Assembly (NCBI RefSeq): GCF_002217405.1
Contig: NZ_MUHE01000030.1
Location: forward strand, 62,001-126,000
Origin: Flavobacterium psychrophilum DSM 3660 = ATCC 49418
GTDB taxonomy: Bacteria; Bacteroidota; Bacteroidia; Flavobacteriales; Flavobacteriaceae
Length of the DNA: 64,000 nucleotides
Direction: 5' to 3'
The notes under the pieces are model-generated. The model had not been told where the DNA came from and made no database searches. It saw only the letters and a program-made list of their open reading frames with translations. Positions within the stretch are counted from its first letter, which is position 1, and each line of letters begins with the position of its first letter. Shown in pieces: positions 1 to 64,000 of the stretch. The position numbers and the translations under genes were made by a program.

Positions 1-1
1 T

Positions 2-1984
2 ATTACAATTACTTCTGCTGCAACTACTTGCGAATGGAATTTTCCAACTACTCAAGGAAAAATGTTACCTGAAACATTGCCTTACCACTTTAATATTATC
101 GATACCCCAGGACACGTTGACTTTACAGTTGAAGTAAACCGTTCTTTGCGTGTACTAGATGGTCTAGTTTTCTTATTTTCTGCCGTAGATGGTGTTGAGC
201 CTCAATCAGAAACTAACTGGAGATTAGCAGATCAATATCGTGTGCCACGTATTGGATTCGTTAATAAAATGGACAGACAAGGTTCTAACTTTTTGATGGT
301 TTGTCAACAAGTAAGAGACATGCTAAAATCTAACGCAGTTGCAATCACTTTGCCAATTGGTGAAGAAAATGATTTCAAAGGAGTTGTAGATTTAGTGCGT
401 AACCAAGCTATTGTTTGGGATGATGCAGGTATGGGAGCAACTTACGAGGTTGTGCCTATTCCTGAGGACATGCTTGCTGAAGTTAAAGAATACAGAGGAA
501 TTCTTATCGAAGCAGTAGCTTCTTATGATGAGAATTTGCTTGAAAAATTCATGGAAGATGAATCTTCAATTACCGAAAACGAAATCAACGTGGCTTTAAG
601 AGCAGCTGTAATGGATATGGCAATCATTCCTATGATTGCTGGATCTTCTTTCAAAAACAAAGGAGTTCAATTCATGTTAGATGCAGTATGTAAATATTTG
701 CCATCTCCAATGGATAAAGAAGGTATTGAAGGAATTCATCCTGATGATGCTGATTTGTTAGAAGAAGATCAAACTAAAATTTTGCGTAAGCCAGATGTAA
801 AAGAGCCATTCGCTGCTTTAGCATTTAAAATTGCTACCGATCCTTTTGTAGGTCGTTTGGCTTTCTTCCGTGCTTATTCAGGACGTTTAGATGCAGGTTC
901 TTATGTTTTGAACACTCGTTCAGGAAACAAAGAAAGAATTTCTCGTATCTACCAAATGCACGCTAACAAACAAAACCCAATCGAATATATTGAAGCAGGT
1001 GATATTGGAGCAGCAGTTGGATTTAAAGATATTAAAACTGGAGATACATTGTGTGATGAAAAACACCCAATTATTCTTGAGTCAATGAAATTTCCAGCAC
1101 CAGTAATTGGTATCGCTATCGAACCAAAAACAAAAGCTGACGTAGATAAAATGGGTATGGCTTTAGCTAAATTAGCTGAAGAGGATCCTACATTTACAGT
1201 AAGAACTGACGAAGCTTCGGGGCAAACTATTATATCAGGTATGGGTGAGCTTCACTTAGATATCCTTGTTGATAGAATGAAACGTGAATTTAAAGTTGAA
1301 GTAAACCAAGGTGAGCCTCAAGTTGAATACAAAGAAGCGTTTACAAAATCTGCACAACACAGAGAAACTTACAAAAAACAATCTGGAGGTCGTGGTAAAT
1401 TCGGTGATATCGTATTTAAATTAGAGCCTGCAGACGAAGTAGATGGTAAGCCAGCTGTTGGATTGCAATTTATTAACGCAGTAAAAGGTGGAAACGTTCC
1501 TAAAGAATATATTCCATCTGTAGAAAAAGGTTTCCGTGAAGCTATGAAAACTGGTCCTCTTGCAGGATACCAAGTAGATAGTTTGAAAGTAACTTTATTA
1601 GACGGATCTTTTCACCCAGTCGATTCAGATGCACTTTCTTTCGAACTTGCAGCTAGAATGGGTTATAGAGAAGTAGCTAAAGCTGCTGGTGCAATTGTTC
1701 TTGAACCAATCATGAAAATGGAAGTCATTACTCCTGAAGAAAACATGGGAGATATCGTAGGTGATATCAACCGTCGTAGAGGTCAAGTAAATGACATGGG
1801 TGACAGAAATGGTGCTAAAACAATTAAGGCTGATGTGCCTTTATCAGAAATGTTTGGTTATGTAACTACATTAAGAACATTGTCATCTGGTAGAGCAACT
1901 TCAACTATGGAGTTTTCACACTATGCAGAAACACCTTCTAATATTTCAGAAGCGGTAATTAAAAAAGCAAAAGGTAACGCCTAA
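2..1984 (+). CDS. fusA: Elongation factor G, 5'-truncated by the window edge
   Basis: Translational GTPase that drives ribosomal translocation and, with RRF, ribosome recycling. The reading frame is open from base 2, so the gene begins upstream. 660 codons are visible and roughly 60 N-terminal residues, including the P-loop, are missing. The first visible residues, ITSAATTC, belong to the switch I/G2 region. DTPGH (G3) and NKMD (G4) follow, then domains II-V ending in the usual EF-G fold IV/V. rpsJ starts 11 bp downstream, the common str-S10 junction (rpsL-rpsG-fusA-rpsJ), so rpsL and rpsG are probably just upstream. The internal ATG at 62 is not the start, because conserved sequence precedes it. 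Confidence 0.97.
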
Positions 1985-1995
1985 TTCTTAAGAAA

Positions 1996-2301
1996 ATGAG
2001 TCAAAAAATCAGAATAAAATTGAAATCTTACGATCATATGTTAGTAGATAAGTCTGCTGAAAAGATTGTAAAAACTGTAAAAAGTACAGGTGCTGTTGTA
2101 ACTGGTCCAATTCCGTTACCTACTCACAAAAAACTTTTCACTGTATTACGTTCTCCACACGTTAACAAAAAAGCGAGAGAACAATTTGAAGTGATGTCAT
2201 ATAAGAGATTAATCGACATTTATTCTTCTTCATCAAAAACAATTGACGCTCTAATGAAATTAGAGTTGCCAAGCGGGGTTGAAGTAGAGATAAAAGTATA
2301 A
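1996..2301 (+). CDS. rpsJ: 30S ribosomal protein S10
   Basis: Small-subunit head protein of 101 aa, also known as the NusE subunit of transcription antitermination complexes. The sequence has the standard S10 body with GPIPLPT and the terminal segment [11 protein letters not shown]. It begins 11 bp after fusA with no recognisable Shine-Dalgarno, as in Bacteroidota. A 106-bp gap with a perfect inverted repeat and a promoter-like element separates it from rplC, so S10 may be expressed with fusA as well as with the S10 operon. Confidence 0.97.
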
Positions 2302-2323
2302 TTAGTTAGCTAAAAAAGTATTT

Positions 2324-2358
2324 AGGGATTAAGTTTTGATAATCAAAACTTAATCCCT
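2324..2358. repeat. Perfect 17-bp inverted repeat between rpsJ and rplC
   Basis: Two 17-nt arms (2324-2340 and 2342-2358) are exact reverse complements around a single central base. The right arm runs into the TACTTTTG promoter-like element at 2358-2365, and the left arm contains the TTTG at 2335-2338 that would be its -33 box. As RNA it could form a long hairpin, but only a four-base T run follows, so it is a poor classical terminator. It could be an operator or an RNA control element for the S10 operon. Confidence 0.8.
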
Positions 2359-2365
2359 ACTTTTG
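2335..2365 (+). promoter_or_regulatory. Candidate promoter for the rplC-to-rplQ operon
   Basis: The -7 element TACTTTTG (2358-2365) fits the Bacteroidota consensus TAnnTTTG exactly. TTTG at 2335-2338 lies 19 bp upstream, the expected -33 spacing. rplC starts 43 bp further on. Activity is inferred from the match only. Confidence 0.6.
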
Positions 2366-2407
2366 CACACTCAAAAAATAATAAGTAGTAATTATAATTA
2401 ATTAAAT

Positions 2408-3025
2408 ATGTCTGGGTTAATCGGAAGAAAAATTGGCATGACTAGCATCTTTGACGAGAACGGGAAGAATATTCCTTGTACTGTTATTGAAGCAGGACCA
2501 TGCGTAGTTACCCAAGTCAGAACCATTGGTGTTGACGGGTATGAGGCCTTACAACTTGGTTTCGATGACAAGAACGAGAAACATTCTACTAAAGCTGACT
2601 TAGGTCACTTTAAAAAAGCTGGAACTGTTGCTAAGAAAAAAGTCGTTGAATTTCAAGATTTTGTAAGTGAGCACAAATTAGGAGATGTTATCTCTGTAGA
2701 TTTGTTCTCTGAAGGAGAGTTTGTAGATATACAAGGTGTGTCTAAAGGGAAAGGTTTTCAGGGTGTAGTTAAACGTCACGGTTTTGGTGGTGTAGGACAA
2801 GCAACTCACGGACAACACAACCGTTTAAGAGCGCCAGGGTCTGTAGGAGCTTCTTCTTATCCATCTAGAGTATTCAAAGGAATGCGAATGGCTGGTAGAA
2901 TGGGTGGAGATAATGTAAAAGTACAAAATCTAAGAGTTTTAAAAGTAGTTGCTGAAAAGAATCTACTTGTTATTAAAGGATGTATTCCTGGATGTAACAA
3001 CTCTTACGTAATCATTCAGAAGTAA
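2408..3025 (+). CDS. rplC: 50S ribosomal protein L3
   Basis: Early-assembly 23S-binding protein of 205 aa. It opens with [13 protein letters not shown] and carries the extended loop with [10 protein letters not shown] and the [10 protein letters not shown] region that reaches toward the peptidyl-transferase centre. It is the first gene after the rpsJ/rplC gap and its promoter-like element. The stop codon overlaps the rplD start by one base, which suggests translational coupling. Confidence 0.97.
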
Positions 3026-3654
3026 TGGAAGTAAAAGTTTTAAATATCAACGGAAAAGAAACTGGCAGAAAAGTTCAACTATCTGATTCAGTTTTCGCAA
3101 TCGAGCCTAATAAGCACGCAGTATATCTTGATGTTAAGCAATACTTAGCAAATCAAAGACAAGGAACTCATAAAGCTAAAGAAAGAGCTGAAGTTGCTGG
3201 AAGTACTCGTAAGATAAAAAAACAAAAAGGAACTGGAACTGCTCGTGCGGGTAGTGCAAAGAATCCATTGTTTAAAGGTGGAGGTAGAGTTTTTGGTCCG
3301 CGTCCAAGAAGTTATTCATTTAAATTGAATAAAACTGTAAAACGTTTGGCTAGAAGATCGGCTTTCTCAATCAAAGCACAAGAAGCAAATATTATAGTAG
3401 TTGAAGATTTTGTATTCGAGGCTCCAAATACTAAAAATTTCATTAATGTTTTGAAAGCGTTAGGGTTAGAAGATAAAAAATCTTTATTCGTATTGGGTGA
3501 TTCAAATAAAAATGTATATTTGTCGTCACGTAATTTAAAAGCGACTAACGCGTTAACTAACTCAGAATTAAGTACTTATGCGATATTAAACGCAAATAAT
3601 TTAGTTCTTTTAGAAGGATCTTTAGAAGGAATTGAAGAAAATTTAAGTAAATAA
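3025..3654 (+). CDS. rplD: 50S ribosomal protein L4
   Basis: Exit-tunnel protein of 209 aa with the basic tunnel loop containing [12 protein letters not shown] and the [10 protein letters not shown] motif. In gamma-proteobacteria L4 represses the S10 operon through the rpsJ leader. No such leader is visible here, and the hairpin lies after rpsJ instead. The start overlaps the rplC stop. Confidence 0.97.
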
Positions 3655-3660
3655 TAGGCC

Positions 3661-3951
3661 ATGAGTATCATAATTAAACCTATCGTAACAGAAAAAATGA
3701 CCAAAGCAGGTGAAGTATTCAACCGTTTTGGCTTCGTTGTAGATAAAAAAGCAAACAAAGTGCAAATTAAGAAAGCTGTTGAGGCTGCTTATGGTGTTAA
3801 AGTTGTTGATGTAAATACAATGAATGTGCGTCCGGATAGATCGACTAAATACACAAAAAGTGGATTGATTACTGGAAAAACAAATGCTTATAAAAAAGCA
3901 ATTGTTCAAGTGCAAGAAGGAGAAACAATCGATTTTTACAACAATATCTAA
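3661..3951 (+). CDS. rplW: 50S ribosomal protein L23
   Basis: Tunnel-exit protein of 96 aa, the docking site for trigger factor and SRP. It starts with IIKPIVTEKM, the conserved L23 opening, and contains the loop through AAYGVKVVDVNTMNVR. It lies 6 bp after rplD in the S10 operon. A long open frame on the opposite strand over this gene is a shadow. Confidence 0.96.
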   Translation: MSIIIKPIVTEKMTKAGEVFNRFGFVVDKKANKVQIKKAVEAAYGVKVVDVNTMNVRPDRSTKYTKSGLITGKTNAYKKAIVQVQEGETIDFYNNI

Positions 3952-3960
3952 TAGAATAAG

Positions 3961-4785
3961 ATGTCAGTAAGAAAATTAAAACCTATTACCCCGGGTCAGC
4001 GTTTTAGAGTTGTGAATGGTTTTGACGCCATTACAACTGATAAGCCGGAGCGTTCATTGATCGCACCGATAAAAAACTCAGGCGGTAGAAATAGTCAAGG
4101 AAAGATGACCATGCGTTATACGGGTGGTGGTCACAAGCAGCGTTATCGTATTATCGATTTTAAGAGAACTAAAGATGGAATTCCAGCTTCAGTAAAATCT
4201 ATCGAGTACGATCCAAACAGAACTGCATTTATCGCTTTGTTAGCTTACGCTGATGGAGAGAAAACATATATTATTGCTCAAAACGGATTGCAAGTTGGTC
4301 AAAAAGTAGTTTCAGGAGAAGGTTCAGCGCCAGAAATTGGAAATACATTGCCATTAAGTAAAATTCCATTAGGAACTGTAATATCTTGTATCGAGTTACG
4401 TCCAGGTCAAGGAGCTGTTATTGCTCGTTCAGCTGGAACATTTGCTCAGTTAATGGCAAGAGATGGGAAATACGCAACAATTAAAATGCCTTCAGGTGAA
4501 ACAAGATTAATCTTGCTTACTTGTTCAGCAACTATTGGAGCTGTATCGAACTCTGATCATCAATTAATTGTATCTGGAAAAGCGGGTAGAACTAGATGGT
4601 TAGGTAGAAGACCAAGAACAAGACCAGTTGCAATGAACCCTGTCGATCACCCAATGGGTGGTGGTGAAGGACGTTCTTCAGGAGGTCACCCACGTTCTAG
4701 AAATGGTATCCCAGCTAAAGGTTATAGAACTCGTTCTAAGAAAAACCCAAGTAACAAGTATATTGTAGAACGTAGAAAGAAATAA
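3961..4785 (+). CDS. rplB: 50S ribosomal protein L2
   Basis: Core 23S-binding protein of 274 aa needed for subunit association and peptidyl transfer. The strongly conserved C-terminal stretch with [15 protein letters not shown] is intact, as is [11 protein letters not shown] near the N-terminus. Length matches the family. Confidence 0.98.
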
Positions 4786-4791
4786 TAAGAT

Positions 4792-5070
4792 ATGGCACGT
4801 TCATTAAAAAAAGGACCTTTCGTACACTATAAATTAGACAAGAAAGTTCAAGAGAATATTGCAGGTGGAAACAAAGGTGTTGTAAAGACTTGGTCTCGAG
4901 CATCTATGATTACTCCAGATTTTGTAGGTCAAACTATTGCAGTTCACAACGGTCGTCAATTCGTACCGGTTTATGTTACTGAAAATATGGTAGGTCACAA
5001 ATTGGGAGAATTTTCACCAACAAGATCATTTAGAGGTCACGCTGGAGCAAAAAATAAAGGTAAAAAATAA
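4792..5070 (+). CDS. rpsS: 30S ribosomal protein S19
   Basis: Small-subunit head protein of 92 aa. Typical features are the N-terminal [25 protein letters not shown] and FRGHAG near the C-terminus. It sits 6 bp after rplB and 6 bp before rplV. Confidence 0.97.
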
Positions 5071-5076
5071 GAAGCA

Positions 5077-5490
5077 ATGGGAGTTCGTAAAAGAGAAACA
5101 GCAGACGCGAGAAAAGAGGCTAATAAGTCTATTGCTTTCGCAAAGTTAAATAACTGCCCTACTTCACCTAGAAAAATGCGCTTAGTTGCGGACTTGGTAA
5201 GAGGTCAGAAAGTGGATAGAGCACTTAATATATTAAGATTTAGCTCTAAAGAAGCTTCAAGAAAATTAGAAAAATTGGTTTTATCTGTAATTGCTAACTG
5301 GCAAGCAAAAAACCCTGAAGCTAATATGGAAGAAGCAGGCTTATTTATAAAAACTATCACTGTTGATGGTGGAATGATGTTGAAAAGACTTCGTCCAGCT
5401 CCGCAAGGTAGAGCACATAGAATTAGAAAACGTTCTAACCACGTAACAATCGTGTTGGAATCTATTAATAACACACAAGCAATTAATTAA
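5077..5490 (+). CDS. rplV: 50S ribosomal protein L22
   Basis: Tunnel protein of 137 aa whose beta-hairpin (around [16 protein letters not shown]) lines the exit channel. It is longer than the approximately 110-aa gamma-proteobacterial form because of extra residues at the N-terminus and in the hairpin base. It ends 1 bp before the rpsC start. Confidence 0.96.
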
Positions 5491-5491
5491 G

Positions 5492-6253
5492 ATGGGACAA
5501 AAGACAAATCCAATTGGAAATAGACTTGGTATCATCAGAGGATGGGACTCTAACTGGTATGGTGGTAATGACTACGGTGATAAAATCGCTGAAGACTACA
5601 AAATCAGAAAGTATATCCACGCTCGTTTATCAAAAGCTAGTGTATCAAAAGTAATCATCGAGAGAACTTTGAAGCTTGTAACCGTTACTATCACTACTGC
5701 TAGACCTGGTATTATTATCGGAAAAGGTGGCCAAGAGGTAGACAAGTTGAAAGAGGAACTTAAGAAAGTTACTGACAAAGAGGTTCAAATCAACATCTTT
5801 GAAATAAAAAGACCTGAACTAGACGCATTTTTAGTTGCTACTAGCATTTGTCGTCAAATTGAAAGCCGTATTTCGTACAGAAGAGCAATCAAAATGGCAA
5901 TCGCAGCCTCTATGCGTATGAATGCAGAAGGAATTAAAGTTTTGATTTCTGGTCGTTTGAATGGTGCTGAAATGGCACGTTCGGAAGGTTTCAAAGAAGG
6001 AAGAGTTCCTTTATCAACTTTCAGAGCCGATATTGATTACGCTTTGGCTGAAGCGCATACTACTTACGGTAGAATGGGTATCAAAGTGTGGATCATGAAA
6101 GGTGAAGTTTATGGAAAAAGAGATCTTTCTCCACTTGCAGGCATGGACAAAAAACAAGCTGGTCAAGGTGGTGGAAAAGGTGGAGATTCTCCTAGGGGAG
6201 ATAGAAAACCTTTTAACAAAGGTGGAAAACCAGACGCTCGTAAAAGAAAGTAA
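5492..6253 (+). CDS. rpsC: 30S ribosomal protein S3
   Basis: mRNA-entry protein of 253 aa with a type II KH domain containing the GxxG loop ([11 protein letters not shown]) and the conserved [10 protein letters not shown]. The C-terminal tail is a glycine/lysine-rich extension of about 35 residues, [16 protein letters not shown] and onward, which is probably disordered and RNA-binding. Confidence 0.97.
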
Positions 6254-6273
6254 ATTTAAAAATTTAAAGAAAA

Positions 6274-6699
6274 ATGTTACAGCCTAAAAGAACAAAATAC
6301 CGTAAGGTACAGAAAGGTAAAATGAAAGGAAATTCTCAAAGAGGACATGAACTTTCAAATGGAATGTTTGGAATTAAATCTGTTCATGAAGATGGAATGT
6401 TTTTAACATCACGTCAAATCGAAGCTGCACGTATTGCTGCAACTCGTTTTATGAAAAGAGAAGGTCAATTATGGATCAAAATATTCCCAGACAAACCAAT
6501 AACAAAGAAGCCTCTTGAAGTACGTATGGGTAAAGGTAAAGGTGCAGTTGAATACTGGGCTGCTGTTGTTAAACCAGGAAGAATTATGTTTGAAGTTGGA
6601 GGAGTGCCTTTGTCAGTTGCAAAAGAGGCGTTACGTCTTGCAGCGCAAAAACTTCCATGTAAAACTAAATTCGTCGTTGCTAGAGATTTCGAAGCATAA
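6274..6699 (+). CDS. rplP: 50S ribosomal protein L16
   Basis: Protein of 141 aa near the A-site tRNA elbow. Recognised by [11 protein letters not shown], the [10 protein letters not shown] segment and [24 protein letters not shown] 62-aa frame overlapping the rpsC end and this start is not a gene. Confidence 0.97.
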
Positions 6700-6710
6700 T
6701 AAATATAATT

Positions 6711-6902
6711 ATGAAACAATTAGAAATTAAAAATCTATCTGCTGCTGAGTTACAAGCTAAATTAGTTCAGTTAAAGAAAACGTATAGCGATATAAAAATC
6801 GCTCATGCAATTTCGCCAATCGAGAACCCACTTCAAATAAGAAGTTTAAGACGTTCAGTTGCAAGAATTGCCACTGAAATTAGCAAAAGAGAGCTACTAT
6901 AA
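6711..6902 (+). CDS. rpmC: 50S ribosomal protein L29
   Basis: Small alpha-helical hairpin protein (63 aa) near the tunnel exit next to L23. The L29 core is seen as [10 protein letters not shown] and the conserved [15 protein letters not shown]. Gene order rplP-rpmC-rpsQ is standard. Confidence 0.95.
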
Positions 6903-6919
6903 TTTGTATTCTGCGAAAG

Positions 6920-7180
6920 ATGGAAGATAAAAGAAATTTAAGAAAAGAAAGAATTGGTGTGGTTACTTCAGACAAAATGGATAAATCTATTGTTGTTGCA
7001 CAAGTAACTAGAGTAAAACACCCATTATATGGTAAGTTCGTGTTAAAAACAAAGAAATTTGTAGCACACGACGAAACAAATGACTGTAACGTTGGAGATA
7101 CAGTAAAGATCATGGAAACAAGACCTTTATCAAAATCTAAATGTTGGAGATTAGTTGAAATCATTGAAAGAGCTAAATAA
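6920..7180 (+). CDS. rpsQ: 30S ribosomal protein S17
   Basis: OB-fold primary 16S-binding protein of 86 aa. Motifs are [24 protein letters not shown] and [16 protein letters not shown]. It ends 2 bp before rplN. Confidence 0.96.
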
Positions 7181-7182
7181 TT

Positions 7183-7551
7183 ATGGTACAACAAGAATCA
7201 AGACTAAGAGTCGCAGATAACACAGGAGCAAAAGAAGTTTTGACAATCCGTGTATTAGGTGGTACCAAAAGAAGGTATGCATCTGTTGGAGATAAAATTG
7301 TAGTTTCAATCAAAGATACAGCCCCTAACGGAAGCGTTAAAAAAGGGTCTGTTTCAACTGCAGTTGTTGTACGTACTAAAAAAGAAGTGAGAAGAGCCGA
7401 TGGTTCTTACATCAGATTCGACGATAACGCTTGCGTGTTGTTAAATGCTGCTGGAGAAATGAGAGGAACTCGCGTTTTTGGTCCTGTAGCAAGAGAGCTT
7501 CGTGAAAAACAATTCATGAAAATTGTATCATTAGCACCAGAGGTGCTTTAA
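7183..7551 (+). CDS. rplN: 50S ribosomal protein L14
   Basis: Intersubunit-bridge protein of 122 aa. It starts [18 protein letters not shown], with GSVKKGSV in the middle and [14 protein letters not shown] near the end. Length is exactly that of most bacterial L14. First gene of the classical spc segment; no separate promoter match is visible in front of it. Confidence 0.98.
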
Positions 7552-7563
7552 TTATTTATTAAG

Positions 7564-7878
7564 ATGATAAAGTTAAAAATAAAAACAGGAGATATCGTTA
7601 GAGTTATTGCTGGAGACCATAAAGGTGCTGAAGGTAAAGTTGTAAAGGTAGATCGTGAGAAAAATAAGGCGATAGTTGAAGGTGTAAACATGGTTTCGAA
7701 ACATACTAAACCAAGTGCAAAAAGCCCTCAAGGTGGTATCGTTAAGAAAGAAGCTCCTATTCAAATATCTAACGTTTCTCTAATAGATCCTAAAACTAAG
7801 GAAGCTACAAGAGTAGGAATTAGAGTTGAAGGAGATAAGAAAGTAAGATTTTCAAAAAAATCTAATCAAGTACTATAG
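7564..7878 (+). CDS. rplX: 50S ribosomal protein L24
   Basis: Assembly-initiator protein of 104 aa with the KOW motif ([19 protein letters not shown]) at the N-terminus and [12 protein letters not shown] in the middle. It is 2 bp upstream of rplE. Confidence 0.97.
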
Positions 7879-7880
7879 TA

Positions 7881-8432
7881 ATGGCTTATATACCTAGACT
7901 AAAAGAAGAATATAAGAGTAGAGTTATCTCTGCTCTTACGGAAGAATTCGGTTACAAAAACGTAATGCAAGTTCCAAAACTTGAAAAAATCGTGATTAGT
8001 AAAGGAGTTGGTGCAGCAGTATCAGACAAGAAATTGATCGATTATGCTGTAGAAGAGTTAACGAAAATTACTGGACAAAAAGCGGTAGCTACTATCTCTA
8101 AAAAGGACGTTGCGTCTTTCAAATTGAGAAAAGGAATGCCAATTGGTGCAAAAGTAACACTTCGTGGAGAAAGAATGTATGAATTCTTAGATAGATTAGT
8201 AACTTCATCTTTGCCACGTGTAAGAGATTTTAGTGGTATTAAAGCTACGGGTTTCGACGGAAGAGGAAATTATAATCTTGGTGTTTTAGAACAAATAATT
8301 TTTCCGGAAATTGATATTGATAAAGTAAATAAAATCTCAGGTATGGATATTACTTTCGTAACATCTGCTACCACAGACAAAGAGGCAAAGTCATTATTAA
8401 CTGAATTGGGATTACCATTTAAAAAGAACTAA
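7881..8432 (+). CDS. rplE: 50S ribosomal protein L5
   Basis: 5S-rRNA-binding protein of 183 aa in the central protuberance. Visible signatures are the [16 protein letters not shown] segment, [14 protein letters not shown] and [11 protein letters not shown]. Neighbouring L24 and S14 are in standard order. Confidence 0.97.
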
Positions 8433-8435
8433 GAC

Positions 8436-8705
8436 ATGGCTAAAGAATCAATGAAAGCCCGTGAGGTAAAAAGAGAAAATACGGTAGCTAAATATGCTGA
8501 GAAAAGAAAAGCTTTGAAAGAAGCTGGAGATTTCGTAGGTTTGCAGAAATTACCGAAGAATGCTTCACCAGTTCGTATGCACAATCGTTGCAAACTAACA
8601 GGAAGGCCAAGAGGTTATATGCGTCAATTCGGTATTTCACGTGTTACATTTCGTGAAATGGCAAATAACGGATTGATACCTGGAGTTAAAAAAGCTTCTT
8701 GGTAA
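8436..8705 (+). CDS. rpsN: 30S ribosomal protein S14, zinc-independent form
   Basis: Small-subunit head protein of 89 aa. Identified by [17 protein letters not shown] and [10 protein letters not shown]. It lacks the CxxC...CxxC zinc ribbon of the short S14 type and has the longer N-terminus typical of the C-minus class. A 137-bp gap holding a hairpin follows before rpsH. Confidence 0.97.
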
Positions 8706-8720
8706 AATTCAATTATAATT

Positions 8721-8759
8721 TCAAATCACGAATTTAAATTAAACAAATTCGTGATTTGA
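8721..8759. repeat. 15-bp perfect hairpin between rpsN and rpsH
   Basis: Arms 8721-8735 and 8745-8759 are exact reverse complements around a 9-nt loop. There is no U-tract, only the mixed run GATTTTGATT after the right arm. The arm core TCAAATCACGAATTT resembles the arms of the hairpin at 23153-23200. It may be a pause, processing or autoregulation site inside the operon, or a dispersed repeat. No TAnnTTTG element is visible in the remaining 83 bp before rpsH. Confidence 0.75.
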
Positions 8760-8842
8760 GATTTTGATTAAACAAGTATAAACTGGTTAAAGGTTCATTT
8801 GATGAGTGTCAGTTGAAAACCATAACCGCAAATTGATACATA

Positions 8843-9241
8843 ATGTATACAGATCCAATTGCAGATTATCTTACGAGAGTTAGAAATGCAGCGAAGGCAA
8901 ACCACAAAGTGGTTGAGATTCCAGCATCTAACATGAAGAAAGAGATCACAAAGATTTTATTCGATCAAGGATATATCTTAAGTTACAAGTTTGAAGACAA
9001 CGCTGTTCAGGGTTCAATCAAAATCGCTCTAAAGTACGATAAAGTTACTAAAGAGTCAGTAATTAGAGATATCCAAAGAATTAGTAAACCAGGTTTACGT
9101 AAGTATTCAGGTTCTTCTACAATACCAAGAATCCTTAACGGATTAGGAATTGCTATCGTTTCAACTTCAAAAGGTCTTATGACTGGTAAGTTAGCTAAGC
9201 AACTCAATGTTGGTGGAGAAGTAATTTGTTACGTATACTAA
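8843..9241 (+). CDS. rpsH: 30S ribosomal protein S8
   Basis: Primary 16S-binding protein of 132 aa. Begins [16 protein letters not shown] and ends in the conserved [20 protein letters not shown] segment. In E. coli S8 represses the spc operon by binding its mRNA. The long hairpin just upstream is a candidate but unproven equivalent. Confidence 0.97.
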
Positions 9242-9257
9242 TAATAGACTACTAGAA

Positions 9258-9803
9258 ATGTCAAGAATAGGTAAAAATCCAATTGCAATTCCAGCAGGAG
9301 TAACTGTAGAAGTAAATAACTCTATCGTTACTGTAAAAGGGAAATTAGGGCAACTTACGCAAAACTATACCAACAATGTAACTGTAAAGGTTGAAGAAGG
9401 TCAAGTTATTGTAGAAAGAGCTGCTGATAGCAAACAAGAAAGAGCTCAACACGGATTGTATAGAGCTTTAATCAATAACATGGTTGCTGGTGTATCTACT
9501 GGTTTTACAAAAGAGTTAGAGCTTGTTGGAGTAGGATATAGAGCGTCTAATCAAGGTCAAAAACTTGATTTAGCTTTAGGATTTTCTCACAACATCGTTT
9601 TAGAAATTGCATCTGAAGTTACTTTAGAAACAATATCTGAAAAAGGTAAAAACCCAATTGTAAAATTAACTTCATTCGATAAACAACTTTTAGGTCAAGT
9701 GGCTGCGAAAATCAGAGGTTTCCGCAAACCAGAACCATACAAAGGAAAAGGTGTTAAATTCGTAGGTGAAGTATTAAGAAGAAAAGCAGGTAAATCAGCT
9801 TAA
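9258..9803 (+). CDS. rplF: 50S ribosomal protein L6
   Basis: Two-domain protein of 181 aa at the factor-binding side of the large subunit. [15 protein letters not shown] opens the protein and [19 protein letters not shown] closes it. The latter is the strongly conserved C-terminal 23S-contact segment. Confidence 0.97.
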
Positions 9804-9814
9804 AAATTAAGATT

Positions 9815-10165
9815 ATGTCATTAACAAAATCTGATAGAAGACAGAGAATACAGTACAGAATTAGAAAAATTGTTAGCGGAACTGCTGCAAGACCTCGTTT
9901 ATCTGTATTCAGAAGTAACAAAGAAATTTACGCTCAATTGATTGACGATGTAAACGGTGTAACACTGGCTACTGCATCATCACGTGAAAAAGGTGTGAAT
10001 ACAGGTACTAAAATTGAAGTTGCAATTGCCGTTGGGAAACTAATAGGTGAAACAGCATTAAAAGCAGGTATTGATACAGTTACTTTCGATAGAGGTGGTT
10101 ATTTATACCACGGTCGTGTCAAATCATTAGCAGAAGGTGCGAGAGCAGCCGGATTAAAATTCTAA
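9815..10165 (+). CDS. rplR: 50S ribosomal protein L18
   Basis: 5S-rRNA-binding protein of 116 aa. Features are [18 protein letters not shown] and the C-terminal [20 protein letters not shown]. Standard position between rplF and rpsE. Confidence 0.97.
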
Positions 10166-10171
10166 GAAATT

Positions 10172-10696
10172 ATGTATCATAAATACAAAAACGTAGAGTT
10201 AGTAAAACCTAGCGGTCTTGAATTAAAAGATCGTTTGGTAAGTGTAAATCGTGTGACTAAAGTTACAAAAGGAGGAAGAGCTTTTGGTTTTTCTGCAATT
10301 GTAGTAGTGGGAGACGAGAACGGAGTGGTAGGACATGGATTAGGAAAATCTAAAGATGTTTCTGAAGCAATTGCGAAAGCAGTAGAAGATGCTAAGAAAA
10401 ATTTAGTAAAAATTCCTTTGAGTGGAAAATCAGTTCCTCATGAGCAAAAAGGTAAATTTGGTGGAGCTAGAGTAAATTTGATGCCAGCTTCCCATGGTAC
10501 TGGAGTAATTGCAGGTGGTGCCGTTCGTTCGGTCCTTGAATCTGTGGGTATTCACGATGTATTATCAAAATCTCAAGGATCTTCTAATCCACACAACGTG
10601 GTAAAAGCAACTTTCGATGCATTATTGCAAATGAGAAGTGCTTATACGGTGTCTAGACAAAGAGGGATTTCATTAGAGAAAGTATTTAAAGGTTAA
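10172..10696 (+). CDS. rpsE: 30S ribosomal protein S5
   Basis: mRNA-entry and decoding-fidelity protein of 174 aa. The N-terminal double-stranded-RNA-binding fold contains [16 protein letters not shown], and the second domain has [14 protein letters not shown]. Length and motifs are normal. Confidence 0.97.
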
Positions 10697-10708
10697 TTCA
10701 AGGAAATT

Positions 10709-10891
10709 ATGGCTAAATTATTAGTAAAACAAGTTAGAAGTAAAATCAACTGTCCCCTTGATCAAAAAAGAGGATTAGAAGCTTTAGGTCTACGTAAAAT
10801 GGGTCAAGTTGTAGAGCATGATTCAAATCCAACTATCCTTGGGATGATAAACAAAGTTAAACACTTAGTTTCTGTAGAAGAAGCTAAATAA
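10709..10891 (+). CDS. rpmD: 50S ribosomal protein L30
   Basis: Small ferredoxin-like-fold ribosomal protein (60 aa). Recognised from VKQVRSKINCP, LGLRKMGQVVEH and GMINKVKHLV. It lies between rpsE and rplO as in most bacteria that keep L30. Confidence 0.95.
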   Translation: MAKLLVKQVRSKINCPLDQKRGLEALGLRKMGQVVEHDSNPTILGMINKVKHLVSVEEAK

Positions 10892-10903
10892 CCAAACACT
10901 GTT

Positions 10904-11356
10904 ATGAATTTAAGTAATTTACAACCAGCTGAAGGTTCAACACATAATCAAAACAAAAGATTAGGTAGAGGAGAAGGTTCTGGAAAAGGTGGTACTTCTG
11001 CAAGAGGTCACAAAGGAGCAAAATCTCGTTCTGGGTATTCTAAAAAGATTGGTTTTGAAGGAGGGCAAATGCCACTTCAAAGACGTGTTCCTAAGTTTGG
11101 TTTCACAAATATCAACAGAATTGAATATCAAGGAGTTAATCTTGATAATCTTCAATTACTTGTTGATAATGGTATTGTTACCGATACTGTCGATATGGCG
11201 GTATTTATTACAAGCCGTTTGGCTACTAAAACTGAAGTTGTTAAAATTTTAGGTAGAGGTGAGCTTAAAGCAAAATTAAAAGTTAGCGCACATAAATTTA
11301 CTGCTACTGCAAAAGCCGCTATTGAAGCTGCTGGTGGGGAAGCTATAGAATTGTAA
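10904..11356 (+). CDS. rplO: 50S ribosomal protein L15
   Basis: Large-subunit assembly protein of 150 aa with the glycine-rich, basic N-terminus ([22 protein letters not shown]) and [18 protein letters not shown]. It ends 11 bp before secY, which is translated as part of the same transcript. Confidence 0.97.
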
Positions 11357-11367
11357 TTTTCTAAACG

Positions 11368-12711
11368 ATGAAAAAACTTATTGAATCGTTTTTAAGCGTT
11401 TGGAAAATTGAGGAACTAAAAAACAGAATCCTAATTACATTAGGATTTCTGTTGGTTTATCGTTTTGGTAACCAAGTTCCTTTGCCAGGAATAGATATAA
11501 CTAAATTGCAAAATTTAACAAACCAAACAGATAAAGGTATTGGTTGGTTGATCGATGTGTTTACTGGTGGTGCTTTTTCCCATGCCTCTATCTTTGCATT
11601 AGGAATAATGCCTTATATTTCTGCTTCAATTGTAGTGCAGCTTATGGGAATTGCAATTCCTTATCTGCAAAAACTACAAAAAGAAGGAGAAAGTGGTAGG
11701 AAAAAGATGAATCAAATAACAAGATGGTTAACTATTGGTATTACATTAGTTCAGGGGCCGGGTTATATTTATAACCTCTACCGAACTTTGCCGCAAGACG
11801 CATTTTTGTTAGGTAATTCTCCAGCATTTATTTTTTCTTCTGTAATAATATTAGCTACAGGAACAATTTTCGCAATGTGGTTAGGTGAAAAAATAACTGA
11901 TAAAGGGATAGGTAACGGTATATCGTTGTTGATTATGGCAGGGATTCTTGCTAGAATGCCTCAAGCATTTATTCAGGAATTTTCATCTGTAACAACAAAT
12001 AATACAGGAGGAATAATGTTAATTGTTCTTGAAATTATTCTTTGGTTGTTGGTAATTATTGGTTGTATTTTAATAGTTATGGCTGTTCGTAAGATACCTG
12101 TTCAGTACGCTCGTCGTTCAGTAACAGGAGATTTAGAACAAGATTTGCTAGGTGGAGACAGACAATTTATTCCGTTAAAGCTAAATGCTTCAGGGGTTAT
12201 GCCAATCATTTTTGCTCAAGCAATCATGTTTATACCAGCTGCTGTTGCAGGATTATCAAAATCTGAAACGGCACAATCAATAGCTTCAAGATTTCAAAAT
12301 GTATTTGGTTGGGAGTATAATTTATTATTTGCATTATTAATCGTTATTTTTACCTACTTTTACACCGCAATTACAGTTCCAACTAATAAAATGGCAGATG
12401 ATTTAAAAAGAAGTGGTGGGTTTATACCGGGTGTTAAGCCAGGTGTGGAAACTGCAGATTTCTTAGATCATATTATGTCTTTGATTACCTTTCCAGGGTC
12501 ATTATGTCTTGCGCTACTTGCTGTGTTCCCAGCTATTGTTGTAAGTTTAATGGGTGTTCAGACACAATGGGCACATTTCTTCGGAGGTACATCGCTATTA
12601 ATTATGGTTGGTGTTGTAATAGACACAGTTCAGCAAATCAATTCATATTTGTTAAACAAACATTATGACGGTTTAATGAAAAGTGGTAAAAACAGAAAAG
12701 CAATAGCTTAA
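11368..12711 (+). CDS. secY: Sec translocon channel subunit SecY
   Basis: Core of the SecYEG protein-conducting channel in the cytoplasmic membrane. 447 aa with about ten hydrophobic segments. Conserved features include [10 protein letters not shown] near TM1, the plug region, [10 protein letters not shown], and the cytoplasmic loop [15 protein letters not shown]. The last third has [10 protein letters not shown] and the C-terminal [12 protein letters not shown]. Embedded between rplO and infA with 11 and 1 bp gaps. There is no adk or map gene between secY and infA. Confidence 0.97.
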
Positions 12712-12712
12712 T

Positions 12713-12928
12713 ATGGCAAAACAATCAGCAATAGAACAAGACGGAGCTATCATCGAAGCGTTATCAAATGCGATGTTCCGTGTTGAATTAGAAAATGGGC
12801 ATATCGTTATTGCTCACATTTCAGGAAAAATGCGCATGCATTACATCAAATTATTACCTGGTGATAAAGTGAAACTTGAAATGAGTCCTTACGATTTGTC
12901 AAAAGCAAGAATTACTTATAGATACTAA
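12713..12928 (+). CDS. infA: Translation initiation factor IF-1
   Basis: Small OB-fold factor (71 aa) that occupies the A site during initiation. Identified by [28 protein letters not shown] and [16 protein letters not shown]. It sits 1 bp after secY and 3 bp before rpmJ. Confidence 0.97.
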
Positions 12929-12931
12929 AAA

Positions 12932-13048
12932 ATGAAAGTAAGAGCATCAGTAAAAAAGAGAAGTCCCGAGTGCAAAATTGTACGTAGAAAAGGGAGATTG
13001 TACGTTATTAACAAAAAGAATCCTAGATTTAAACAAAGACAAGGATAA
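12932..13048 (+). CDS. rpmJ: 50S ribosomal protein L36, zinc-independent form
   Basis: A 38-codon gene reading [17 protein letters not shown] at its start and NPRFKQRQG at its end, which is L36. In the zinc-binding class the ligands are Cys11, Cys14, Cys27 and a histidine near 32. Here only C14 remains and the others are Ser, Asn/Lys and Phe, so it cannot hold zinc the usual way. It lies 3 bp after infA and 2 bp before rpsM. It is short enough to be missed by size-filtered gene finding. Confidence 0.96.
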
Positions 13049-13050
13049 TT

Positions 13051-13425
13051 ATGGCAAGAATAGCAGGGGTAGATATTCCCAAAAATAAGAGAGGTGTTAT
13101 TGCATTAACTTATATCTTCGGAGTAGGTAGAAGCAGAGCTATTGAGGTTTTAGAAAAAGCTCAAGTTAGTCAAGACAAAAAAGTACAAGATTGGAATGAT
13201 GACGAAATCGGTGGTATCCGTGAGGCAGTCTCTTTTTATAAAATAGAAGGGGAATTGCGTTCAGAAGTTTCATTAAATATTAAACGTTTAATGGATATTG
13301 GGTGTTACAGAGGAATTCGTCATAGATCTGGGCTTCCATTAAGAGGTCAAAGAACTAAGAACAATTCTAGAACTAGAAAAGGTAAAAGAAAAACTGTTGC
13401 GAACAAGAAAAAAGCAACTAAATAA
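13051..13425 (+). CDS. rpsM: 30S ribosomal protein S13
   Basis: Small-subunit head protein of 124 aa contacting the P-site tRNA and L5. Begins [14 protein letters not shown] and contains [22 protein letters not shown]. It opens the alpha-operon part of the cluster. Confidence 0.97.
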
Positions 13426-13433
13426 TAAGTAGT

Positions 13434-13817
13434 ATGGCTAAGGCAAGTACAAAAAAACGTAAAGTTATAGTAGAGTCAATAGGCGAAGCTCATATTAGTG
13501 CAACTTTTAACAACATCATCATTTCTTTGACAAACAAAAAAGGAGAAGTTGTTTCTTGGTCGTCAGCTGGTAAAATGGGCTTTAGAGGTTCTAAAAAGAA
13601 CACTCCGTATGCTGCTCAAATGGCTGCTGAAGATTGTTCTAAAGTAGCGATGGAAGCTGGTATGAAAAAAGTGAAAGTATATGTAAAAGGACCAGGAAAC
13701 GGACGTGAGTCTGCCATCAGATCTTTACACAATGCTGGAATTGAAGTAACAGAGATTATCGATGTTACCCCACTTCCTCACAACGGGTGTCGTCCTCCAA
13801 AAAGACGTAGAGTATAA
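13434..13817 (+). CDS. rpsK: 30S ribosomal protein S11
   Basis: Platform protein of 127 aa. Features are [28 protein letters not shown], read here in pieces, and the C-terminal [18 protein letters not shown] 91-bp gap follows before rpsD. Confidence 0.97.
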
Positions 13818-13908
13818 TTTTATAATAGTAAGTATAATAGGTAGAATTTTAGATTATCGAAGGATATGACCTGAATTCATAATCTCTATCTTAATTAAAT
13901 TTTTAGAA

Positions 13909-14514
13909 ATGGCAAGATATACTGGTCCAAGTACAAGAATAGCTCGTAAATTTGGCGAAGCTATTTTCGGAGATGATAAATCATTCGAAAAAAGAAATTA
14001 CCCACCCGGACAACACGGGATGGCTAAAAAAAGAGGAAAAAAATCTGAATTTGCGATCCAGTTAATGGAAAAACAAAAAGCTAAATATTCTTACGGAATT
14101 TTAGAAAAACAGTTCAGAGGTTTATTTAAAAAAGCGGCAGCTTCAAAAGGTGTAACAGGTGAAATCCTTTTGCAATTATGTGAAGCACGTTTAGATAACG
14201 TCGTTTACAGAATGGGTATTGCTCCAACTAGAAGAGCAGCAAGGCAAATCGTTTCTCACAGACACGTGACCGTAAACGGTGAACTTGTCAATGTACCTTC
14301 ATACCATTTAAAACCTGGTGACAAAGTTGCTGTTCGTGAAAAATCTAAATCATTAGAAGCTATCGACCGTTCTTTATCTAATTCAAGTCATGTTTATGAG
14401 TGGATTACTTGGAATACTGCACAAATGGAAGGAACTTTTGTTTCTGTTCCTGCAAGATTGCAAATCCCAGAAAACATTAAAGAACAACTAATCGTCGAAT
14501 TGTACAACAAATAA
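13909..14514 (+). CDS. rpsD: 30S ribosomal protein S4
   Basis: Primary 16S-binding protein of 201 aa that nucleates small-subunit assembly. It begins [17 protein letters not shown], and an S4 RNA-binding domain spans about residues 91-155 ([19 protein letters not shown]). S4 often autoregulates its own mRNA. The 91-bp upstream gap has only a weak 7-bp stem (13851-13857 with 13879-13885), so I cannot assign a regulatory fold. Confidence 0.97.
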
Positions 14515-14538
14515 TAATTGACATCAGTCTTATAATTT

Positions 14539-15531
14539 ATGGCATTATTTAATTTTCAGAAGCCCGATAAAGTTATCATGATCGATTCAACCGATTTTGA
14601 AGGTAAGTTTGAATTCAGACCTTTAGAACCTGGTTACGGATTAACAGTTGGTAACGCACTTAGAAGAGTTTTACTTTCTGCTTTAGAAGGTTACGCAATC
14701 ACATCTATCCGTATAGAAGGTGTAGATCACGAATTCTCAACTATTCCTGGAGTTGTTGAAGATGTTACAGAAATTATTCTTAGTCTTAAACAAGTGCGTT
14801 TCAAACGTCAAATAGAAGACATAGATAACGAATCTGTTACCATTGCAATCTCAGGAAAAAATCAAATTACTGCTGGTGATTTCCAAAAATATATTTCTGG
14901 TTTTCAAGTATTAAACCCAGAATTGGTGATTTGTAACTTGGACAGTAAAGTGAACTTTAACATGGAAATGACTATCGAAAAAGGTAGAGGATATGTTCCA
15001 GCTGAAGAAAACAAAAAACAAAATGCTGCAATTGGTACTATTTTTACCGATTCTATCTTTACACCAGTAAAGAATGTGAAATATGCAATTGAAAACTTCC
15101 GTGTAGAGCAAAAAACAGATTACGAAAAATTAGTTTTTGAAATAAAAACTGACGGATCTATTAATCCAAAAGATGCCCTTACTGAAGCTGCAAAAGTATT
15201 AATTCACCATTTCATGTTGTTCTCTGACGAAAGAATTACACTTGAAGCTGATGAAATAGCCCAAACAGAATCTTATGACGAAGAGTCATTACATATGAGA
15301 CAACTGCTTAAAACTAAGCTTGTAGATATGGATCTTTCTGTAAGAGCATTAAATTGCTTAAAAGCAGCTGAAGTTGATACATTAGGTGACTTAGTATCAT
15401 TCAACAAAAATGACTTAATGAAATTTCGTAATTTTGGTAAAAAATCTTTAACAGAACTAGACGAACTAGTCGCTATTAAAAATTTAACCTTCGGAATGGA
15501 TTTAGCAAAATACAAATTAGATAAAGAATAA
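14539..15531 (+). CDS. rpoA: DNA-directed RNA polymerase alpha subunit
   Basis: 330-aa subunit that nucleates core RNA polymerase assembly. The N-terminal dimerisation domain has [20 protein letters not shown]. The C-terminal domain for UP-element and activator contact has [24 protein letters not shown] and [12 protein letters not shown], quoted in part. Normal position between rpsD and rplQ. Confidence 0.97.
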
Positions 15532-15595
15532 ATTACTTCATATTTTGCTCTCCAAAGAGGATTGTAGCAAGATGAAGGTTTAAAAAAAACAGGTC

Positions 15596-16084
15596 ATGAG
15601 ACACGGAAAAAAATTCAACCACTTAAGCAGACAAAAAGGGCACAGAGCAGCAATGCTTGCCAATATGGCTTGTTCTCTAATCGAGCACAAACGTATTAAC
15701 ACTACTGTCGCTAAAGCAAAAGCGCTTAAACAATTTGTTGAGCCGCTTATCACAAAATCTAAAGACGATACAACCCACAATCGTCGTATATGTTTCGCTT
15801 ACTTACGTAGCAAATATGCAGTAACTGACTTGTTCAGAGACGTAGCAGCTAAAGTAGGTGATCGTCCAGGAGGATACACACGTATTATCAAATTAGGTAA
15901 TCGTTTAGGAGATAACGCAGATATGGCGATGATCGAATTAGTAGATTTCAACGAACTATACAACGGTGGTAAAAAAGAAGAAGTGAAAACTAAAAGCCGT
16001 CGTGGTGGAAAAGCTAAAAAAGCTGAACCAACTACCGAAGCTCCAGCTAACACAACTGAAGAAACTACTGATAGTGCAGAATAA
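15596..16084 (+). CDS. rplQ: 50S ribosomal protein L17, with acidic/Thr-rich tail
   Basis: Tunnel-exit protein of 162 aa. [20 protein letters not shown] and the [17 protein letters not shown] segment define L17. About 40 C-terminal residues extend past the usual end: first basic ([11 protein letters not shown]), then Thr/Glu-rich ([17 protein letters not shown]). Such tails are common in Bacteroidota. Last gene of the super-operon; a hairpin terminator follows 25 bp later. Confidence 0.96.
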
Positions 16085-16108
16085 TATGACATTCAGTTCA
16101 TAAATATT

Positions 16109-16143
16109 AAGGATAAACTTTTACTAGTTTATCCTTTTTTTTT
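16109..16143 (+). terminator. Rho-independent terminator after rplQ
   Basis: A 9-bp perfect stem (16111-16119 with 16126-16134, extendable by two A-T pairs) with a 6-nt loop is followed by nine T residues. It closes the ribosomal super-operon. Confidence 0.85.
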
Positions 16144-16166
16144 ATAGCACTAAATCTAATAAGAAG

Positions 16167-16292
16167 AGGAGCGAAAGGCTCGGGACTTTACCAGCAAACC
16201 ATATTCCTGCTGTCGTTACAATCTTTATACACTAAATAGGTTTTTAAAAACCTGTTTAGTGTATAAAGGATTTCCACTTCCATCAGGGCTAG
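16167..16292 (+). repeat. Dispersed hairpin-core repeat, copy A
   Basis: It begins AGGAGC, has CCTGCT..CGTTACAA before the core, and ends GGATTTCCACTTC..CAGGGCTA. The core is an 18-bp stem (16223-16240 with 16251-16268, one G-T pair) around a 10-nt loop. The flanks match copies at 18851-18994 and 24329-24453, while the hairpin sequence differs between copies. With the rplQ terminator and the carA promoter it accounts for most of the 303-bp rplQ-carA gap. Confidence 0.65.
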
Positions 16293-16359
16293 CTAGTAAA
16301 TTATTCGAATACTTGTATTTCCTTAGATATCTTTTATGGTTTAATTAAGAAAAAAACTT

Positions 16360-16367
16360 TATTTTTG
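16360..16367 (+). promoter_or_regulatory. Candidate -7 element for carA
   Basis: TATTTTTG fits TAnnTTTG exactly and lies 20 bp before the carA ATG. No strong -33 TTTG is visible. Confidence 0.5.
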
Positions 16368-16387
16368 CACCACAACTAAATATAACA

Positions 16388-17497
16388 ATGCAACACACAA
16401 CAAAACAAGCCGCAATATTATTACTAAGTGACGGAACAATCTTTCACGGTAAATCTATCGGAATAAGCGGCACCACATTCGGCGAAGTATGTTTTAATAC
16501 AGGAACAACAGGATACCAAGAAATATTTACCGACCCGTCTTATTTCGGACAAATAATGGTAGCCACCAATGCACACATAGGAAACTATGGCGTAAATGCA
16601 GCTGAAGTAGAATCAGATAAAATTATGATTTCAGGATTAGTTTGCAAAAACTTTTCCAATTTTCATTCCCGTCCAGATTCAGAAAGTAATCTATTTGATT
16701 ATTTCAAAAAACAAAACTTAGTTTGTATTTCTGATGTAGATACTCGTGCACTCGTAAGTTACATTCGTGACAACGGAGCCATGAACTCAGTCATATCAAC
16801 CGACGGAACATCAATAGAAGAACTTAAAAAGCAATTGGCTCAAATTCCAGACATGAAAGGATTAGAGCTAGCATCAAAAGTATCTACAAAAACACCGTAT
16901 TTTTATGGAAATGAAAATGCAAAATATAAAATATCAGCTCTAGATTTAGGAATAAAAACCAATATACTTCGTAATCTTGCCAAAAGAGATTGTTATATCA
17001 AAGTCTTTCCATACAATGCGAAATATCAAGATTTAAAGGAATTCAATCCAGATGGTTATTTCTTGTCTAACGGACCTGGCGATCCAGACCCTCTAGAAAG
17101 TGCCATTTCGGTTGCAAAAGAAATTATCGCAAACAACAATCCACTCTTCGGAATCTGTTTGGGGCACCAAGTCATTGCCTTGGCCAATGGAGTGTCTACT
17201 TATAAAATGTTCAACGGACATAGAGGAATAAATCATCCAGTTAAAAATCTAATAACAGGAAAAGGAGAAATCACCTCGCAAAATCACGGATTTGCTGTCA
17301 ATAAAGAAGCATTAGACAATCATCCTGACTTAGAAATCACCCATTTACACATAAACGACGGTACCGTTGCAGGTATGCGAATGAAAAGCAAAAACTGTTT
17401 TTCAGTGCAATACCACCCAGAAGCAAGTCCTGGCCCACACGACTCTAGTTATTTATTTGATGAATTTATTGAAAATATAAAACTTTCAAAAAACTAA
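16388..17497 (+). CDS. carA: Carbamoyl-phosphate synthase small (glutaminase) subunit
   Basis: 369-aa glutamine amidotransferase subunit that supplies ammonia to CarB for carbamoyl phosphate, the precursor of arginine and pyrimidines. The N-terminal CPSase small-chain domain has FGEVCFNTGTTGYQEI. The class I amidotransferase domain has the nucleophile C257 in GICLGHQ and the His/Glu pair in QYHPEASPGP. carB is not adjacent in this window, as eno follows 50 bp downstream, so the large subunit must be elsewhere. Start supported by a TAnnTTTG element 20 bp upstream. Confidence 0.95.
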   Translation: MQHTTKQAAILLLSDGTIFHGKSIGISGTTFGEVCFNTGTTGYQEIFTDPSYFGQIMVATNAHIGNYGVNAAEVESDKIMISGLVCKNFSNFHSRPDSESNLFDYFKKQNLVCISDVDTRALVSYIRDNGAMNSVISTDGTSIEELKKQLAQIPDMKGLELASKVSTKTPYFYGNENAKYKISALDLGIKTNILRNLAKRDCYIKVFPYNAKYQDLKEFNPDGYFLSNGPGDPDPLESAISVAKEIIANNNPLFGICLGHQVIALANGVSTYKMFNGHRGINHPVKNLITGKGEITSQNHGFAVNKEALDNHPDLEITHLHINDGTVAGMRMKSKNCFSVQYHPEASPGPHDSSYLFDEFIENIKLSKN

Positions 17498-17526
17498 ATT
17501 ATATTTGTAATAAATCTAAAGTCTAA

Positions 17527-18837
<1,311 letters not shown>

Positions 18838-18850
18838 AAACATTGTAATT

Positions 18851-18994
18851 AGGAGCCAATCCCGCTTTACGCTACAAGTACTCACTCAAAAAACTATTTT
18901 TCTAAACAACAACAGGAGCTTCCTTTGGTCGCTCTGTTGTTGCAAGAAAAATTAGTTTTTTTCGCTTCGTAGCTTTCCGCTTCAATCGGGGCTA
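18851..18994 (+). repeat. Dispersed hairpin-core repeat, copy B
   Basis: Left flank AGGAGCCAATCCCGCT..CGCTACAA and right flank CTTTCCGCTTC..CGGGGCTA match copies A and C. The core (about 18888-18961) is a long interrupted hairpin: AAAAAACTA, then AGAAAAA-type arms, then CAACAACAG pairing with CTGTTGTTG. It starts 13 bp after the eno stop and probably acts as its terminator. Confidence 0.65.
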
Positions 18995-19308
18995 AAACAG
19001 CAACATTCATTATTCAAAAACACTCTAATATTCGGTAGGTATATTATTATTGCTAGCAACGAGAATCTCAATAACTCGATACAACTTCTCATTGCGGTAA
19101 ATTCAATAATAAAAAGGATAAAAAGATATAGTTTTTAGTCTCAACAAAAAAACTAAAATCAACCTATAAAACTTGCAAAGTTCAAAAAAAAACTAATTTA
19201 TTTCAATAAGCACTTTCCTCAAACCATTAAATTCAAAATAAAATCGTTTTTATCAATTATTTAACTAAAACCTTACCTGAATTCTTTTTTAATTAATAAG
19301 TAATTTCA

Positions 19309-19316
19309 TAGCTTTG
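19309..19316 (+). promoter_or_regulatory. Candidate -7 element for citrate synthase
   Basis: TAGCTTTG fits TAnnTTTG exactly and lies 35 bp before the gltA start. A T-run (19284-19290) is at roughly the -33 spacing but lacks a clear TTG. Confidence 0.5.
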
Positions 19317-19351
19317 TTAAATTATAATTAGATAAACTCCCATAATATATT

Positions 19352-20635
19352 ATGTCAAATACAGCAACAATAGAAATTGATGGCAAAAAGTATGAATTTC
19401 CTACAATAACAGGAAGCGAAAACGAAGTCGCCATAGATATTAGCAAGCTAAGAGATTTAACAGGTGCCATAACCATGGATCCAGGTTACAAAAACTCAGG
19501 AGTTTGTAAATCAGAAATAACATTCCTAGACGGCGAAGAAGGAATTCTACGTTACAGAGGATATTCAATAGAAGATCTAGCTGATAAAGCAGATTTTCTT
19601 GAAGTTTCCTACCTAGTTATTTTTGGGGAATTACCTACAAAAGCAGAATTAGAACGTTTTGAAAACAATATTCGTAAATACACATTAGTAAACGAAGAAA
19701 TGAAAAACATCATCGATGGTTTTCCTAAAACAGCACACCCAATGGGTGTTTTGTCTTCGCTAACAAGTGCCTTAACAGCATTTAACCCAAAAGTGGTTAA
19801 TGTAGAAAACGAAAAAGAAATGTATGAGGCTGTTTGTAAAACTATGGGTAAATTTCTAGTTCTTGCCACTTGGACATTTAGAAAAAGCATGGGGTATCCG
19901 CTAAACTACTACGACAATACAATAGGATATGTAGAAAATTTTATGCAATTAATGTTTAGATTACCTACAAGCCCTTATGCAGCAAACCCAGTTATTGTCG
20001 CTGCTTTAGATAAGTTATTTATACTTCATGCAGACCACGAGCAAAACTGTTCTACATCAACAGTAAGAATGGTAGGCTCATCTCATGCAGGATTGTTTGC
20101 ATCAATCTCAGCAGGGGTTTCAGCACTTTGGGGGCCACTTCATGGAGGTGCAAACCAAGCAGTATTAGAAATGCTCGAAGAAATTCAAAAAAACGGAGGA
20201 GATGCCGAAAAATATTTAGCAAAAGCCAAAGACAAAAACGACGAATTTCGCCTCATGGGATTCGGACATAGAGTTTACAAAAACTTCGATCCAAGAGCAA
20301 AAATCATCAAAAAAGCAGCCGACGAAGTTTTAAGAACTTTAGGGGTAGATGATCCAATCCTTCAAATCGCAAAAAAACTAGAAGAATCAGCCTTAGTAGA
20401 TGAGTATTTTGTGTCAAGAAAATTATACCCAAATGTCGATTTCTACTCAGGAATTATATACAGAGCATTAGGAATTCCTACAGATATGTTTACCGTATTA
20501 TTCGCCATAGGTCGTTTGCCAGGCTGGATAGCACAATGGAAAGAAATGCGTGAAAACAAAGAGCCTATTGGTCGTCCACGTCAAGTTTATACAGGACATC
20601 CCTTACGAGATTTTGTTGCCGTAGAAAAGCGATAA
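19352..20635 (+). CDS. gltA: Citrate synthase (type II)
   Basis: TCA-cycle entry enzyme of 427 aa that condenses acetyl-CoA with oxaloacetate. The length and N-terminal beta-rich segment (TATIEIDGKKYEFP) match the type II, NADH-sensitive hexameric class. Catalytic segments HADHEQNCSTSTVR, GPLHGGANQAV and MGFGHRVYKNFDPRA are intact, and the aspartate lies in VDFYSG. It has its own promoter element and a downstream hairpin, so it is probably monocistronic. Confidence 0.96.
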   Translation: MSNTATIEIDGKKYEFPTITGSENEVAIDISKLRDLTGAITMDPGYKNSGVCKSEITFLDGEEGILRYRGYSIEDLADKADFLEVSYLVIFGELPTKAELERFENNIRKYTLVNEEMKNIIDGFPKTAHPMGVLSSLTSALTAFNPKVVNVENEKEMYEAVCKTMGKFLVLATWTFRKSMGYPLNYYDNTIGYVENFMQLMFRLPTSPYAANPVIVAALDKLFILHADHEQNCSTSTVRMVGSSHAGLFASISAGVSALWGPLHGGANQAVLEMLEEIQKNGGDAEKYLAKAKDKNDEFRLMGFGHRVYKNFDPRAKIIKKAADEVLRTLGVDDPILQIAKKLEESALVDEYFVSRKLYPNVDFYSGIIYRALGIPTDMFTVLFAIGRLPGWIAQWKEMRENKEPIGRPRQVYTGHPLRDFVAVEKR

Positions 20636-20657
20636 TTTCTTTATAAATTAAACAAAA

Positions 20658-20685
20658 AGCTTCTCATAATCGGGAAGCTATTTTT
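20658..20685 (+). terminator. Terminator after citrate synthase
   Basis: AGCTTCTC (20658-20665) pairs with GGGAAGCT (20672-20679), with one G-T pair and a 6-nt loop. Five T residues follow. It abuts the next gene's promoter element. Confidence 0.75.
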
Positions 20686-20692
20686 ATATTTG
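20685..20692 (+). promoter_or_regulatory. Candidate -7 element for the amidinohydrolase gene
   Basis: TATATTTG fits TAnnTTTG and lies 22 bp before the ATG at 20715, immediately after the preceding terminator. Confidence 0.5.
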
Positions 20693-20714
20693 CTTACAAG
20701 CCAAAAGCTAATTT

Positions 20715-21629
20715 ATGCTACAATTAAACGTAAAAAACGAATCTTCTAGATTAAGAGCAGTCGTATTAGGATCTGCAGTAAATAATGGACCAACACCAAC
20801 TGCTCATGAAGCCTACGACCCCAAATCTCTAGAACACATTTTGGCAGGAACCTATCCTGTTGAAGAAGATATGACAAACGAAATGGAAGCTTTTAACAAA
20901 GTCTTTCAGAAGTATGATGTCAAAGTATATCGACCAGAAACAATATCAAATTACAACCAAATATTCACTCGGGATATTGGTTTTGTGATAGATGATGTTT
21001 TTATAAAAGCCAATATTTTGCCTGATAGAGAAAGAGAATTAGATGCTATTCAGTATGTAATAGATCAAATAAATCCAGCAAAAGTGGTTCGCCCGCCAGA
21101 AGAAGTACATATAGAAGGAGGCGATGTTATGTTGCATAATGAGTATATTTTTATAGGAACTTATAAAGGTTCAGACTACAAAGATTACATTACGGCACGT
21201 ACCAATATGGAAGGGGTAAATTATATTAAAAAATTATTCCCAAATAAAATAGTCAAAGAATTCGACCTTGTAAAATCTAAAATAGAAGCCCATGATAATG
21301 CTTTGCATTTAGATTGTTGTTTTCAGCCAGTAGGAAACGGCAAAGGAATTATTTACAAAAGTGGCTTCCGTGAAGAAGCAGATTATATGTTCTTAGTAAA
21401 CCTTTTTGGCAAAGAAAACCTATTTCATATCACTAGAGACGAGATGTATAATATGAATTCAAACGTCTTTTCTATTGCACCAGATGTTGTAGTTTCTGAG
21501 AAAAATTTCACAAGATTAAACACTTGGCTTCGTGATAACGGATTTACTGTCGAAGAAATTCCGTATGCCGAAATTGCCAAACAAGAAGGATTGTTGCGTT
21601 GCTCAACATTGCCCTTAATTAGAGATTAG
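20715..21629 (+). CDS. Arginine-deiminase-fold (amidinotransferase/DDAH-like) hydrolase
   Basis: 304-aa enzyme of the guanidino-group-modifying superfamily, which acts on arginine-like substrates through a covalent cysteine intermediate. Visible signatures are TRDIGFVID, HIEGGDVM (acidic pair), ALHLDCCF (histidine) and the C-terminal nucleophile C296 in LLRCSTLPL. This motif set suits a dimethylarginine dimethylaminohydrolase-like enzyme or arginine deiminase relative; the substrate cannot be fixed from sequence. A second superfamily member lies at 22207-23142, with a broken gene inserted between them. Confidence 0.8.
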   Translation: MLQLNVKNESSRLRAVVLGSAVNNGPTPTAHEAYDPKSLEHILAGTYPVEEDMTNEMEAFNKVFQKYDVKVYRPETISNYNQIFTRDIGFVIDDVFIKANILPDRERELDAIQYVIDQINPAKVVRPPEEVHIEGGDVMLHNEYIFIGTYKGSDYKDYITARTNMEGVNYIKKLFPNKIVKEFDLVKSKIEAHDNALHLDCCFQPVGNGKGIIYKSGFREEADYMFLVNLFGKENLFHITRDEMYNMNSNVFSIAPDVVVSEKNFTRLNTWLRDNGFTVEEIPYAEIAKQEGLLRCSTLPLIRD

Positions 21630-21641
21630 CTTAGGGTTGTA

Positions 21642-22202
21642 GGTTGTAAGTTTTGTGTCGAGTAAAAATGAACATATAATTATACAATACAACATTTATA
21701 AAAAAAAACATATAACGGCTTTAGTATTTTTAGTGAAATATAAAAACCTGAACTTGAAACAACTTATAACCTACAACAAAAAAATGAAAACCTATAAGGA
21801 TTTGGATGTCTATAATTTAGGTTTAGATTTGTTTTATAAATGCCATTCTTATCCTTTAAAACTACCAAAACACGAAATGTACAAATTGGGAAGTCAATTA
21901 AGAAGGTCTTCAGATTCGGTTCCAACTAATATCGTTGAAGGTTATGAAAGAAAAAGATATAAAGCAGATCTTATAAAATTTCTTGCCTATTCTTAGGCTA
22001 GTTGTCTAGAAATAATATTTCATATCGAAAAACATCTAAATTGTATCCAGAAATTATTCAAAATAATCACGAGTTTATTAGTAAGAACCACGAATTGAGC
22101 GCCAAAATTTATAACTTTATTAAATATCTCGATGAGAATTAGAAACTATAAATTTTACCATACTCAAAAACTTACAACCCAGAACTTATAACATACAACA
22201 AA
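21642..22202. repeat. Short inverted and direct repeats around the four-helix-bundle pseudogene
   Basis: A 13-nt sequence at 21642-21654 (GGTTGTAAGTTTT) recurs as its exact reverse complement at 22167-22179. A 20-nt sequence just before the pseudogene start (21761-21780) recurs with one mismatch at 22183-22202, just before the next gene. These bracket the pseudogene and may mark an insertion or a shared leader. The 128-bp stretch 21655-21783 shows no other feature. Confidence 0.6.
21784..22142 (+). pseudogene. Four-helix-bundle protein (S23/IVS-like), inactivated
   Basis: The intact protein would be about 118 aa, matching the four-helix-bundle family related to proteins encoded in 23S rRNA intervening sequences and to the Avd accessory proteins. 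Its first 70 codons read [20 protein letters not shown], then [21 protein letters not shown], and stop at a premature TAG (21994-21996) where the family commonly has Gln. Reading on gives ASCLEIIFHIEK, after which the frame shifts at the A-run 22028-22032 (five A where six would restore the frame), then KLYPEIIQNN to YLDEN and a stop. Two independent lesions indicate a true pseudogene. The ATG at 21784 is preferred over the upstream GTG at 21655 because homology begins there. Confidence 0.8.
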
Positions 22203-22206
22203 AGAA

Positions 22207-23142
22207 ATGAAACAAACTACAAACTCCATACTCATGATTCGCCCAGTAGCGTTTCGTATGAACGAACAAACGGCCGTAAATAATTATTATCAAAAAGTAA
22301 TAGATGGACTCTCGCCAGAAACAGTAAATGCCAAAGCACAAGAAGAATTTGATACTTTCGTAAATAAATTACGAATGGTTGGTGTCGATGTCACTGTGGT
22401 CGATGACACGCTAGAACCAAGTACACCAGATTCTATTTTTCCTAACAATTGGATTTCTTTTCACGAAAGTGGCGATGTAGCTCTATATCCTATGTTTGCC
22501 GAAAACAGAAGATTAGAACGCCGTGAAGAAATTTTAGATATTCTAGAAGACAAAGGTTTTCTGGTTAATGAAATTATGGATTATTCCTCGGCAGAAGAAG
22601 ATGGTTTTTTTCTAGAAGGAACAGGAAGTATTGTTTTAGATAGAGAAAACGACAAAGCCTATTGCGCACTTTCGCCTCGTGCAGACGAAGAATTATTTAT
22701 AGAGTTTTGTGAAGATTTCGAATATACACCAGTTATCTTCGAAGCTTTTCAAACAGTAGAGAACGAACGAAAACTAATTTATCATACCAATGTTATGATG
22801 TGTGTTGCCGATACTTTTGCAGTTATTTGTGCAGATTGTATCGATGATAAAAAAGAACGAAAAATGGTTCTCGATAGTCTGAAATCTGACGGAAAGGAAA
22901 TTGTTCTAATCACAGAAGATCAAATGAACAATTTTGCAGGAAATATGCTCGAAATACAAGGGGCAGACGAACGTCGTTACTTGATTATGAGCGCATCGGC
23001 ACACAAAAGTTTAACAAAAAAACAAATCGCACAACTAGAGGAACACATTACAATACTAAGCTCAAGCCTAGACACCATAGAAGCTTGTGGCGGCGGAAGC
23101 GCACGTTGTATGATGGCAGAAATTTTCTTGCCAAAAGAGTAA
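22207..23142 (+). CDS. ctlX: Citrulline-utilisation hydrolase CtlX-like (DDAH fold)
   Basis: 311-aa member of the arginine-deiminase superfamily resembling the CtlX group. It opens NSILMIRPVAFRMNEQTAVN and contains STPDSIFPNNWISFH, FFLEGTGSIVLDR and SPRADEEL. The catalytic histidine lies in YHTNVMM and the C-terminal nucleophile is C301 in GGGSARCMMAEIFLP. It was probably once directly downstream of the related gene at 20715. A strong hairpin follows, shared with the convergent marC-like gene. Family placement is good; the citrulline assignment is by family resemblance only. Confidence 0.75.
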   Translation: MKQTTNSILMIRPVAFRMNEQTAVNNYYQKVIDGLSPETVNAKAQEEFDTFVNKLRMVGVDVTVVDDTLEPSTPDSIFPNNWISFHESGDVALYPMFAENRRLERREEILDILEDKGFLVNEIMDYSSAEEDGFFLEGTGSIVLDRENDKAYCALSPRADEELFIEFCEDFEYTPVIFEAFQTVENERKLIYHTNVMMCVADTFAVICADCIDDKKERKMVLDSLKSDGKEIVLITEDQMNNFAGNMLEIQGADERRYLIMSASAHKSLTKKQIAQLEEHITILSSSLDTIEACGGGSARCMMAEIFLPKE

Positions 23143-23152
23143 ATTAATTACG

Positions 23153-23200
23153 AATTTCAAATTACGAATTATAATTTCTCGTAATTCGTAATTTGAAATT
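23153..23200. terminator. 19-bp hairpin between convergent genes
   Basis: Arms 23153-23171 and 23182-23200 are perfect reverse complements with a 10-nt loop. It lies between the ctlX-like gene (+) and the marC-like gene (-), so it could terminate both. The arms contain TTTCAAATTACGAATT, close to the arms of the hairpin at 8721-8759, which suggests a dispersed repeat family. Confidence 0.75.
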
Positions 23201-23202
23201 AT

Positions 23203-23826
23203 TTAAATGCCTCTCACAATACTTAAAATAGAGCTAATTATATATTGTACCCCAATAGCAATAGTTAAAAAACCTACAATTCTAGAGATAGCTACAATTC
23301 CAGAAGCACCTAGTATTTTAGAAAGGTAATGCGCACTTCTTAAAACCAAATAAATACTTAACGAAACAACTATAATTGCTCCCGATGATATAATCATCTC
23401 ATTGCTCGTGTGATGCTCTTGGTAGAAAGCAATAAGTAGCGACATAGATCCAGGTCCCGCAAGCATTGGCATGGCAAGTGGTGTAAGTGCAATGTCATTT
23501 CTGTTTTCTACATCAGATTTAACTTTTTTGCCAATACCTCTTTTTTTGCTAAATTTTCCAGAAAGTAAGGAAAAACCAGAACTCGCAATTATAATTCCGC
23601 CAGTAATTCGTAGCGCATTTATCGTAATCCCAAAAAAGGAAAGGATGTACTGACCTACAAAAAAAGAAATAATTAATATAACACAAACATTTATAGATGT
23701 CCAGAGAGATATTCTAGAACGTTCTTTTTTGTCATCATGTTGTGTAAGTCCAACAAAAATAGGAATGGTTCCTATTGGATTTAGTACAGAAAATAAGGCG
23801 AAGAATAAGTAAATAAATAATTCCAT
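23203..23826 (-). CDS. MarC-family integral membrane protein
   Basis: 207-aa protein with about six hydrophobic helices. The family signature is visible as LFSVLNPIGTIPIFVGLT in the first helix and ALTPLAMPMLAGPGSM in the middle. MarC (UPF0056) proteins are of unknown function; the old link to multiple antibiotic resistance is not supported. It is transcribed toward the ctlX-like gene and away from the CoA-binding gene. Confidence 0.88.
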   Translation of the reverse strand: MELFIYLFFALFSVLNPIGTIPIFVGLTQHDDKKERSRISLWTSINVCVILIISFFVGQYILSFFGITINALRITGGIIIASSGFSLLSGKFSKKRGIGKKVKSDVENRNDIALTPLAMPMLAGPGSMSLLIAFYQEHHTSNEMIISSGAIIVVSLSIYLVLRSAHYLSKILGASGIVAISRIVGFLTIAIGVQYIISSILSIVRGI

Positions 23827-23926
23827 TTTTTTTGTATAAAAGTAAATGTTTATAACTTTTCGGTGATTACCAAAACATCAATATTGTATAAAGATATATA
23901 ATTTTAGGGAAAGCCACAATTTTGAG

Positions 23927-23934
23927 TACTTTTG
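23927..23934 (+). promoter_or_regulatory. Candidate -7 element for the CoA-binding gene
   Basis: TACTTTTG fits TAnnTTTG exactly, 20 bp before the ATG at 23955. Confidence 0.5.
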
Positions 23935-23954
23935 TATAAAAAACACACATAATA

Positions 23955-24320
23955 ATGAGCAATAAAAAAACATTGGTACTTGGTGCTTCAACAAAACCAG
24001 AAAGATACGCATTTAAGGCAGTAACCATGTTAGTAGAAAAAGGACATTCGGTAATTGCCATTGGTCAAAATACTGGCGAAGTGGCAGGGATAAATATTAG
24101 GACAAAAAATATTCCGTTAGCTAGTATTCATACGGTAACATTATATTTAAACCCAACACGTCAGCGTGATTATTACAACTACATATTAGAAACTAAACCC
24201 AAACGTGTTATTTTCAATCCGGGTACAGAGAATCCTGAATTTTATCAGTTGCTAAAAGCAAACGGGATTAAAGTAGAAGAGGCTTGTACCTTGGTTTTGT
24301 TAGCTACAAATCAGTATTAA
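23955..24320 (+). CDS. CoA-binding domain protein (YccU-like)
   Basis: 121-aa single-domain protein with a Rossmann-type fold of the CoA-binding family. TLVLGASTKPERYAF forms the nucleotide-binding loop, NPTRQRDYYNY lies in the middle, and KRVIFNPGTENPE and EACTLVLL are at the end. Related to YccU and the N-terminal part of acyl-CoA synthetase (NDP-forming) subunits. Cellular role unknown. Confidence 0.85.
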   Translation: MSNKKTLVLGASTKPERYAFKAVTMLVEKGHSVIAIGQNTGEVAGINIRTKNIPLASIHTVTLYLNPTRQRDYYNYILETKPKRVIFNPGTENPEFYQLLKANGIKVEEACTLVLLATNQY

Positions 24321-24328
24321 TTTTTTTT

Positions 24329-24453
24329 GGGAGCTATTTCCTGTTATCCGTTGCAAGCGGGGTGCGATAAACTCTGATTAAAATAAACATTAATAAAAAT
24401 CCTTTTTCTTTTTTCTTTAAAAAGGAAAAGGATTTTTACTGCTGTTAGGGCTA
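24329..24453 (+). repeat. Dispersed hairpin-core repeat, copy C
   Basis: Left flank GGGAGCTATTTCCTGTT..CGTTGCAA and right flank GGATTTTTACTGC..AGGGCTA match copies A and B. The core is a hairpin (24395-24437) with AAAAATCCTTTT pairing with AAAAGGATTTTT. It lies between convergent genes and could terminate both. Confidence 0.65.
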
Positions 24454-24482
24454 GACTTAGGGGTGATTTTTAGTGTTTAAAT

Positions 24483-25979
24483 TTAAAATCTAGTTTCTTT
24501 AGTTGCAGGTTTGCTAATTAATAGTAATCCAACAAAAGTGATTAATCCGTTTACGATAATTAGTTCGTTGTCAAAAACATAATCGCCCAGAAGTTCTTTA
24601 GAGTAAATAGAAATTAAAAAACAAATAGCTGGCGAAATTAAACAAATAAAAGGCACCAATTTGTCATGTACTGTTTTCGATTTTACAAACAATCCGAAAC
24701 TATACAATCCTAAAAGAGGGCCGTAAGTATAAGAAGCAATTTTAAAAATCATTTTTACTACCGAAGCATCATTTACCGAATTGAAAATTACAATAACTAA
24801 AAACATTAATCCCGAAAATCCAATATGAACTAAATGTCGTGTTCTTACAATGTTAGGTTTGTTTAGATTTTCGGTTTTATCCATACCTAAAAAATCGACA
24901 CAAAAGGAAGTGGTTAGTGCTGTTAGTGCAGAATCTGTTGTGGCAAAAGTGGCAGCTGTGAGTCCTAATAAGAAAACAACAGCAGGAATTAGCCCCAAAG
25001 ATTTTAGTGCAATTTCAGGAAACAAAAAATCGGTTCGGGCAATACCATCTACCATAGGGACTTGTATTGCGTTTTTCTCGGCAAACATATAAAGTAAGGC
25101 TCCAACACTCAAGAAAAATATATTAATAATAACAAAAATTCCTGTAAAAGTGAACATGTTTTTTTGTGCTTCTTCAATGTTTTTGCAGCTCAAATTCTTT
25201 TGCATTAAATCTTGGTCTAAGCCAACCATGGCAATAGTTACAAAAATTCCGCCTAGAATTTGTTTCCAGAAATAATTGCCTTTGTTGTAATCATCAAAGA
25301 AAAATATTTTAGAGTAATGGCTGTTTTTTACCTCTTCAAAAGCGGTAAAAAAGCTTAAATCTAAACTTCTGCAAATAAAGAATATCGTTAAAAATACTGA
25401 TAAAACTAAGAAAAATGTTTGTAAAGTATCGGTAATAATAATCGTTTTTAATCCGCCACGATACGTGTAAGCAAAGATTAATAATAGCGATATTAATACG
25501 GTAAATGTAAACGGAATGCCATAATAATCGAAAACATAACGTTGCAAAACGATAACAACAAGATACAATCTAAAAGAAGAGCCAATTGTACGGCTTATTA
25601 GGAAAATAGTGGCGGCGGTTTTATAACTTACCACACCCAATCGTTGTTCGATATATCCGTAAATCGAAGTCAGATTCATCCTGTAATATAACGGAAGTAG
25701 TACTTTTGCGATAATAATAAAACCAATGGCGTTTCCTAATACAAACTGAAAATATTTGAATTGTAAATCAGGATTTCCAACTTCGCCAGGAACGGAAATA
25801 AAAGTTACCCCAGAGAGTGCTGTTCCTATCATTCCGAAAGCAACAAGATACCATTTAGAATTTTTATTGGCTTTAAAAAAAGCATCATTTCCATTGTCTT
25901 TTTTGCTCACAATATGCGAGATTACAAATAAAATTCCGAAGTAAATTACAATAAGTGATAAGATGGCAAATGGAGTCAT
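24483..25979 (-). CDS. Sodium/solute symporter (SSF family)
   Basis: Inner-membrane cotransporter of 498 aa with 12-13 hydrophobic helices. SSF features are GMIGTALSGVTFISVPGEVG after TM2, the tract with RRxG-like GGLKTIIITDTLQTFFL, and GLTAATFATTDSALTALTTSF near the sodium site. The start is placed at the ATG at 25979 (MTPFAILSL), because the in-frame ATG ten codons upstream lies in a TATTTTG promoter-like sequence. Substrate cannot be told from sequence. Confidence 0.85.
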   Translation of the reverse strand: MTPFAILSLIVIYFGILFVISHIVSKKDNGNDAFFKANKNSKWYLVAFGMIGTALSGVTFISVPGEVGNPDLQFKYFQFVLGNAIGFIIIAKVLLPLYYRMNLTSIYGYIEQRLGVVSYKTAATIFLISRTIGSSFRLYLVVIVLQRYVFDYYGIPFTFTVLISLLLIFAYTYRGGLKTIIITDTLQTFFLVLSVFLTIFFICRSLDLSFFTAFEEVKNSHYSKIFFFDDYNKGNYFWKQILGGIFVTIAMVGLDQDLMQKNLSCKNIEEAQKNMFTFTGIFVIINIFFLSVGALLYMFAEKNAIQVPMVDGIARTDFLFPEIALKSLGLIPAVVFLLGLTAATFATTDSALTALTTSFCVDFLGMDKTENLNKPNIVRTRHLVHIGFSGLMFLVIVIFNSVNDASVVKMIFKIASYTYGPLLGLYSFGLFVKSKTVHDKLVPFICLISPAICFLISIYSKELLGDYVFDNELIIVNGLITFVGLLLISKPATKETRF

Positions 25980-26016
25980 GAAGTAAGATTTATTTGTCGC
26001 AAAATACAATTTTTTG

Positions 26017-26048
26017 TTTAATCGTTTATTTGTTTAATCGTTTATTTG
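26017..26048. repeat. Perfect tandem duplication of a 16-mer
   Basis: TTTAATCGTTTATTTG occurs twice in a row (26017-26032, 26033-26048) in the short space between the divergent symporter and recR genes. It may reflect recent slippage or a duplicated binding site. Confidence 0.8.
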
Positions 26049-26078
26049 AAGTAGTCTTCAATTTCTTCTCAAATTAAC

Positions 26079-26086
26079 TAAATTTG
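26079..26086 (+). promoter_or_regulatory. Candidate -7 element very close to the recR start
   Basis: TAAATTTG fits TAnnTTTG and ends only 4 bp before the recR ATG at 26091. If used, transcription would begin at or next to the start codon, giving a leaderless or nearly leaderless mRNA. Confidence 0.45.
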
Positions 26087-26090
26087 TCTC

Positions 26091-26711
26091 ATGGAATTTT
26101 CATCAAAACTATTAGAAAAAGCGGTAAACGAAATGGCTCAATTACCAGGAATTGGAAAACGAACGGCTTTACGGTTAGTATTGTATTTACTAAAACAACC
26201 CAAAGATCGAACAGATTTTTTGGCACAATCTTTACTTACTATGCGTGAGGGAATTATATTTTGTGAAAATTGCCACAATATTTCCGATGTTGCAGTATGC
26301 GAAATTTGTTCAAATAAGAATAGAAACCATCAAATTGTTTGTGTTGTAGAAGATGTTCGTGATGTAATGGCAATTGAAAATACAGGTCAGTTTCGAGGTG
26401 TTTATCACGTTCTTGGTGGAAAAATTTCACCCATAGATGGTGTTGGTCCAAGTCAGTTAAACATATCGTCCTTAGTAGAAAAAGTAAAATCAGGAAGTGT
26501 TTCGGAGATAATTTTTGCACTAAGTTCAACAATGGAAGGCGATACAACTAATTTTTATATTTATAAGCAAATAAAAGATTGTGAGATAATTACCTCATCT
26601 ATTGCTCGTGGAATATCAGTGGGAGATGAGTTAGAATATGCAGATGAAGTAACTCTTGGACGAAGTATTTTAAACAGAATTCCTTTCGAGAATTCTTTTA
26701 AAAATAATTAA
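26091..26711 (+). CDS. recR: Recombination mediator protein RecR
   Basis: 206-aa protein that works with RecO (and RecF) to load RecA on gapped DNA. The N-terminal helix-hairpin-helix has [19 protein letters not shown]. The zinc finger has C58, C61, C70 and C73. The Toprim domain begins [14 protein letters not shown] and has [16 protein letters not shown]. All are intact and length is typical. Ends 74 bp before the first wza-like gene. Confidence 0.95.
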
Positions 26712-26756
26712 TTGAATTAAAAAGTATATAGGGTTTTATTTTACCAAATGAAAAAC

Positions 26757-26764
26757 TATATTTG
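26757..26764 (+). promoter_or_regulatory. Candidate promoter of the polysaccharide locus
   Basis: TATATTTG fits TAnnTTTG and lies 21 bp before the ATG at 26786. An in-frame TTG at 26762 falls inside this element and so is unlikely to be the start codon. Confidence 0.55.
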
Positions 26765-26785
26765 TTTCCAAAATTGTTGTTAGAG

Positions 26786-27574
26786 ATGAATAAAATATAT
26801 GCTTTTTGCACATTTGTAGTCCTTTTTTTGTTTACTTCATGTATCCCAAATAAAGATTTGTTATATCTTCAAAATAAAAACAATTCAAACCAAGAAACAG
26901 TTATTACGCCAGTGGTTCTAAAACCTTATCGAGCGCAAGTAAATGATGTTTTAAGCGTTAGGATAAAAGCGCTAGATCAGAAACTGGTCGAAATGTTTTA
27001 TACTTCTGCTGGAGAAATTCAATCAAACTCTGCCGATGGGCTTTATTTTGACGGTTTTTCTGTAAATGACCATGGCGCTATTCGAGTGCCAGTTCTAGGA
27101 GAAGTAAACGTGTTGGGGTTAACATTAGATGAAATTAGGCTAAAAATAGAAAAGCAATTATTAGCAGATTATTTTAATAAGGCGGCAGATATTTTTGTAA
27201 CGGTAAAGTTAGCAGGAATGCGCTATACCGTAAATGGAGAAATTGCTAGCCCAGGAACAAGAACACTTTTTCAAGATAAAGTTACCATTCTAGAAGCAAT
27301 TGCAAACTCTGGCGATATTACAATAACAGGCAATCGAAAAGAGGTTATGGTTGTTAGACAATACCCGCACGGAACCGAAATACACAGTATAGATTTAACA
27401 AATATAGACGCAATGAAATCACCATACTATTACGTACAGCCTAATGACTATATATATATTAAGCCACTTAAACAGAAGTCTTGGGGAACTGGTACTACAG
27501 GCTTACAGTCGTTTACAGCTATTTTCTCAGTGTTTACAGTGTTGTTTACTACCTTTTTATTGATAAAAAAATAA
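26786..27574 (+). CDS. wza: Polysaccharide export lipoprotein, Wza-like (first copy)
   Basis: Outer-membrane polysaccharide secretin-like lipoprotein of 262 aa. The signal sequence ends in a lipobox, FTSC, giving a lipidated Cys near residue 20. A Poly_export segment (YRAQVNDVLSVRIKAL) and SLBB-like repeats (VNGEIASPGTRTLF; SPYYYVQPNDYIYIKP) follow, and a C-terminal hydrophobic helix ends IKK. The start is the ATG at 26786, because the upstream in-frame TTG lies in the promoter element. It is paired with the Wzc-like kinase 9 bp downstream, and both have paralogues at 52393-55559. Confidence 0.88.
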   Translation: MNKIYAFCTFVVLFLFTSCIPNKDLLYLQNKNNSNQETVITPVVLKPYRAQVNDVLSVRIKALDQKLVEMFYTSAGEIQSNSADGLYFDGFSVNDHGAIRVPVLGEVNVLGLTLDEIRLKIEKQLLADYFNKAADIFVTVKLAGMRYTVNGEIASPGTRTLFQDKVTILEAIANSGDITITGNRKEVMVVRQYPHGTEIHSIDLTNIDAMKSPYYYVQPNDYIYIKPLKQKSWGTGTTGLQSFTAIFSVFTVLFTTFLLIKK

Positions 27575-27583
27575 ATCACACAA

Positions 27584-30031
27584 ATGCTTGATACTAAAGA
27601 TTTTTCGTTTTTTGAAACACAAAATAATTTCGATTTCAAAGGCTTTTTTATAAAAATATTAGGACATTGGAGTTGGTTTTTGGTAAGTTTAATAATAGCT
27701 TTTACCATTGCATATCAAGTAAATGTAAGAAAAGAAAAAATATACGGGGTTTCTACAACTATCGCCTATAAGGAAGAAAACAATCCTTTTTTTACGGCAA
27801 ATACAAATTTGGTTTTCAATTGGGGAGGAACATCAGATCAGGTGCAAACAATAGTTACAACCATAAAATCTCGTTCTCATAACGAAATGGTTGTAAAAGA
27901 ATTAAAATACTATATAGAATATTTACGCCAAGGAAAATACAATATAGAAGACGCTTACGGAGAAGTTCCTTTTTATGTAAATATTAATAAAAACCTGCCG
28001 CAACTTACAGAACAACCTATTACTATAAAATTTGTAAGTTCAAGCCAATACGAAATCTCTATAAATTTTCAAGAACCAAGCGTTCCTCTGATGAATTATA
28101 CAACAGAGAAGCCAAGCAATACAAATGTTCAGGTCGGATTATTTAAGAAACGTTACAAAATAGGAGAACAAGTTTCATTGCCCTTTTTACATTGGAAACT
28201 AGAGCTAACAGATAACCCCGGTTATTATGAAAGTTCTAGTCATATAGTCCGATTTGCCAATTTTAATGGCGTTGTCGAGAGGTATAAAAACTTAGAAATT
28301 AATGCCGATGCCAAAGGTGGAGCAATCATAGGACTCGATTTACAAGGCACAAATAAAGCCCGAATGGTCGATTACCTAAATGGCACAATTGCTGTTTTAA
28401 TGAACAGACAATTAGAAGCCAAAAATCAGTTTACCACCAATACAATTCGATTTATAGACAGCACACTTGTTGCAATGGAAACCCAGCTAAAAGACACCGA
28501 AAACGAGTTGAAAGATTTTAGTAAAGGGAAAAATATATTTGAAGTCGAACAAGGAGGCGAAAAATATGCCGACAAAATAACCGATTTAGACCTCGAAAAA
28601 GACCTAATAAACAGAAAAAATGCTTACTATAATTCACTAAAATCATATTTAGTAAATAGTGTCGATTATTCTAAGCTTCCAGCCCCATCAGTAGCAGGAA
28701 TAGATGATCCTAATATAGTGTTAAATGTATCCAAACTAACCGCCCTCTCGGCCGAGCGTGCAGAAATGTCTTATGCGGTTAAAAATGATAAGAAATTTAA
28801 AGATTTCGACATTCAAATGGATGCTCTAAAAAGAGTGCTGTTAGAAAATATTTCTTCTGCAAAAACAGCTATCCAATATGATTTAAATACAGTCAATGAA
28901 AAACTTAACTCAGCAGAAAATACAATTAAAAACTTACCAGAGCAACAACAAGCACTTGTAAAAATTAATAGAAAATACGATTTAAATAAAAATGTATATA
29001 ACTCATTTCTTGAAAAAAGAAGTGAAGCCGATATTATAAGAGCCGCAAACCTATCAGATATTCAGGTTATAGATCCAGCAAAAGACACAGGTGGTGGTTT
29101 GTTAGGGCCAAAAACAAATGTCAATTATGTTTTGGCTTTATTCTTAGGACTGCTAATTCCACTAATTATGGTTTTTGGCGTTACCATAATAGATAATACC
29201 ATTAAAAATACCGACGATATAGCCAAACTAACTAAGATTCCTATTCTAGGTGTGGTAGGTAAGAAGAATACCAAAAATAATTTAGCAGTATTCGAAAAAC
29301 CAAAATCAGGACTTGCCGAAAGTTTCAGAGCCGTAAGATCATCGTTACAATTTTTATACAAAAAACAACAACAAACAGGATCAAAAACATTAATGCTTAC
29401 CTCTTCTATAAGTGGCGAAGGAAAAACTTTTTGTTCCATAAATATAGCAACAGTTTTTGCGTTAAGCGAAAAGAAAACAGTAATTGTTGGGCTAGATTTA
29501 AGAAAACCTAAAATTTTTGAAGATTTTCATTTAGAAAACACGATTGGTGCTGTAAATTATTTAATTGGACAAAAAACACTCGAAGAAATTACCCAAAAAA
29601 CACCAATTCCTTTTTTAGACTTCATACCATCAGGACCAGTTCCGCCAAACCCTGCCGAATTAATTATGGGAGAAAGTATGAAAGAAATGTTAGAAGAACT
29701 TAAGAAAAAATATGATTATATAATTTTAGATACCCCACCAGTAGGATTGGTTTCAGATGCTTTAGAATTAACACCTTATTGTGATGCTACATTATATATT
29801 GTAAGACAAAATGTAACTAAAAAAGACATGTTAACCTTGGTAAATAACAAACACAAACGAGGCGAACTAAATAATATAAGCATTGTTTTTAATGGTTTCG
29901 AAAACAAAGCAAAATACGGCTACGACTATGGTTATGGCTATGGTTACGGCACTTATGCAGATGGTTATCATGAAAAAGAAAAGCCAGACAATGTATTTGT
30001 AAGTTGGATAAAAAAAACTTTAAAAAAATAA
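27584..30031 (+). CDS. wzc: Polysaccharide co-polymerase and tyrosine autokinase, Wzc-like (first copy)
   Basis: 815-aa inner-membrane protein that controls chain length and export. N-terminal TM (about 20-45), a large periplasmic Wzz-type region with coiled coil, and a second TM near 520-540. The cytoplasmic BY-kinase has Walker A SGEGKT (about 610), Walker A' GLDLRKPK and Walker B IILDTPPV (about 712). The tail is very tyrosine-rich (YGYDYGYGYGYGTY), the autophosphorylation cluster. It follows the Wza partner by 9 bp and precedes sugar-nucleotide genes by 3 bp. Confidence 0.9.
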   Translation: MLDTKDFSFFETQNNFDFKGFFIKILGHWSWFLVSLIIAFTIAYQVNVRKEKIYGVSTTIAYKEENNPFFTANTNLVFNWGGTSDQVQTIVTTIKSRSHNEMVVKELKYYIEYLRQGKYNIEDAYGEVPFYVNINKNLPQLTEQPITIKFVSSSQYEISINFQEPSVPLMNYTTEKPSNTNVQVGLFKKRYKIGEQVSLPFLHWKLELTDNPGYYESSSHIVRFANFNGVVERYKNLEINADAKGGAIIGLDLQGTNKARMVDYLNGTIAVLMNRQLEAKNQFTTNTIRFIDSTLVAMETQLKDTENELKDFSKGKNIFEVEQGGEKYADKITDLDLEKDLINRKNAYYNSLKSYLVNSVDYSKLPAPSVAGIDDPNIVLNVSKLTALSAERAEMSYAVKNDKKFKDFDIQMDALKRVLLENISSAKTAIQYDLNTVNEKLNSAENTIKNLPEQQQALVKINRKYDLNKNVYNSFLEKRSEADIIRAANLSDIQVIDPAKDTGGGLLGPKTNVNYVLALFLGLLIPLIMVFGVTIIDNTIKNTDDIAKLTKIPILGVVGKKNTKNNLAVFEKPKSGLAESFRAVRSSLQFLYKKQQQTGSKTLMLTSSISGEGKTFCSINIATVFALSEKKTVIVGLDLRKPKIFEDFHLENTIGAVNYLIGQKTLEEITQKTPIPFLDFIPSGPVPPNPAELIMGESMKEMLEELKKKYDYIILDTPPVGLVSDALELTPYCDATLYIVRQNVTKKDMLTLVNNKHKRGELNNISIVFNGFENKAKYGYDYGYGYGYGTYADGYHEKEKPDNVFVSWIKKTLKK

Positions 30032-30034
30032 CGG

Positions 30035-31015
30035 ATGCAACAATCAAAATTTAAAATACTTATAACAGGTGGAGCAGGATTTATAGGCTCTAATTTGTCT
30101 GAATATTTTCTTGATAAAGGGCATGAAGTCGTTTGTTTAGATAATTTTGTAACGGGGCATCGTTATAATATCGAGCATTTGCTGGCTAATAAAAATTATA
30201 GTTTAATAGAAGGAGATATTCGCAATCTTTCAGATTGTCAGAAAGCTTTAATAGGTGTCGATTATGTATTGCATCAAGCAGCGTTAGGCTCTGTTCCAAG
30301 ATCTATTTCAGATCCAATTACAACTAACGAGGTTAATGTTTCTGGATTTCTAAACATGTTGTCTGCTGCAAAAGAGGCAAAGGTAAAACGATTTATATAC
30401 GCTGCAAGTTCATCGACTTACGGAGATTCTGAATCGTTGCCTAAAGTAGAAAACGTTATAGGAAAACCACTTTCGCCCTACGCTATTACAAAGTATATAA
30501 ACGAATTGTATGCCGACATTTTTAGTAAAACTTACGCAATAGAAACCATAGGATTAAGATATTTTAACGTTTTTGGAAGAAAACAAGATCCCAAAGGTGC
30601 TTATGCCGCAGTAATTCCTAAATTTGTGCAACAGTTTATAAATTATGAAAATCCAGTGATAAACGGAGACGGAAATTATTCGCGCGATTTTACCTATATA
30701 GACAATGTAATTCAAATGAACGAATTGGCAATGTTTACTCAAAATCCAGAAGCTGTAAACACAGTTTACAATACAGCTTTTGGCGATAGCACCACATTAA
30801 ACGATTTGGTAAAAAAACTGCAATTCGAATTGTCTCAATTTGACCCTAAAATTGCAAATGTAAACATAATTTACGGGCCAAATCGTGCAGGAGACATTCC
30901 GCATTCGTTGGCAAGTATAGATAAAGCAAAAAAACTGCTAGGCTACAACCCAAAATTCTCTATGCAAGAAGGTTTGAAACAATCTGTAAAGTGGTATTGG
31001 GAGCATTTAAAATAG
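30035..31015 (+). CDS. UDP-N-acetylglucosamine 4-epimerase, WbpP/TviC-like
   Basis: 326-aa extended SDR enzyme. The NAD-binding GGAGFIGSN is at the N-terminus, with SSS and YAITK as the catalytic Ser and YxxxK. The stretch [16 protein letters not shown] to [19 protein letters not shown] closely resembles WbpP, which interconverts UDP-GlcNAc and UDP-GalNAc. The next gene, a WbpO/TviB-like dehydrogenase, supports UDP-GalNAcA (or UDP-GlcNAcA/GalNAcA) supply. Specificity is inferred from resemblance and neighbours. Confidence 0.82.
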
Positions 31016-31025
31016 ATTAATTATA

Positions 31026-32297
31026 ATGAAAATAGCAGTAATAGGATTAGGATATGTAGGTTTACCATTAGCAAGATTATTTGCTACAAAATACGACGTA
31101 GTAGGTTTCGATATTAATACAAAAAGAGTCTCTGAGCTACATTCTGGTTTAGATAGCACTTTAGAAGTTAGTCAAGAGTTGCTTCAATCTGTTTTAAAAA
31201 CTGAAAACACAAACACAGAAGGTTTGTTTTGTTCTACTAACATAGACGATATAAAAGATTGCAACCATTATATAGTTACCGTACCAACGCCAGTAGATAA
31301 AAACAACAAACCAGACTTAACACCACTTTACAAATCGAGCGAAACAGTTGGTCAGGTTTTAAAAAAAGGAGATATTGTAATCTATGAATCTACCGTATAT
31401 CCAGGAGTTACCGAAGAAGAATGTGTGCCAGTTCTAGAAAAAACAAGCGGATTAAAATTTAATATCGATTTCTTTGCGGGTTATTCGCCAGAACGTATTA
31501 ATCCCGGAGATAAAGAACACACTGTCGATAAAATACTCAAAGTAACCTCAGGATCTACACCAGAAATAGGCGAGAAAGTAAATGAATTATATAAATCTGT
31601 CATCACAGCAGGAACACATTTAGCGCCCACCATTCGAGTTGCCGAAGCAGCTAAAGTGATTGAAAATTCACAAAGAGATATTAACATTGCTTTTGTAAAC
31701 GAATTGGCAAAAATATTTAATGTTCTAGGAATAGATACCCAAGATGTTTTAGCCGCTGCTGGCACAAAATGGAACTTTTTGCCATTCAAACCAGGGTTGG
31801 TTGGGGGGCATTGTATAGGTGTCGATCCGTATTATTTGGCCCAAAAAGCACAACAAATGGGTTACCATCCAGAAATAATTTTGGCAGGAAGACGACTCAA
31901 TGATAGTATGGGAGAATACGTGGCTTCGCAAGTAGTAAAACTCATGAGCAAGAGAGAAATAGGTGTCAATAATGCCGAGTTGCTTATGTTAGGTATAGCA
32001 TTTAAAGAAAATTGCCCTGATGTAAGAAACACAAAAATTGTCGATGTAATTTCGGCACTCAAAGAATATGGCATACATGTTACTATATATGATCCATGGG
32101 TAAATCCTGCCGATGTTCTGCATGAATATAATTTGCAAACAGCAAAAGAATTGCCATCAATTAAATTTGATGCCGTAGTTTTAGGCGTTGCGCACCAAGA
32201 GTTTTTATCTTTAGATTTTAAATCTTTGCAAAAAGAAAAATCAATTTTATATGATGTTAAAGGAATTTTAGGCAATCATGTCGATGGAAAACTTTAA
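31026..32297 (+). CDS. UDP-N-acetyl-hexosamine 6-dehydrogenase, WbpO/TviB-like
   Basis: 423-aa nucleotide-sugar dehydrogenase that oxidises C6 to the uronate in two NAD steps. N-terminal [10 protein letters not shown] binds NAD. The central domain has the catalytic Cys (about 263) in [12 protein letters not shown], and the C-terminal UDP-binding domain has [12 protein letters not shown]. It lies 10 bp after the epimerase, matching the wbpP-wbpO pairing for UDP-GalNAcA. Distinct from the eukaryote-like UDP-glucose dehydrogenase next door. Confidence 0.85.
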
Positions 32298-32328
32298 TTT
32301 TGTAAAACTTTAATATAATTTACCTTAA

Positions 32329-33705
32329 ATGAAAATAAATTCTATTTGTTGTATCGGAGCTGGTTATGTGGGAGGTCCCACAATGGCTGTGATTGCACAA
32401 AAATGTCCGAATATAAAAGTTACAGTTGTCGATCTAAACGAATCTAGAATAGCCGCTTGGAATGATACTAATTTAGAAAACTTACCCGTTTACGAACCAG
32501 GTTTAGATGCTGTGGTTGCCGAAGCCCGTGGTAGAAATTTATTTTTTTCGACCGAAGTTGACAAAGCAATTGATGAAGCTCAAATGATTTTCATCTCAGT
32601 CAATACGCCAACTAAAAATTACGGTACAGGAAAAGGAATGGCCGCCGATTTAAAATATATCGAGTTGTGTGCTCGCCAAATTGCCCGTATTTCTACACAA
32701 GACAAAATCGTTGTCGAAAAATCGACTTTACCAGTTCGTACCGCCGAAGCCATCAAGAATATATTAGATCATACCGGAAATGGCGTTCAGTTTAAGATAT
32801 TATCTAACCCAGAATTTCTAGCCGAAGGTACTGCCATACAAGATTTGCACAATCCTGACCGAGTACTTATAGGGGGAGAAGACACAGAGGCAATTCAATC
32901 ATTGGTCGAGATTTATTCGAATTGGGTTGCTTCAGAAAAAATATTAACCACAAATGTATGGTCCTCAGAATTGTCTAAACTAACCGCTAATGCCTTTTTG
33001 GCACAAAGGGTTTCATCAATAAACGCAATTTCAGAATTGTGCGAAAAAACAGGTGCCGATGTTTCGGAAGTTGCAAAAGCTATTGGAATGGATGCCAGAA
33101 TTGGATCGAAATTCCTAAAAGCATCAGTAGGTTTTGGAGGTTCTTGTTTTCAAAAAGATATTCTTAACCTAGTTTACATTGCAAAATCTTACGGTTTGCA
33201 TGAAGTTGCAAATTATTGGGAGCAAGTGGTTATTATGAATGACCATCAAAAAAATAGATTTTCTGCAAATATTGTACAAACATTGTACAACACCGTTTCG
33301 GGAAAAAAAATCACACTTTTGGGTTGGGCTTTCAAGAAAGACACTAATGATACAAGGGAATCTGCAGCCATCAATATAGCACAAAACCTAATTGCAGAAC
33401 AAGCAAATATTGCTGTTTATGACCCGAAAGTTTCCAAAAAACAAGTAAAAGAAGATTTAATTAATTTAGATGAAAATCAAATCAAATTAATACAAGTAAA
33501 TGAAAACCCATACGAGGCTTGTCATGAATCTCATGCTATTGCCATTTTAACTGAATGGGACGAATTTATTACTTACGATTGGAAAAAAATATACAATAAT
33601 ATGCTCAAGCCAGCGTTTGTTTTCGATGGGAGAAATCTTCTAGATAAGAAACAAATGGAAACAATAGGATTTACATACATTGCAGTAGGAAGCTCAAATT
33701 TATAA
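32329..33705 (+). CDS. ugd: UDP-glucose 6-dehydrogenase, eukaryote-like type
   Basis: 458-aa enzyme producing UDP-glucuronate. The opening [17 protein letters not shown] and the insertion [20 protein letters not shown] are hallmarks of the animal/plant-like UGDH class found also in Bacteroidota. The catalytic Cys is C273 in [10 protein letters not shown]. The C-terminal domain has [17 protein letters not shown]. It follows the HexNAc dehydrogenase by 31 bp, so the locus can make two different uronates. Confidence 0.9.
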
Positions 33706-33710
33706 AAAAA

Positions 33711-34757
33711 ATGAAAAATATATTAATTACAGGAGGCGCTGGATTTATAGGTTCGCACGTGGTGAGACGATTTGTACAAAATTATCCAAATTACCATATT
33801 TATAATTTAGATGCTTTAACTTATGCAGGAAATTTAGAGAATATAAAAGATATTGAAAAAGAATCGAATTATACTTTTGTAAAAGGCGATATTGTTGATG
33901 AACATTTTATAAACGAATTATTTGCCAAACATAACTTTGAAGGCGTTTTGCATCTTGCAGCCGAATCTCACGTAGATCGATCTATCGAAGATCCGTTGTC
34001 TTTTGTAAAAACAAACGTAATTGGTACAATGAATTTGCTAAATGCAGCCAAAAATATTTGGAAAGAGAATATGGAAGGCAAACGTTTTTACCATATTTCT
34101 ACCGATGAGGTTTATGGTTCGCTAGGTGCCGAAGGTTTGTTTACAGAAACGACTGCCTACGATCCTAATTCGCCTTATTCAGCATCAAAAGCAAGTTCAG
34201 ACCATTTTGTAAGAGCGTATGGCGAAACGTATGGTTTGCCCTATGTTTTAACCAATTGCTCTAATAATTACGGCCCTTATCATTTTCCAGAAAAATTAAT
34301 TCCTCTGTTTATAAATAACATTATCAATAACAAACCCTTGCCAGTATATGGCGATGGTAATTATACCCGTGATTGGCTTTTTGTAAAAGACCATGCTATT
34401 GCTATCGATTTGGTTTTTCACGAAGGAAACAACCATGAAACCTACAATATTGGAGGTTTCAACGAATGGAAAAATATCGATTTAGTGAAGTTGCTTTGCA
34501 AAGTAATGGACGAAAAGTTAGGCCGTTCGGAAGGAGAATCATCAAAATTAATCACCTACGTAAAAGACCGCCCGGGCCACGATTTACGTTATGCGATTGA
34601 TGCCTCTAAGATAAACAAAGCCTTGGGTTGGAAACCTACGGTAACTTTTGAAGAAGGATTAGAACAAACCATCGATTGGTATTTAGCCAACACCAATTGG
34701 TTAGATAATGTAACCTCTGGAGAATACGCCAACTACTATAAGAAACAATACAACTAA
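33711..34757 (+). CDS. rfbB: dTDP-glucose 4,6-dehydratase
   Basis: 348-aa SDR enzyme forming dTDP-4-keto-6-deoxyglucose. Seen are [14 protein letters not shown], the catalytic STDEVYGSLG and YSASKASSDH (YxxxK), plus NCSNNYGPYHFPEKLIP, which is diagnostic for RmlB. It is 5 bp after ugd. A short hairpin and an ATCTAAAA-repeat leader separate it from rfbA. No rfbC or rfbD is present in the window. Confidence 0.94.
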   Translation: MKNILITGGAGFIGSHVVRRFVQNYPNYHIYNLDALTYAGNLENIKDIEKESNYTFVKGDIVDEHFINELFAKHNFEGVLHLAAESHVDRSIEDPLSFVKTNVIGTMNLLNAAKNIWKENMEGKRFYHISTDEVYGSLGAEGLFTETTAYDPNSPYSASKASSDHFVRAYGETYGLPYVLTNCSNNYGPYHFPEKLIPLFINNIINNKPLPVYGDGNYTRDWLFVKDHAIAIDLVFHEGNNHETYNIGGFNEWKNIDLVKLLCKVMDEKLGRSEGESSKLITYVKDRPGHDLRYAIDASKINKALGWKPTVTFEEGLEQTIDWYLANTNWLDNVTSGEYANYYKKQYN

Positions 34758-34772
34758 TTTTTTAGAGCTATG

Positions 34773-34798
34773 ATTTTAGATTTGTTTTAATCTAAAAT
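34773..34798. repeat. 10-bp hairpin between rfbB and rfbA
   Basis: ATTTTAGATT (34773-34782) pairs with AATCTAAAAT (34789-34798) around a 6-nt loop. Further ATCTAAAA-type repeats follow up to the rfbA start, and similar repeats occur before eno (17515-17545). Role uncertain. Confidence 0.6.
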
Positions 34799-34825
34799 AC
34801 AAAATCTAAAATCTAAATTTTACAA

Positions 34826-35698
34826 ATGAAAGGAATAATACTAGCAGGAGGATCAGGCACAAGATTGCACCCTTTAACACAAGTAGTGTCTAAACAATTG
34901 TTGCCCATTTATGATAAACCTATGATTTATTATCCGCTATCAGTACTAATGTTAGCAGGGATAAAAGAAATTTTAATCATTTCTACGCCACAAGATTTGC
35001 CCAATTTCAGACGTTTGTTTGGCGATGGCAGTCAAATAGGATTAACACTTTCGTATGTAGAACAACCTTCTCCAGACGGATTAGCGCAAGCATTTATTCT
35101 CGGTGAAGATTTTATAGGTGACGATGATGTTTGTTTGGTTCTGGGAGATAATATTTTTTACGGAGCAGGATTGCAAAATTTATTAAATAATGCAGTTGAA
35201 ATTGTAACAGAGAAAAAAGAAGCTACTGTTTTTGGTTATTATGTAGATGATCCAGAACGTTACGGTGTCGCTGAATTTGACGAAAACGGAAAGGTTTTAA
35301 GTATCGAAGAAAAGCCATTAGAACCAAAATCTAATTTTGCTGTAATAGGGTTGTATTTTTACCCCAATTCGGTAGTTCAAATTGCTAAAAAGGTAAAACC
35401 ATCGCACCGAGGAGAACTAGAGATTACCACCGTAAATCAAGAATATTTAGAAGATAAAAAGCTCAATTTGCAACTCATGGGACGAGGATTTGCTTGGCTT
35501 GATACAGGAACACACGAATCACTCACCGAAGCTACGGAATTTGTAAAAGCGGTAGAAAAAAGAACAGGACTTAAAATAGCCTGTATAGAAGAAGTTGCCT
35601 ACAGAAAAGGCTTTATAACTAAAGAACAATTTGCCGCTACAGCAACCAATTTAGGAAAAAGCAGTTATGCGGATTATTTGAGAAAAATTAGAAACTAA
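34826..35698 (+). CDS. rfbA: Glucose-1-phosphate thymidylyltransferase
   Basis: 290-aa nucleotidyltransferase that makes dTDP-glucose, the substrate of RfbB. Signature [11 protein letters not shown] at the N-terminus, [25 protein letters not shown] and [10 protein letters not shown] are intact. Length fits RmlA. Although rfbC/rfbD are missing here, an aminotransferase resembling WecE starts at 63589, so dTDP-4-keto-6-deoxyglucose may feed an amino sugar instead of rhamnose. Confidence 0.94.
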
Positions 35699-35712
35699 TA
35701 AAAGAGAATAAT

Positions 35713-36738
35713 ATGTTTAAAGATAAAGTCCTTTTAATTACTGGAGGAACAGGTTCATTTGGGAACGCGATGTTGAAGGGGTTTTTAGATTCAGAATTGA
35801 AAGAAATTCGAATTTTTAGCCGTGATGAGAAGAAGCAAGAAGACATGCGTGTCGAGTATAAAAATGATAAATTAAACTTTGTTATCGGCGATATTCGTGA
35901 TTTTGACAGTATTAATAATGCGATGATGGGTGTGAATTTTGTGTTTCATGCTGCGGCTTTGAAACAAGTGCCGTCTTGTGAGTTTTATCCAATGCAAGCG
36001 GTACAAACCAATATTCTGGGTGCTGAAAATGTTTTGGAATCAGCCGCCAGAAATAACATAGAAAGAGTCGTGGTTTTAAGTACTGATAAAGCGGTTTATC
36101 CTATTAATACCATGGGGATTTCTAAAGCCATGATGGAAAAAATGCTCGTTTCAAAAGCAAGAGATCATAGGGTTAAAGGAATCAATGCCATTTATACAGC
36201 TACTCGATATGGAAATGTAATGTGCTCCAGAGGATCAATCATTCCTCTTTTTATCAAACAAATCAAAGAAGGAAAACCACTTACTATTACCAATCCGATG
36301 ATGACCCGTTTTATGATGTCATTAGATGATTCAGTAGGTTTGGTCATGTTTGCTTTTAAAAACGGTAATCCAGGTGATATTTTTGTGCAAAAATCACCAG
36401 CATCTACGATTGCTGATTTAGCCCAAGCTTTAAAAGAGTTGTTCAATGCCAATAATCAAATAAACATTATTGGAGAGCGTCATGCCGAAAAAATGTATGA
36501 AACATTGTGTTCTAAAGAAGAAATGTCTAAAGCAGATGATTTAGGTGGTTTTTATCGTGTACCTGCTGATTTTAGAGATTTGAATTACACCAAATACGTA
36601 CAAGAAGATGGGCCAAAATTAATCGACGCCGAATATAATTCGGACAATACGGATAGATTAACTGTAGAAGAGTTGAAAAAATTATTGCTAACATTAGATT
36701 ACGTTCAAGGCGAATTGGCATCTCATAATAAAATATAA
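35713..36738 (+). CDS. UDP-GlcNAc 4,6-dehydratase family protein, CapE/FnlA-like
   Basis: 341-aa SDR of the soluble polysaccharide-biosynthesis dehydratase group (PseB/CapE/FnlA/WbjB). It has GGTGSFGNAMLKGF, HAAALKQVPSCE, and STDKAVYPINTMGISKAMME, where Met replaces the usual Tyr of YxxxK, as in this family. It probably forms a UDP-4-keto-6-deoxy-HexNAc. The two DegT-family genes that follow by 4 bp and by overlap make it the likely source of the 4-keto substrate. FnlB/FnlC homologues for L-FucNAc are not seen. Confidence 0.82.
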   Translation: MFKDKVLLITGGTGSFGNAMLKGFLDSELKEIRIFSRDEKKQEDMRVEYKNDKLNFVIGDIRDFDSINNAMMGVNFVFHAAALKQVPSCEFYPMQAVQTNILGAENVLESAARNNIERVVVLSTDKAVYPINTMGISKAMMEKMLVSKARDHRVKGINAIYTATRYGNVMCSRGSIIPLFIKQIKEGKPLTITNPMMTRFMMSLDDSVGLVMFAFKNGNPGDIFVQKSPASTIADLAQALKELFNANNQINIIGERHAEKMYETLCSKEEMSKADDLGGFYRVPADFRDLNYTKYVQEDGPKLIDAEYNSDNTDRLTVEELKKLLLTLDYVQGELASHNKI

Positions 36739-36742
36739 CAAT

Positions 36743-37831
36743 ATGTTACCATTAGTACAAACTTCCATACCCGCAAAAGAAATTTTGATGCCAAGATTAG
36801 AACAAGTTCTATACAGCGGTTATGTAGCTCAAGGAGAAATTGTTGAGCAATTTGAAAGAGAATTTGAAAAATATATAGGAGGTGGTCATACGCTTTCTCT
36901 TAATTCTGGGACTGCAGCCTTACATATTGCTTTAATTTTAGCAGGAGTACAGTCTGGAGATGAAGTGATTAGTACAGCGTTAACTGCCGAGCCAACCAAT
37001 ACTTCAATTAAACAAGCGGGTGCAAAAATTAGATATGCCGATGTTGATATTGAAACAGGAAATGTTTCTGCGGACGCTATTGAGAAAGCTATTAACACTA
37101 AAACAAAAGCCATACTAGTTGTTGATTATGCTGGAATACCCGTAGACGTAAAACGTATTAAAGAAATTTCAGAAAAATATAATATTCCTGTTATTCAAGA
37201 TGCTGCGCACGCATTAGGGTCGAAATATGATGGTAAAAAGGTGGGAAATCATTTTCCTTTTACAGTATTCTCCTTTCAAGCAATCAAGCATTTAACTACA
37301 ATTGATGGTGGTGCTTTGCAAATTCAAGATAAAGATTTATACGAAAAAGCAAAGCTTATTCGCTGGTTTGGATTAGATAAAAAACGTTCCAGAATGGATA
37401 ATAATATTTCAATGCAAGGTTATAAATACCACATGAATAATGTGAATGCAACTGTAGGATTAGTTCAATTAGAGAATATTGAAGAGCTAATTCAAAAACA
37501 CATTACCAACGGAAAATATCTTGACGAACATTTAAAAAATATAGAAGGTGTTGAATTAATTCAATATTATCCAAATACAGAACCTTCTTACTGGCTTTAT
37601 ACATTAAAAGTTAAAAACAGAGAAGCGTTCATAAAAAAAATGGCAGACAATGGTATTATGGCGTCTGAATTACATAAAAGGAATGATTCGCATACCTATT
37701 TAAACGATTTTAATATTGAATTGCCAAACTTAAATACCTTTTATGAGAAAATGGTCCACATTCCTTGTGGATGGTGGGTTACTAAAGCAGATTGTGATAA
37801 AATGATTGCATTAATTAAATCGGGTTGGTAA
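36743..37831 (+). CDS. DegT/DnrJ/EryC1-family PLP aminotransferase
   Basis: 362-aa sugar aminotransferase. SGTAALH at 55-61 binds phosphate, the PLP aspartate lies in IQDAAHALGS, and the Schiff-base lysine is K182 in FSFQAIKHLTTIDGG. Likely aminates the 4-keto sugar from the preceding dehydratase. Its stop codon overlaps the ATG of the next gene (TAATG), which encodes a paralogue lacking the lysine, so a heteromeric pair is possible. Confidence 0.85.
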   Translation: MLPLVQTSIPAKEILMPRLEQVLYSGYVAQGEIVEQFEREFEKYIGGGHTLSLNSGTAALHIALILAGVQSGDEVISTALTAEPTNTSIKQAGAKIRYADVDIETGNVSADAIEKAINTKTKAILVVDYAGIPVDVKRIKEISEKYNIPVIQDAAHALGSKYDGKKVGNHFPFTVFSFQAIKHLTTIDGGALQIQDKDLYEKAKLIRWFGLDKKRSRMDNNISMQGYKYHMNNVNATVGLVQLENIEELIQKHITNGKYLDEHLKNIEGVELIQYYPNTEPSYWLYTLKVKNREAFIKKMADNGIMASELHKRNDSHTYLNDFNIELPNLNTFYEKMVHIPCGWWVTKADCDKMIALIKSGW

Positions 37832-38886
37832 TGATTCCAATTTTTAAACCCTATATGCCCGAAGGAATTATGCCTGAAATAGAAAATATACTCTATTCTG
37901 GGAATCTTGCATTCGGAAAATTCGGAAAATTATTTGAACAAAGTCTAAAAGAGTATTCAGGAAACGAAAAAACAATAACGGTAAGTTCTTACAACCATGC
38001 CATGCTAATTGTTTTGTCTACATTAGATTTACAACCTGGCGATGAGGTTATAGCTTCTCCTGTAAGTTGTTTGGCTTCTAATCAGCCATTTGTAATTAAA
38101 AATTTAAAGATAGTTTGGGCAGACGTTAATCCTAAAACAGGGAGTGTTGACCCAGAAGATGTTCGAAAAAAAATAACATCAAAAACAAAAGCCATTTTTC
38201 ATAACCATTATTGTGGTTACCTTGGCGAAATTGACGCAATTTCAGAAATTGCCAAAGAATTTGGCTTACTAGTTATTGATGACTGTATTGAAGCTTTTGG
38301 TTCTGAATTTAAAGGCAATAAAATGGGGAATATTGGTACAGATATTACCGTATTTTCTTTCCAAACCGTTCGATTACCAAATACTATTGATGGTGCAGCA
38401 ATTACCTTTAAAGACCAAGATCTTTTTGAAAAAGCCAGTAGAATTAGAGACTATGGTATTGATAGAACCATATTCAGAAATTCCTTTGGGGAAATTAGTG
38501 CAAATTGTGATATAAAATTAGAAGGATATGGTGCTTTAATGAGCGAAATCAATTCTTACATAGGTGTGCAACAAATGAAAGATATTGAAGGATTACTTGC
38601 TATTCAACAAAAAAACGCACAACTATGGCAATCAAAAATTGCCACTGAAAGGAATATAGTCCCTTTAGAAATTAATAAAAATTCCAATCCAAATTATTGG
38701 GTATATGGTGTTTTGTGTGAAAACAAAATGGAGACCTTACAAAAATTTAGAGATGAAGGTTGGTATGCAACAGGTGTGCATATTAACAACAATATATATT
38801 CAGTATTTAACAATAACGAAAAACTGAAAGGTGTTAATGAATTTATGAATTTGTTTTTAGCAATACCTTGCGGTTGGTGGATTTAA
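37831..38886 (+). CDS. DegT-family paralogue lacking the PLP lysine
   Basis: 351 aa with the overall DegT/DnrJ/EryC1 layout: GDEVIASPVSCLAS, FHNHYCGYLGEIDAI and IDDCIEAFGSEF (PLP aspartate kept). The position of the catalytic lysine is Arg (R181, codon CGA at 38371-38373) in FSFQTVRLPNTIDG, whereas the upstream neighbour has Lys at the aligned site. The SGTAAL phosphate loop is also changed, to SSYNHAML. So it cannot form the normal internal aldimine. It may be a structural partner of the 36743-37831 protein or may do different chemistry, like ColD where His replaces Lys. The start is ATG 37831; an in-frame TTG 6 bp upstream lies inside the previous gene. Confidence 0.75.
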   Translation: MIPIFKPYMPEGIMPEIENILYSGNLAFGKFGKLFEQSLKEYSGNEKTITVSSYNHAMLIVLSTLDLQPGDEVIASPVSCLASNQPFVIKNLKIVWADVNPKTGSVDPEDVRKKITSKTKAIFHNHYCGYLGEIDAISEIAKEFGLLVIDDCIEAFGSEFKGNKMGNIGTDITVFSFQTVRLPNTIDGAAITFKDQDLFEKASRIRDYGIDRTIFRNSFGEISANCDIKLEGYGALMSEINSYIGVQQMKDIEGLLAIQQKNAQLWQSKIATERNIVPLEINKNSNPNYWVYGVLCENKMETLQKFRDEGWYATGVHINNNIYSVFNNNEKLKGVNEFMNLFLAIPCGWWI

Positions 38887-38890
38887 TCAA

Positions 38891-39757
38891 ATGGAAACAA
38901 ATCAAATAGATAGCACGGCAAAAATACATCCTAATGTAGTATTAGGAAAGTATAATAGAATAGGAAAAAATGTTATTATTGAAGTTGTAGGTAAAACACC
39001 TAATACTAATGTAATTATTGGTGATAATAATGTCATAAATGATAATACTCGAATTTTTATTTCGGGAGAATTAAAAATTGGTGACTGGAATGTTTTTCAC
39101 AACGATATGCTTTTGATGGCGGAAGACCACATACTTATTGGGCACAACTGCTGGTTCGGACAAAATACTATTTTAGATGGAGCAGGAGGGTTAGAAATAG
39201 GAAATGGTGTTCGTGTTGGTATGTATTCTCAAATTTGGACGCACGTTGCTAGTGGAGAACAAATAGAAGGTTGTACTTTATTCGCTAAAAGAAAAACCAA
39301 AATTGAAGATGATGTTTGGTTAGTTGGAAGTTGTGTTGTAGGTTCGGGATTAAACTTAAGAAAAAGATCAACTGCACTTATTAACTCGGTACTAACAAAA
39401 GACACTCTTCCTGATAGTGTCTATGCTGGAAATCCAGCAAAGTTAATGGAAAAGGCTAATTTTTATTTGTCTAAAACTTTAAACGAAAAATTTGAGATGC
39501 TAAGATTGTGGTTAGAAGAATATGTAACTATAAACAATGTAAGCTACAAACTAAATACCTCAAACGACACACTGATTTTGTCTAATTTAAAGAATAGCGA
39601 GCAAGTTTTATTTACAACACTTGAAGCTAAGCAATCGGATAAATCAAAAAGTGTATTTTATCTATCTGATAAAACTTTTAATAAAACCAATATAATTTCT
39701 GAACGAGAAATATACAAGTTTTTGTACAATAATAAAGCAAGATTTTTGCCTTTATGA
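38891..39757 (+). CDS. Left-handed beta-helix (hexapeptide) acyltransferase
   Basis: 288-aa protein whose first 190 residues are hexapeptide repeats (IHPNVVLGKYNRIG, VIIGDNNVINDN, ILIGHNCWFGQNTILDGAG), ending with SVYAGNPAKLM, as in sugar O- or N-acetyltransferases. The last 100 residues are not recognised and may be an acceptor-binding domain. Its ATGA overlap with the next gene and its place behind the aminotransferases suggest it acylates the amino sugar made there. Confidence 0.75.
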   Translation: METNQIDSTAKIHPNVVLGKYNRIGKNVIIEVVGKTPNTNVIIGDNNVINDNTRIFISGELKIGDWNVFHNDMLLMAEDHILIGHNCWFGQNTILDGAGGLEIGNGVRVGMYSQIWTHVASGEQIEGCTLFAKRKTKIEDDVWLVGSCVVGSGLNLRKRSTALINSVLTKDTLPDSVYAGNPAKLMEKANFYLSKTLNEKFEMLRLWLEEYVTINNVSYKLNTSNDTLILSNLKNSEQVLFTTLEAKQSDKSKSVFYLSDKTFNKTNIISEREIYKFLYNNKARFLPL

Positions 39758-40605
39758 ATACAGTAAATAAAAACATTCTTACTAACTATGCATGTAAACT
39801 TTGGGGTTTTGTATCCATAATTTTGTTTATCCGACTATATATTGATACACTCGGTATTCAAGCTTATGCAATTATTAGTTTTTATACTGTAATTTTAGGG
39901 CTGTTAGCATTTGCCGATTCGGGATTAACAGCTACTTTAACTAGAGAATTAGCCAAAGAAAGTACTAAAAAACACAAGTCAGACTTATTGTCTACCTTTG
40001 AGAAAATGTATTTTGTTATTTGTGTAGTTGTAATTGTGGGTGTTTTTTTATGTTCCAATTATATCGCTTCAAATTTCTTACAGTCTAATGGATATTCTAT
40101 AATTCAAATTTCCTATTTCATAAAATTAATAGGTTTTGGTATCGGCTTTCAATTGTTTTCTACTCTGTATGATGCTGGGTTAATGGCCTTACAAAAGCAA
40201 GGGTTGTTAAATAAAATTCGTATTGATGAAAATCTCAAAAAAGATGATATCCATGTTATGATGTTTGATAAAGGCTGTCTCTTGGCTTATAAGAATCTTG
40301 TGCAAGTAGAGGAGGTTATAAATGATAAAAAGACAGCTTTTCTAGGGATAGGAAATATTTGTTCTAAAGAAAAAGGCAAGGGTTTAGGGCAAGAGTTACT
40401 GCAAGAGGTGAATGCTTTTATGGAAGAGAAAAAGCTGTATGGGATATTATTGTGTAAAAATGAATTGATTGGTTTTTATGCTAAATATCATTGGGTGTTA
40501 GTTGATAAAATTATATTGAATGAGAAATTAAACGGTATTAATGTCATGTTGTTTAATTTAAATGATAATGTCGAATATTTAAACTATGAGTGTAGAAATT
40601 TTTAA
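39754..40605 (+). CDS. Chimera: N-terminal third of a Wzx-like flippase fused to a GNAT domain
   Basis: 283 aa. Residues 1 to about 155 (NKNILTNYACKLWGFVSI to LMALQKQGLLNK) align throughout with the start of the full flippase encoded next (NKNIIANYLGKLWSF to LMGLQKQVLTNK) and contain its first four TM helices. After NKIRI at about nt 40219 the sequence becomes a soluble GNAT acetyltransferase: FLGIGNICSKEKGKGLGQELL (acetyl-CoA loop with KGKGLG) and FYAKYHW. A four-helix flippase stub should not transport. This looks like a recombination scar in which a former flippase gene was truncated into a downstream acetyltransferase. Whether the product is stable is unknown. Confidence 0.75.
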   Translation: MNTVNKNILTNYACKLWGFVSIILFIRLYIDTLGIQAYAIISFYTVILGLLAFADSGLTATLTRELAKESTKKHKSDLLSTFEKMYFVICVVVIVGVFLCSNYIASNFLQSNGYSIIQISYFIKLIGFGIGFQLFSTLYDAGLMALQKQGLLNKIRIDENLKKDDIHVMMFDKGCLLAYKNLVQVEEVINDKKTAFLGIGNICSKEKGKGLGQELLQEVNAFMEEKKLYGILLCKNELIGFYAKYHWVLVDKIILNEKLNGINVMLFNLNDNVEYLNYECRNF

Positions 40606-40606
40606 T

Positions 40607-42070
40607 ATGGATATAGTAAATAAAAATATAATAGCGAATTATCTAGGTAAATTATGGAGTTTTGTTTCTATATTTATTTTTATACGCTTCTATATTGATA
40701 TTCTAGGTGTACAATCTTATGCTGTTATTAATTTTTATGCTGTTATTCTAGGCTTGCTGGCTTTCGCTGATGCTGGACTAACGGCAACTTTAAATCGAGA
40801 ATTAGCCAACGATATTTCTTTGCAAAACAAATCGGATTTGGTTTTTACTTTCGAGAGGATTTATCTCGGTATTTCTTTGTTCGTGATGATTTTGGTTTAT
40901 GTGCTTTCGGATTATATTTCGTGTAATTTCTTAAATTCAACTGAATTTTCAAGGCATGAAATATCACGTTTTATTAAGTTTATAGGGGTTGGTGTCGGGT
41001 TGCAATTATTCTCTACGCTTTATGAAGGAGGCTTGATGGGGCTTCAGAAACAAGTTTTAACAAATAAAGTCAGAATGGTATGGAGTCTTTTTAGATCTGG
41101 AGTTGTGGTTATTCCGTTGTCTTCATATCCTAGCTTAGAAGTTTATTTCGTATGGCAGATTGTGTGTAATTTGGCTTTTTTAGTTGTTTTGAAAGTTCTG
41201 ATTTCCAAATGTTTGAAAACTGAAATGACGGCAGTATTTTCAAAAGAGATGCTTAGAAAGACATGGAGTTATGCACTTGGTATGATGGGAATTGCTTTTG
41301 TTTCTGCAATCAATATTCAAATTGATAAATTGGCTACAAGCAAATTGCTTGATTTGAAATCTTTTGGTTTTTATTCTTTAGCTACTACGATTGCTCAAAT
41401 TCCTGTTTTAGTTGTAATGCCAATTATTGTTGCTGTTTTTCCTATGTTCTCTTTATTGGTTTCAACTAATAATATTGAAAAAAAAACGAATAATTTTCAT
41501 AAATTTTCATTCATTATCACATTGATAGCTGCGCCTATAATGGTTTGCATCTTTCTGTATTCTATACCAATTGTTAAATTATGGACTGGGGATTCTAGTA
41601 TTGCTGTAGCAATTAATCTTACTGTGAAAATTTTAATTGTAGGTAGCTTTTTTCTTTGTTTGCAATTAATGCCGTATTATATTGCCTTAGCAAATGGTCA
41701 TACTAAGACAAATATCATAACGGGTGTTCTTAGTTTGCTACTGGTTGTTCCATTGATAATCTATAGTATAAAGGAATACGGAATGGTTGGGGCTACTTTT
41801 CCTTGGTTGATTGTTAATATTCTTTCTTTTTTTATTATTAGTGTTTCTGTCTTAAATAGATTTTTGCCAAATGAATTGATTAAATGGCTGAAACATGACA
41901 TCGCTATTCCTCTTTTCGTGACAATTTTTATTGCGGTACTAGTATATTATCTAACCTTAAATTTAATAGGGAAATATTGGTTTTTAATTGATATAAGTTT
42001 AATATCTTTGCTGTCTTTAATTGTTAATGTTTTAATTTATAATAAATTAAATAAAAAATATCTTTTCTAA
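40607..42070 (+). CDS. wzx: Polysaccharide flippase, Wzx-like
   Basis: Inner-membrane protein of 487 aa with about 12-14 TM helices of the MOP/MVF-like polysaccharide exporter superfamily. It flips lipid-linked repeat units to the periplasm. Start set at ATG 40607, because alignment with the truncated upstream paralogue begins there, though an in-frame ATG at 40586 exists. Only 1 bp separates it from the chimera. Followed at once by GT2 and polymerase genes, a normal Wzx/Wzy arrangement. Confidence 0.85.
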   Translation: MDIVNKNIIANYLGKLWSFVSIFIFIRFYIDILGVQSYAVINFYAVILGLLAFADAGLTATLNRELANDISLQNKSDLVFTFERIYLGISLFVMILVYVLSDYISCNFLNSTEFSRHEISRFIKFIGVGVGLQLFSTLYEGGLMGLQKQVLTNKVRMVWSLFRSGVVVIPLSSYPSLEVYFVWQIVCNLAFLVVLKVLISKCLKTEMTAVFSKEMLRKTWSYALGMMGIAFVSAINIQIDKLATSKLLDLKSFGFYSLATTIAQIPVLVVMPIIVAVFPMFSLLVSTNNIEKKTNNFHKFSFIITLIAAPIMVCIFLYSIPIVKLWTGDSSIAVAINLTVKILIVGSFFLCLQLMPYYIALANGHTKTNIITGVLSLLLVVPLIIYSIKEYGMVGATFPWLIVNILSFFIISVSVLNRFLPNELIKWLKHDIAIPLFVTIFIAVLVYYLTLNLIGKYWFLIDISLISLLSLIVNVLIYNKLNKKYLF

Positions 42071-42071
42071 A

Positions 42072-43217
42072 ATGAATAAACCTTTGTTAAGTATAGCTAT
42101 TGCTACTAAGGATAGAGAGAAATACTGTATTGCTGCAATTCAATCTATTTTAAGCTATAAAGCTACAAATATTGAAATAGCAATAGCGGATAATAGTGAA
42201 ACTACGCTTGTAAAAGAGTTTGTGGAAAAACTAAATTCTACTCAGGTTAAATATAGATATGACAGCGGAGGAGTTTCTTCAATCGAAAATTTCAATAGAG
42301 CCGTCGAATTAACTACTGGTGAATATCTAATTTTGATAGGTGATGATGATATTATTTTGCCTAAAGCAATCGAAATGGCTAAGTGGGCAAAAGAAAATGA
42401 TATAGATTCTATCTGTTCCAAAGAAACAGTTACGTATTATTGGCCTAAATCAAGGACTATTTATCCAAATGGTCATTTAATTTTGCCTTATAGTACTGGT
42501 AGGATTACCAAAATAGACGTTAAAAAACATTTAGTTAAACTGTTAAAGAATGGGTTACAGCTTTATTTGCTTTATCCACTTCCAAAAACTTACCATGGTA
42601 TTGTCCGAAAAGCATTAATGGATGAGGTGAAATCTAAAACGGGTCATTATTATGGTGGTTTAAGTCCTGATATATATTCTTGTGTAGTAATGTCTTGTTT
42701 GGTTAAAAATCATTATGTCGTTGATGAACCTCTCACTGTGGCAGGTGTTTGTCCTTCTAGTACTACTGCGGATAACTTTACGGGTAAGCATTCGGGTTCT
42801 ATTGCCAATATACCACATCTTAAAAATAGAGGTGTTTATGTTTGGAATAATTTGGTTCCCAAATATTATAGCGTTAACACCATTTGGGCAGAATCTGGAT
42901 TGACAGCTTTAGAAGAGCTTAAACAAACGATATTGTTAAATGATTTTAATGTTTATAAATTATTAGTACAAGGATGGATTAATAATAATAAATTCATTCC
43001 TGATTTAATTAGAGAAGAGAATGAAAAAATAAGAATAAGTCTTCAAACATCTATAATAATTTTTAAATTTAATTTTTTTAAAGCGTTGTCTGAAACAGTT
43101 ATAAAAAAAATCATACATGTTGTGCAAGGTAAATTAAGAAGAAAAGCCGTTTTTGCTCAGGATAATGTTCGGGATTTTAGTGAGGTGTTGGCTATTTATA
43201 GAAATAACATAAAATAA
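42072..43217 (+). CDS. Glycosyltransferase family 2
   Basis: 381-aa GT-A enzyme. N-terminal LLSIAIATKDREKYCIAAIQSI, then IAIADNSE, and the metal-binding DDD in LILIGDDDIILPKA near residue 95. No TM segment is obvious. Adds a sugar to the repeat unit; donor and linkage cannot be told. Ends directly at the start of the polymerase gene. Confidence 0.82.
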   Translation: MNKPLLSIAIATKDREKYCIAAIQSILSYKATNIEIAIADNSETTLVKEFVEKLNSTQVKYRYDSGGVSSIENFNRAVELTTGEYLILIGDDDIILPKAIEMAKWAKENDIDSICSKETVTYYWPKSRTIYPNGHLILPYSTGRITKIDVKKHLVKLLKNGLQLYLLYPLPKTYHGIVRKALMDEVKSKTGHYYGGLSPDIYSCVVMSCLVKNHYVVDEPLTVAGVCPSSTTADNFTGKHSGSIANIPHLKNRGVYVWNNLVPKYYSVNTIWAESGLTALEELKQTILLNDFNVYKLLVQGWINNNKFIPDLIREENEKIRISLQTSIIIFKFNFFKALSETVIKKIIHVVQGKLRRKAVFAQDNVRDFSEVLAIYRNNIK

Positions 43218-44273
43218 ATGGTTTTTTATATTACATCATACTTGTTTACGACATTTTTGGCTATTAATTATAACAATGAGCAAAGGTTAAAAGTTTCTGG
43301 TTTTTGGTTATTGCTGTTTTTTATTTTACCGGCATTGCTTATTGCAGTTTTAAAAGGTAATATCGGTACGGATACTTTTTTTTATTTGGCTTTTTTTGAC
43401 GATTTGATCAAATATGATGTGTCGAGTTTTAATTTTGAACCAGGTTTTCAAATTTTAGCACAATATATTACTTGTTGGGCTCCAAATAAACAAATTGCTG
43501 TTGGCTTTGTTATTCTTTTAACAACGGTCTTACTTTGTAAATCATTTTCGCAAAGTAAACAGCTTATTGTCTTTTTTTCCTTGTTGGTTTTTCCTATTTT
43601 TTATGTAGATATGACTATGAATGGTCTTAGGTACGGCTTAAGTTTTGCTTTAGCGGTAAATGCAATTGATTATTTATACAAAGGAAAATTTAAATTTTTT
43701 ATTGCTTTGGCTTTCTGTTCTATTTCTGTGCAATATTCGGGATTGTTGATAATTTTAGTTTTTTTATTGGACAGAATAAAAAGGCGTAAATTATTTATAA
43801 TATCTGTTCTAGGTGTTGCTTTTCTTCCAGTTTTAACACATCTATTTGATTCGGAATTGAAATATCTTGTTCAAAAAGAAGATGCGTATGGTGAAATCTA
43901 TTCACCATCAATAGCTTCTGGATCAGCCCCATTATTTTTATACTTTATTATTCATTTTCTGTATAATAAATATGTTGATAAAAGTAAAATATCCAAAATT
44001 ATATACGTTTTTTTACTATTCGAGCTGCTTTCATTTGTTATGGCAAAATTCACGTGGGCGGGACTACGTTTTCAATACTTATTTCTTTTTGTGTTTATAA
44101 TTTATATTAAACAAAATTATTATATCGAAAAGGCGATAGTTTTTGGGAATAGACTAGTTTTAGTGAGTTTAATTTCATTTTTATTTATGATTAAAAATAT
44201 TATCCCTGTTTCTGATGATTTATCTATCTATCAATATATTCCTTATCAATTTTACTGGGAAGTTACAAATTAA
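43218..44273 (+). CDS. wzy: EpsG-family polymerase, Wzy candidate
   Basis: 351-aa hydrophobic protein with roughly 9-10 TM helices. GNIGTDTFFYLAFF after TM2, followed by the DMTMNGLRYGLSFAL segment, matches the EpsG family, which serves as repeat-unit polymerase in many O-antigen and EPS loci. It is the only polymerase candidate between the two Wza/Wzc pairs. Confidence 0.8.
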   Translation: MVFYITSYLFTTFLAINYNNEQRLKVSGFWLLLFFILPALLIAVLKGNIGTDTFFYLAFFDDLIKYDVSSFNFEPGFQILAQYITCWAPNKQIAVGFVILLTTVLLCKSFSQSKQLIVFFSLLVFPIFYVDMTMNGLRYGLSFALAVNAIDYLYKGKFKFFIALAFCSISVQYSGLLIILVFLLDRIKRRKLFIISVLGVAFLPVLTHLFDSELKYLVQKEDAYGEIYSPSIASGSAPLFLYFIIHFLYNKYVDKSKISKIIYVFLLFELLSFVMAKFTWAGLRFQYLFLFVFIIYIKQNYYIEKAIVFGNRLVLVSLISFLFMIKNIIPVSDDLSIYQYIPYQFYWEVTN

Positions 44274-44284
44274 TTTTACCCATT

Positions 44285-45079
44285 ATGAAAATATCTGTTG
44301 TTATACCTATGTATAATTCCCAAGAAACAATTCTACAGGCTTTAGGTTCCATTTTAGTTCAAGATTTTCTTCCTTTTGAAATCATTGTGATTAACGATGG
44401 TAGTAGTGATGGTTCAGAGGATATTGTAAGTGACTTTATCAATGCTCATCCAGATTTAAATATAAAGCTCGTTAGTAAAGTAAATGAAGGGGTTTCGAAA
44501 GCAAGAAATGATGCTATGAAAATGGCTTCTGGAGATTGGATTGCTTTTTTAGATTCTGATGATATTTGGTTGCCTCAGAAATTATCTTCGCAAATTAAAG
44601 TCATTCAAAATAATCATCACATTTCATTTATTGGTTGTACTAGGAATAATGAAAAATTCACTAAATTTCTTTGGTATACTTTTTCAAAAATTACTTTGAT
44701 TACCCCTAAAATGTTATTGTTGAAAAATTTTTTTGCTACTCCAACCGTTTTGTTTCAAAAAAATATTATTGATACAGTGGGTTATTTTGACGAAAATCAA
44801 AACCATTGTGAAGATGCAAATTACTGGATTAGAATTGCGTCCTCGGGTTATGACTGTTTTTTGCTAAATGAAAGCTTGGTTGTCACAGGAGGTAATAAGC
44901 CTCATTTTGGACATATAGGATTGTCTTCTAATTTGAAACAAATGGCTATCGGAGATCGGTTGAATGTGATTTTAGGATATCGATTGAGTGTGATTAATGT
45001 GTTTGGTTTTTTTTTCTTATATTTTTTTTCTTGGCTTAAGTATTTTAGGAGAATTGTAATAGTTAAATTTTTAAGATAA
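44285..45079 (+). CDS. Glycosyltransferase family 2
   Basis: 264-aa GT-A enzyme. ISVVIPMYNSQETILQAL, VINDGSSDGSE, the SKARNDAM helix and DSDD in IAFLDSDDIWLP form the nucleotide-sugar site. A hydrophobic C-terminal tail (GFFFLYFFSWL) may attach it to the membrane. Next gene starts 1 bp later. Confidence 0.85.
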   Translation: MKISVVIPMYNSQETILQALGSILVQDFLPFEIIVINDGSSDGSEDIVSDFINAHPDLNIKLVSKVNEGVSKARNDAMKMASGDWIAFLDSDDIWLPQKLSSQIKVIQNNHHISFIGCTRNNEKFTKFLWYTFSKITLITPKMLLLKNFFATPTVLFQKNIIDTVGYFDENQNHCEDANYWIRIASSGYDCFLLNESLVVTGGNKPHFGHIGLSSNLKQMAIGDRLNVILGYRLSVINVFGFFFLYFFSWLKYFRRIVIVKFLR

Positions 45080-45080
45080 A

Positions 45081-45905
45081 ATGAGAGTAAATTCTAGCAT
45101 AGTATTGTATGATAATTCAACCGAAGAAATTACTAAAGCTATATGTTGTGTTCTGTCTACTCAACAAGATGTCAAGCTTTACCTGATAGATAATTCTCCA
45201 ACAAATAGACTTAATGTTCTTCAGAATATTGATTCTAGAATTGTTTATGTTTTCAATAATGCCAACATAGGTTTTGGAGCAGCGCATAACATTGCTTTAA
45301 AAGAATCGATAAAAGACCAGGTTCAATTTCATGTTATAGTCAATCCTGATATATATTATACTGAAGATGTTATTTCTAATATGCTTAACTTTGCAGAAAA
45401 AGACGAAAATATTGGAATGATGATGCCTCAAGTGCTCAATTTTGACGGAACGGTACAAAATCTCCCTAAATTGCTTCCTTCGCCATTTAGTGTTTTATTT
45501 AGAAAAATTAAGTTTCCTAAGAAGATATATGCTAACTTTATTGATCGTTATGAATTGAGATTCGTGTTAAAAAATACAATTTATAATCCTCCCATATTAT
45601 CGGGTTGTTTTACATTATTAAATATTGATGCAGTTAAAAAAGTTGGTATGTACGATGATAAATTTTTTATGTATTTTGAAGATTGGGATTTGTCCCGTCG
45701 GATACATCAAGAATATAAAACTATCTATTTCCCATTAACTAGTGTTTATCACGGTTACGAATCAGGAGCAAACAGAAGTGCTAGGTTGTTCAAAGTTTAC
45801 TTGAAATCAGCGTTCATGTTTTTTAATAAATGGGGTTGGTTTTTTGATTCTGAAAGAATAAAAATAAACCGAAAGGTGTTAAAATCGCTTCAAGATCAAA
45901 AATGA
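45081..45905 (+). CDS. Glycosyltransferase family 2, rhamnosyltransferase-like
   Basis: 274-aa enzyme resembling the WbbL-type GT2 group: NSSIVLYDNSTEEI, NANIGFGAAHNIAL, the metal site NPDIYY, and the acceptor/catalytic segment FFMYFEDWDLSRRI with E-D-x-D. It is the last gene before a kilobase without a clear gene. Its TGA overlaps an ATG (45902) that opens a frame stopped after four codons, a hint that a coupled gene once followed. Confidence 0.8.
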   Translation: MRVNSSIVLYDNSTEEITKAICCVLSTQQDVKLYLIDNSPTNRLNVLQNIDSRIVYVFNNANIGFGAAHNIALKESIKDQVQFHVIVNPDIYYTEDVISNMLNFAEKDENIGMMMPQVLNFDGTVQNLPKLLPSPFSVLFRKIKFPKKIYANFIDRYELRFVLKNTIYNPPILSGCFTLLNIDAVKKVGMYDDKFFMYFEDWDLSRRIHQEYKTIYFPLTSVYHGYESGANRSARLFKVYLKSAFMFFNKWGWFFDSERIKINRKVLKSLQDQK

Positions 45906-46901
45906 GATTATTCTAAGTGGTAATAACAGACGATAGTCGTAGATTTTATTTTGCGACAGCAATTTTTTTTGTAAACATCAATACGTTTTTTGAGGTTCTT
46001 CTGTGGCTAATCAAAAAAATGTTACTTTTTTATGACTGAGTTATATAGAATAACCTCTTGTTTATTCTTAAATATATCTATGTGATTACTGCTTGTTTTA
46101 TTTATGGAATTTTAATTACTTGTAAATTCTTAAAGTGTTGTTTTAAAGTAAATTATGATTCTTAAATGAAAGTCGAATGGTTTGGGTTCAACAAAGATGA
46201 CGAAAAGTGACCAGGTAATATTTTTAAAAATGATAGAATTTTTATTGACCCACAGACATCATTTATTCTAAAGTAGTAGCGCTAATATGTTGCTGATAGG
46301 TAAATGTTGTGTAGTTTTGCCTTCATTGAAATTCGGTATTAGCTTAATAGGGTAAGTGGCGAAATCAACTTGTTTGGTTTTAAAAATTTTCTTTCATGCG
46401 GTTAGGGGGTGTAGACTTTAAATGAGTTGAATTAAAATCTCCCAGTATTAAAAGGTATTATTTTGATAATCCTTTATAAAACTTAATGTATTTTAGATTG
46501 TGTTATAGGGAAATCCTTTTGAGACGTGAATAATGTACTATTCAATTCTTTTTGAACAAAAATTAAGTTTCCAGGTATTTATATATTTCGTGTTTGGAAT
46601 ATGGATCTACTAATTTTAAATAGTTATTTGTAATGCCTCGTACTTGGTATATTGCTAAAAATGTTCCTCCGAGTTATCTGAATTTGTATATAGATGTCGT
46701 TAATTTGTATTTCAGCTATGATTTCCGCTCTTCAAATAACAAAATAGGATTAATATAAGAGTGAATAAAGCTATCAAATTGATAAATATTGAATTAATAT
46801 TCTTAATTCTGTTGCTTTATGTGTGTATATCAATACTTGGTATTAAGATGAAAATAATAATACTATTCAATATTAAAGCAGTATAAAAATTAAAGAAAAA
46901 C
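45906..46901. other. 996-bp gap without a credible gene, possible decayed gene
   Basis: No frame here has recognisable protein motifs. An ATG overlapping the upstream TGA (45902) hits TAA at codon 5. The same frame then stays open to about 46165 without a recognisable product. A 41-codon frame at 46633-46758 is also unrecognised. No TAnnTTTG match, strong terminator or tRNA is seen. In a locus where genes otherwise overlap or nearly touch, this looks like the remains of one glycosyltransferase-sized gene, but that is inference. Confidence 0.4.
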
Positions 46902-47813
46902 ATGTGTGAAAAAATTATCATTACTGGAGCTTCAGGATTTGTGGGGCTAAATTTATCCCAATATTTGCAGAATCATTATTTTAAAATTCAACCTTTATCG
47001 TTACGTAATAATCTTTGGAAAAATGAAATTGATTTCAACGGAAAAGCTATAATTCATTTAGCAGGAAAAGCGCATGACACCAAAAACACTTCAGAGGAAA
47101 GGCAGTATTTTAATGTAAATACCCAACTTACCGTAGAATTATATGATTTTTTTTTGGAAAGTAATTTGGAGTATTTTATTTATTTCAGTAGTGTTAAAGC
47201 TGCTGCGGATAATGTCGGTGGTTTTTTGGATGAGAGTTTTACACCCAATCCTAAAACACCTTACGGAATTTCTAAACTAAAGGCGGAAGAGTATATATTA
47301 TCTAAATTACCTAAGGATGATAAAAAAATAATCATTGTACGTCCTTGTATGATTCATGGCAAAGGAAATAAAGGGAATCTTAATTTATTATATAGTGTAG
47401 TCAGAAAAGGATTCCCTTATCCATTAGCTTCTTTTTTAAATAAAAGATCATTTCTTAGTATAGATAATCTTAATTTTATGATTGGTGAAATATTAGAAAA
47501 AAAGGAAATATCTTCAGGGATATATAACTTTGCTGATGATGAGGTTTTGTCTACTAATGAGGTAGTCGAAATTATAGCAAGGGTGTTAAATAGAAAACCT
47601 CACTTAATTAAAATACCTGAAAATTTTATTCGCTTTTTTTGTAAAATAGGAGATTTATTACATTTACCTTTGAATACTGAAAATGTAAAAAAACTCACTG
47701 AGAATTATTGTGTTTCCAATGATAAAATAAAAAAAGCTATTGGTGTAGATAAGTTACCAACATCCGCAAAAGAAGGTTTGATAAAGACAATTGCAAGTTT
47801 TATTGCTAAATAA
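46902..47813 (+). CDS. NAD-dependent epimerase/dehydratase, WbpV-like 4-keto reductase
   Basis: 303-aa SDR protein. IIITGASGFVGLNLSQYL binds NAD(P), HLAGKAHDTKN follows, and the catalytic SS and YGISK (YxxxK) lie mid-protein. The HLAGKAHD-type motif and direct linkage to a WbpL/WecA-like transferase match WbpV/WreQ-type enzymes, which reduce UDP-4-keto-6-deoxy-GlcNAc to UDP-QuiNAc. The needed 4,6-dehydratase is encoded at 50370. Exact product stereochemistry is inferred. Confidence 0.75.
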   Translation: MCEKIIITGASGFVGLNLSQYLQNHYFKIQPLSLRNNLWKNEIDFNGKAIIHLAGKAHDTKNTSEERQYFNVNTQLTVELYDFFLESNLEYFIYFSSVKAAADNVGGFLDESFTPNPKTPYGISKLKAEEYILSKLPKDDKKIIIVRPCMIHGKGNKGNLNLLYSVVRKGFPYPLASFLNKRSFLSIDNLNFMIGEILEKKEISSGIYNFADDEVLSTNEVVEIIARVLNRKPHLIKIPENFIRFFCKIGDLLHLPLNTENVKKLTENYCVSNDKIKKAIGVDKLPTSAKEGLIKTIASFIAK

Positions 47814-47971
47814 GAACTGTCAAGGTGTGGAGGATGTTTCAAAGTGAAACCATTGTGAAAGGAATATAAATAATAAACCATCAAGAAATTCACTCAATCA
47901 AGGATTGATGATGCTCAATATCGTAAGAATTTTAAAATTAAAACCTGCACGTATTAGTGTTGTAATAATAA

Positions 47972-48928
47972 ATGATAATGGAATATAGTATAGTTTTTGT
48001 ATCGCTATTAGTAATTTTAATGACTTATTTTAAAGTAGCTAATTACTTTAATATTGTAGATAAGCCTAATGAACGTAGTGCTCATAAAGAAATAACGCTT
48101 CGTGGGGGCGGTGTTGTTTTTTGGTTTGCATCCTTATTGTATTTAGTCCAAAATTCTTATAGTAAGAGCTCTTTTTTTGTAGGTATCACGATAGTAAGTG
48201 GTGTTAGTTTTTGGGATGATATTAAAAGTTTACCTAATAAAGTTAGGATTATTGCTCAGTTACTTGCAATGTCAATTATTTTTTATTTTGTACATGTTTA
48301 CGAGTTCTTTCCATTATATGGTGTTGTGTTGGTTTATGTTTTTGCAGTAGGGATAATAAATGCCTATAATTTTTTGGATGGAATCAATGGAATTACGGGC
48401 TTGTATTCTGTCGTGGTTCTAGGTTCGTTACTTTTTGTAAATGAATGTTTAGTTAATTTTGTAGATAATAATTTTATTGTTTACCCAATTATCGCTTGTA
48501 TAGTTTTCTTGATTTTTAATTTTAGGAAAAGAGCTAAGTGTTTTGCTGGTGATGTAGGTAGTATTGCTGTTGCGTTTTGGGTTATTTATCTGATTTTAGT
48601 ACTTATTATTGAAACTAAATCATATGTATGGCTTCTGTTTTTAGTAGTTTATGGGGTAGATTCTGTTTGTACAATTTTGCATCGTCTTTGTTTGAGACAA
48701 AATATATTTCTTGCTCATCGATTACATTTTTATCAAGTATTATGTAATGATTATGGCTTAGATCATAGATTGGTCGCTTTTTTGTATGCGGTAATACAGT
48801 TGGGAATGTCTGCCGTTGTTATCTTTTTTTTTAGGAGAGTTAATGATTTTTATTTGTTTTTATTATTGATAATTCCATTAGTTTTATTGTACAATGTCAA
48901 ATTTTATTTGATAAATAAAAAAGGATAG
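47972..48928 (+). CDS. Polyprenyl-phosphate sugar-1-phosphate transferase, WbpL/WecA-like
   Basis: 318-aa membrane enzyme of the MraY/WecA superfamily with about ten TM helices. It starts repeat-unit assembly on undecaprenyl phosphate. Conserved elements are NIVDKPNERSAHKE, TLRGGGVVFW, DDIKSLPNKVR, NAYNFLDGINGITG and FAGDVGSIAVAF. The C-terminal HRL..HR loop is typical. Preceded by the WbpV-like gene, as in Pseudomonas O-antigen loci. A second in-frame ATG lies two codons downstream. Confidence 0.86.
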   Translation: MIMEYSIVFVSLLVILMTYFKVANYFNIVDKPNERSAHKEITLRGGGVVFWFASLLYLVQNSYSKSSFFVGITIVSGVSFWDDIKSLPNKVRIIAQLLAMSIIFYFVHVYEFFPLYGVVLVYVFAVGIINAYNFLDGINGITGLYSVVVLGSLLFVNECLVNFVDNNFIVYPIIACIVFLIFNFRKRAKCFAGDVGSIAVAFWVIYLILVLIIETKSYVWLLFLVVYGVDSVCTILHRLCLRQNIFLAHRLHFYQVLCNDYGLDHRLVAFLYAVIQLGMSAVVIFFFRRVNDFYLFLLLIIPLVLLYNVKFYLINKKG

Positions 48929-48964
48929 AATTATTCATTTTCTAATTAAGCTAATTGTAAATAA

Positions 48965-50104
48965 ATGATTAAGGAAAGAGTTTTTCTCTCTACATCTCAC
49001 CTATGCGGTTTAGAAAAAAAATTTATAAAGCAGGCTTTTGTAAATAATGAAATTACCACAGGAGGGCCTAATGTAACTGGTTTCGAAGCAGATTTAGAAA
49101 AATATATAGCACAAGAATCTCACGTTGCAGCACTGAGTTCAGGAACAGCTGCCTTGCATTTGGGACTAATTCTATTGGGGGTAAAACCTCAGGATGAAGT
49201 TATTTGTCAAAGCATGACCTTCTCGGCATCGGCAAATCCTATTATGTATTTGGGTGCTACCCCTATTTTTATAGATAGCGAATTAGATACTTGGAATATG
49301 TGTCCAATAGCACTCGAAGAGGCTATTAAAGACAGCATTTCGAAAGGTAAAAAACCCAAAGCCATAATATCTGTTCATCTCTACGGAATGCCCTATAAAA
49401 TAGATGATGTAAAAGCTATTTCCCAAAAATATGACATTCCAGTACTTGAAGACAGTGCCGAAGCTTTAGGAAGTTCTTACAAAGGACAAAAATGTGGTAC
49501 TTTTGGCGATATTAGTGTTTTGTCATTTAATGGAAATAAAATCATAACCACTTCAGGAGGTGGTGCTTTATTGGCTAGAAATAAAGCAACTAAAGACAAA
49601 GCCGTTTTCTTAGCAACACAAGCCCGTGATAATGCACCACATTATCAGCATAGTGAAGTAGGATATAATTACAGAATGAGTAATATTTGTGCAGGCATAG
49701 GTCGTGGGCAAATGCAGGTGCTAGACCAGCATGTTGGTTTTAGACGCGATATGCATCAATTGTACGTAGGTTTTTTTGCCACTATCGATGGGGTTACTGT
49801 GCTTACGGAACCCAATCCTGATTATTATTCTAACCATTGGTTAAGTGCCATTGTTATAAATCCAGACAAGACAAACGGAAAAACGCGTGAAGATTTGCGA
49901 TTGGCACTAGAAAAAGCAAATATAGAAAGTCGTCCTTTGTGGAAACCTATGCACTTGCAACCTGTTTTCGAGTCTTATCCTTATTATGGCACCCAAGTTT
50001 CAGAACAATTGTTTGCAAACGGATTGTGTTTGCCGTCGGGTTCAAATTTAACAAACGAAGAAAAAAAGAGAATATTTGCCGAAATTAAGATATTTTTTTA
50101 CTAA
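48965..50104 (+). CDS. DegT/DnrJ/EryC1-family aminotransferase, PglE-like
   Basis: 379-aa PLP enzyme with LSSGTAALHLGL, the PLP aspartate in LEDSAEALGSSY, and the lysine in SFNGNKIITTSGGG. The GNKIITTSGGG motif is typical of the PglE/WlaG group that makes UDP-4-amino-4,6-dideoxy-GlcNAc. The probable substrate supplier is the WbpM-like dehydratase encoded next, whose product could also go to the WbpV-like reductase. A NeuD/PglD-like acetyltransferase at 62960 could act on its product. Confidence 0.82.
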   Translation: MIKERVFLSTSHLCGLEKKFIKQAFVNNEITTGGPNVTGFEADLEKYIAQESHVAALSSGTAALHLGLILLGVKPQDEVICQSMTFSASANPIMYLGATPIFIDSELDTWNMCPIALEEAIKDSISKGKKPKAIISVHLYGMPYKIDDVKAISQKYDIPVLEDSAEALGSSYKGQKCGTFGDISVLSFNGNKIITTSGGGALLARNKATKDKAVFLATQARDNAPHYQHSEVGYNYRMSNICAGIGRGQMQVLDQHVGFRRDMHQLYVGFFATIDGVTVLTEPNPDYYSNHWLSAIVINPDKTNGKTREDLRLALEKANIESRPLWKPMHLQPVFESYPYYGTQVSEQLFANGLCLPSGSNLTNEEKKRIFAEIKIFFY

Positions 50105-50369
50105 TTTGCAGCACTTTATAAAAGATAAACCTCCATACATAGTGTGTTGTTTTCTGTTTTATAAATTGTGGTTTTAATAAATATACCAGCACAAGAGGTT
50201 TAATTTGTTTATTTGTCAAAAAAACGAAAGAATTTTTATAGATATTGATAAATATGTATTTAAATTGTTTTAATAAGGCACGGGATTTTTTTTAAATATT
50301 CGCCCAAAAAAACAAAAGTTTATTAATTGAAGGTGGTCATAAGACAATGTGTTTTAAAGTGAAGTTAGC

Positions 50370-52337
50370 TTGGAAATAGAAAAAAAAAAAATAATACAAT
50401 CTGCGTTACAACAGATTTATAGGTATAGTTCAAAGTCAAATTTTACTATTCGAAATTTAGGTTATTTGCCTAGATGGATTATATTATTTATTGATATTGG
50501 TGTTATTTCGATGGCGGGTTTCTTAACCTTTTATTTGTTTAAAGGAATAGGCTTGCAATATTTTGCCTCTCATAATGAAGGATGTAAGTTTGTTTTGTTT
50601 TTTGTAACAAATATTTTCTTTTTTTGGTGGTTTAGAACTTATTCAGGAATTATTAGGCACTCCTCATTTATAGATGCAATCAAGATTCTTTTTTCACAAT
50701 TTTTTACCTTTTTGGTTTTAGTTGTTTTTAATTTTCTTTTTTCAGTTTATTTTAATGATGATTTGTTTCTTAACACGGCACTAGTTGTAAATGTGATTAT
50801 CTCTTTTTGTTTGCTATTTTTGTACAGGGTATTAGTTAAACAATTTTTTGAATCCTACCTCAAAGGGGTTGGTAGTACAAAGTTAGTTCGTGCTATTGTT
50901 TACGGATCAGATGCTAATGCTATCTCTGTGTCTAATGCGCTAATTTCCGAAATCCCAATGCGGTTTAAGTTGTTGGGATTTATAGACAAGCACAATTCGA
51001 ACTCAACCAAAAGGATTTTAGACTTGCCTATTTTAAATCAAAAAAAACGCATACCTGTGCTCATGCGTTCTATGCACGCAACAGCATTAATCATTGCCGA
51101 CAAAGCACTTACAAAAGAAGAGCAAATAGCAATTGTAGATGAATGTTTAGAATTTAATATAAAAGTATATACAGTTCCTTTGATATCCGATTGGGAAAAT
51201 CAGGAAGAAATAGCCAAAAAAATAAAGAGTTTTCAAATAGAAGACTTATTAGAACGCAAACCAATAGTTTTAGATAATAAATTAATATCTTCGCAAATAA
51301 AAGGGAAAGTAATTTTAATTACTGGAGCTGCAGGTTCTATTGGGAGCGAAATTGTAAGGCAAATTATTTGTTTTTCTCCTGATATTTTAATCGTTCTAGA
51401 CCAAGCAGAAACGCCTTTACATGAATTAACTTTAGAAATTCAGAAGCTAAATTTAAAAACCAAACTAGTGTCGCTTGTTGCTGATGTAAGAAACTTAGTC
51501 GGTTTAGAACGAATATTCGACCAGTACAGACCAAGTTTGGTGTACCATGCTGCGGCTTACAAACATGTGCCACTTATGGAAGAAAACCCTTCGCAAGCCA
51601 TATTTGTAAATGTAATGGGAACCAAAAATCTTGCAGATTTGTCCTTAAAATATAACGTAGAAAAATTTGTAATGGTTTCTACCGATAAAGCTGTAAATCC
51701 TAGCAACGTAATGGGAGCCAGCAAGCGAATTGCCGAGAAATATGTGCAATCTTTGTATTTTGAGAATAAAAATAATCCTTCTTATACTACAAAGTTTATT
51801 ACTACCCGCTTTGGAAATGTACTAGGGTCTAATGGTTCTGTGGTGCCACTTTTTTCTAAACAAATTGCCGAAGGAGGTCCAATAACAATCACGCACAAAG
51901 ATATAATTCGTTATTTTATGACCATTCCAGAAGCCTGCCAGTTAGTTCTAGAAGCAGGTGCTATGGGGCAAGGGGGCGAGATTTATATTTTTGACATGGG
52001 TAAACCAGTACGAATATATGATTTAGCTACAAAAATGATCCGTTTGGCCGGTTTCGTACCAGATAAGGATATAAAGATTAAAATTGTAGGATTGCGACCA
52101 GGCGAAAAATTATACGAAGAATTGCTAAATGATAACTCGAAAACACTCCCAACGCACCACGAAAAAATAATGGTGGCACAAGAGCAAATAGAGGTGTACC
52201 ATGAGGTTCAAACCGCTATTTTAGAAATTATTAAAGCTTCTAATGCTTATGATAATAACTTGATAGTTACAAAAATGAAAATGCTAATTCCAGAATTTAA
52301 AAGTATGAACTCTACTTTCGAGATGCTGGATAATTAA
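50370..52337 (+). CDS. Membrane-bound UDP-GlcNAc 4,6-dehydratase, WbpM/PglF-like
   Basis: 655-aa enzyme with four N-terminal TM helices (about 30-150), a CoA-binding-like Rossmann region (about 165-290) and the dehydratase domain with GAAGSIGSEIVRQI near 318. Its catalytic SxDKAVNPSNVMGASK has Met in place of Tyr, as usual for this family. ATG starts would remove conserved N-terminal sequence, and an in-frame TAA lies 15 bp upstream, so TTG at 50370 is the most plausible start. The 265-bp upstream gap has no gene and no exact TAnnTTTG site. Confidence 0.85.
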   Translation: MEIEKKKIIQSALQQIYRYSSKSNFTIRNLGYLPRWIILFIDIGVISMAGFLTFYLFKGIGLQYFASHNEGCKFVLFFVTNIFFFWWFRTYSGIIRHSSFIDAIKILFSQFFTFLVLVVFNFLFSVYFNDDLFLNTALVVNVIISFCLLFLYRVLVKQFFESYLKGVGSTKLVRAIVYGSDANAISVSNALISEIPMRFKLLGFIDKHNSNSTKRILDLPILNQKKRIPVLMRSMHATALIIADKALTKEEQIAIVDECLEFNIKVYTVPLISDWENQEEIAKKIKSFQIEDLLERKPIVLDNKLISSQIKGKVILITGAAGSIGSEIVRQIICFSPDILIVLDQAETPLHELTLEIQKLNLKTKLVSLVADVRNLVGLERIFDQYRPSLVYHAAAYKHVPLMEENPSQAIFVNVMGTKNLADLSLKYNVEKFVMVSTDKAVNPSNVMGASKRIAEKYVQSLYFENKNNPSYTTKFITTRFGNVLGSNGSVVPLFSKQIAEGGPITITHKDIIRYFMTIPEACQLVLEAGAMGQGGEIYIFDMGKPVRIYDLATKMIRLAGFVPDKDIKIKIVGLRPGEKLYEELLNDNSKTLPTHHEKIMVAQEQIEVYHEVQTAILEIIKASNAYDNNLIVTKMKMLIPEFKSMNSTFEMLDN

Positions 52338-52344
52338 ATAAAAT

Positions 52345-52372
52345 AATACGCTTTTAAGAACGAAAGCGTATT
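52345..52372 (+). terminator. Hairpin between the dehydratase and second wza-like gene
   Basis: AATACGCTTT (52345-52354) pairs perfectly with AAAGCGTATT (52363-52372), with an 8-nt loop. No long T-run follows, so it may attenuate or stabilise rather than fully stop transcription. Confidence 0.55.
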
Positions 52373-52392
52373 TAGAACGTTAAATTAAAACA

Positions 52393-53190
52393 ATGAAGAA
52401 CAGAAATTTATTACTATTTTTTTTATTAGGGCTAAACTTACTACTAGTAACCTCTTGTGTTAATAAAAAACAAATCGCATATTATCAGAACCTAGATCAA
52501 GTGGCTACTCAGGAAGTAACCAATCATTTTGAATCTAAAATTCAACCAGACGATTTGCTTATGATAGTAGTTTCTACACCTGATCCAGAAGCTGCCGTAC
52601 CATTTAATCTTGAAACAATTTTAACCCCCGCAGCCATTGGTCAAACAAATCTAGCCCAAAGACAACAGCAATTGTATTTAGTAGACACCAATGGACTAAT
52701 TCAGTTTCCCGTTTTAGGAGAAATAAAAACTGGAGGGCAAACAAAATCAGAAGTCATTGCGGTTATTAAAAGCAAGCTAAAAAAATATATAAATGATGCC
52801 ATTGTAAATGTGCGGATCGTTAATTTTAAAGTAACTGTGCAAGGAGAAGTTACAAGACCTGGTAGTTTTACTATTGCTAGTGAGCGTGTTACGTTGCCAG
52901 AAGCATTGAGTTTGGCAGGAGATTTAACAATTTTCGGAAAAAGAGACAACATTATTTTGGTTAGAGAAATAAACAATAAAAAAACATTTAATAGAGTAGA
53001 TATTACAAAAGCCGATTTTATTCACTCCCCATATTATTACTTATCTCAAAATGATTTAATATATGTAGAGCCTAATAAAGCCAAATCGAGAACAGCAACA
53101 GGATTTACTCAAAACGGACCAATTTGGATTGCTATTGCCTCATTATTAGCATCGATCGTGACGTCAATATTTATAATTAATAAAAAATAA
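52393..53190 (+). CDS. wza: Polysaccharide export lipoprotein, Wza-like (second copy)
   Basis: 265-aa outer-membrane export lipoprotein. The signal peptide ends in lipobox VTSC (Cys about 22). The Poly_export segment has IQPDDLLMIVVSTPDPEA, and SLBB-like repeats include VQGEVTRPGSFTI and SPYYYLSQNDLIYVEP. A C-terminal hydrophobic helix is present. Same architecture as 26786-27574 but clearly diverged. Followed 8 bp later by its own Wzc-like partner. Confidence 0.88.
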   Translation: MKNRNLLLFFLLGLNLLLVTSCVNKKQIAYYQNLDQVATQEVTNHFESKIQPDDLLMIVVSTPDPEAAVPFNLETILTPAAIGQTNLAQRQQQLYLVDTNGLIQFPVLGEIKTGGQTKSEVIAVIKSKLKKYINDAIVNVRIVNFKVTVQGEVTRPGSFTIASERVTLPEALSLAGDLTIFGKRDNIILVREINNKKTFNRVDITKADFIHSPYYYLSQNDLIYVEPNKAKSRTATGFTQNGPIWIAIASLLASIVTSIFIINKK

Positions 53191-53198
53191 ATTTCTAC

Positions 53199-55559
53199 AT
53201 GTTTAATACTGTAAATAATAATGAAGAGAATACGCTAAATATTAAAGATTTAGTGTTTAATTATTTGTCTCATTGGAAGTGGTTTTTATTAAGTATTACT
53301 TTGTTTTTTATAGGCGCAAAGTTATATTTACGATATTCAATTCCTGAATACAAATCGCAAACAACCTTATTAATTAAAGGAGATGAATCTGGCGGGATGT
53401 TATCAGAACTTTCAGCTTTTCAAGACTTGGGAGGGTTTTCTGGAGCAAAAAAAGATATTGATGACGAAATGGAGGTTTTGAAATCTAGATCTCTCATAGA
53501 AAAAACAATCAAAGCAGGTAAATTTTACCTTTCGTATGTTTTAGAGGGACGCATTAAATCTTCCGAAGTATATAAAGAAAACCTCATTGCGATTGATTTT
53601 AAACAAAAAACCGAAAAATTCTTTGAAAAAGATACTACTTTAATTGTTAAGGTTTTATCTCCTAAAAAATTCGAATTGTTTAACGCAGATAATAATAGTG
53701 TAGGGAATTTTAATTTCGGTCAGTTAATATATTCAAAAGAATTGGGGCCTTATGTTGTTAACATAAAACCTAAGTATCTTAAAAATTTGAATTCTAAAGT
53801 AGTTGTACATTTAGAATCCTTAAAAAAGGCCACGAATAAGTTTAAAGCTAAATTAAATGTAGGAACAATAACTAAATCTACAAATGTTTTAGAAATTTCG
53901 TTTACAGATCCGATTAAAGAAAAGGCTGAAGATTTTTTAAATCAATTGGTTGCTATTTATAATAATGATGCGATAATTGATAAAAATTCAATTTCCGAAA
54001 AAACGGCTAAATTTATAAACGAGAGATTGGCTATTATTACGGGAGAACTAGATGGTGTAGAGAAGGATGTAGAGAAATATAAAAATCAAAATCAAATAAC
54101 CGATCTTTCTACCGAAGCTGAATTGAATCTTAAAAATTCTAGCGAATCGACTAAAGAAGAAATTATTGTAGCCACACAACTTAAGGTTGTTGGAATCATG
54201 ATAGATTTTATTAGAAAAAACAACAATGAAGACATTATACCTGCTAATATTGTTCCCGATGATAATAATTCATCGGCACTAATTGCAGAATATAATAACT
54301 TAGTTATAGAAAGAAATCGAGTACTTAAAAGCTCGACTTCAGAAAACCCTGTCGTTATTAGGGTTAATGATAAAATAGATTTGTTAAAATCTAGTATCTC
54401 AGAAAGTTTGAATAGATTAAAATCCTCTTTGGTTGTAAAAAATAACGCCATTATTAATCAGGGGAATATAGTTGAAGGGCGAATTTCTAAAATTCCTAGG
54501 CAAGAAAGAGAGTTTAGAGGTATTTTTAGACAACAACAAATTAAGGAAGAATTGTATTTGTATTTGTTTAAAAAGCGAGAAGAAACAGCCATTACCTTAG
54601 CAGCCACTGCACCAATTTCTAGAGTTGTCGATTACGCCTATTCTTCAGATTCGCCTATATCACCTAAAAAAAGCTTTATTTATTTATTTTCTTTAATCTT
54701 AGGATTTTTTATTCCTTTTTCAATCATCTATATATTAGATTTATTGGATACCAAAGTAAAAACCCGTCATGATTTAGATAATAATCTCTCTATTCCTTTT
54801 ATAGGAGATGTACCACATTCTGATGAGAATAACCAAATCATGCAGGCTGGTAGTAGAACAAGCTCATCGGAGGCTATACGTATTGTTAGAACTAATTTAG
54901 AATTTGTTTTAAGTAATATAGAAAATGATAATAACGCAAAAACTATATTTTTGACCTCTACCTTGTCTGGAGAAGGAAAGACATTTATAGCCATTAATCT
55001 TGCGGCAACTATTGCTATCTCAGGAAAAAAGGTATTGCTTATAGGTATGGATATTAGAAACCCTAAACTAGACGAATACGTAAAATTACCTTCTAGAGGA
55101 CTTACAAATTATTTGTCAGCCAGAGATTCAGATATTAAAGATTTTATAGTAAATCAAAAGGGTTACGAGAGTTTCGATATTCTTCCAGCAGGTGTCATTC
55201 CGCCTAATCCGGCAGAATTATTAATGGGCAAAAAGCTCGATTCTATGTTCGAAAAATTAAAATTAGAGTATGATTATATCGTTGTAGATACTGCTCCAGT
55301 AACTTTGGTTACAGATACTTTGCTTATAGCTAAAAACGCTGATGCTTTTGTGTATGTAGTGCGTGCTAATTATCTGGATAAATCATTCTTGAAAAAACCA
55401 GAAGCTTTGTATGTAGAAAATAAATTGCCTAATATGTGTGTGTTGCTTAATGACACAAACAATGTTGCAGGGTATGGTTACGGATATTATAAAGATGCAC
55501 CAAAACAGTCTTGGTATGAGAAAATGTTTAATTTTTCATTCTTTTCTCGAAGTAAATAA
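53199..55559 (+). CDS. wzc: Polysaccharide co-polymerase and tyrosine autokinase, Wzc-like (second copy)
   Basis: 786-aa protein: TM near 30-50, Wzz-type periplasmic part with coiled coil, second TM near 490-515, then a BY-kinase domain with SGEGKTF (about 590), GMDIRNPKL and IVVDTAPV (about 690). The tail has a shorter tyrosine cluster (GYGYGYYKDAPKQSWYE) than the first copy. The gene ends at a bidirectional terminator facing the PHP phosphatase, its likely dephosphorylating partner. Confidence 0.9.
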   Translation: MFNTVNNNEENTLNIKDLVFNYLSHWKWFLLSITLFFIGAKLYLRYSIPEYKSQTTLLIKGDESGGMLSELSAFQDLGGFSGAKKDIDDEMEVLKSRSLIEKTIKAGKFYLSYVLEGRIKSSEVYKENLIAIDFKQKTEKFFEKDTTLIVKVLSPKKFELFNADNNSVGNFNFGQLIYSKELGPYVVNIKPKYLKNLNSKVVVHLESLKKATNKFKAKLNVGTITKSTNVLEISFTDPIKEKAEDFLNQLVAIYNNDAIIDKNSISEKTAKFINERLAIITGELDGVEKDVEKYKNQNQITDLSTEAELNLKNSSESTKEEIIVATQLKVVGIMIDFIRKNNNEDIIPANIVPDDNNSSALIAEYNNLVIERNRVLKSSTSENPVVIRVNDKIDLLKSSISESLNRLKSSLVVKNNAIINQGNIVEGRISKIPRQEREFRGIFRQQQIKEELYLYLFKKREETAITLAATAPISRVVDYAYSSDSPISPKKSFIYLFSLILGFFIPFSIIYILDLLDTKVKTRHDLDNNLSIPFIGDVPHSDENNQIMQAGSRTSSSEAIRIVRTNLEFVLSNIENDNNAKTIFLTSTLSGEGKTFIAINLAATIAISGKKVLLIGMDIRNPKLDEYVKLPSRGLTNYLSARDSDIKDFIVNQKGYESFDILPAGVIPPNPAELLMGKKLDSMFEKLKLEYDYIVVDTAPVTLVTDTLLIAKNADAFVYVVRANYLDKSFLKKPEALYVENKLPNMCVLLNDTNNVAGYGYGYYKDAPKQSWYEKMFNFSFFSRSK

Positions 55560-55564
55560 TAAAT

Positions 55565-55595
55565 AAAAGAGAGGTAATTTAATTACCTCTCTTTT
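55565..55595. terminator. Bidirectional terminator between wzc and the PHP phosphatase
   Basis: Two 15-nt arms (55565-55579, 55581-55595) are perfect reverse complements with one central base. Flanking A and T runs serve both strands. The right arm overlaps the stop codon of the minus-strand gene. Confidence 0.85.
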
Positions 55596-56319
55596 ATTTA
55601 AATAACTGATTGTTTGCAAAGGCCTCTTTAAGGGGTTGCAAATCTTTTATTGTAACTATTTTGTCGAAAGAGGCAATATGTTTTTTGTGGTGTACATCAG
55701 ACCCTACAAAATCTATTAGGCCTTTTTTTAATAATTTTTCGGCCGTTTGCGCAACAGATTCACCATAATACCCAACGGTAGATAATAGATTGATTTGAAA
55801 TAAGCAACCCGCATTTTTTAATTTTTGGTATTGGTTGAAATCATTGTGGTAAAAAGTGTATCGCTCAGGGTGTGCTAAAACAGGGATGTATCCCCCTAAT
55901 TGCAAATCGAAAAGAATATCGTAAAGCTGTATCGGTGGGTTTAAATAAGACATTTCGACCAAAACATAATTGTCCTTTAGGGTTAGAATTTCTCCTTTTT
56001 TAATCAAGGAGACAAAATGATCGTTCATTAAGTATTCGGCAGCAGCCTTAAGGGGTACTTTATTGTTCAGATTTAAATTCGTTTCTAACTCAAGGGCTTG
56101 TATTTTATCCTTGGTGTTGTCCCAAAAGCCACTAAAAATATGGGGTGTTGTTATAAAGCTGGAAACCCCCATGTTTTTTAAACTATCAATTAAAAATAAG
56201 GTTTCATCGAAGGTTTGTGCGCCATCATCGATTCCTGGTAGCAAGTGCGAATGGATGTCGATATGATTATCAGGAATTAAATCCTTGAGTATGGTTTTAT
56301 TTTTTTTTAAAAAAAGCAT
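55594..56319 (-). CDS. PHP-family protein-tyrosine phosphatase, CpsB/YwqE-like
   Basis: 241-aa metal-dependent phosphatase that dephosphorylates BY-kinases. PHP metal ligands are seen in IDIHSHLLPGIDDGA, TTPHIF, AAAEYLMND, LAHPERY and the C-terminal GSDVHHKK. It is convergent with the second wzc, its probable substrate, and has its own promoter element. Confidence 0.88.
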   Translation of the reverse strand: MLFLKKNKTILKDLIPDNHIDIHSHLLPGIDDGAQTFDETLFLIDSLKNMGVSSFITTPHIFSGFWDNTKDKIQALELETNLNLNNKVPLKAAAEYLMNDHFVSLIKKGEILTLKDNYVLVEMSYLNPPIQLYDILFDLQLGGYIPVLAHPERYTFYHNDFNQYQKLKNAGCLFQINLLSTVGYYGESVAQTAEKLLKKGLIDFVGSDVHHKKHIASFDKIVTIKDLQPLKEAFANNQLFK

Positions 56320-56346
56320 GATAATTTATTTGAAAAACTATTCTCA

Positions 56347-56354
56347 CAAAAGTA
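56347..56354 (-). promoter_or_regulatory. Candidate -7 element for the PHP phosphatase gene
   Basis: On the minus strand this reads TACTTTTG, an exact TAnnTTTG match, 27 bp before the ATG at 56319. Confidence 0.5.
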
Positions 56355-56649
56355 GTGTTTTTTAAGGGTATATTTGTTGTTTGTTTAAAAATAAGTTGTT
56401 AATATTATTAATAATATGTTAGATGCGTTTTTTTTTTGGCGATTTTTACGGTTTGTTATCTAAGTTTTATGTATAAAAGGCATCTCTTTTTTTATACTGC
56501 AGTTTCCTATCATCATACACGGTAATTAAGGAAATTGTTTTTCACTGTCCGCAAACAATACCAAGTGGTTAAAAAAAGGAGGTGGCAAAAATTACAAAAA
56601 TTATCACTAATTTTTATTTACGGGGCTTAAAAAATGGTGTTAATTTTTG

Positions 56650-56705
56650 TAATTCGTGGCCGAAAGTGCACCATAGTACAAGCTACGAACAGTGGCAAAT
56701 TGTGT
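56650..56705 (+). repeat. 56-bp direct repeat, copy 1
   Basis: It begins TAATTCGTGGCCGAAAGT and ends AGTGGCAAATTGTGT. It matches 59598-59653 at 51 of 56 positions in the same orientation. Similar sequence (GCTTAAAAAA) also precedes both copies, so the shared block may extend about 25 bp to the left. Confidence 0.8.
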
Positions 56706-56774
56706 GTGTGGTGTTGTAAATGGTTTTTCAGAATAAATAATGAACTTATGTAGTGGTTAATTATTTGGTTGACT

Positions 56775-57473
56775 CTAAATAGAAAAACCATATTTAAAGG
56801 AAAGTGCAAAAATTTGTCCTGTAGAGTGATAGTCAATTTGCTCTTGGGTAACCTTGTTTAAATTGTGTTTTATATATCCGTTTAATATGTTTTTGCTTAG
56901 TGGACGGCAGTATTTTATACCAAATAACCAAATGTTGCCATTTTTAAACCTACCTTTAATCCCTATTTCTGGTATTACATTAAACGCAAATTTATTAGAC
57001 TCTTCGGTTACAGAATTAACATTGTCTAAATCTGTACCATCTGTTTTGTTTAAACTGTTATAGTTCAAAAAATCAGCAGATAATTTAGATCCAATATAAA
57101 ACCGTAAATTAGTGTTACTAGCATTGAAAGGAATGTCATAATAGCCACCAACAAAGACCGAAGGGTAATATTGTGTTTGTTTAACTTCAAGAGTTGAGTT
57201 TGGTTTTTTTCCTAAAATATTCCATTGTCTCATATTTTGAGCAATACCAGCCTCAAAAGACATTTTATTATCCCATTCAAGAATAACCGAAGCAGAAATT
57301 TTTATGTTGTGGTTTTTTTCTTCTTCATTTACTATCGAACTCAAAGATGGTGATTGCGATTTGTAATGAGTTATTAAAAATCCTCCTTCTAATTCGGCAG
57401 CTATATAGATTCTGTCTTGCGAAAAAGAGCTATGAATCATAATTAGGCATAAAAATAGTAGTACTTTTTTCAT
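56775..57473 (-). CDS. Secreted outer-membrane beta-barrel-like protein, unknown function
   Basis: 232 aa from the ATG at 57473. It begins with a signal peptide (MKKVLLFLCLIMIHSSFSQ, cleavage probably after SFSQ). The body has alternating hydrophobic/polar strands with aromatic ends (YYPSVFVGGYYDIPF, LRFYIGSKLSADF, NIWLFGIKYCRPL), and it ends in FKYGFSI, with a near-terminal aromatic as in beta-barrels. An upstream in-frame ATG (57518) is rejected because it would put 15 charged residues before the signal peptide. Its ATG overlaps the upstream lipoprotein stop (ATGA), so the two are probably co-translated. Function not recognised. Confidence 0.65.
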   Translation of the reverse strand: MKKVLLFLCLIMIHSSFSQDRIYIAAELEGGFLITHYKSQSPSLSSIVNEEEKNHNIKISASVILEWDNKMSFEAGIAQNMRQWNILGKKPNSTLEVKQTQYYPSVFVGGYYDIPFNASNTNLRFYIGSKLSADFLNYNSLNKTDGTDLDNVNSVTEESNKFAFNVIPEIGIKGRFKNGNIWLFGIKYCRPLSKNILNGYIKHNLNKVTQEQIDYHSTGQIFALSFKYGFSI

Positions 57474-58048
57474 TTTTGTAAGTTTATTGTGTTTTGACCC
57501 GATAATATGTTTGTGCATGAACTAGATAATAAGCTTCCAGTTAATTTAATAGGACTAGTTAAAGTCATTTCAAAAGTTTGATTTTCACAAAATCGACACT
57601 GTGAATCATGCAAATTCAAATAAGCATTTCCGGGAATTATTGTTAATTTGTTATTTGCAAATGTACCAGTACAAGTATATCTGGCTTCCATATAATTTGT
57701 TAACCAAGGGTTGTCAGAGTCATTTTCATGAATAATTTTTAAATCTGCCGTTACTTGGCTTGTCGTTTGTGTATAGCTTAAAACATTAAGCTCCATTTTC
57801 ATGTTTGAATAGCATGATTTTTCGCTGTAAAAAGTTCCTTTCCAAAGACCCAATATACTTCCTGACGGTATTGGTGTTGGTATTGGTGTTGGTGTTGGTG
57901 TTGGCGTGGGTATTGGCGTAGGTATCGGTATCGGATCGGATGCTTGGATTTTTTTTGAATTATAAACGACTTCAAGTTCGTTTTTTGAACAGGAGGATAA
58001 CATACCTGCAAATAGAAAAACAGAAATAAAAAATTTTACTTTAATCAT
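57470..58048 (-). CDS. Lipoprotein with Pro-Thr/Ile repeat linker, unknown function
   Basis: 192 aa from the ATG at 58048. The signal peptide ends with lipobox LSSC (Cys about 20). About residues 38-62 are a P-x repeat (Pro alternating with Ile or Thr, 12 prolines) acting as a rigid linker. The C-terminal domain of about 130 aa begins GSILGLWKGTFY and looks like a lipocalin-like or beta-sandwich fold with several cysteines (KSCYS, RYTCTG, SQCRFCENQ, SSSCTN). Coupled by ATGA overlap to the beta-barrel gene. An upstream in-frame ATG at 58078 is less likely, as it adds a hydrophilic stretch before the signal. Confidence 0.6.
   Translation of the reverse strand: MIKVKFFISVFLFAGMLSSCSKNELEVVYNSKKIQASDPIPIPTPIPTPTPTPTPIPTPIPSGSILGLWKGTFYSEKSCYSNMKMELNVLSYTQTTSQVTADLKIIHENDSDNPWLTNYMEARYTCTGTFANNKLTIIPGNAYLNLHDSQCRFCENQTFEMTLTSPIKLTGSLLSSSCTNILSGQNTINLQK
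57867..57934 (-). repeat. Hexanucleotide repeat tract inside the lipoprotein gene
   Basis: On the plus strand, variants of GGTGTT and GGTATT repeat for about 68 bp. On the coding strand they give alternating Pro and Thr/Ile. Changes by whole 6-bp units keep the frame and would alter linker length. Confidence 0.8.
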
Positions 58049-58068
58049 AATATTTAAATTTAAAATTG

Positions 58069-58091
58069 AATATTGCATTTAGTGCAATATT
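58069..58091. repeat. 9-bp hairpin in the lipoprotein leader
   Basis: AATATTGCA (58069-58077) pairs with TGCAATATT (58083-58091) around a 5-nt loop, 21 bp upstream of the lipoprotein ATG. It could be an operator or leader structure. Confidence 0.5.
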
Positions 58092-58503
58092 ATATGTGGT
58101 AAGCCAGTTGGTCTTTGGTGGTTTATGTGTCTGGTTTTTAGTTTTTTATTTTTAATATGTTGTTTTTTTTATGATTTTTTTCAACAGAAAGTTTAACTCA
58201 GCAATATGTGTAAATAGTTAATTGTATTCTTATTAGAAAATAATAATAATCTTGTTATTTGCTATCTAATTATCTACTTATAGTCTTTTTTCATGGCTTA
58301 GTTAATACCTAGTTTGTTCTTTAAATTATGTTTTTTGACCTAAATTCAGGATATATTAAATCCTTTTTTGAAACATCTCTATTGCTCTTTATGGCGTATA
58401 AATGTTTAATGCGAAATGATTATTTGTAAACACGATTTGTAAAAACTTGCTTCTTTAGCGAATAAAAGCTTTACGCTAACTGGTTCCTAAAAACCAATAA
58501 AAT

Positions 58504-58552
58504 GTTATTATTTATTTTTTAATTATATCTTATTGAAAAAATAAATAATAAC
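58504..58552. repeat. 17-bp perfect inverted repeat upstream of the T9SS cargo gene
   Basis: Arms 58504-58520 and 58536-58552 are exact reverse complements with a 15-nt loop. It lies about 60 bp upstream of the promoter element of the + gene, in a divergent region where a terminator is not expected. Confidence 0.75.
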
Positions 58553-58611
58553 AAAATCGTTCTATTTTTTTGCGAATGTAATATTAATTTAGATTAAATA
58601 AAAATAAATAA

Positions 58612-58619
58612 TATATTTG
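58612..58619 (+). promoter_or_regulatory. Candidate -7 element for the T9SS cargo gene
   Basis: TATATTTG fits TAnnTTTG and lies 27 bp before the ATG at 58647. Confidence 0.5.
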
Positions 58620-58646
58620 CATGATTAATTATTTAAACCTTATACC

Positions 58647-59552
58647 ATGAAAAATATTTATTTTTTAATTTTATCTCTTAATTTTTTTAATGCTTTTTCT
58701 CAAACAGAAGTAAACGTTATGGGTATTCCAATTTGTGGCACTTCAATTTCAAGTTCTGTTCCTGCTAATTATGATGGGTTTGCAGGATACAAAAGTTGGG
58801 CAGGTATGATTTACAATTCGAGTTCAATAAATCAGACAGGCTTAATTAAAAGCATCAGTTTTGCAGTAGATTGTACTTCTTATGCCTGTAACTTTCTTAC
58901 GGCTAGTAATCAAAAAATATATATAGCCGAAGTAAATTACAGCTCTTTTGCAAGCAATACTAAGCCAGATTTGTCTTCGTTTACCAAGGTTTTTGAGGGC
59001 GATATTACTTGGTCTAGAGGTGGCTATGCTGGTGGGCCTGTATGGCATACAATAAATTTAAGCACGCCTTTTAATTATACTGGCACAAAAAATTTACTTA
59101 TTTATTTCGAGAATAGTAATAATGGTGTTTTAGGGGGGGTTAGTTGCGGTACTAAACCTCTGTTCTTGGTCGAATCTGCTAGTGAGAGAGCGAGTCTTTA
59201 CAGTAATTTTAATACAGTTCCTAGCACTACAGGTAGATATTCTAATCAAGTTCCTTATTTAAAATTAACATTTAAAAATAATCTTTCTACAAAGATATTT
59301 GATTCAAATGATGGGTTTGTAATGTTTATTGACAATAATAATAGCATGAATATATCAATTAATAGTCTTATAGCCTCAAATGCCTCACTAATAATTTCAG
59401 CGATGACTGGTCAAGTTCTGGTTGAGAAAGTATTTTTTATGCAGGAGGGTAAAAATGATATTGTCTTATCAAATGCCTTGGCTAAAGGGTTTTATGTCGC
59501 TCAAATTAAAATTGGTGATAAAACAACTACCGCTAAGTTTTATATTGATTAA
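58647..59552 (+). CDS. Secreted protein with type IX secretion C-terminal domain
   Basis: 301 aa. It begins with a signal peptide (MKNIYFLILSLNFFNAFSQ). The body of about 200 residues has IPICGTSISSSVPANYDGF, ITWSRGGYAGGPVWHTINLS and KNLLIYFENSNNG, a beta-rich region of unknown role. The last 80 residues match the T9SS type A sorting domain: MTGQVLVEKVFF, GKNDIVLSNALAKGFYVAQI and the final TTTAKFYID. So it should pass the outer membrane by the por/gld system and be released or attached to the surface. It has its own promoter and no operon partner. Confidence 0.75.
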   Translation: MKNIYFLILSLNFFNAFSQTEVNVMGIPICGTSISSSVPANYDGFAGYKSWAGMIYNSSSINQTGLIKSISFAVDCTSYACNFLTASNQKIYIAEVNYSSFASNTKPDLSSFTKVFEGDITWSRGGYAGGPVWHTINLSTPFNYTGTKNLLIYFENSNNGVLGGVSCGTKPLFLVESASERASLYSNFNTVPSTTGRYSNQVPYLKLTFKNNLSTKIFDSNDGFVMFIDNNNSMNISINSLIASNASLIISAMTGQVLVEKVFFMQEGKNDIVLSNALAKGFYVAQIKIGDKTTTAKFYID

Positions 59553-59597
59553 CTAAGTTCCTATTTGCGCAGCTTAAAAAAGTTGTCTTAATTTATC

Positions 59598-59653
59598 TAA
59601 TTCGTGGCCGAAAGTATAACATAGCACAAGCTACAAACAGTGGCAAATTGTGT
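59598..59653 (+). repeat. 56-bp direct repeat, copy 2
   Basis: Same orientation as 56650-56705, with 5 differences in 56 positions. The two copies bracket the lipoprotein, beta-barrel and T9SS cargo genes. Confidence 0.8.
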
Positions 59654-59693
59654 TTTTTTATTCCAGTAAATTAAAACTCAAAAGGCCATTTTT

Positions 59694-59790
59694 TTTTGCC
59701 ACAGATTTAAAATATTTTCACAGATTAATGAAATGTAGATTCAAAATTTACTGCAAAAATCTGCAAAAATCTTTTAAATCTGTGGCAAAA
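59694..59790. repeat. Inverted repeat with 19-bp arms and 59-nt loop
   Basis: Arms 59694-59712 (TTTTGCCACAGATTTAAAA) and 59772-59790 are exact reverse complements. The loop holds further partial copies (CACAGATT, AAATCTGC), so it looks like a compact dispersed element rather than a simple terminator. Confidence 0.75.
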
Positions 59791-60062
59791 CTATTATTGT
59801 TACTAGTGACCGATAGGTATATAACCAAACAGAGATAAAAAAAGCGTTAGACAACCCAATTCTTGGCACAAAGCTATGTTATACATTTTCCTCATCTTTT
59901 ATTAAATTCACAAATACTATGTTGCTATCGAGTTAAAAATAAAAATAAAAGAGTTAATTTGCATTCAATGAGTTGTTAAGGAATATTTTACCGTGGTTTT
60001 ACAATCGAGTAAAAATATTAAAGATTATGGCTTCAATTTCTTTTCAGTTGGTTAAACTTTGT

Positions 60063-60070
60063 TATATTTG
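60063..60070 (+). promoter_or_regulatory. Candidate -7 element for the ABC exporter operon
   Basis: TATATTTG fits TAnnTTTG, 58 bp before the ATG at 60129. Confidence 0.45.
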
Positions 60071-60128
60071 ACTGGGTATTTTACTTTTAAATATGCTTTT
60101 TTTGAATATGAATTTAGTATTTTGATTG

Positions 60129-60986
60129 ATGAAAGAATATAAAGAAACAGCAGAAGCGTGGGATTCGGTAATACAATCTCAGACAGCTCTTTTTGATTTG
60201 AGACTGAAGGAACTCTGGCATTATCGCGATTTGTTAATCTTGTTTGTGCGTCGTGATTTTGTAACAGTTTATAAACAAACCATTTTGGGCCCGCTTTGGT
60301 TTTTTATACAACCTATATTAACCACTATTACGTTTACTATTATTTTTGGAAATGTAGCCCAATTATCTACAGATGGTGCGCCAAAAGTAGTTTTTTATAT
60401 GGCAGGAATTATCTTATGGAATTATTTTTCAACTTGTTTAACCTCAGTAGCTGGCGTTTTTAATGCCAATGCAGGGATTTTTGGAAAAGTTTATTTCCCT
60501 AGATTAATCATGCCACTCACTATTGTAATCTCTAATTTAATGAAATTTGGGGTTCAGTTTGTTTTGTTTCTAGTATTTGTTTCTTATTTTTATTACCAAG
60601 GTCAAATTTTACCTAATCTCTGGATCTTGTGTACACCTCTTGTTGTCTTTCTTATGGCTGTTATTTCTATGGGAACGGGGTTAATCTTATCGGCAATGAC
60701 AACAAAATACAAAGATTTAAACCAGTTAATATCCTTTGGCGTTCAACTGTTTATGTATGCTACACCGGTTATTTATCCGAGTTCTTCTATACCTAAAAAT
60801 TATCAATGGATTACCCATTTAAATCCATTAAGTAGCTTGTTCGATTATATGCGCTATGCGTATTTAGGCGTTGGAAAATTTGATTTTACAGCATTACTTT
60901 TCCCAACTTGTTTCTCTGTAGTTATTTTAGCCTTCGGAGTTATAGTATTTAACAAAGTGCAAAAAACATTTATGGACACGGTGTAG
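60129..60986 (+). CDS. wzm: Polysaccharide ABC transporter permease, Wzm-like
   Basis: 285-aa inner-membrane protein of the ABC-2 type with six TM helices. It has VRRDFVTVYKQTILGPLWFFIQP at the N-terminal interface helix and TM1, and YATPVIYPSSSIPKNYQWITHLNPLSSLFDYMRYA, shown in part, near the end, both typical of O-antigen exporters. Start at ATG 60129; the TTG just before it (60126) is less likely. Paired with the ATPase 19 bp downstream. Confidence 0.87.
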   Translation: MKEYKETAEAWDSVIQSQTALFDLRLKELWHYRDLLILFVRRDFVTVYKQTILGPLWFFIQPILTTITFTIIFGNVAQLSTDGAPKVVFYMAGIILWNYFSTCLTSVAGVFNANAGIFGKVYFPRLIMPLTIVISNLMKFGVQFVLFLVFVSYFYYQGQILPNLWILCTPLVVFLMAVISMGTGLILSAMTTKYKDLNQLISFGVQLFMYATPVIYPSSSIPKNYQWITHLNPLSSLFDYMRYAYLGVGKFDFTALLFPTCFSVVILAFGVIVFNKVQKTFMDTV

Positions 60987-61005
60987 GTATTTAGTAAAAA
61001 AAAAC

Positions 61006-62265
61006 ATGAGTAAAACAATAATAAAAGCAGAAGATATATCCAAACAGTACCGACTAGGTTTGGTAGGTACTGGAACACTAAAAGACGATATAAAGCGTTG
61101 GTGGCATAACATACGAGGAAAAGAAGATCCTTTTTTAAAAATTGGTCAAGCAAATAATCGTGCAACCAAAGGCGAAAGTGATTATGTATGGTCGTTACAA
61201 GATATTAATTTCGAAATTAATCAGGGAGATTCTGTAGGTATTATTGGAAGAAATGGCGCAGGAAAGAGTACTCTTTTAAAAATATTAAGCCAAGTAACAC
61301 AGCCTACAACCGGAAAAATTTATACCAAAGGACGTATTGCTTCATTATTAGAGGTAGGAACAGGATTTCATCCAGAACTAACGGGGCGGGAAAATATTTT
61401 CTTGAACGGCGCTATTTTAGGAATGCGCAAACATGAAATAGCTAGAAAATTAGACGAAATTATTGCTTTTTCAGGAGTCGAAAGATATATCGATACACCT
61501 GTAAAACGCTATTCCTCTGGGATGTATGTTCGATTGGCTTTTGCCGTAGCCGCACATTTAGAATCTGAAATTTTAATTATCGACGAAGTCTTAGCCGTTG
61601 GCGATGCCGATTTTCAAAAAAAATGTCTAGGCAAAATGAACCAGGTGAGCAAAGGCGAAGGAAGAACAGTCTTGTTTGTAAGTCATAATATGGCAGCCGT
61701 TGAAGCACTTTGTAATACCGCAATAACATTAAAAAATGGTCGTTTAATTGATTCTGGAAATCCGTCTAAATTGATTAAAAATTATTTAATAGAAAATTCA
61801 AACACTAATAGAAAAATTCGTTTTTCAAACATAGAAGAAGCCATTGGTAATAACGCTATAAAAATTTTAAGTGCCAGTGTAAATAATGCTTCAAGTAACA
61901 ACACAGACGATATTATCGATTTGTCATCTGACATTGAAATTACTTTTGAACTGCTTAACTTAACTAATAATCCAGAAATTTCTATCGGTTTTGATTTAAA
62001 AACAACCCGAGGAGAAATCCTTTTTGGAAGCGGTCGTGTTATTTCATGCCCAAATCATAAAAACACAACAGTTACCTGCCAAATTCCAGGAAATTTACTA
62101 AATGATGATACCTATCAAATCTTATTATATGTACACACAAAAGCAATGGGTTTACTTTTTATGAAAGATGAAATTTTGTCCTTCGAAATTAAGGATGCCA
62201 AACGTGAAGAAGGCTATTTAGGAAAAGTAAATGGATTTATAAGACCAACTTTAACTTGGAAATAA
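61006..62265 (+). CDS. wzt: Polysaccharide ABC transporter ATPase, Wzt-like
   Basis: 419 aa. The ATPase domain has Walker A GRNGAGKSTLLK (about 82-93), signature YSSGMYVRLAFAVA (about 169) and Walker B ILIIDEVLAVGDADF (about 190), with the H-loop in VSHNMAAVE. Residues from about 265 form a Wzt-type C-terminal beta-sandwich (ITFELLNLTNNPEISIGFDL, NLLNDDTYQILLYVH) that may recognise the end modification of the glycan. This suggests chain-terminus-gated export. Confidence 0.88.
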   Translation: MSKTIIKAEDISKQYRLGLVGTGTLKDDIKRWWHNIRGKEDPFLKIGQANNRATKGESDYVWSLQDINFEINQGDSVGIIGRNGAGKSTLLKILSQVTQPTTGKIYTKGRIASLLEVGTGFHPELTGRENIFLNGAILGMRKHEIARKLDEIIAFSGVERYIDTPVKRYSSGMYVRLAFAVAAHLESEILIIDEVLAVGDADFQKKCLGKMNQVSKGEGRTVLFVSHNMAAVEALCNTAITLKNGRLIDSGNPSKLIKNYLIENSNTNRKIRFSNIEEAIGNNAIKILSASVNNASSNNTDDIIDLSSDIEITFELLNLTNNPEISIGFDLKTTRGEILFGSGRVISCPNHKNTTVTCQIPGNLLNDDTYQILLYVHTKAMGLLFMKDEILSFEIKDAKREEGYLGKVNGFIRPTLTWK

Positions 62266-62268
62266 TAA

Positions 62269-62955
62269 ATGAAAAAAATCGCAATTTTACAATCCAATTA
62301 TATTCCATGGAAAGGTTACTTCGACTTAATTGCATCTGTCGATGAATTTATTATTTATGACGAAATGCAATATACTAAGAATGATTGGAGAAATAGAAAT
62401 AAAATAAAAACTAAAAATGGTATCGAATGGATAACCATTCCCGTAAAAGTAACTAGTATCTCGCAAAAAATTAATGAAACCCTAATTTTTGATAAAAAAT
62501 GGTTTAAAAAACACCAAGCAACATTACAAACTAATTATGCCAAAGCAAAATGTTTTAATGAAACTAAAGATATTATTTTCGGGTTGTATAAACAAGCCCA
62601 AAGCAAAGATAAATTATCCGAAATAAATCAAATTTTCATAAAAGGCATCTGTGATTTTTTAGATATTAAAACAAAAATTAGCGTATCTTCAGACTATAAT
62701 TTGATAGCAGGAAAAACAGAACGATTGGTAGATTTGTGTAGGCAAACAAACGCTACAAATTATTTATCTGGACCTTCGGCAAGAGATTATATAGATGAAA
62801 GCCTTTTTAAAGAAAAAAATATTATTTTAGAATGGATGAATTACGCAGATTATAAAGAATATAAGCAACCAAACCTTCCTTTCGAACACGGGGTTTCTAT
62901 ACTCGATTTAATTTTTAATGAAGGAAAAAACGCTCGTAGTTTTTTAAAATACTAA
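62269..62955 (+). CDS. WbqC-family protein
   Basis: 228-aa protein with the WbqC family layout: IAILQSNYIPWKGYFDLI at the N-terminus, DEMQYTKNDWRNRNKIK, WITIPVKV, and NYLSGPSARDYID toward the end. Found in polysaccharide loci near amino-sugar genes; its biochemical role is not settled. 3 bp after wzt and 4 bp before the acetyltransferase gene, so in the same operon. Confidence 0.82.
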   Translation: MKKIAILQSNYIPWKGYFDLIASVDEFIIYDEMQYTKNDWRNRNKIKTKNGIEWITIPVKVTSISQKINETLIFDKKWFKKHQATLQTNYAKAKCFNETKDIIFGLYKQAQSKDKLSEINQIFIKGICDFLDIKTKISVSSDYNLIAGKTERLVDLCRQTNATNYLSGPSARDYIDESLFKEKNIILEWMNYADYKEYKQPNLPFEHGVSILDLIFNEGKNARSFLKY

Positions 62956-62959
62956 CACA

Positions 62960-63589
62960 ATGAAAACACTAGCAATAATTGGTTCAGGTACTTTGGGATT
63001 GCAAATGGCTCATTATGCAATTGCTGATAAACATTATGATAAAGTTGTTTTTATTGATGATTTTGCCACCGAAAAAGAAAAAAACGGTTATCCAATTATT
63101 GGAAAAACTACTGAGGTCGAAAAATTATACAAACAAGGTTTTCTAGAGGAACTTATCATAGGAATTGGTTACAAACATTTAGAGGTTAAAAAAGAATTAT
63201 ATGATTTTTTTTTAGGCAAAATTCCTTTCGGAAAAATCATACACTCTTCTTGTTGGGTAGATCCAACTTCAGTTATAGAAGAGGGCTGTTTTATTTATCC
63301 TTGCTGTGTTCTTGATGCAAATGTAATTATAAAAGCCAATACAATCTTAAATTTAAATTGTACTATAGCACACGATACAGTTATTGGAAATCATTCTTTT
63401 TTATCACCAAGAATAGCCGTAGCTGGTTTTGTAACAATAGGAGAACTTTGTTTTTTAGGTATTAATGCTACCATTATTGATAACATTAATATCGCAAAAC
63501 AAACCCAAATAGGTGGCGGAGCAGTTGTAATACAATCCATAAAAAAAAACGGATTATATGTAGGTAATCCAGCAAAATTTATACGATAA
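62960..63589 (+). CDS. NeuD/PglD-like sugar acetyltransferase
   Basis: 209 aa. The N-terminal PglD-type Rossmann domain (LAIIGSGTLGLQMAHYA) binds the UDP or dTDP sugar. The C-terminal hexapeptide left-handed beta-helix (SVIEEGCFIYPCCVLDA, NCTIAHDTVIGNHSFLSP) has the catalytic-type His in IAHDT and ends YVGNPAKFIR. It overlaps the following aminotransferase start by one base (TAATG), so it probably N-acetylates that enzyme's product. Confidence 0.83.
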   Translation: MKTLAIIGSGTLGLQMAHYAIADKHYDKVVFIDDFATEKEKNGYPIIGKTTEVEKLYKQGFLEELIIGIGYKHLEVKKELYDFFLGKIPFGKIIHSSCWVDPTSVIEEGCFIYPCCVLDANVIIKANTILNLNCTIAHDTVIGNHSFLSPRIAVAGFVTIGELCFLGINATIIDNINIAKQTQIGGGAVVIQSIKKNGLYVGNPAKFIR

Positions 63590-64000
63590 TGATACCATTT
63601 AACAAACCTTTTTTAACGGGTAAGGAAACTATTTATATTGAGCAAGCTGTTCAATCTGGAAAATTATCAGGTAATGGAAATTTTACCCAAAAATGCCAAC
63701 AATTTTTTGAAGACAAATACAAATTCAAGAAGTGTTTGCTAACTACCTCCTGTACAGATGCGCTAGAAATGTGTGCCATGCTTATAAATTGTAACCAAGA
63801 TGACGAAATTATTGTGCCATCTTATACTTTTGTGTCTTCTGCATTGGCTTTTGTTCGTCAAGGGGCTAAGATAATTTTTGCCGATTCGCAGGATAATAAT
63901 CCTAATATAGATGCAAATAAGATAGAACACTTAATTACACCTAAAACAAAAGCAATTGTAGTGGTACATTATGCAGGAATTGCAGCTGATATGGATAAAA
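63589..64000 (+). CDS. DegT-family sugar aminotransferase, WecE-like, 3'-truncated by the window edge
   Basis: The first 137 codons of a gene starting MIPFNKPFLTGKETIYIEQA. SGNGNFTQKCQQFFEDKY, TTSCTDALEMCA and VPSYTFVSSALAFVRQGA match the N-terminal part of WecE/RffA (dTDP-4-dehydro-6-deoxy-D-glucose transaminase). The PLP lysine lies beyond the window. This would connect to rfbA/rfbB 29 kb upstream to give dTDP-Fuc4N, with the preceding acetyltransferase giving the Fuc4NAc-type sugar. Confidence 0.8.
   Translation, partial: MIPFNKPFLTGKETIYIEQAVQSGKLSGNGNFTQKCQQFFEDKYKFKKCLLTTSCTDALEMCAMLINCNQDDEIIVPSYTFVSSALAFVRQGAKIIFADSQDNNPNIDANKIEHLITPKTKAIVVVHYAGIAADMDK

Follow-up and report, generated by a model that had tools for sequence, protein, structure and literature searches.

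Recombination in O-antigen and capsule loci leaves decayed or truncated genes at the edges of the exchanged segments. Among the genes of such loci are the MOP/Wzx flippases, membrane proteins with about 12-14 membrane helices and about 490 residues. Gene exchange driven by recombination at the polysaccharide locus has been stated, in the part of the source available to us (PMC5601056). In addition, Flavobacterium psychrophilum strains with otherwise identical O-polysaccharide loci were described, in the accessible part of another report, to differ in their R-group genes, which include PglD-type acyltransferases, and to differ in LPS antigenicity (PMC6519341). The acyltransferases named for that R-group locus are the PglD homologues wfpG, wfpH, and wfpI (PMC6519341, same part), whereas the alternatives in the locus described here are a hexapeptide enzyme and a GNAT acetyltransferase.

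The window, which is the whole stretch of 64,000 nucleotides that was analyzed, contains a polysaccharide locus with all of the following genes on the plus strand. A FnlA/PseB-like UDP-GlcNAc 4,6-dehydratase (35713-36738), scoring under the cut-offs of both models, is followed by a DegT-family, PseC-like aminotransferase 1 (36743-37831) and by a second DegT-family protein, aminotransferase 2 (37831-38886), which lies directly before the acyltransferase slot. The start of aminotransferase 2 was placed at TTG 37825 by the ORF caller, and the first ATG is at 37831. The slot itself is occupied by a hexapeptide (left-handed beta-helix) acyltransferase (38891-39757), a probable N-acyltransferase, at the position where relatives carry the GNAT. 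Two further genes of the window we take to be RmlB-like and RmlA-like, and Pfam agrees with these enzyme classes. Two rml genes are likewise present in the R-group locus of F. psychrophilum, a species of the same genus, as far as the available part of that report goes (PMC6519341), and the two loci are also alike in having amino-sugar nucleotide genes and a strain-variable acyltransferase, which in the R-group locus affects LPS antigenicity. The window differs from the R-group locus in its two DegT aminotransferases and in a leftover seam of gene fragments.

The seam is an open reading frame at 39754-40605 on the plus strand, which encodes 283 amino acids in 283 open codons without internal stops. 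It is composed of codons 1-156 of a MOP/Wzx-type polysaccharide flippase (flippase 1; 39754-40221) and 127 residues of a GNAT (40222-40605), joined in frame at 40219-40224, and both halves are incomplete. When the sequences were compared codon by codon, flippase similarity extended up to R156, the last flippase-like codon, and GNAT similarity began at I157, the first GNAT-like codon, placing the join at codons 156-157 and confirming the junction that the earlier note had located at about 40219. I157 is the counterpart of residue 38 in the intact GNAT, and the remnant corresponds to residues 38-165 of a 165-residue protein, with its own stop codon kept at 40603-40605. The same note had described a flippase start running into a GNAT, which is borne out by 61% identity between residues 1-155 and the beginning of flippase 2, the gene that follows, and by the match of the remaining residues to stand-alone GNATs. 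Its description of a truncated flippase fused to a GNAT stands for the flippase; the GNAT is truncated as well, and two fragments have been joined.

Both edges of the frame look native in the sequence. On the left, its start overlaps the stop of the hexapeptide gene by four bases (ATGA), and on the right, a stop-T-ATG arrangement leaves one base between the fusion stop and the start of flippase 2 (40607-42070, plus strand, 487 residues from 40607). This start is most likely 40607 and not 40586 because the motif M-x-x-V-N-K-N-I lines up. Codon 157 has two bases in common with flippase 2, a microhomology that is interpretable only against the true parents. The GC content is 29.5% in the flippase 1 part, 29.2% in the GNAT part, and 30.0% in flippase 2; composition was rejected as a marker of a foreign side, with near-equal values on both sides of the junction.

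The flippase half was recognized by Pfam PF01943 (polysaccharide flippase) on residues 9-139, with 30.8 bits against a cut-off of 28.2, in agreement with MOP/Wzx similarity. Flippase 1 is not a full-length member, with 156 codons or about a third of the protein; the frames of flippase matches other than the query measured 495-521 residues in nine of ten cases, and the tenth (G192, 433 residues), which stops at a contig end, was excluded from the flippase tree and from the count of invariant residues. A direct comparison of the fusion with flippase 2 gave 97 identities in 169 positions (57% over the alignment; E 5e-62, calculated for a single comparison), and the starts of the two flippases are 69% identical in DNA. 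At these identities (69% in DNA and 61% in protein), a recent in situ duplication of flippase 2 is an unlikely origin of flippase 1. In the tree, flippase 2 is sister to flippase 1 (support 95/93), the two being mutual closest relatives in the sample, and lies outside the clade of the flippase of one GNAT locus (G377). The closeness of flippases 1 and 2 suggests that the parental loci made related O-units. The missing C terminus of flippase 1 was not found elsewhere in the genome.

The GNAT half gave weak Pfam GNAT signals from residue 159 onward (E 0.006 to 0.2, all under the gathering scores), and no GNAT was detected in the fusion with the NCBIfam profiles. The glycine-rich stretch of the intact homologues is aligned by GIGNICSKEKGKGLGQELL in the fusion, which thus retains the acetyl-CoA motif region; the glycine-rich loop ahead of the long helix we take to be the GNAT acetyl-CoA motif. 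Residues 155-283 were used as a query against 398 genus genomes, drawn evenly from a larger group and including the genome of the window itself. Besides the window, clear homologues were present in four of them (G062, G294, G377, and G070), all stand-alone proteins of 165-166 residues and 37-45% identical to the GNAT half. Two more matches in the genus sample were weak, and the weak matches G128, G209, and G054 (E 3e-5 to 9e-4) were excluded from the clear homologues. Two further stand-alone GNATs came from a Bacteroidetes metagenome-assembled genome (L049, 43%) and from another genus of the family (G618, 34%; from a sample of 369 family genomes), so that intact GNATs measure 165-167 residues across six genomes. 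Loci L050-L053 were taken as those of G294, G062, G377, and G070, and each locus was counted once.

Comparing the neighborhoods of these genes, it becomes clear that the position after aminotransferase 2 is a changing slot. Apart from the window, six genomes have a clear GNAT homologue (G062, G294, G377, G070, L049, and G618), and in 6/6 of them the intact GNAT directly follows aminotransferase 2. In two of these, G377 and G618, a flippase of the same family overlaps the end of the GNAT by four bases and is followed by a glycosyltransferase that is 44% and 29% identical, respectively, to the family 2 glycosyltransferase located after flippase 2 in the window (42072-43217, plus strand). In the other four GNAT loci, a gene other than a flippase of the window's family comes next. 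Close homologues of the hexapeptide acyltransferase (72-75% identity) were found in five other genomes of the 398 (G076, G095, G240, G299, and G378); in all five, the gene directly follows aminotransferase 2, and a flippase of the same family lies within about 2.1 kb. Three of them (G076, G240, and G299; loci L023, L024, and L027) carry a beta-ketoacyl-ACP synthase III gene and a short-chain-reductase-type gene between the hexapeptide gene and the flippase (the synthase family was checked in each of them, the reductase family in G076), and the presence of these genes suggests that an unusual acyl group could be made for the sugar. Neither gene stands beside the hexapeptide gene in the window. 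In G095, the flippase is separated from the hexapeptide gene by a second hexapeptide gene of 168 residues (L031:5857-6363). The counterpart of this second gene in G378 (L033:5884-6402) has decayed: several stops interrupt the hexapeptide acyltransferase sequence, which forms a second scar at the equivalent position.

Moreover, the slot holds a different hexapeptide protein in G017 (L025:9006-10025) and, in G035 (L026:7169-7882) and G581 (L064:5156-5827), proteins that no Pfam family matches, in addition to the GNAT of six other loci and the window-type hexapeptide enzyme of five. As in an R-group-type slot, an acyltransferase beside amino-sugar genes varies between genomes. In G618, which has a GNAT, a small hexapeptide-type gene separates the two aminotransferases; one locus can thus hold both kinds, and they are not strictly exclusive. 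In the tree of aminotransferase 2, in which the window sequence begins one codon after ATG 37831 (as it does in the search of rpoA relatives below), the window groups with G076 and G095 (98/95) and, less firmly, with G378 added (88/93), and the proteins of the hexapeptide loci G240 and G299 are grouped with GNAT locus G294 and with G017. Aminotransferase 2 therefore does not sort cleanly by acyltransferase across loci, a pattern that fits repeated exchange.

Further along the locus, the gene at the polymerase position (43218-44273) matches Pfam EpsG (E 4e-25) and may encode a Wzy-type polymerase. A region of about 1 kb within the polysaccharide operon (45906-46901) has no ORF of at least 80 residues on either strand and is possibly a decayed gene; in a tblastn comparison with the proteins of four related loci (L022, L029, L031, and L033), nothing significant was found in it (best E 0.04). 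The gene rpoA lies 23 kb from the locus in the window and 25-45 kb from it, on the same contig, in 6/12 relatives among the matches listed, these six being the usable ones; in G192, rpoA is on another contig, and G377, G035, G062, G095, and G378 had no usable place listed. The locus appears often to occupy the same genomic site, so exchange via shared flanks would be easy.

No fused homologue was seen among the matches in the 398 genus genomes (an even sample, with flippase matches reported to E 1e-20), among those in the 369 family genomes, or in five confirmed GNAT loci of the species-genome collection. When the whole fusion was run against that collection, by exact short patterns of one protein and thus with low sensitivity, no match was confirmed, and a search of plasmids gave none. 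A conserved fusion architecture, which the earlier note had named as the outcome that would overturn its reading if the same fusion occurred in distant genomes, was rejected on the genus, family, and species-collection matches. No description of such a fusion was found in the titles and abstract openings of the published work listed.

The open reading frame most likely marks the seam where an illegitimate (non-homologous) crossover joined two O-antigen-type loci, a recombination scar that is ordinary in kind and well preserved. A recombination point in an antigen locus had been proposed at the outset, together with a look among relatives for intact flippases and stand-alone GNATs; both were found, the breakpoint was located at codons 156-157, and the existence of intact relatives of both broken genes elsewhere supports that proposal. 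On the gene orders of the relatives and the grouping of aminotransferase 2, a hexapeptide-type locus and a GNAT-type locus have probably been joined in the window, whose left part is of the hexapeptide type and whose right part shows the GNAT-type gene order. One parent would have carried aminotransferase 2, the hexapeptide acyltransferase, and flippase 1, and the other parent aminotransferase 2, the GNAT acyltransferase, flippase 2, and the glycosyltransferase. The join falls inside flippase 1 (codon 156) and the GNAT (codon 38), leaving a pair of gene fragments within one open frame, and the seam would result if one side of the exchanged segment recombined homologously while the other was joined illegitimately. 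The acyltransferase was probably part of what was exchanged. The outcome would be either the swap of a GNAT for a hexapeptide enzyme as the amino-sugar N-acylating enzyme or, in mirror image, the arrival of a new flippase together with the transferases downstream of it. At present, the hexapeptide acyltransferase and flippase 2 are probably the proteins in use, with the fusion product itself probably inactive. The frame of the fusion may have stayed open either because the event is recent or because read-through to 40603-40605 would couple translation to the flippase 2 start at 40607.

Several observations count against this crossover. The exact left parent, with a hexapeptide gene directly overlapping the flippase, was found in 0/5 of the hexapeptide genomes, and for the right parent the match is confined to gene order, as flippase 2 falls outside the G377 clade. 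The four GNAT loci lacking such a flippase next to the GNAT, the grouping of G240 and G299, and the coexistence of both enzyme kinds in G618 also speak against it. The undecayed state of the GNAT half counts against a scar and would fit a kept function too.

The earlier note had read the junction as the replacement of one flippase by another, of which the recombination is upheld and the direction is not. As a sub-case of the crossover and compatible with it, flippase 2 and the downstream genes could have come in and replaced an older flippase 1, in which case the GNAT fragment would be where the incoming piece begins on its left. That aminotransferase 2 groups with three hexapeptide-type loci favors this order, and nothing specific argues against it. 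The junction is symmetric and fits the reverse equally well: the same seam would arise if a hexapeptide segment with part of flippase 1 had entered an aminotransferase-GNAT-flippase 2 locus in which flippase 2 was native. Either flippase may thus have been the native one. GC content does not separate the sides, and from the 16 genomes that matched best in rpoA, out of 299 of the genus, no aminotransferase 2 match was obtained at E 1e-60 (a search run without a positive control), so that they give no guide to the ancestral state. We hold the replacement of flippase 1 to be possible, at somewhat below an even chance.

A functional chimera is very unlikely. Here, the flippase membrane helices, probably four in number, would anchor the GNAT on the cytoplasmic side of the membrane, to acetylate a lipid-linked glycan or its precursor; the earlier note had raised a membrane-anchored acetyltransferase that might still act on the glycan. 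The frame is open throughout, the GNAT half keeps 21/23 otherwise invariant residues (23 of 23-25 in the intact members), and its mean identity to intact GNATs is 39.9%, compared with 35.9-40.9% among these; such conservation may mean that the event is recent or that the frame has been kept. However, the GNAT fold is not complete in the fusion. The model of an intact GNAT, a normal GNAT of good confidence (pLDDT 89.7, six-row alignment), has a strand at residues 2-7 and helices at 13-23 and 31-41, and without residues 1-37 the fusion lacks beta 1, alpha 1, and the greater part of alpha 2. The fusion itself gave a poor model (mean pLDDT 70.8, pTM 0.44, eight-row alignment), which is at its lowest, below a pLDDT of 50, at residues 150-160, where a replacement of the lost part would be needed, and which offers no confident rebuilding of that part. 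In addition, the slot is already filled by a complete acyltransferase, and no fused homologue accompanies the chimera among the matches. The flippase half is perhaps slightly relaxed in constraint: the end branch measures 0.69, compared with 0.35 in flippase 2, and 3/25 residues that are invariant elsewhere are changed, yet 3/28 are changed both in flippase 2 and in G470. Very unlikely, too, is a young chimera in which flippase helices replace the lost front of the GNAT and the protein acetylates the O-unit at the inner membrane alongside the hexapeptide acyltransferase.

Another very unlikely reading is an assembly artefact in which reads of two loci or strains were joined. In its favor, the assembly is a draft of 83 contigs. 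Against it, the 141-base stretch across the junction has further matches in the genome of just 18-34 bases (E 0.05 or worse), the stretch matches once in the window (where four 12-base words recur), the starts of the two flippases share only 69% of their DNA sequence, there is no orphan flippase C terminus and only a weak match to the missing GNAT N terminus in a separate frame of 166 residues (E 0.04), the contamination estimate is 0.03%, and the join is in frame.

Taken as the seam of a crossover, the frame pins one exchange step to two codons and suggests that what changed hands is an enzyme with a presumed role in decorating the amino sugar; the chimera itself is probably a dead end. The changing slot, with a GNAT, at least two hexapeptide types, and others across Flavobacterium surface loci, may help serotype prediction. 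By analogy, it resembles the R-group slot of F. psychrophilum, apparently following the same logic with different enzymes. With regard to the MOP/Wzx flippases (PF01943), the N-terminal 156 codons and the intact flippase 2 both belong to the family, and flippase 1 is not expected to form a transport path. The nearest solved fold to the GNAT is AAC(2')-I, an aminoglycoside 2'-N-acetyltransferase that acetylates amino sugars: the model of an intact relative (L051) superimposes on 7jzs with TM scores of 0.77/0.71, and the best profile match by sequence is the same enzyme (6vr2, E 3e-4). The fold is alike in intact L051 at 15% identity, and the window protein is without the first 37 residues. Finally, the fragments of the window are of the same kind as the broken pieces that recombination leaves at the edges of exchanged segments, such as the decayed hexapeptide gene in the equivalent position of its relative G378, and differ in that they happen to be in frame and uninterrupted.
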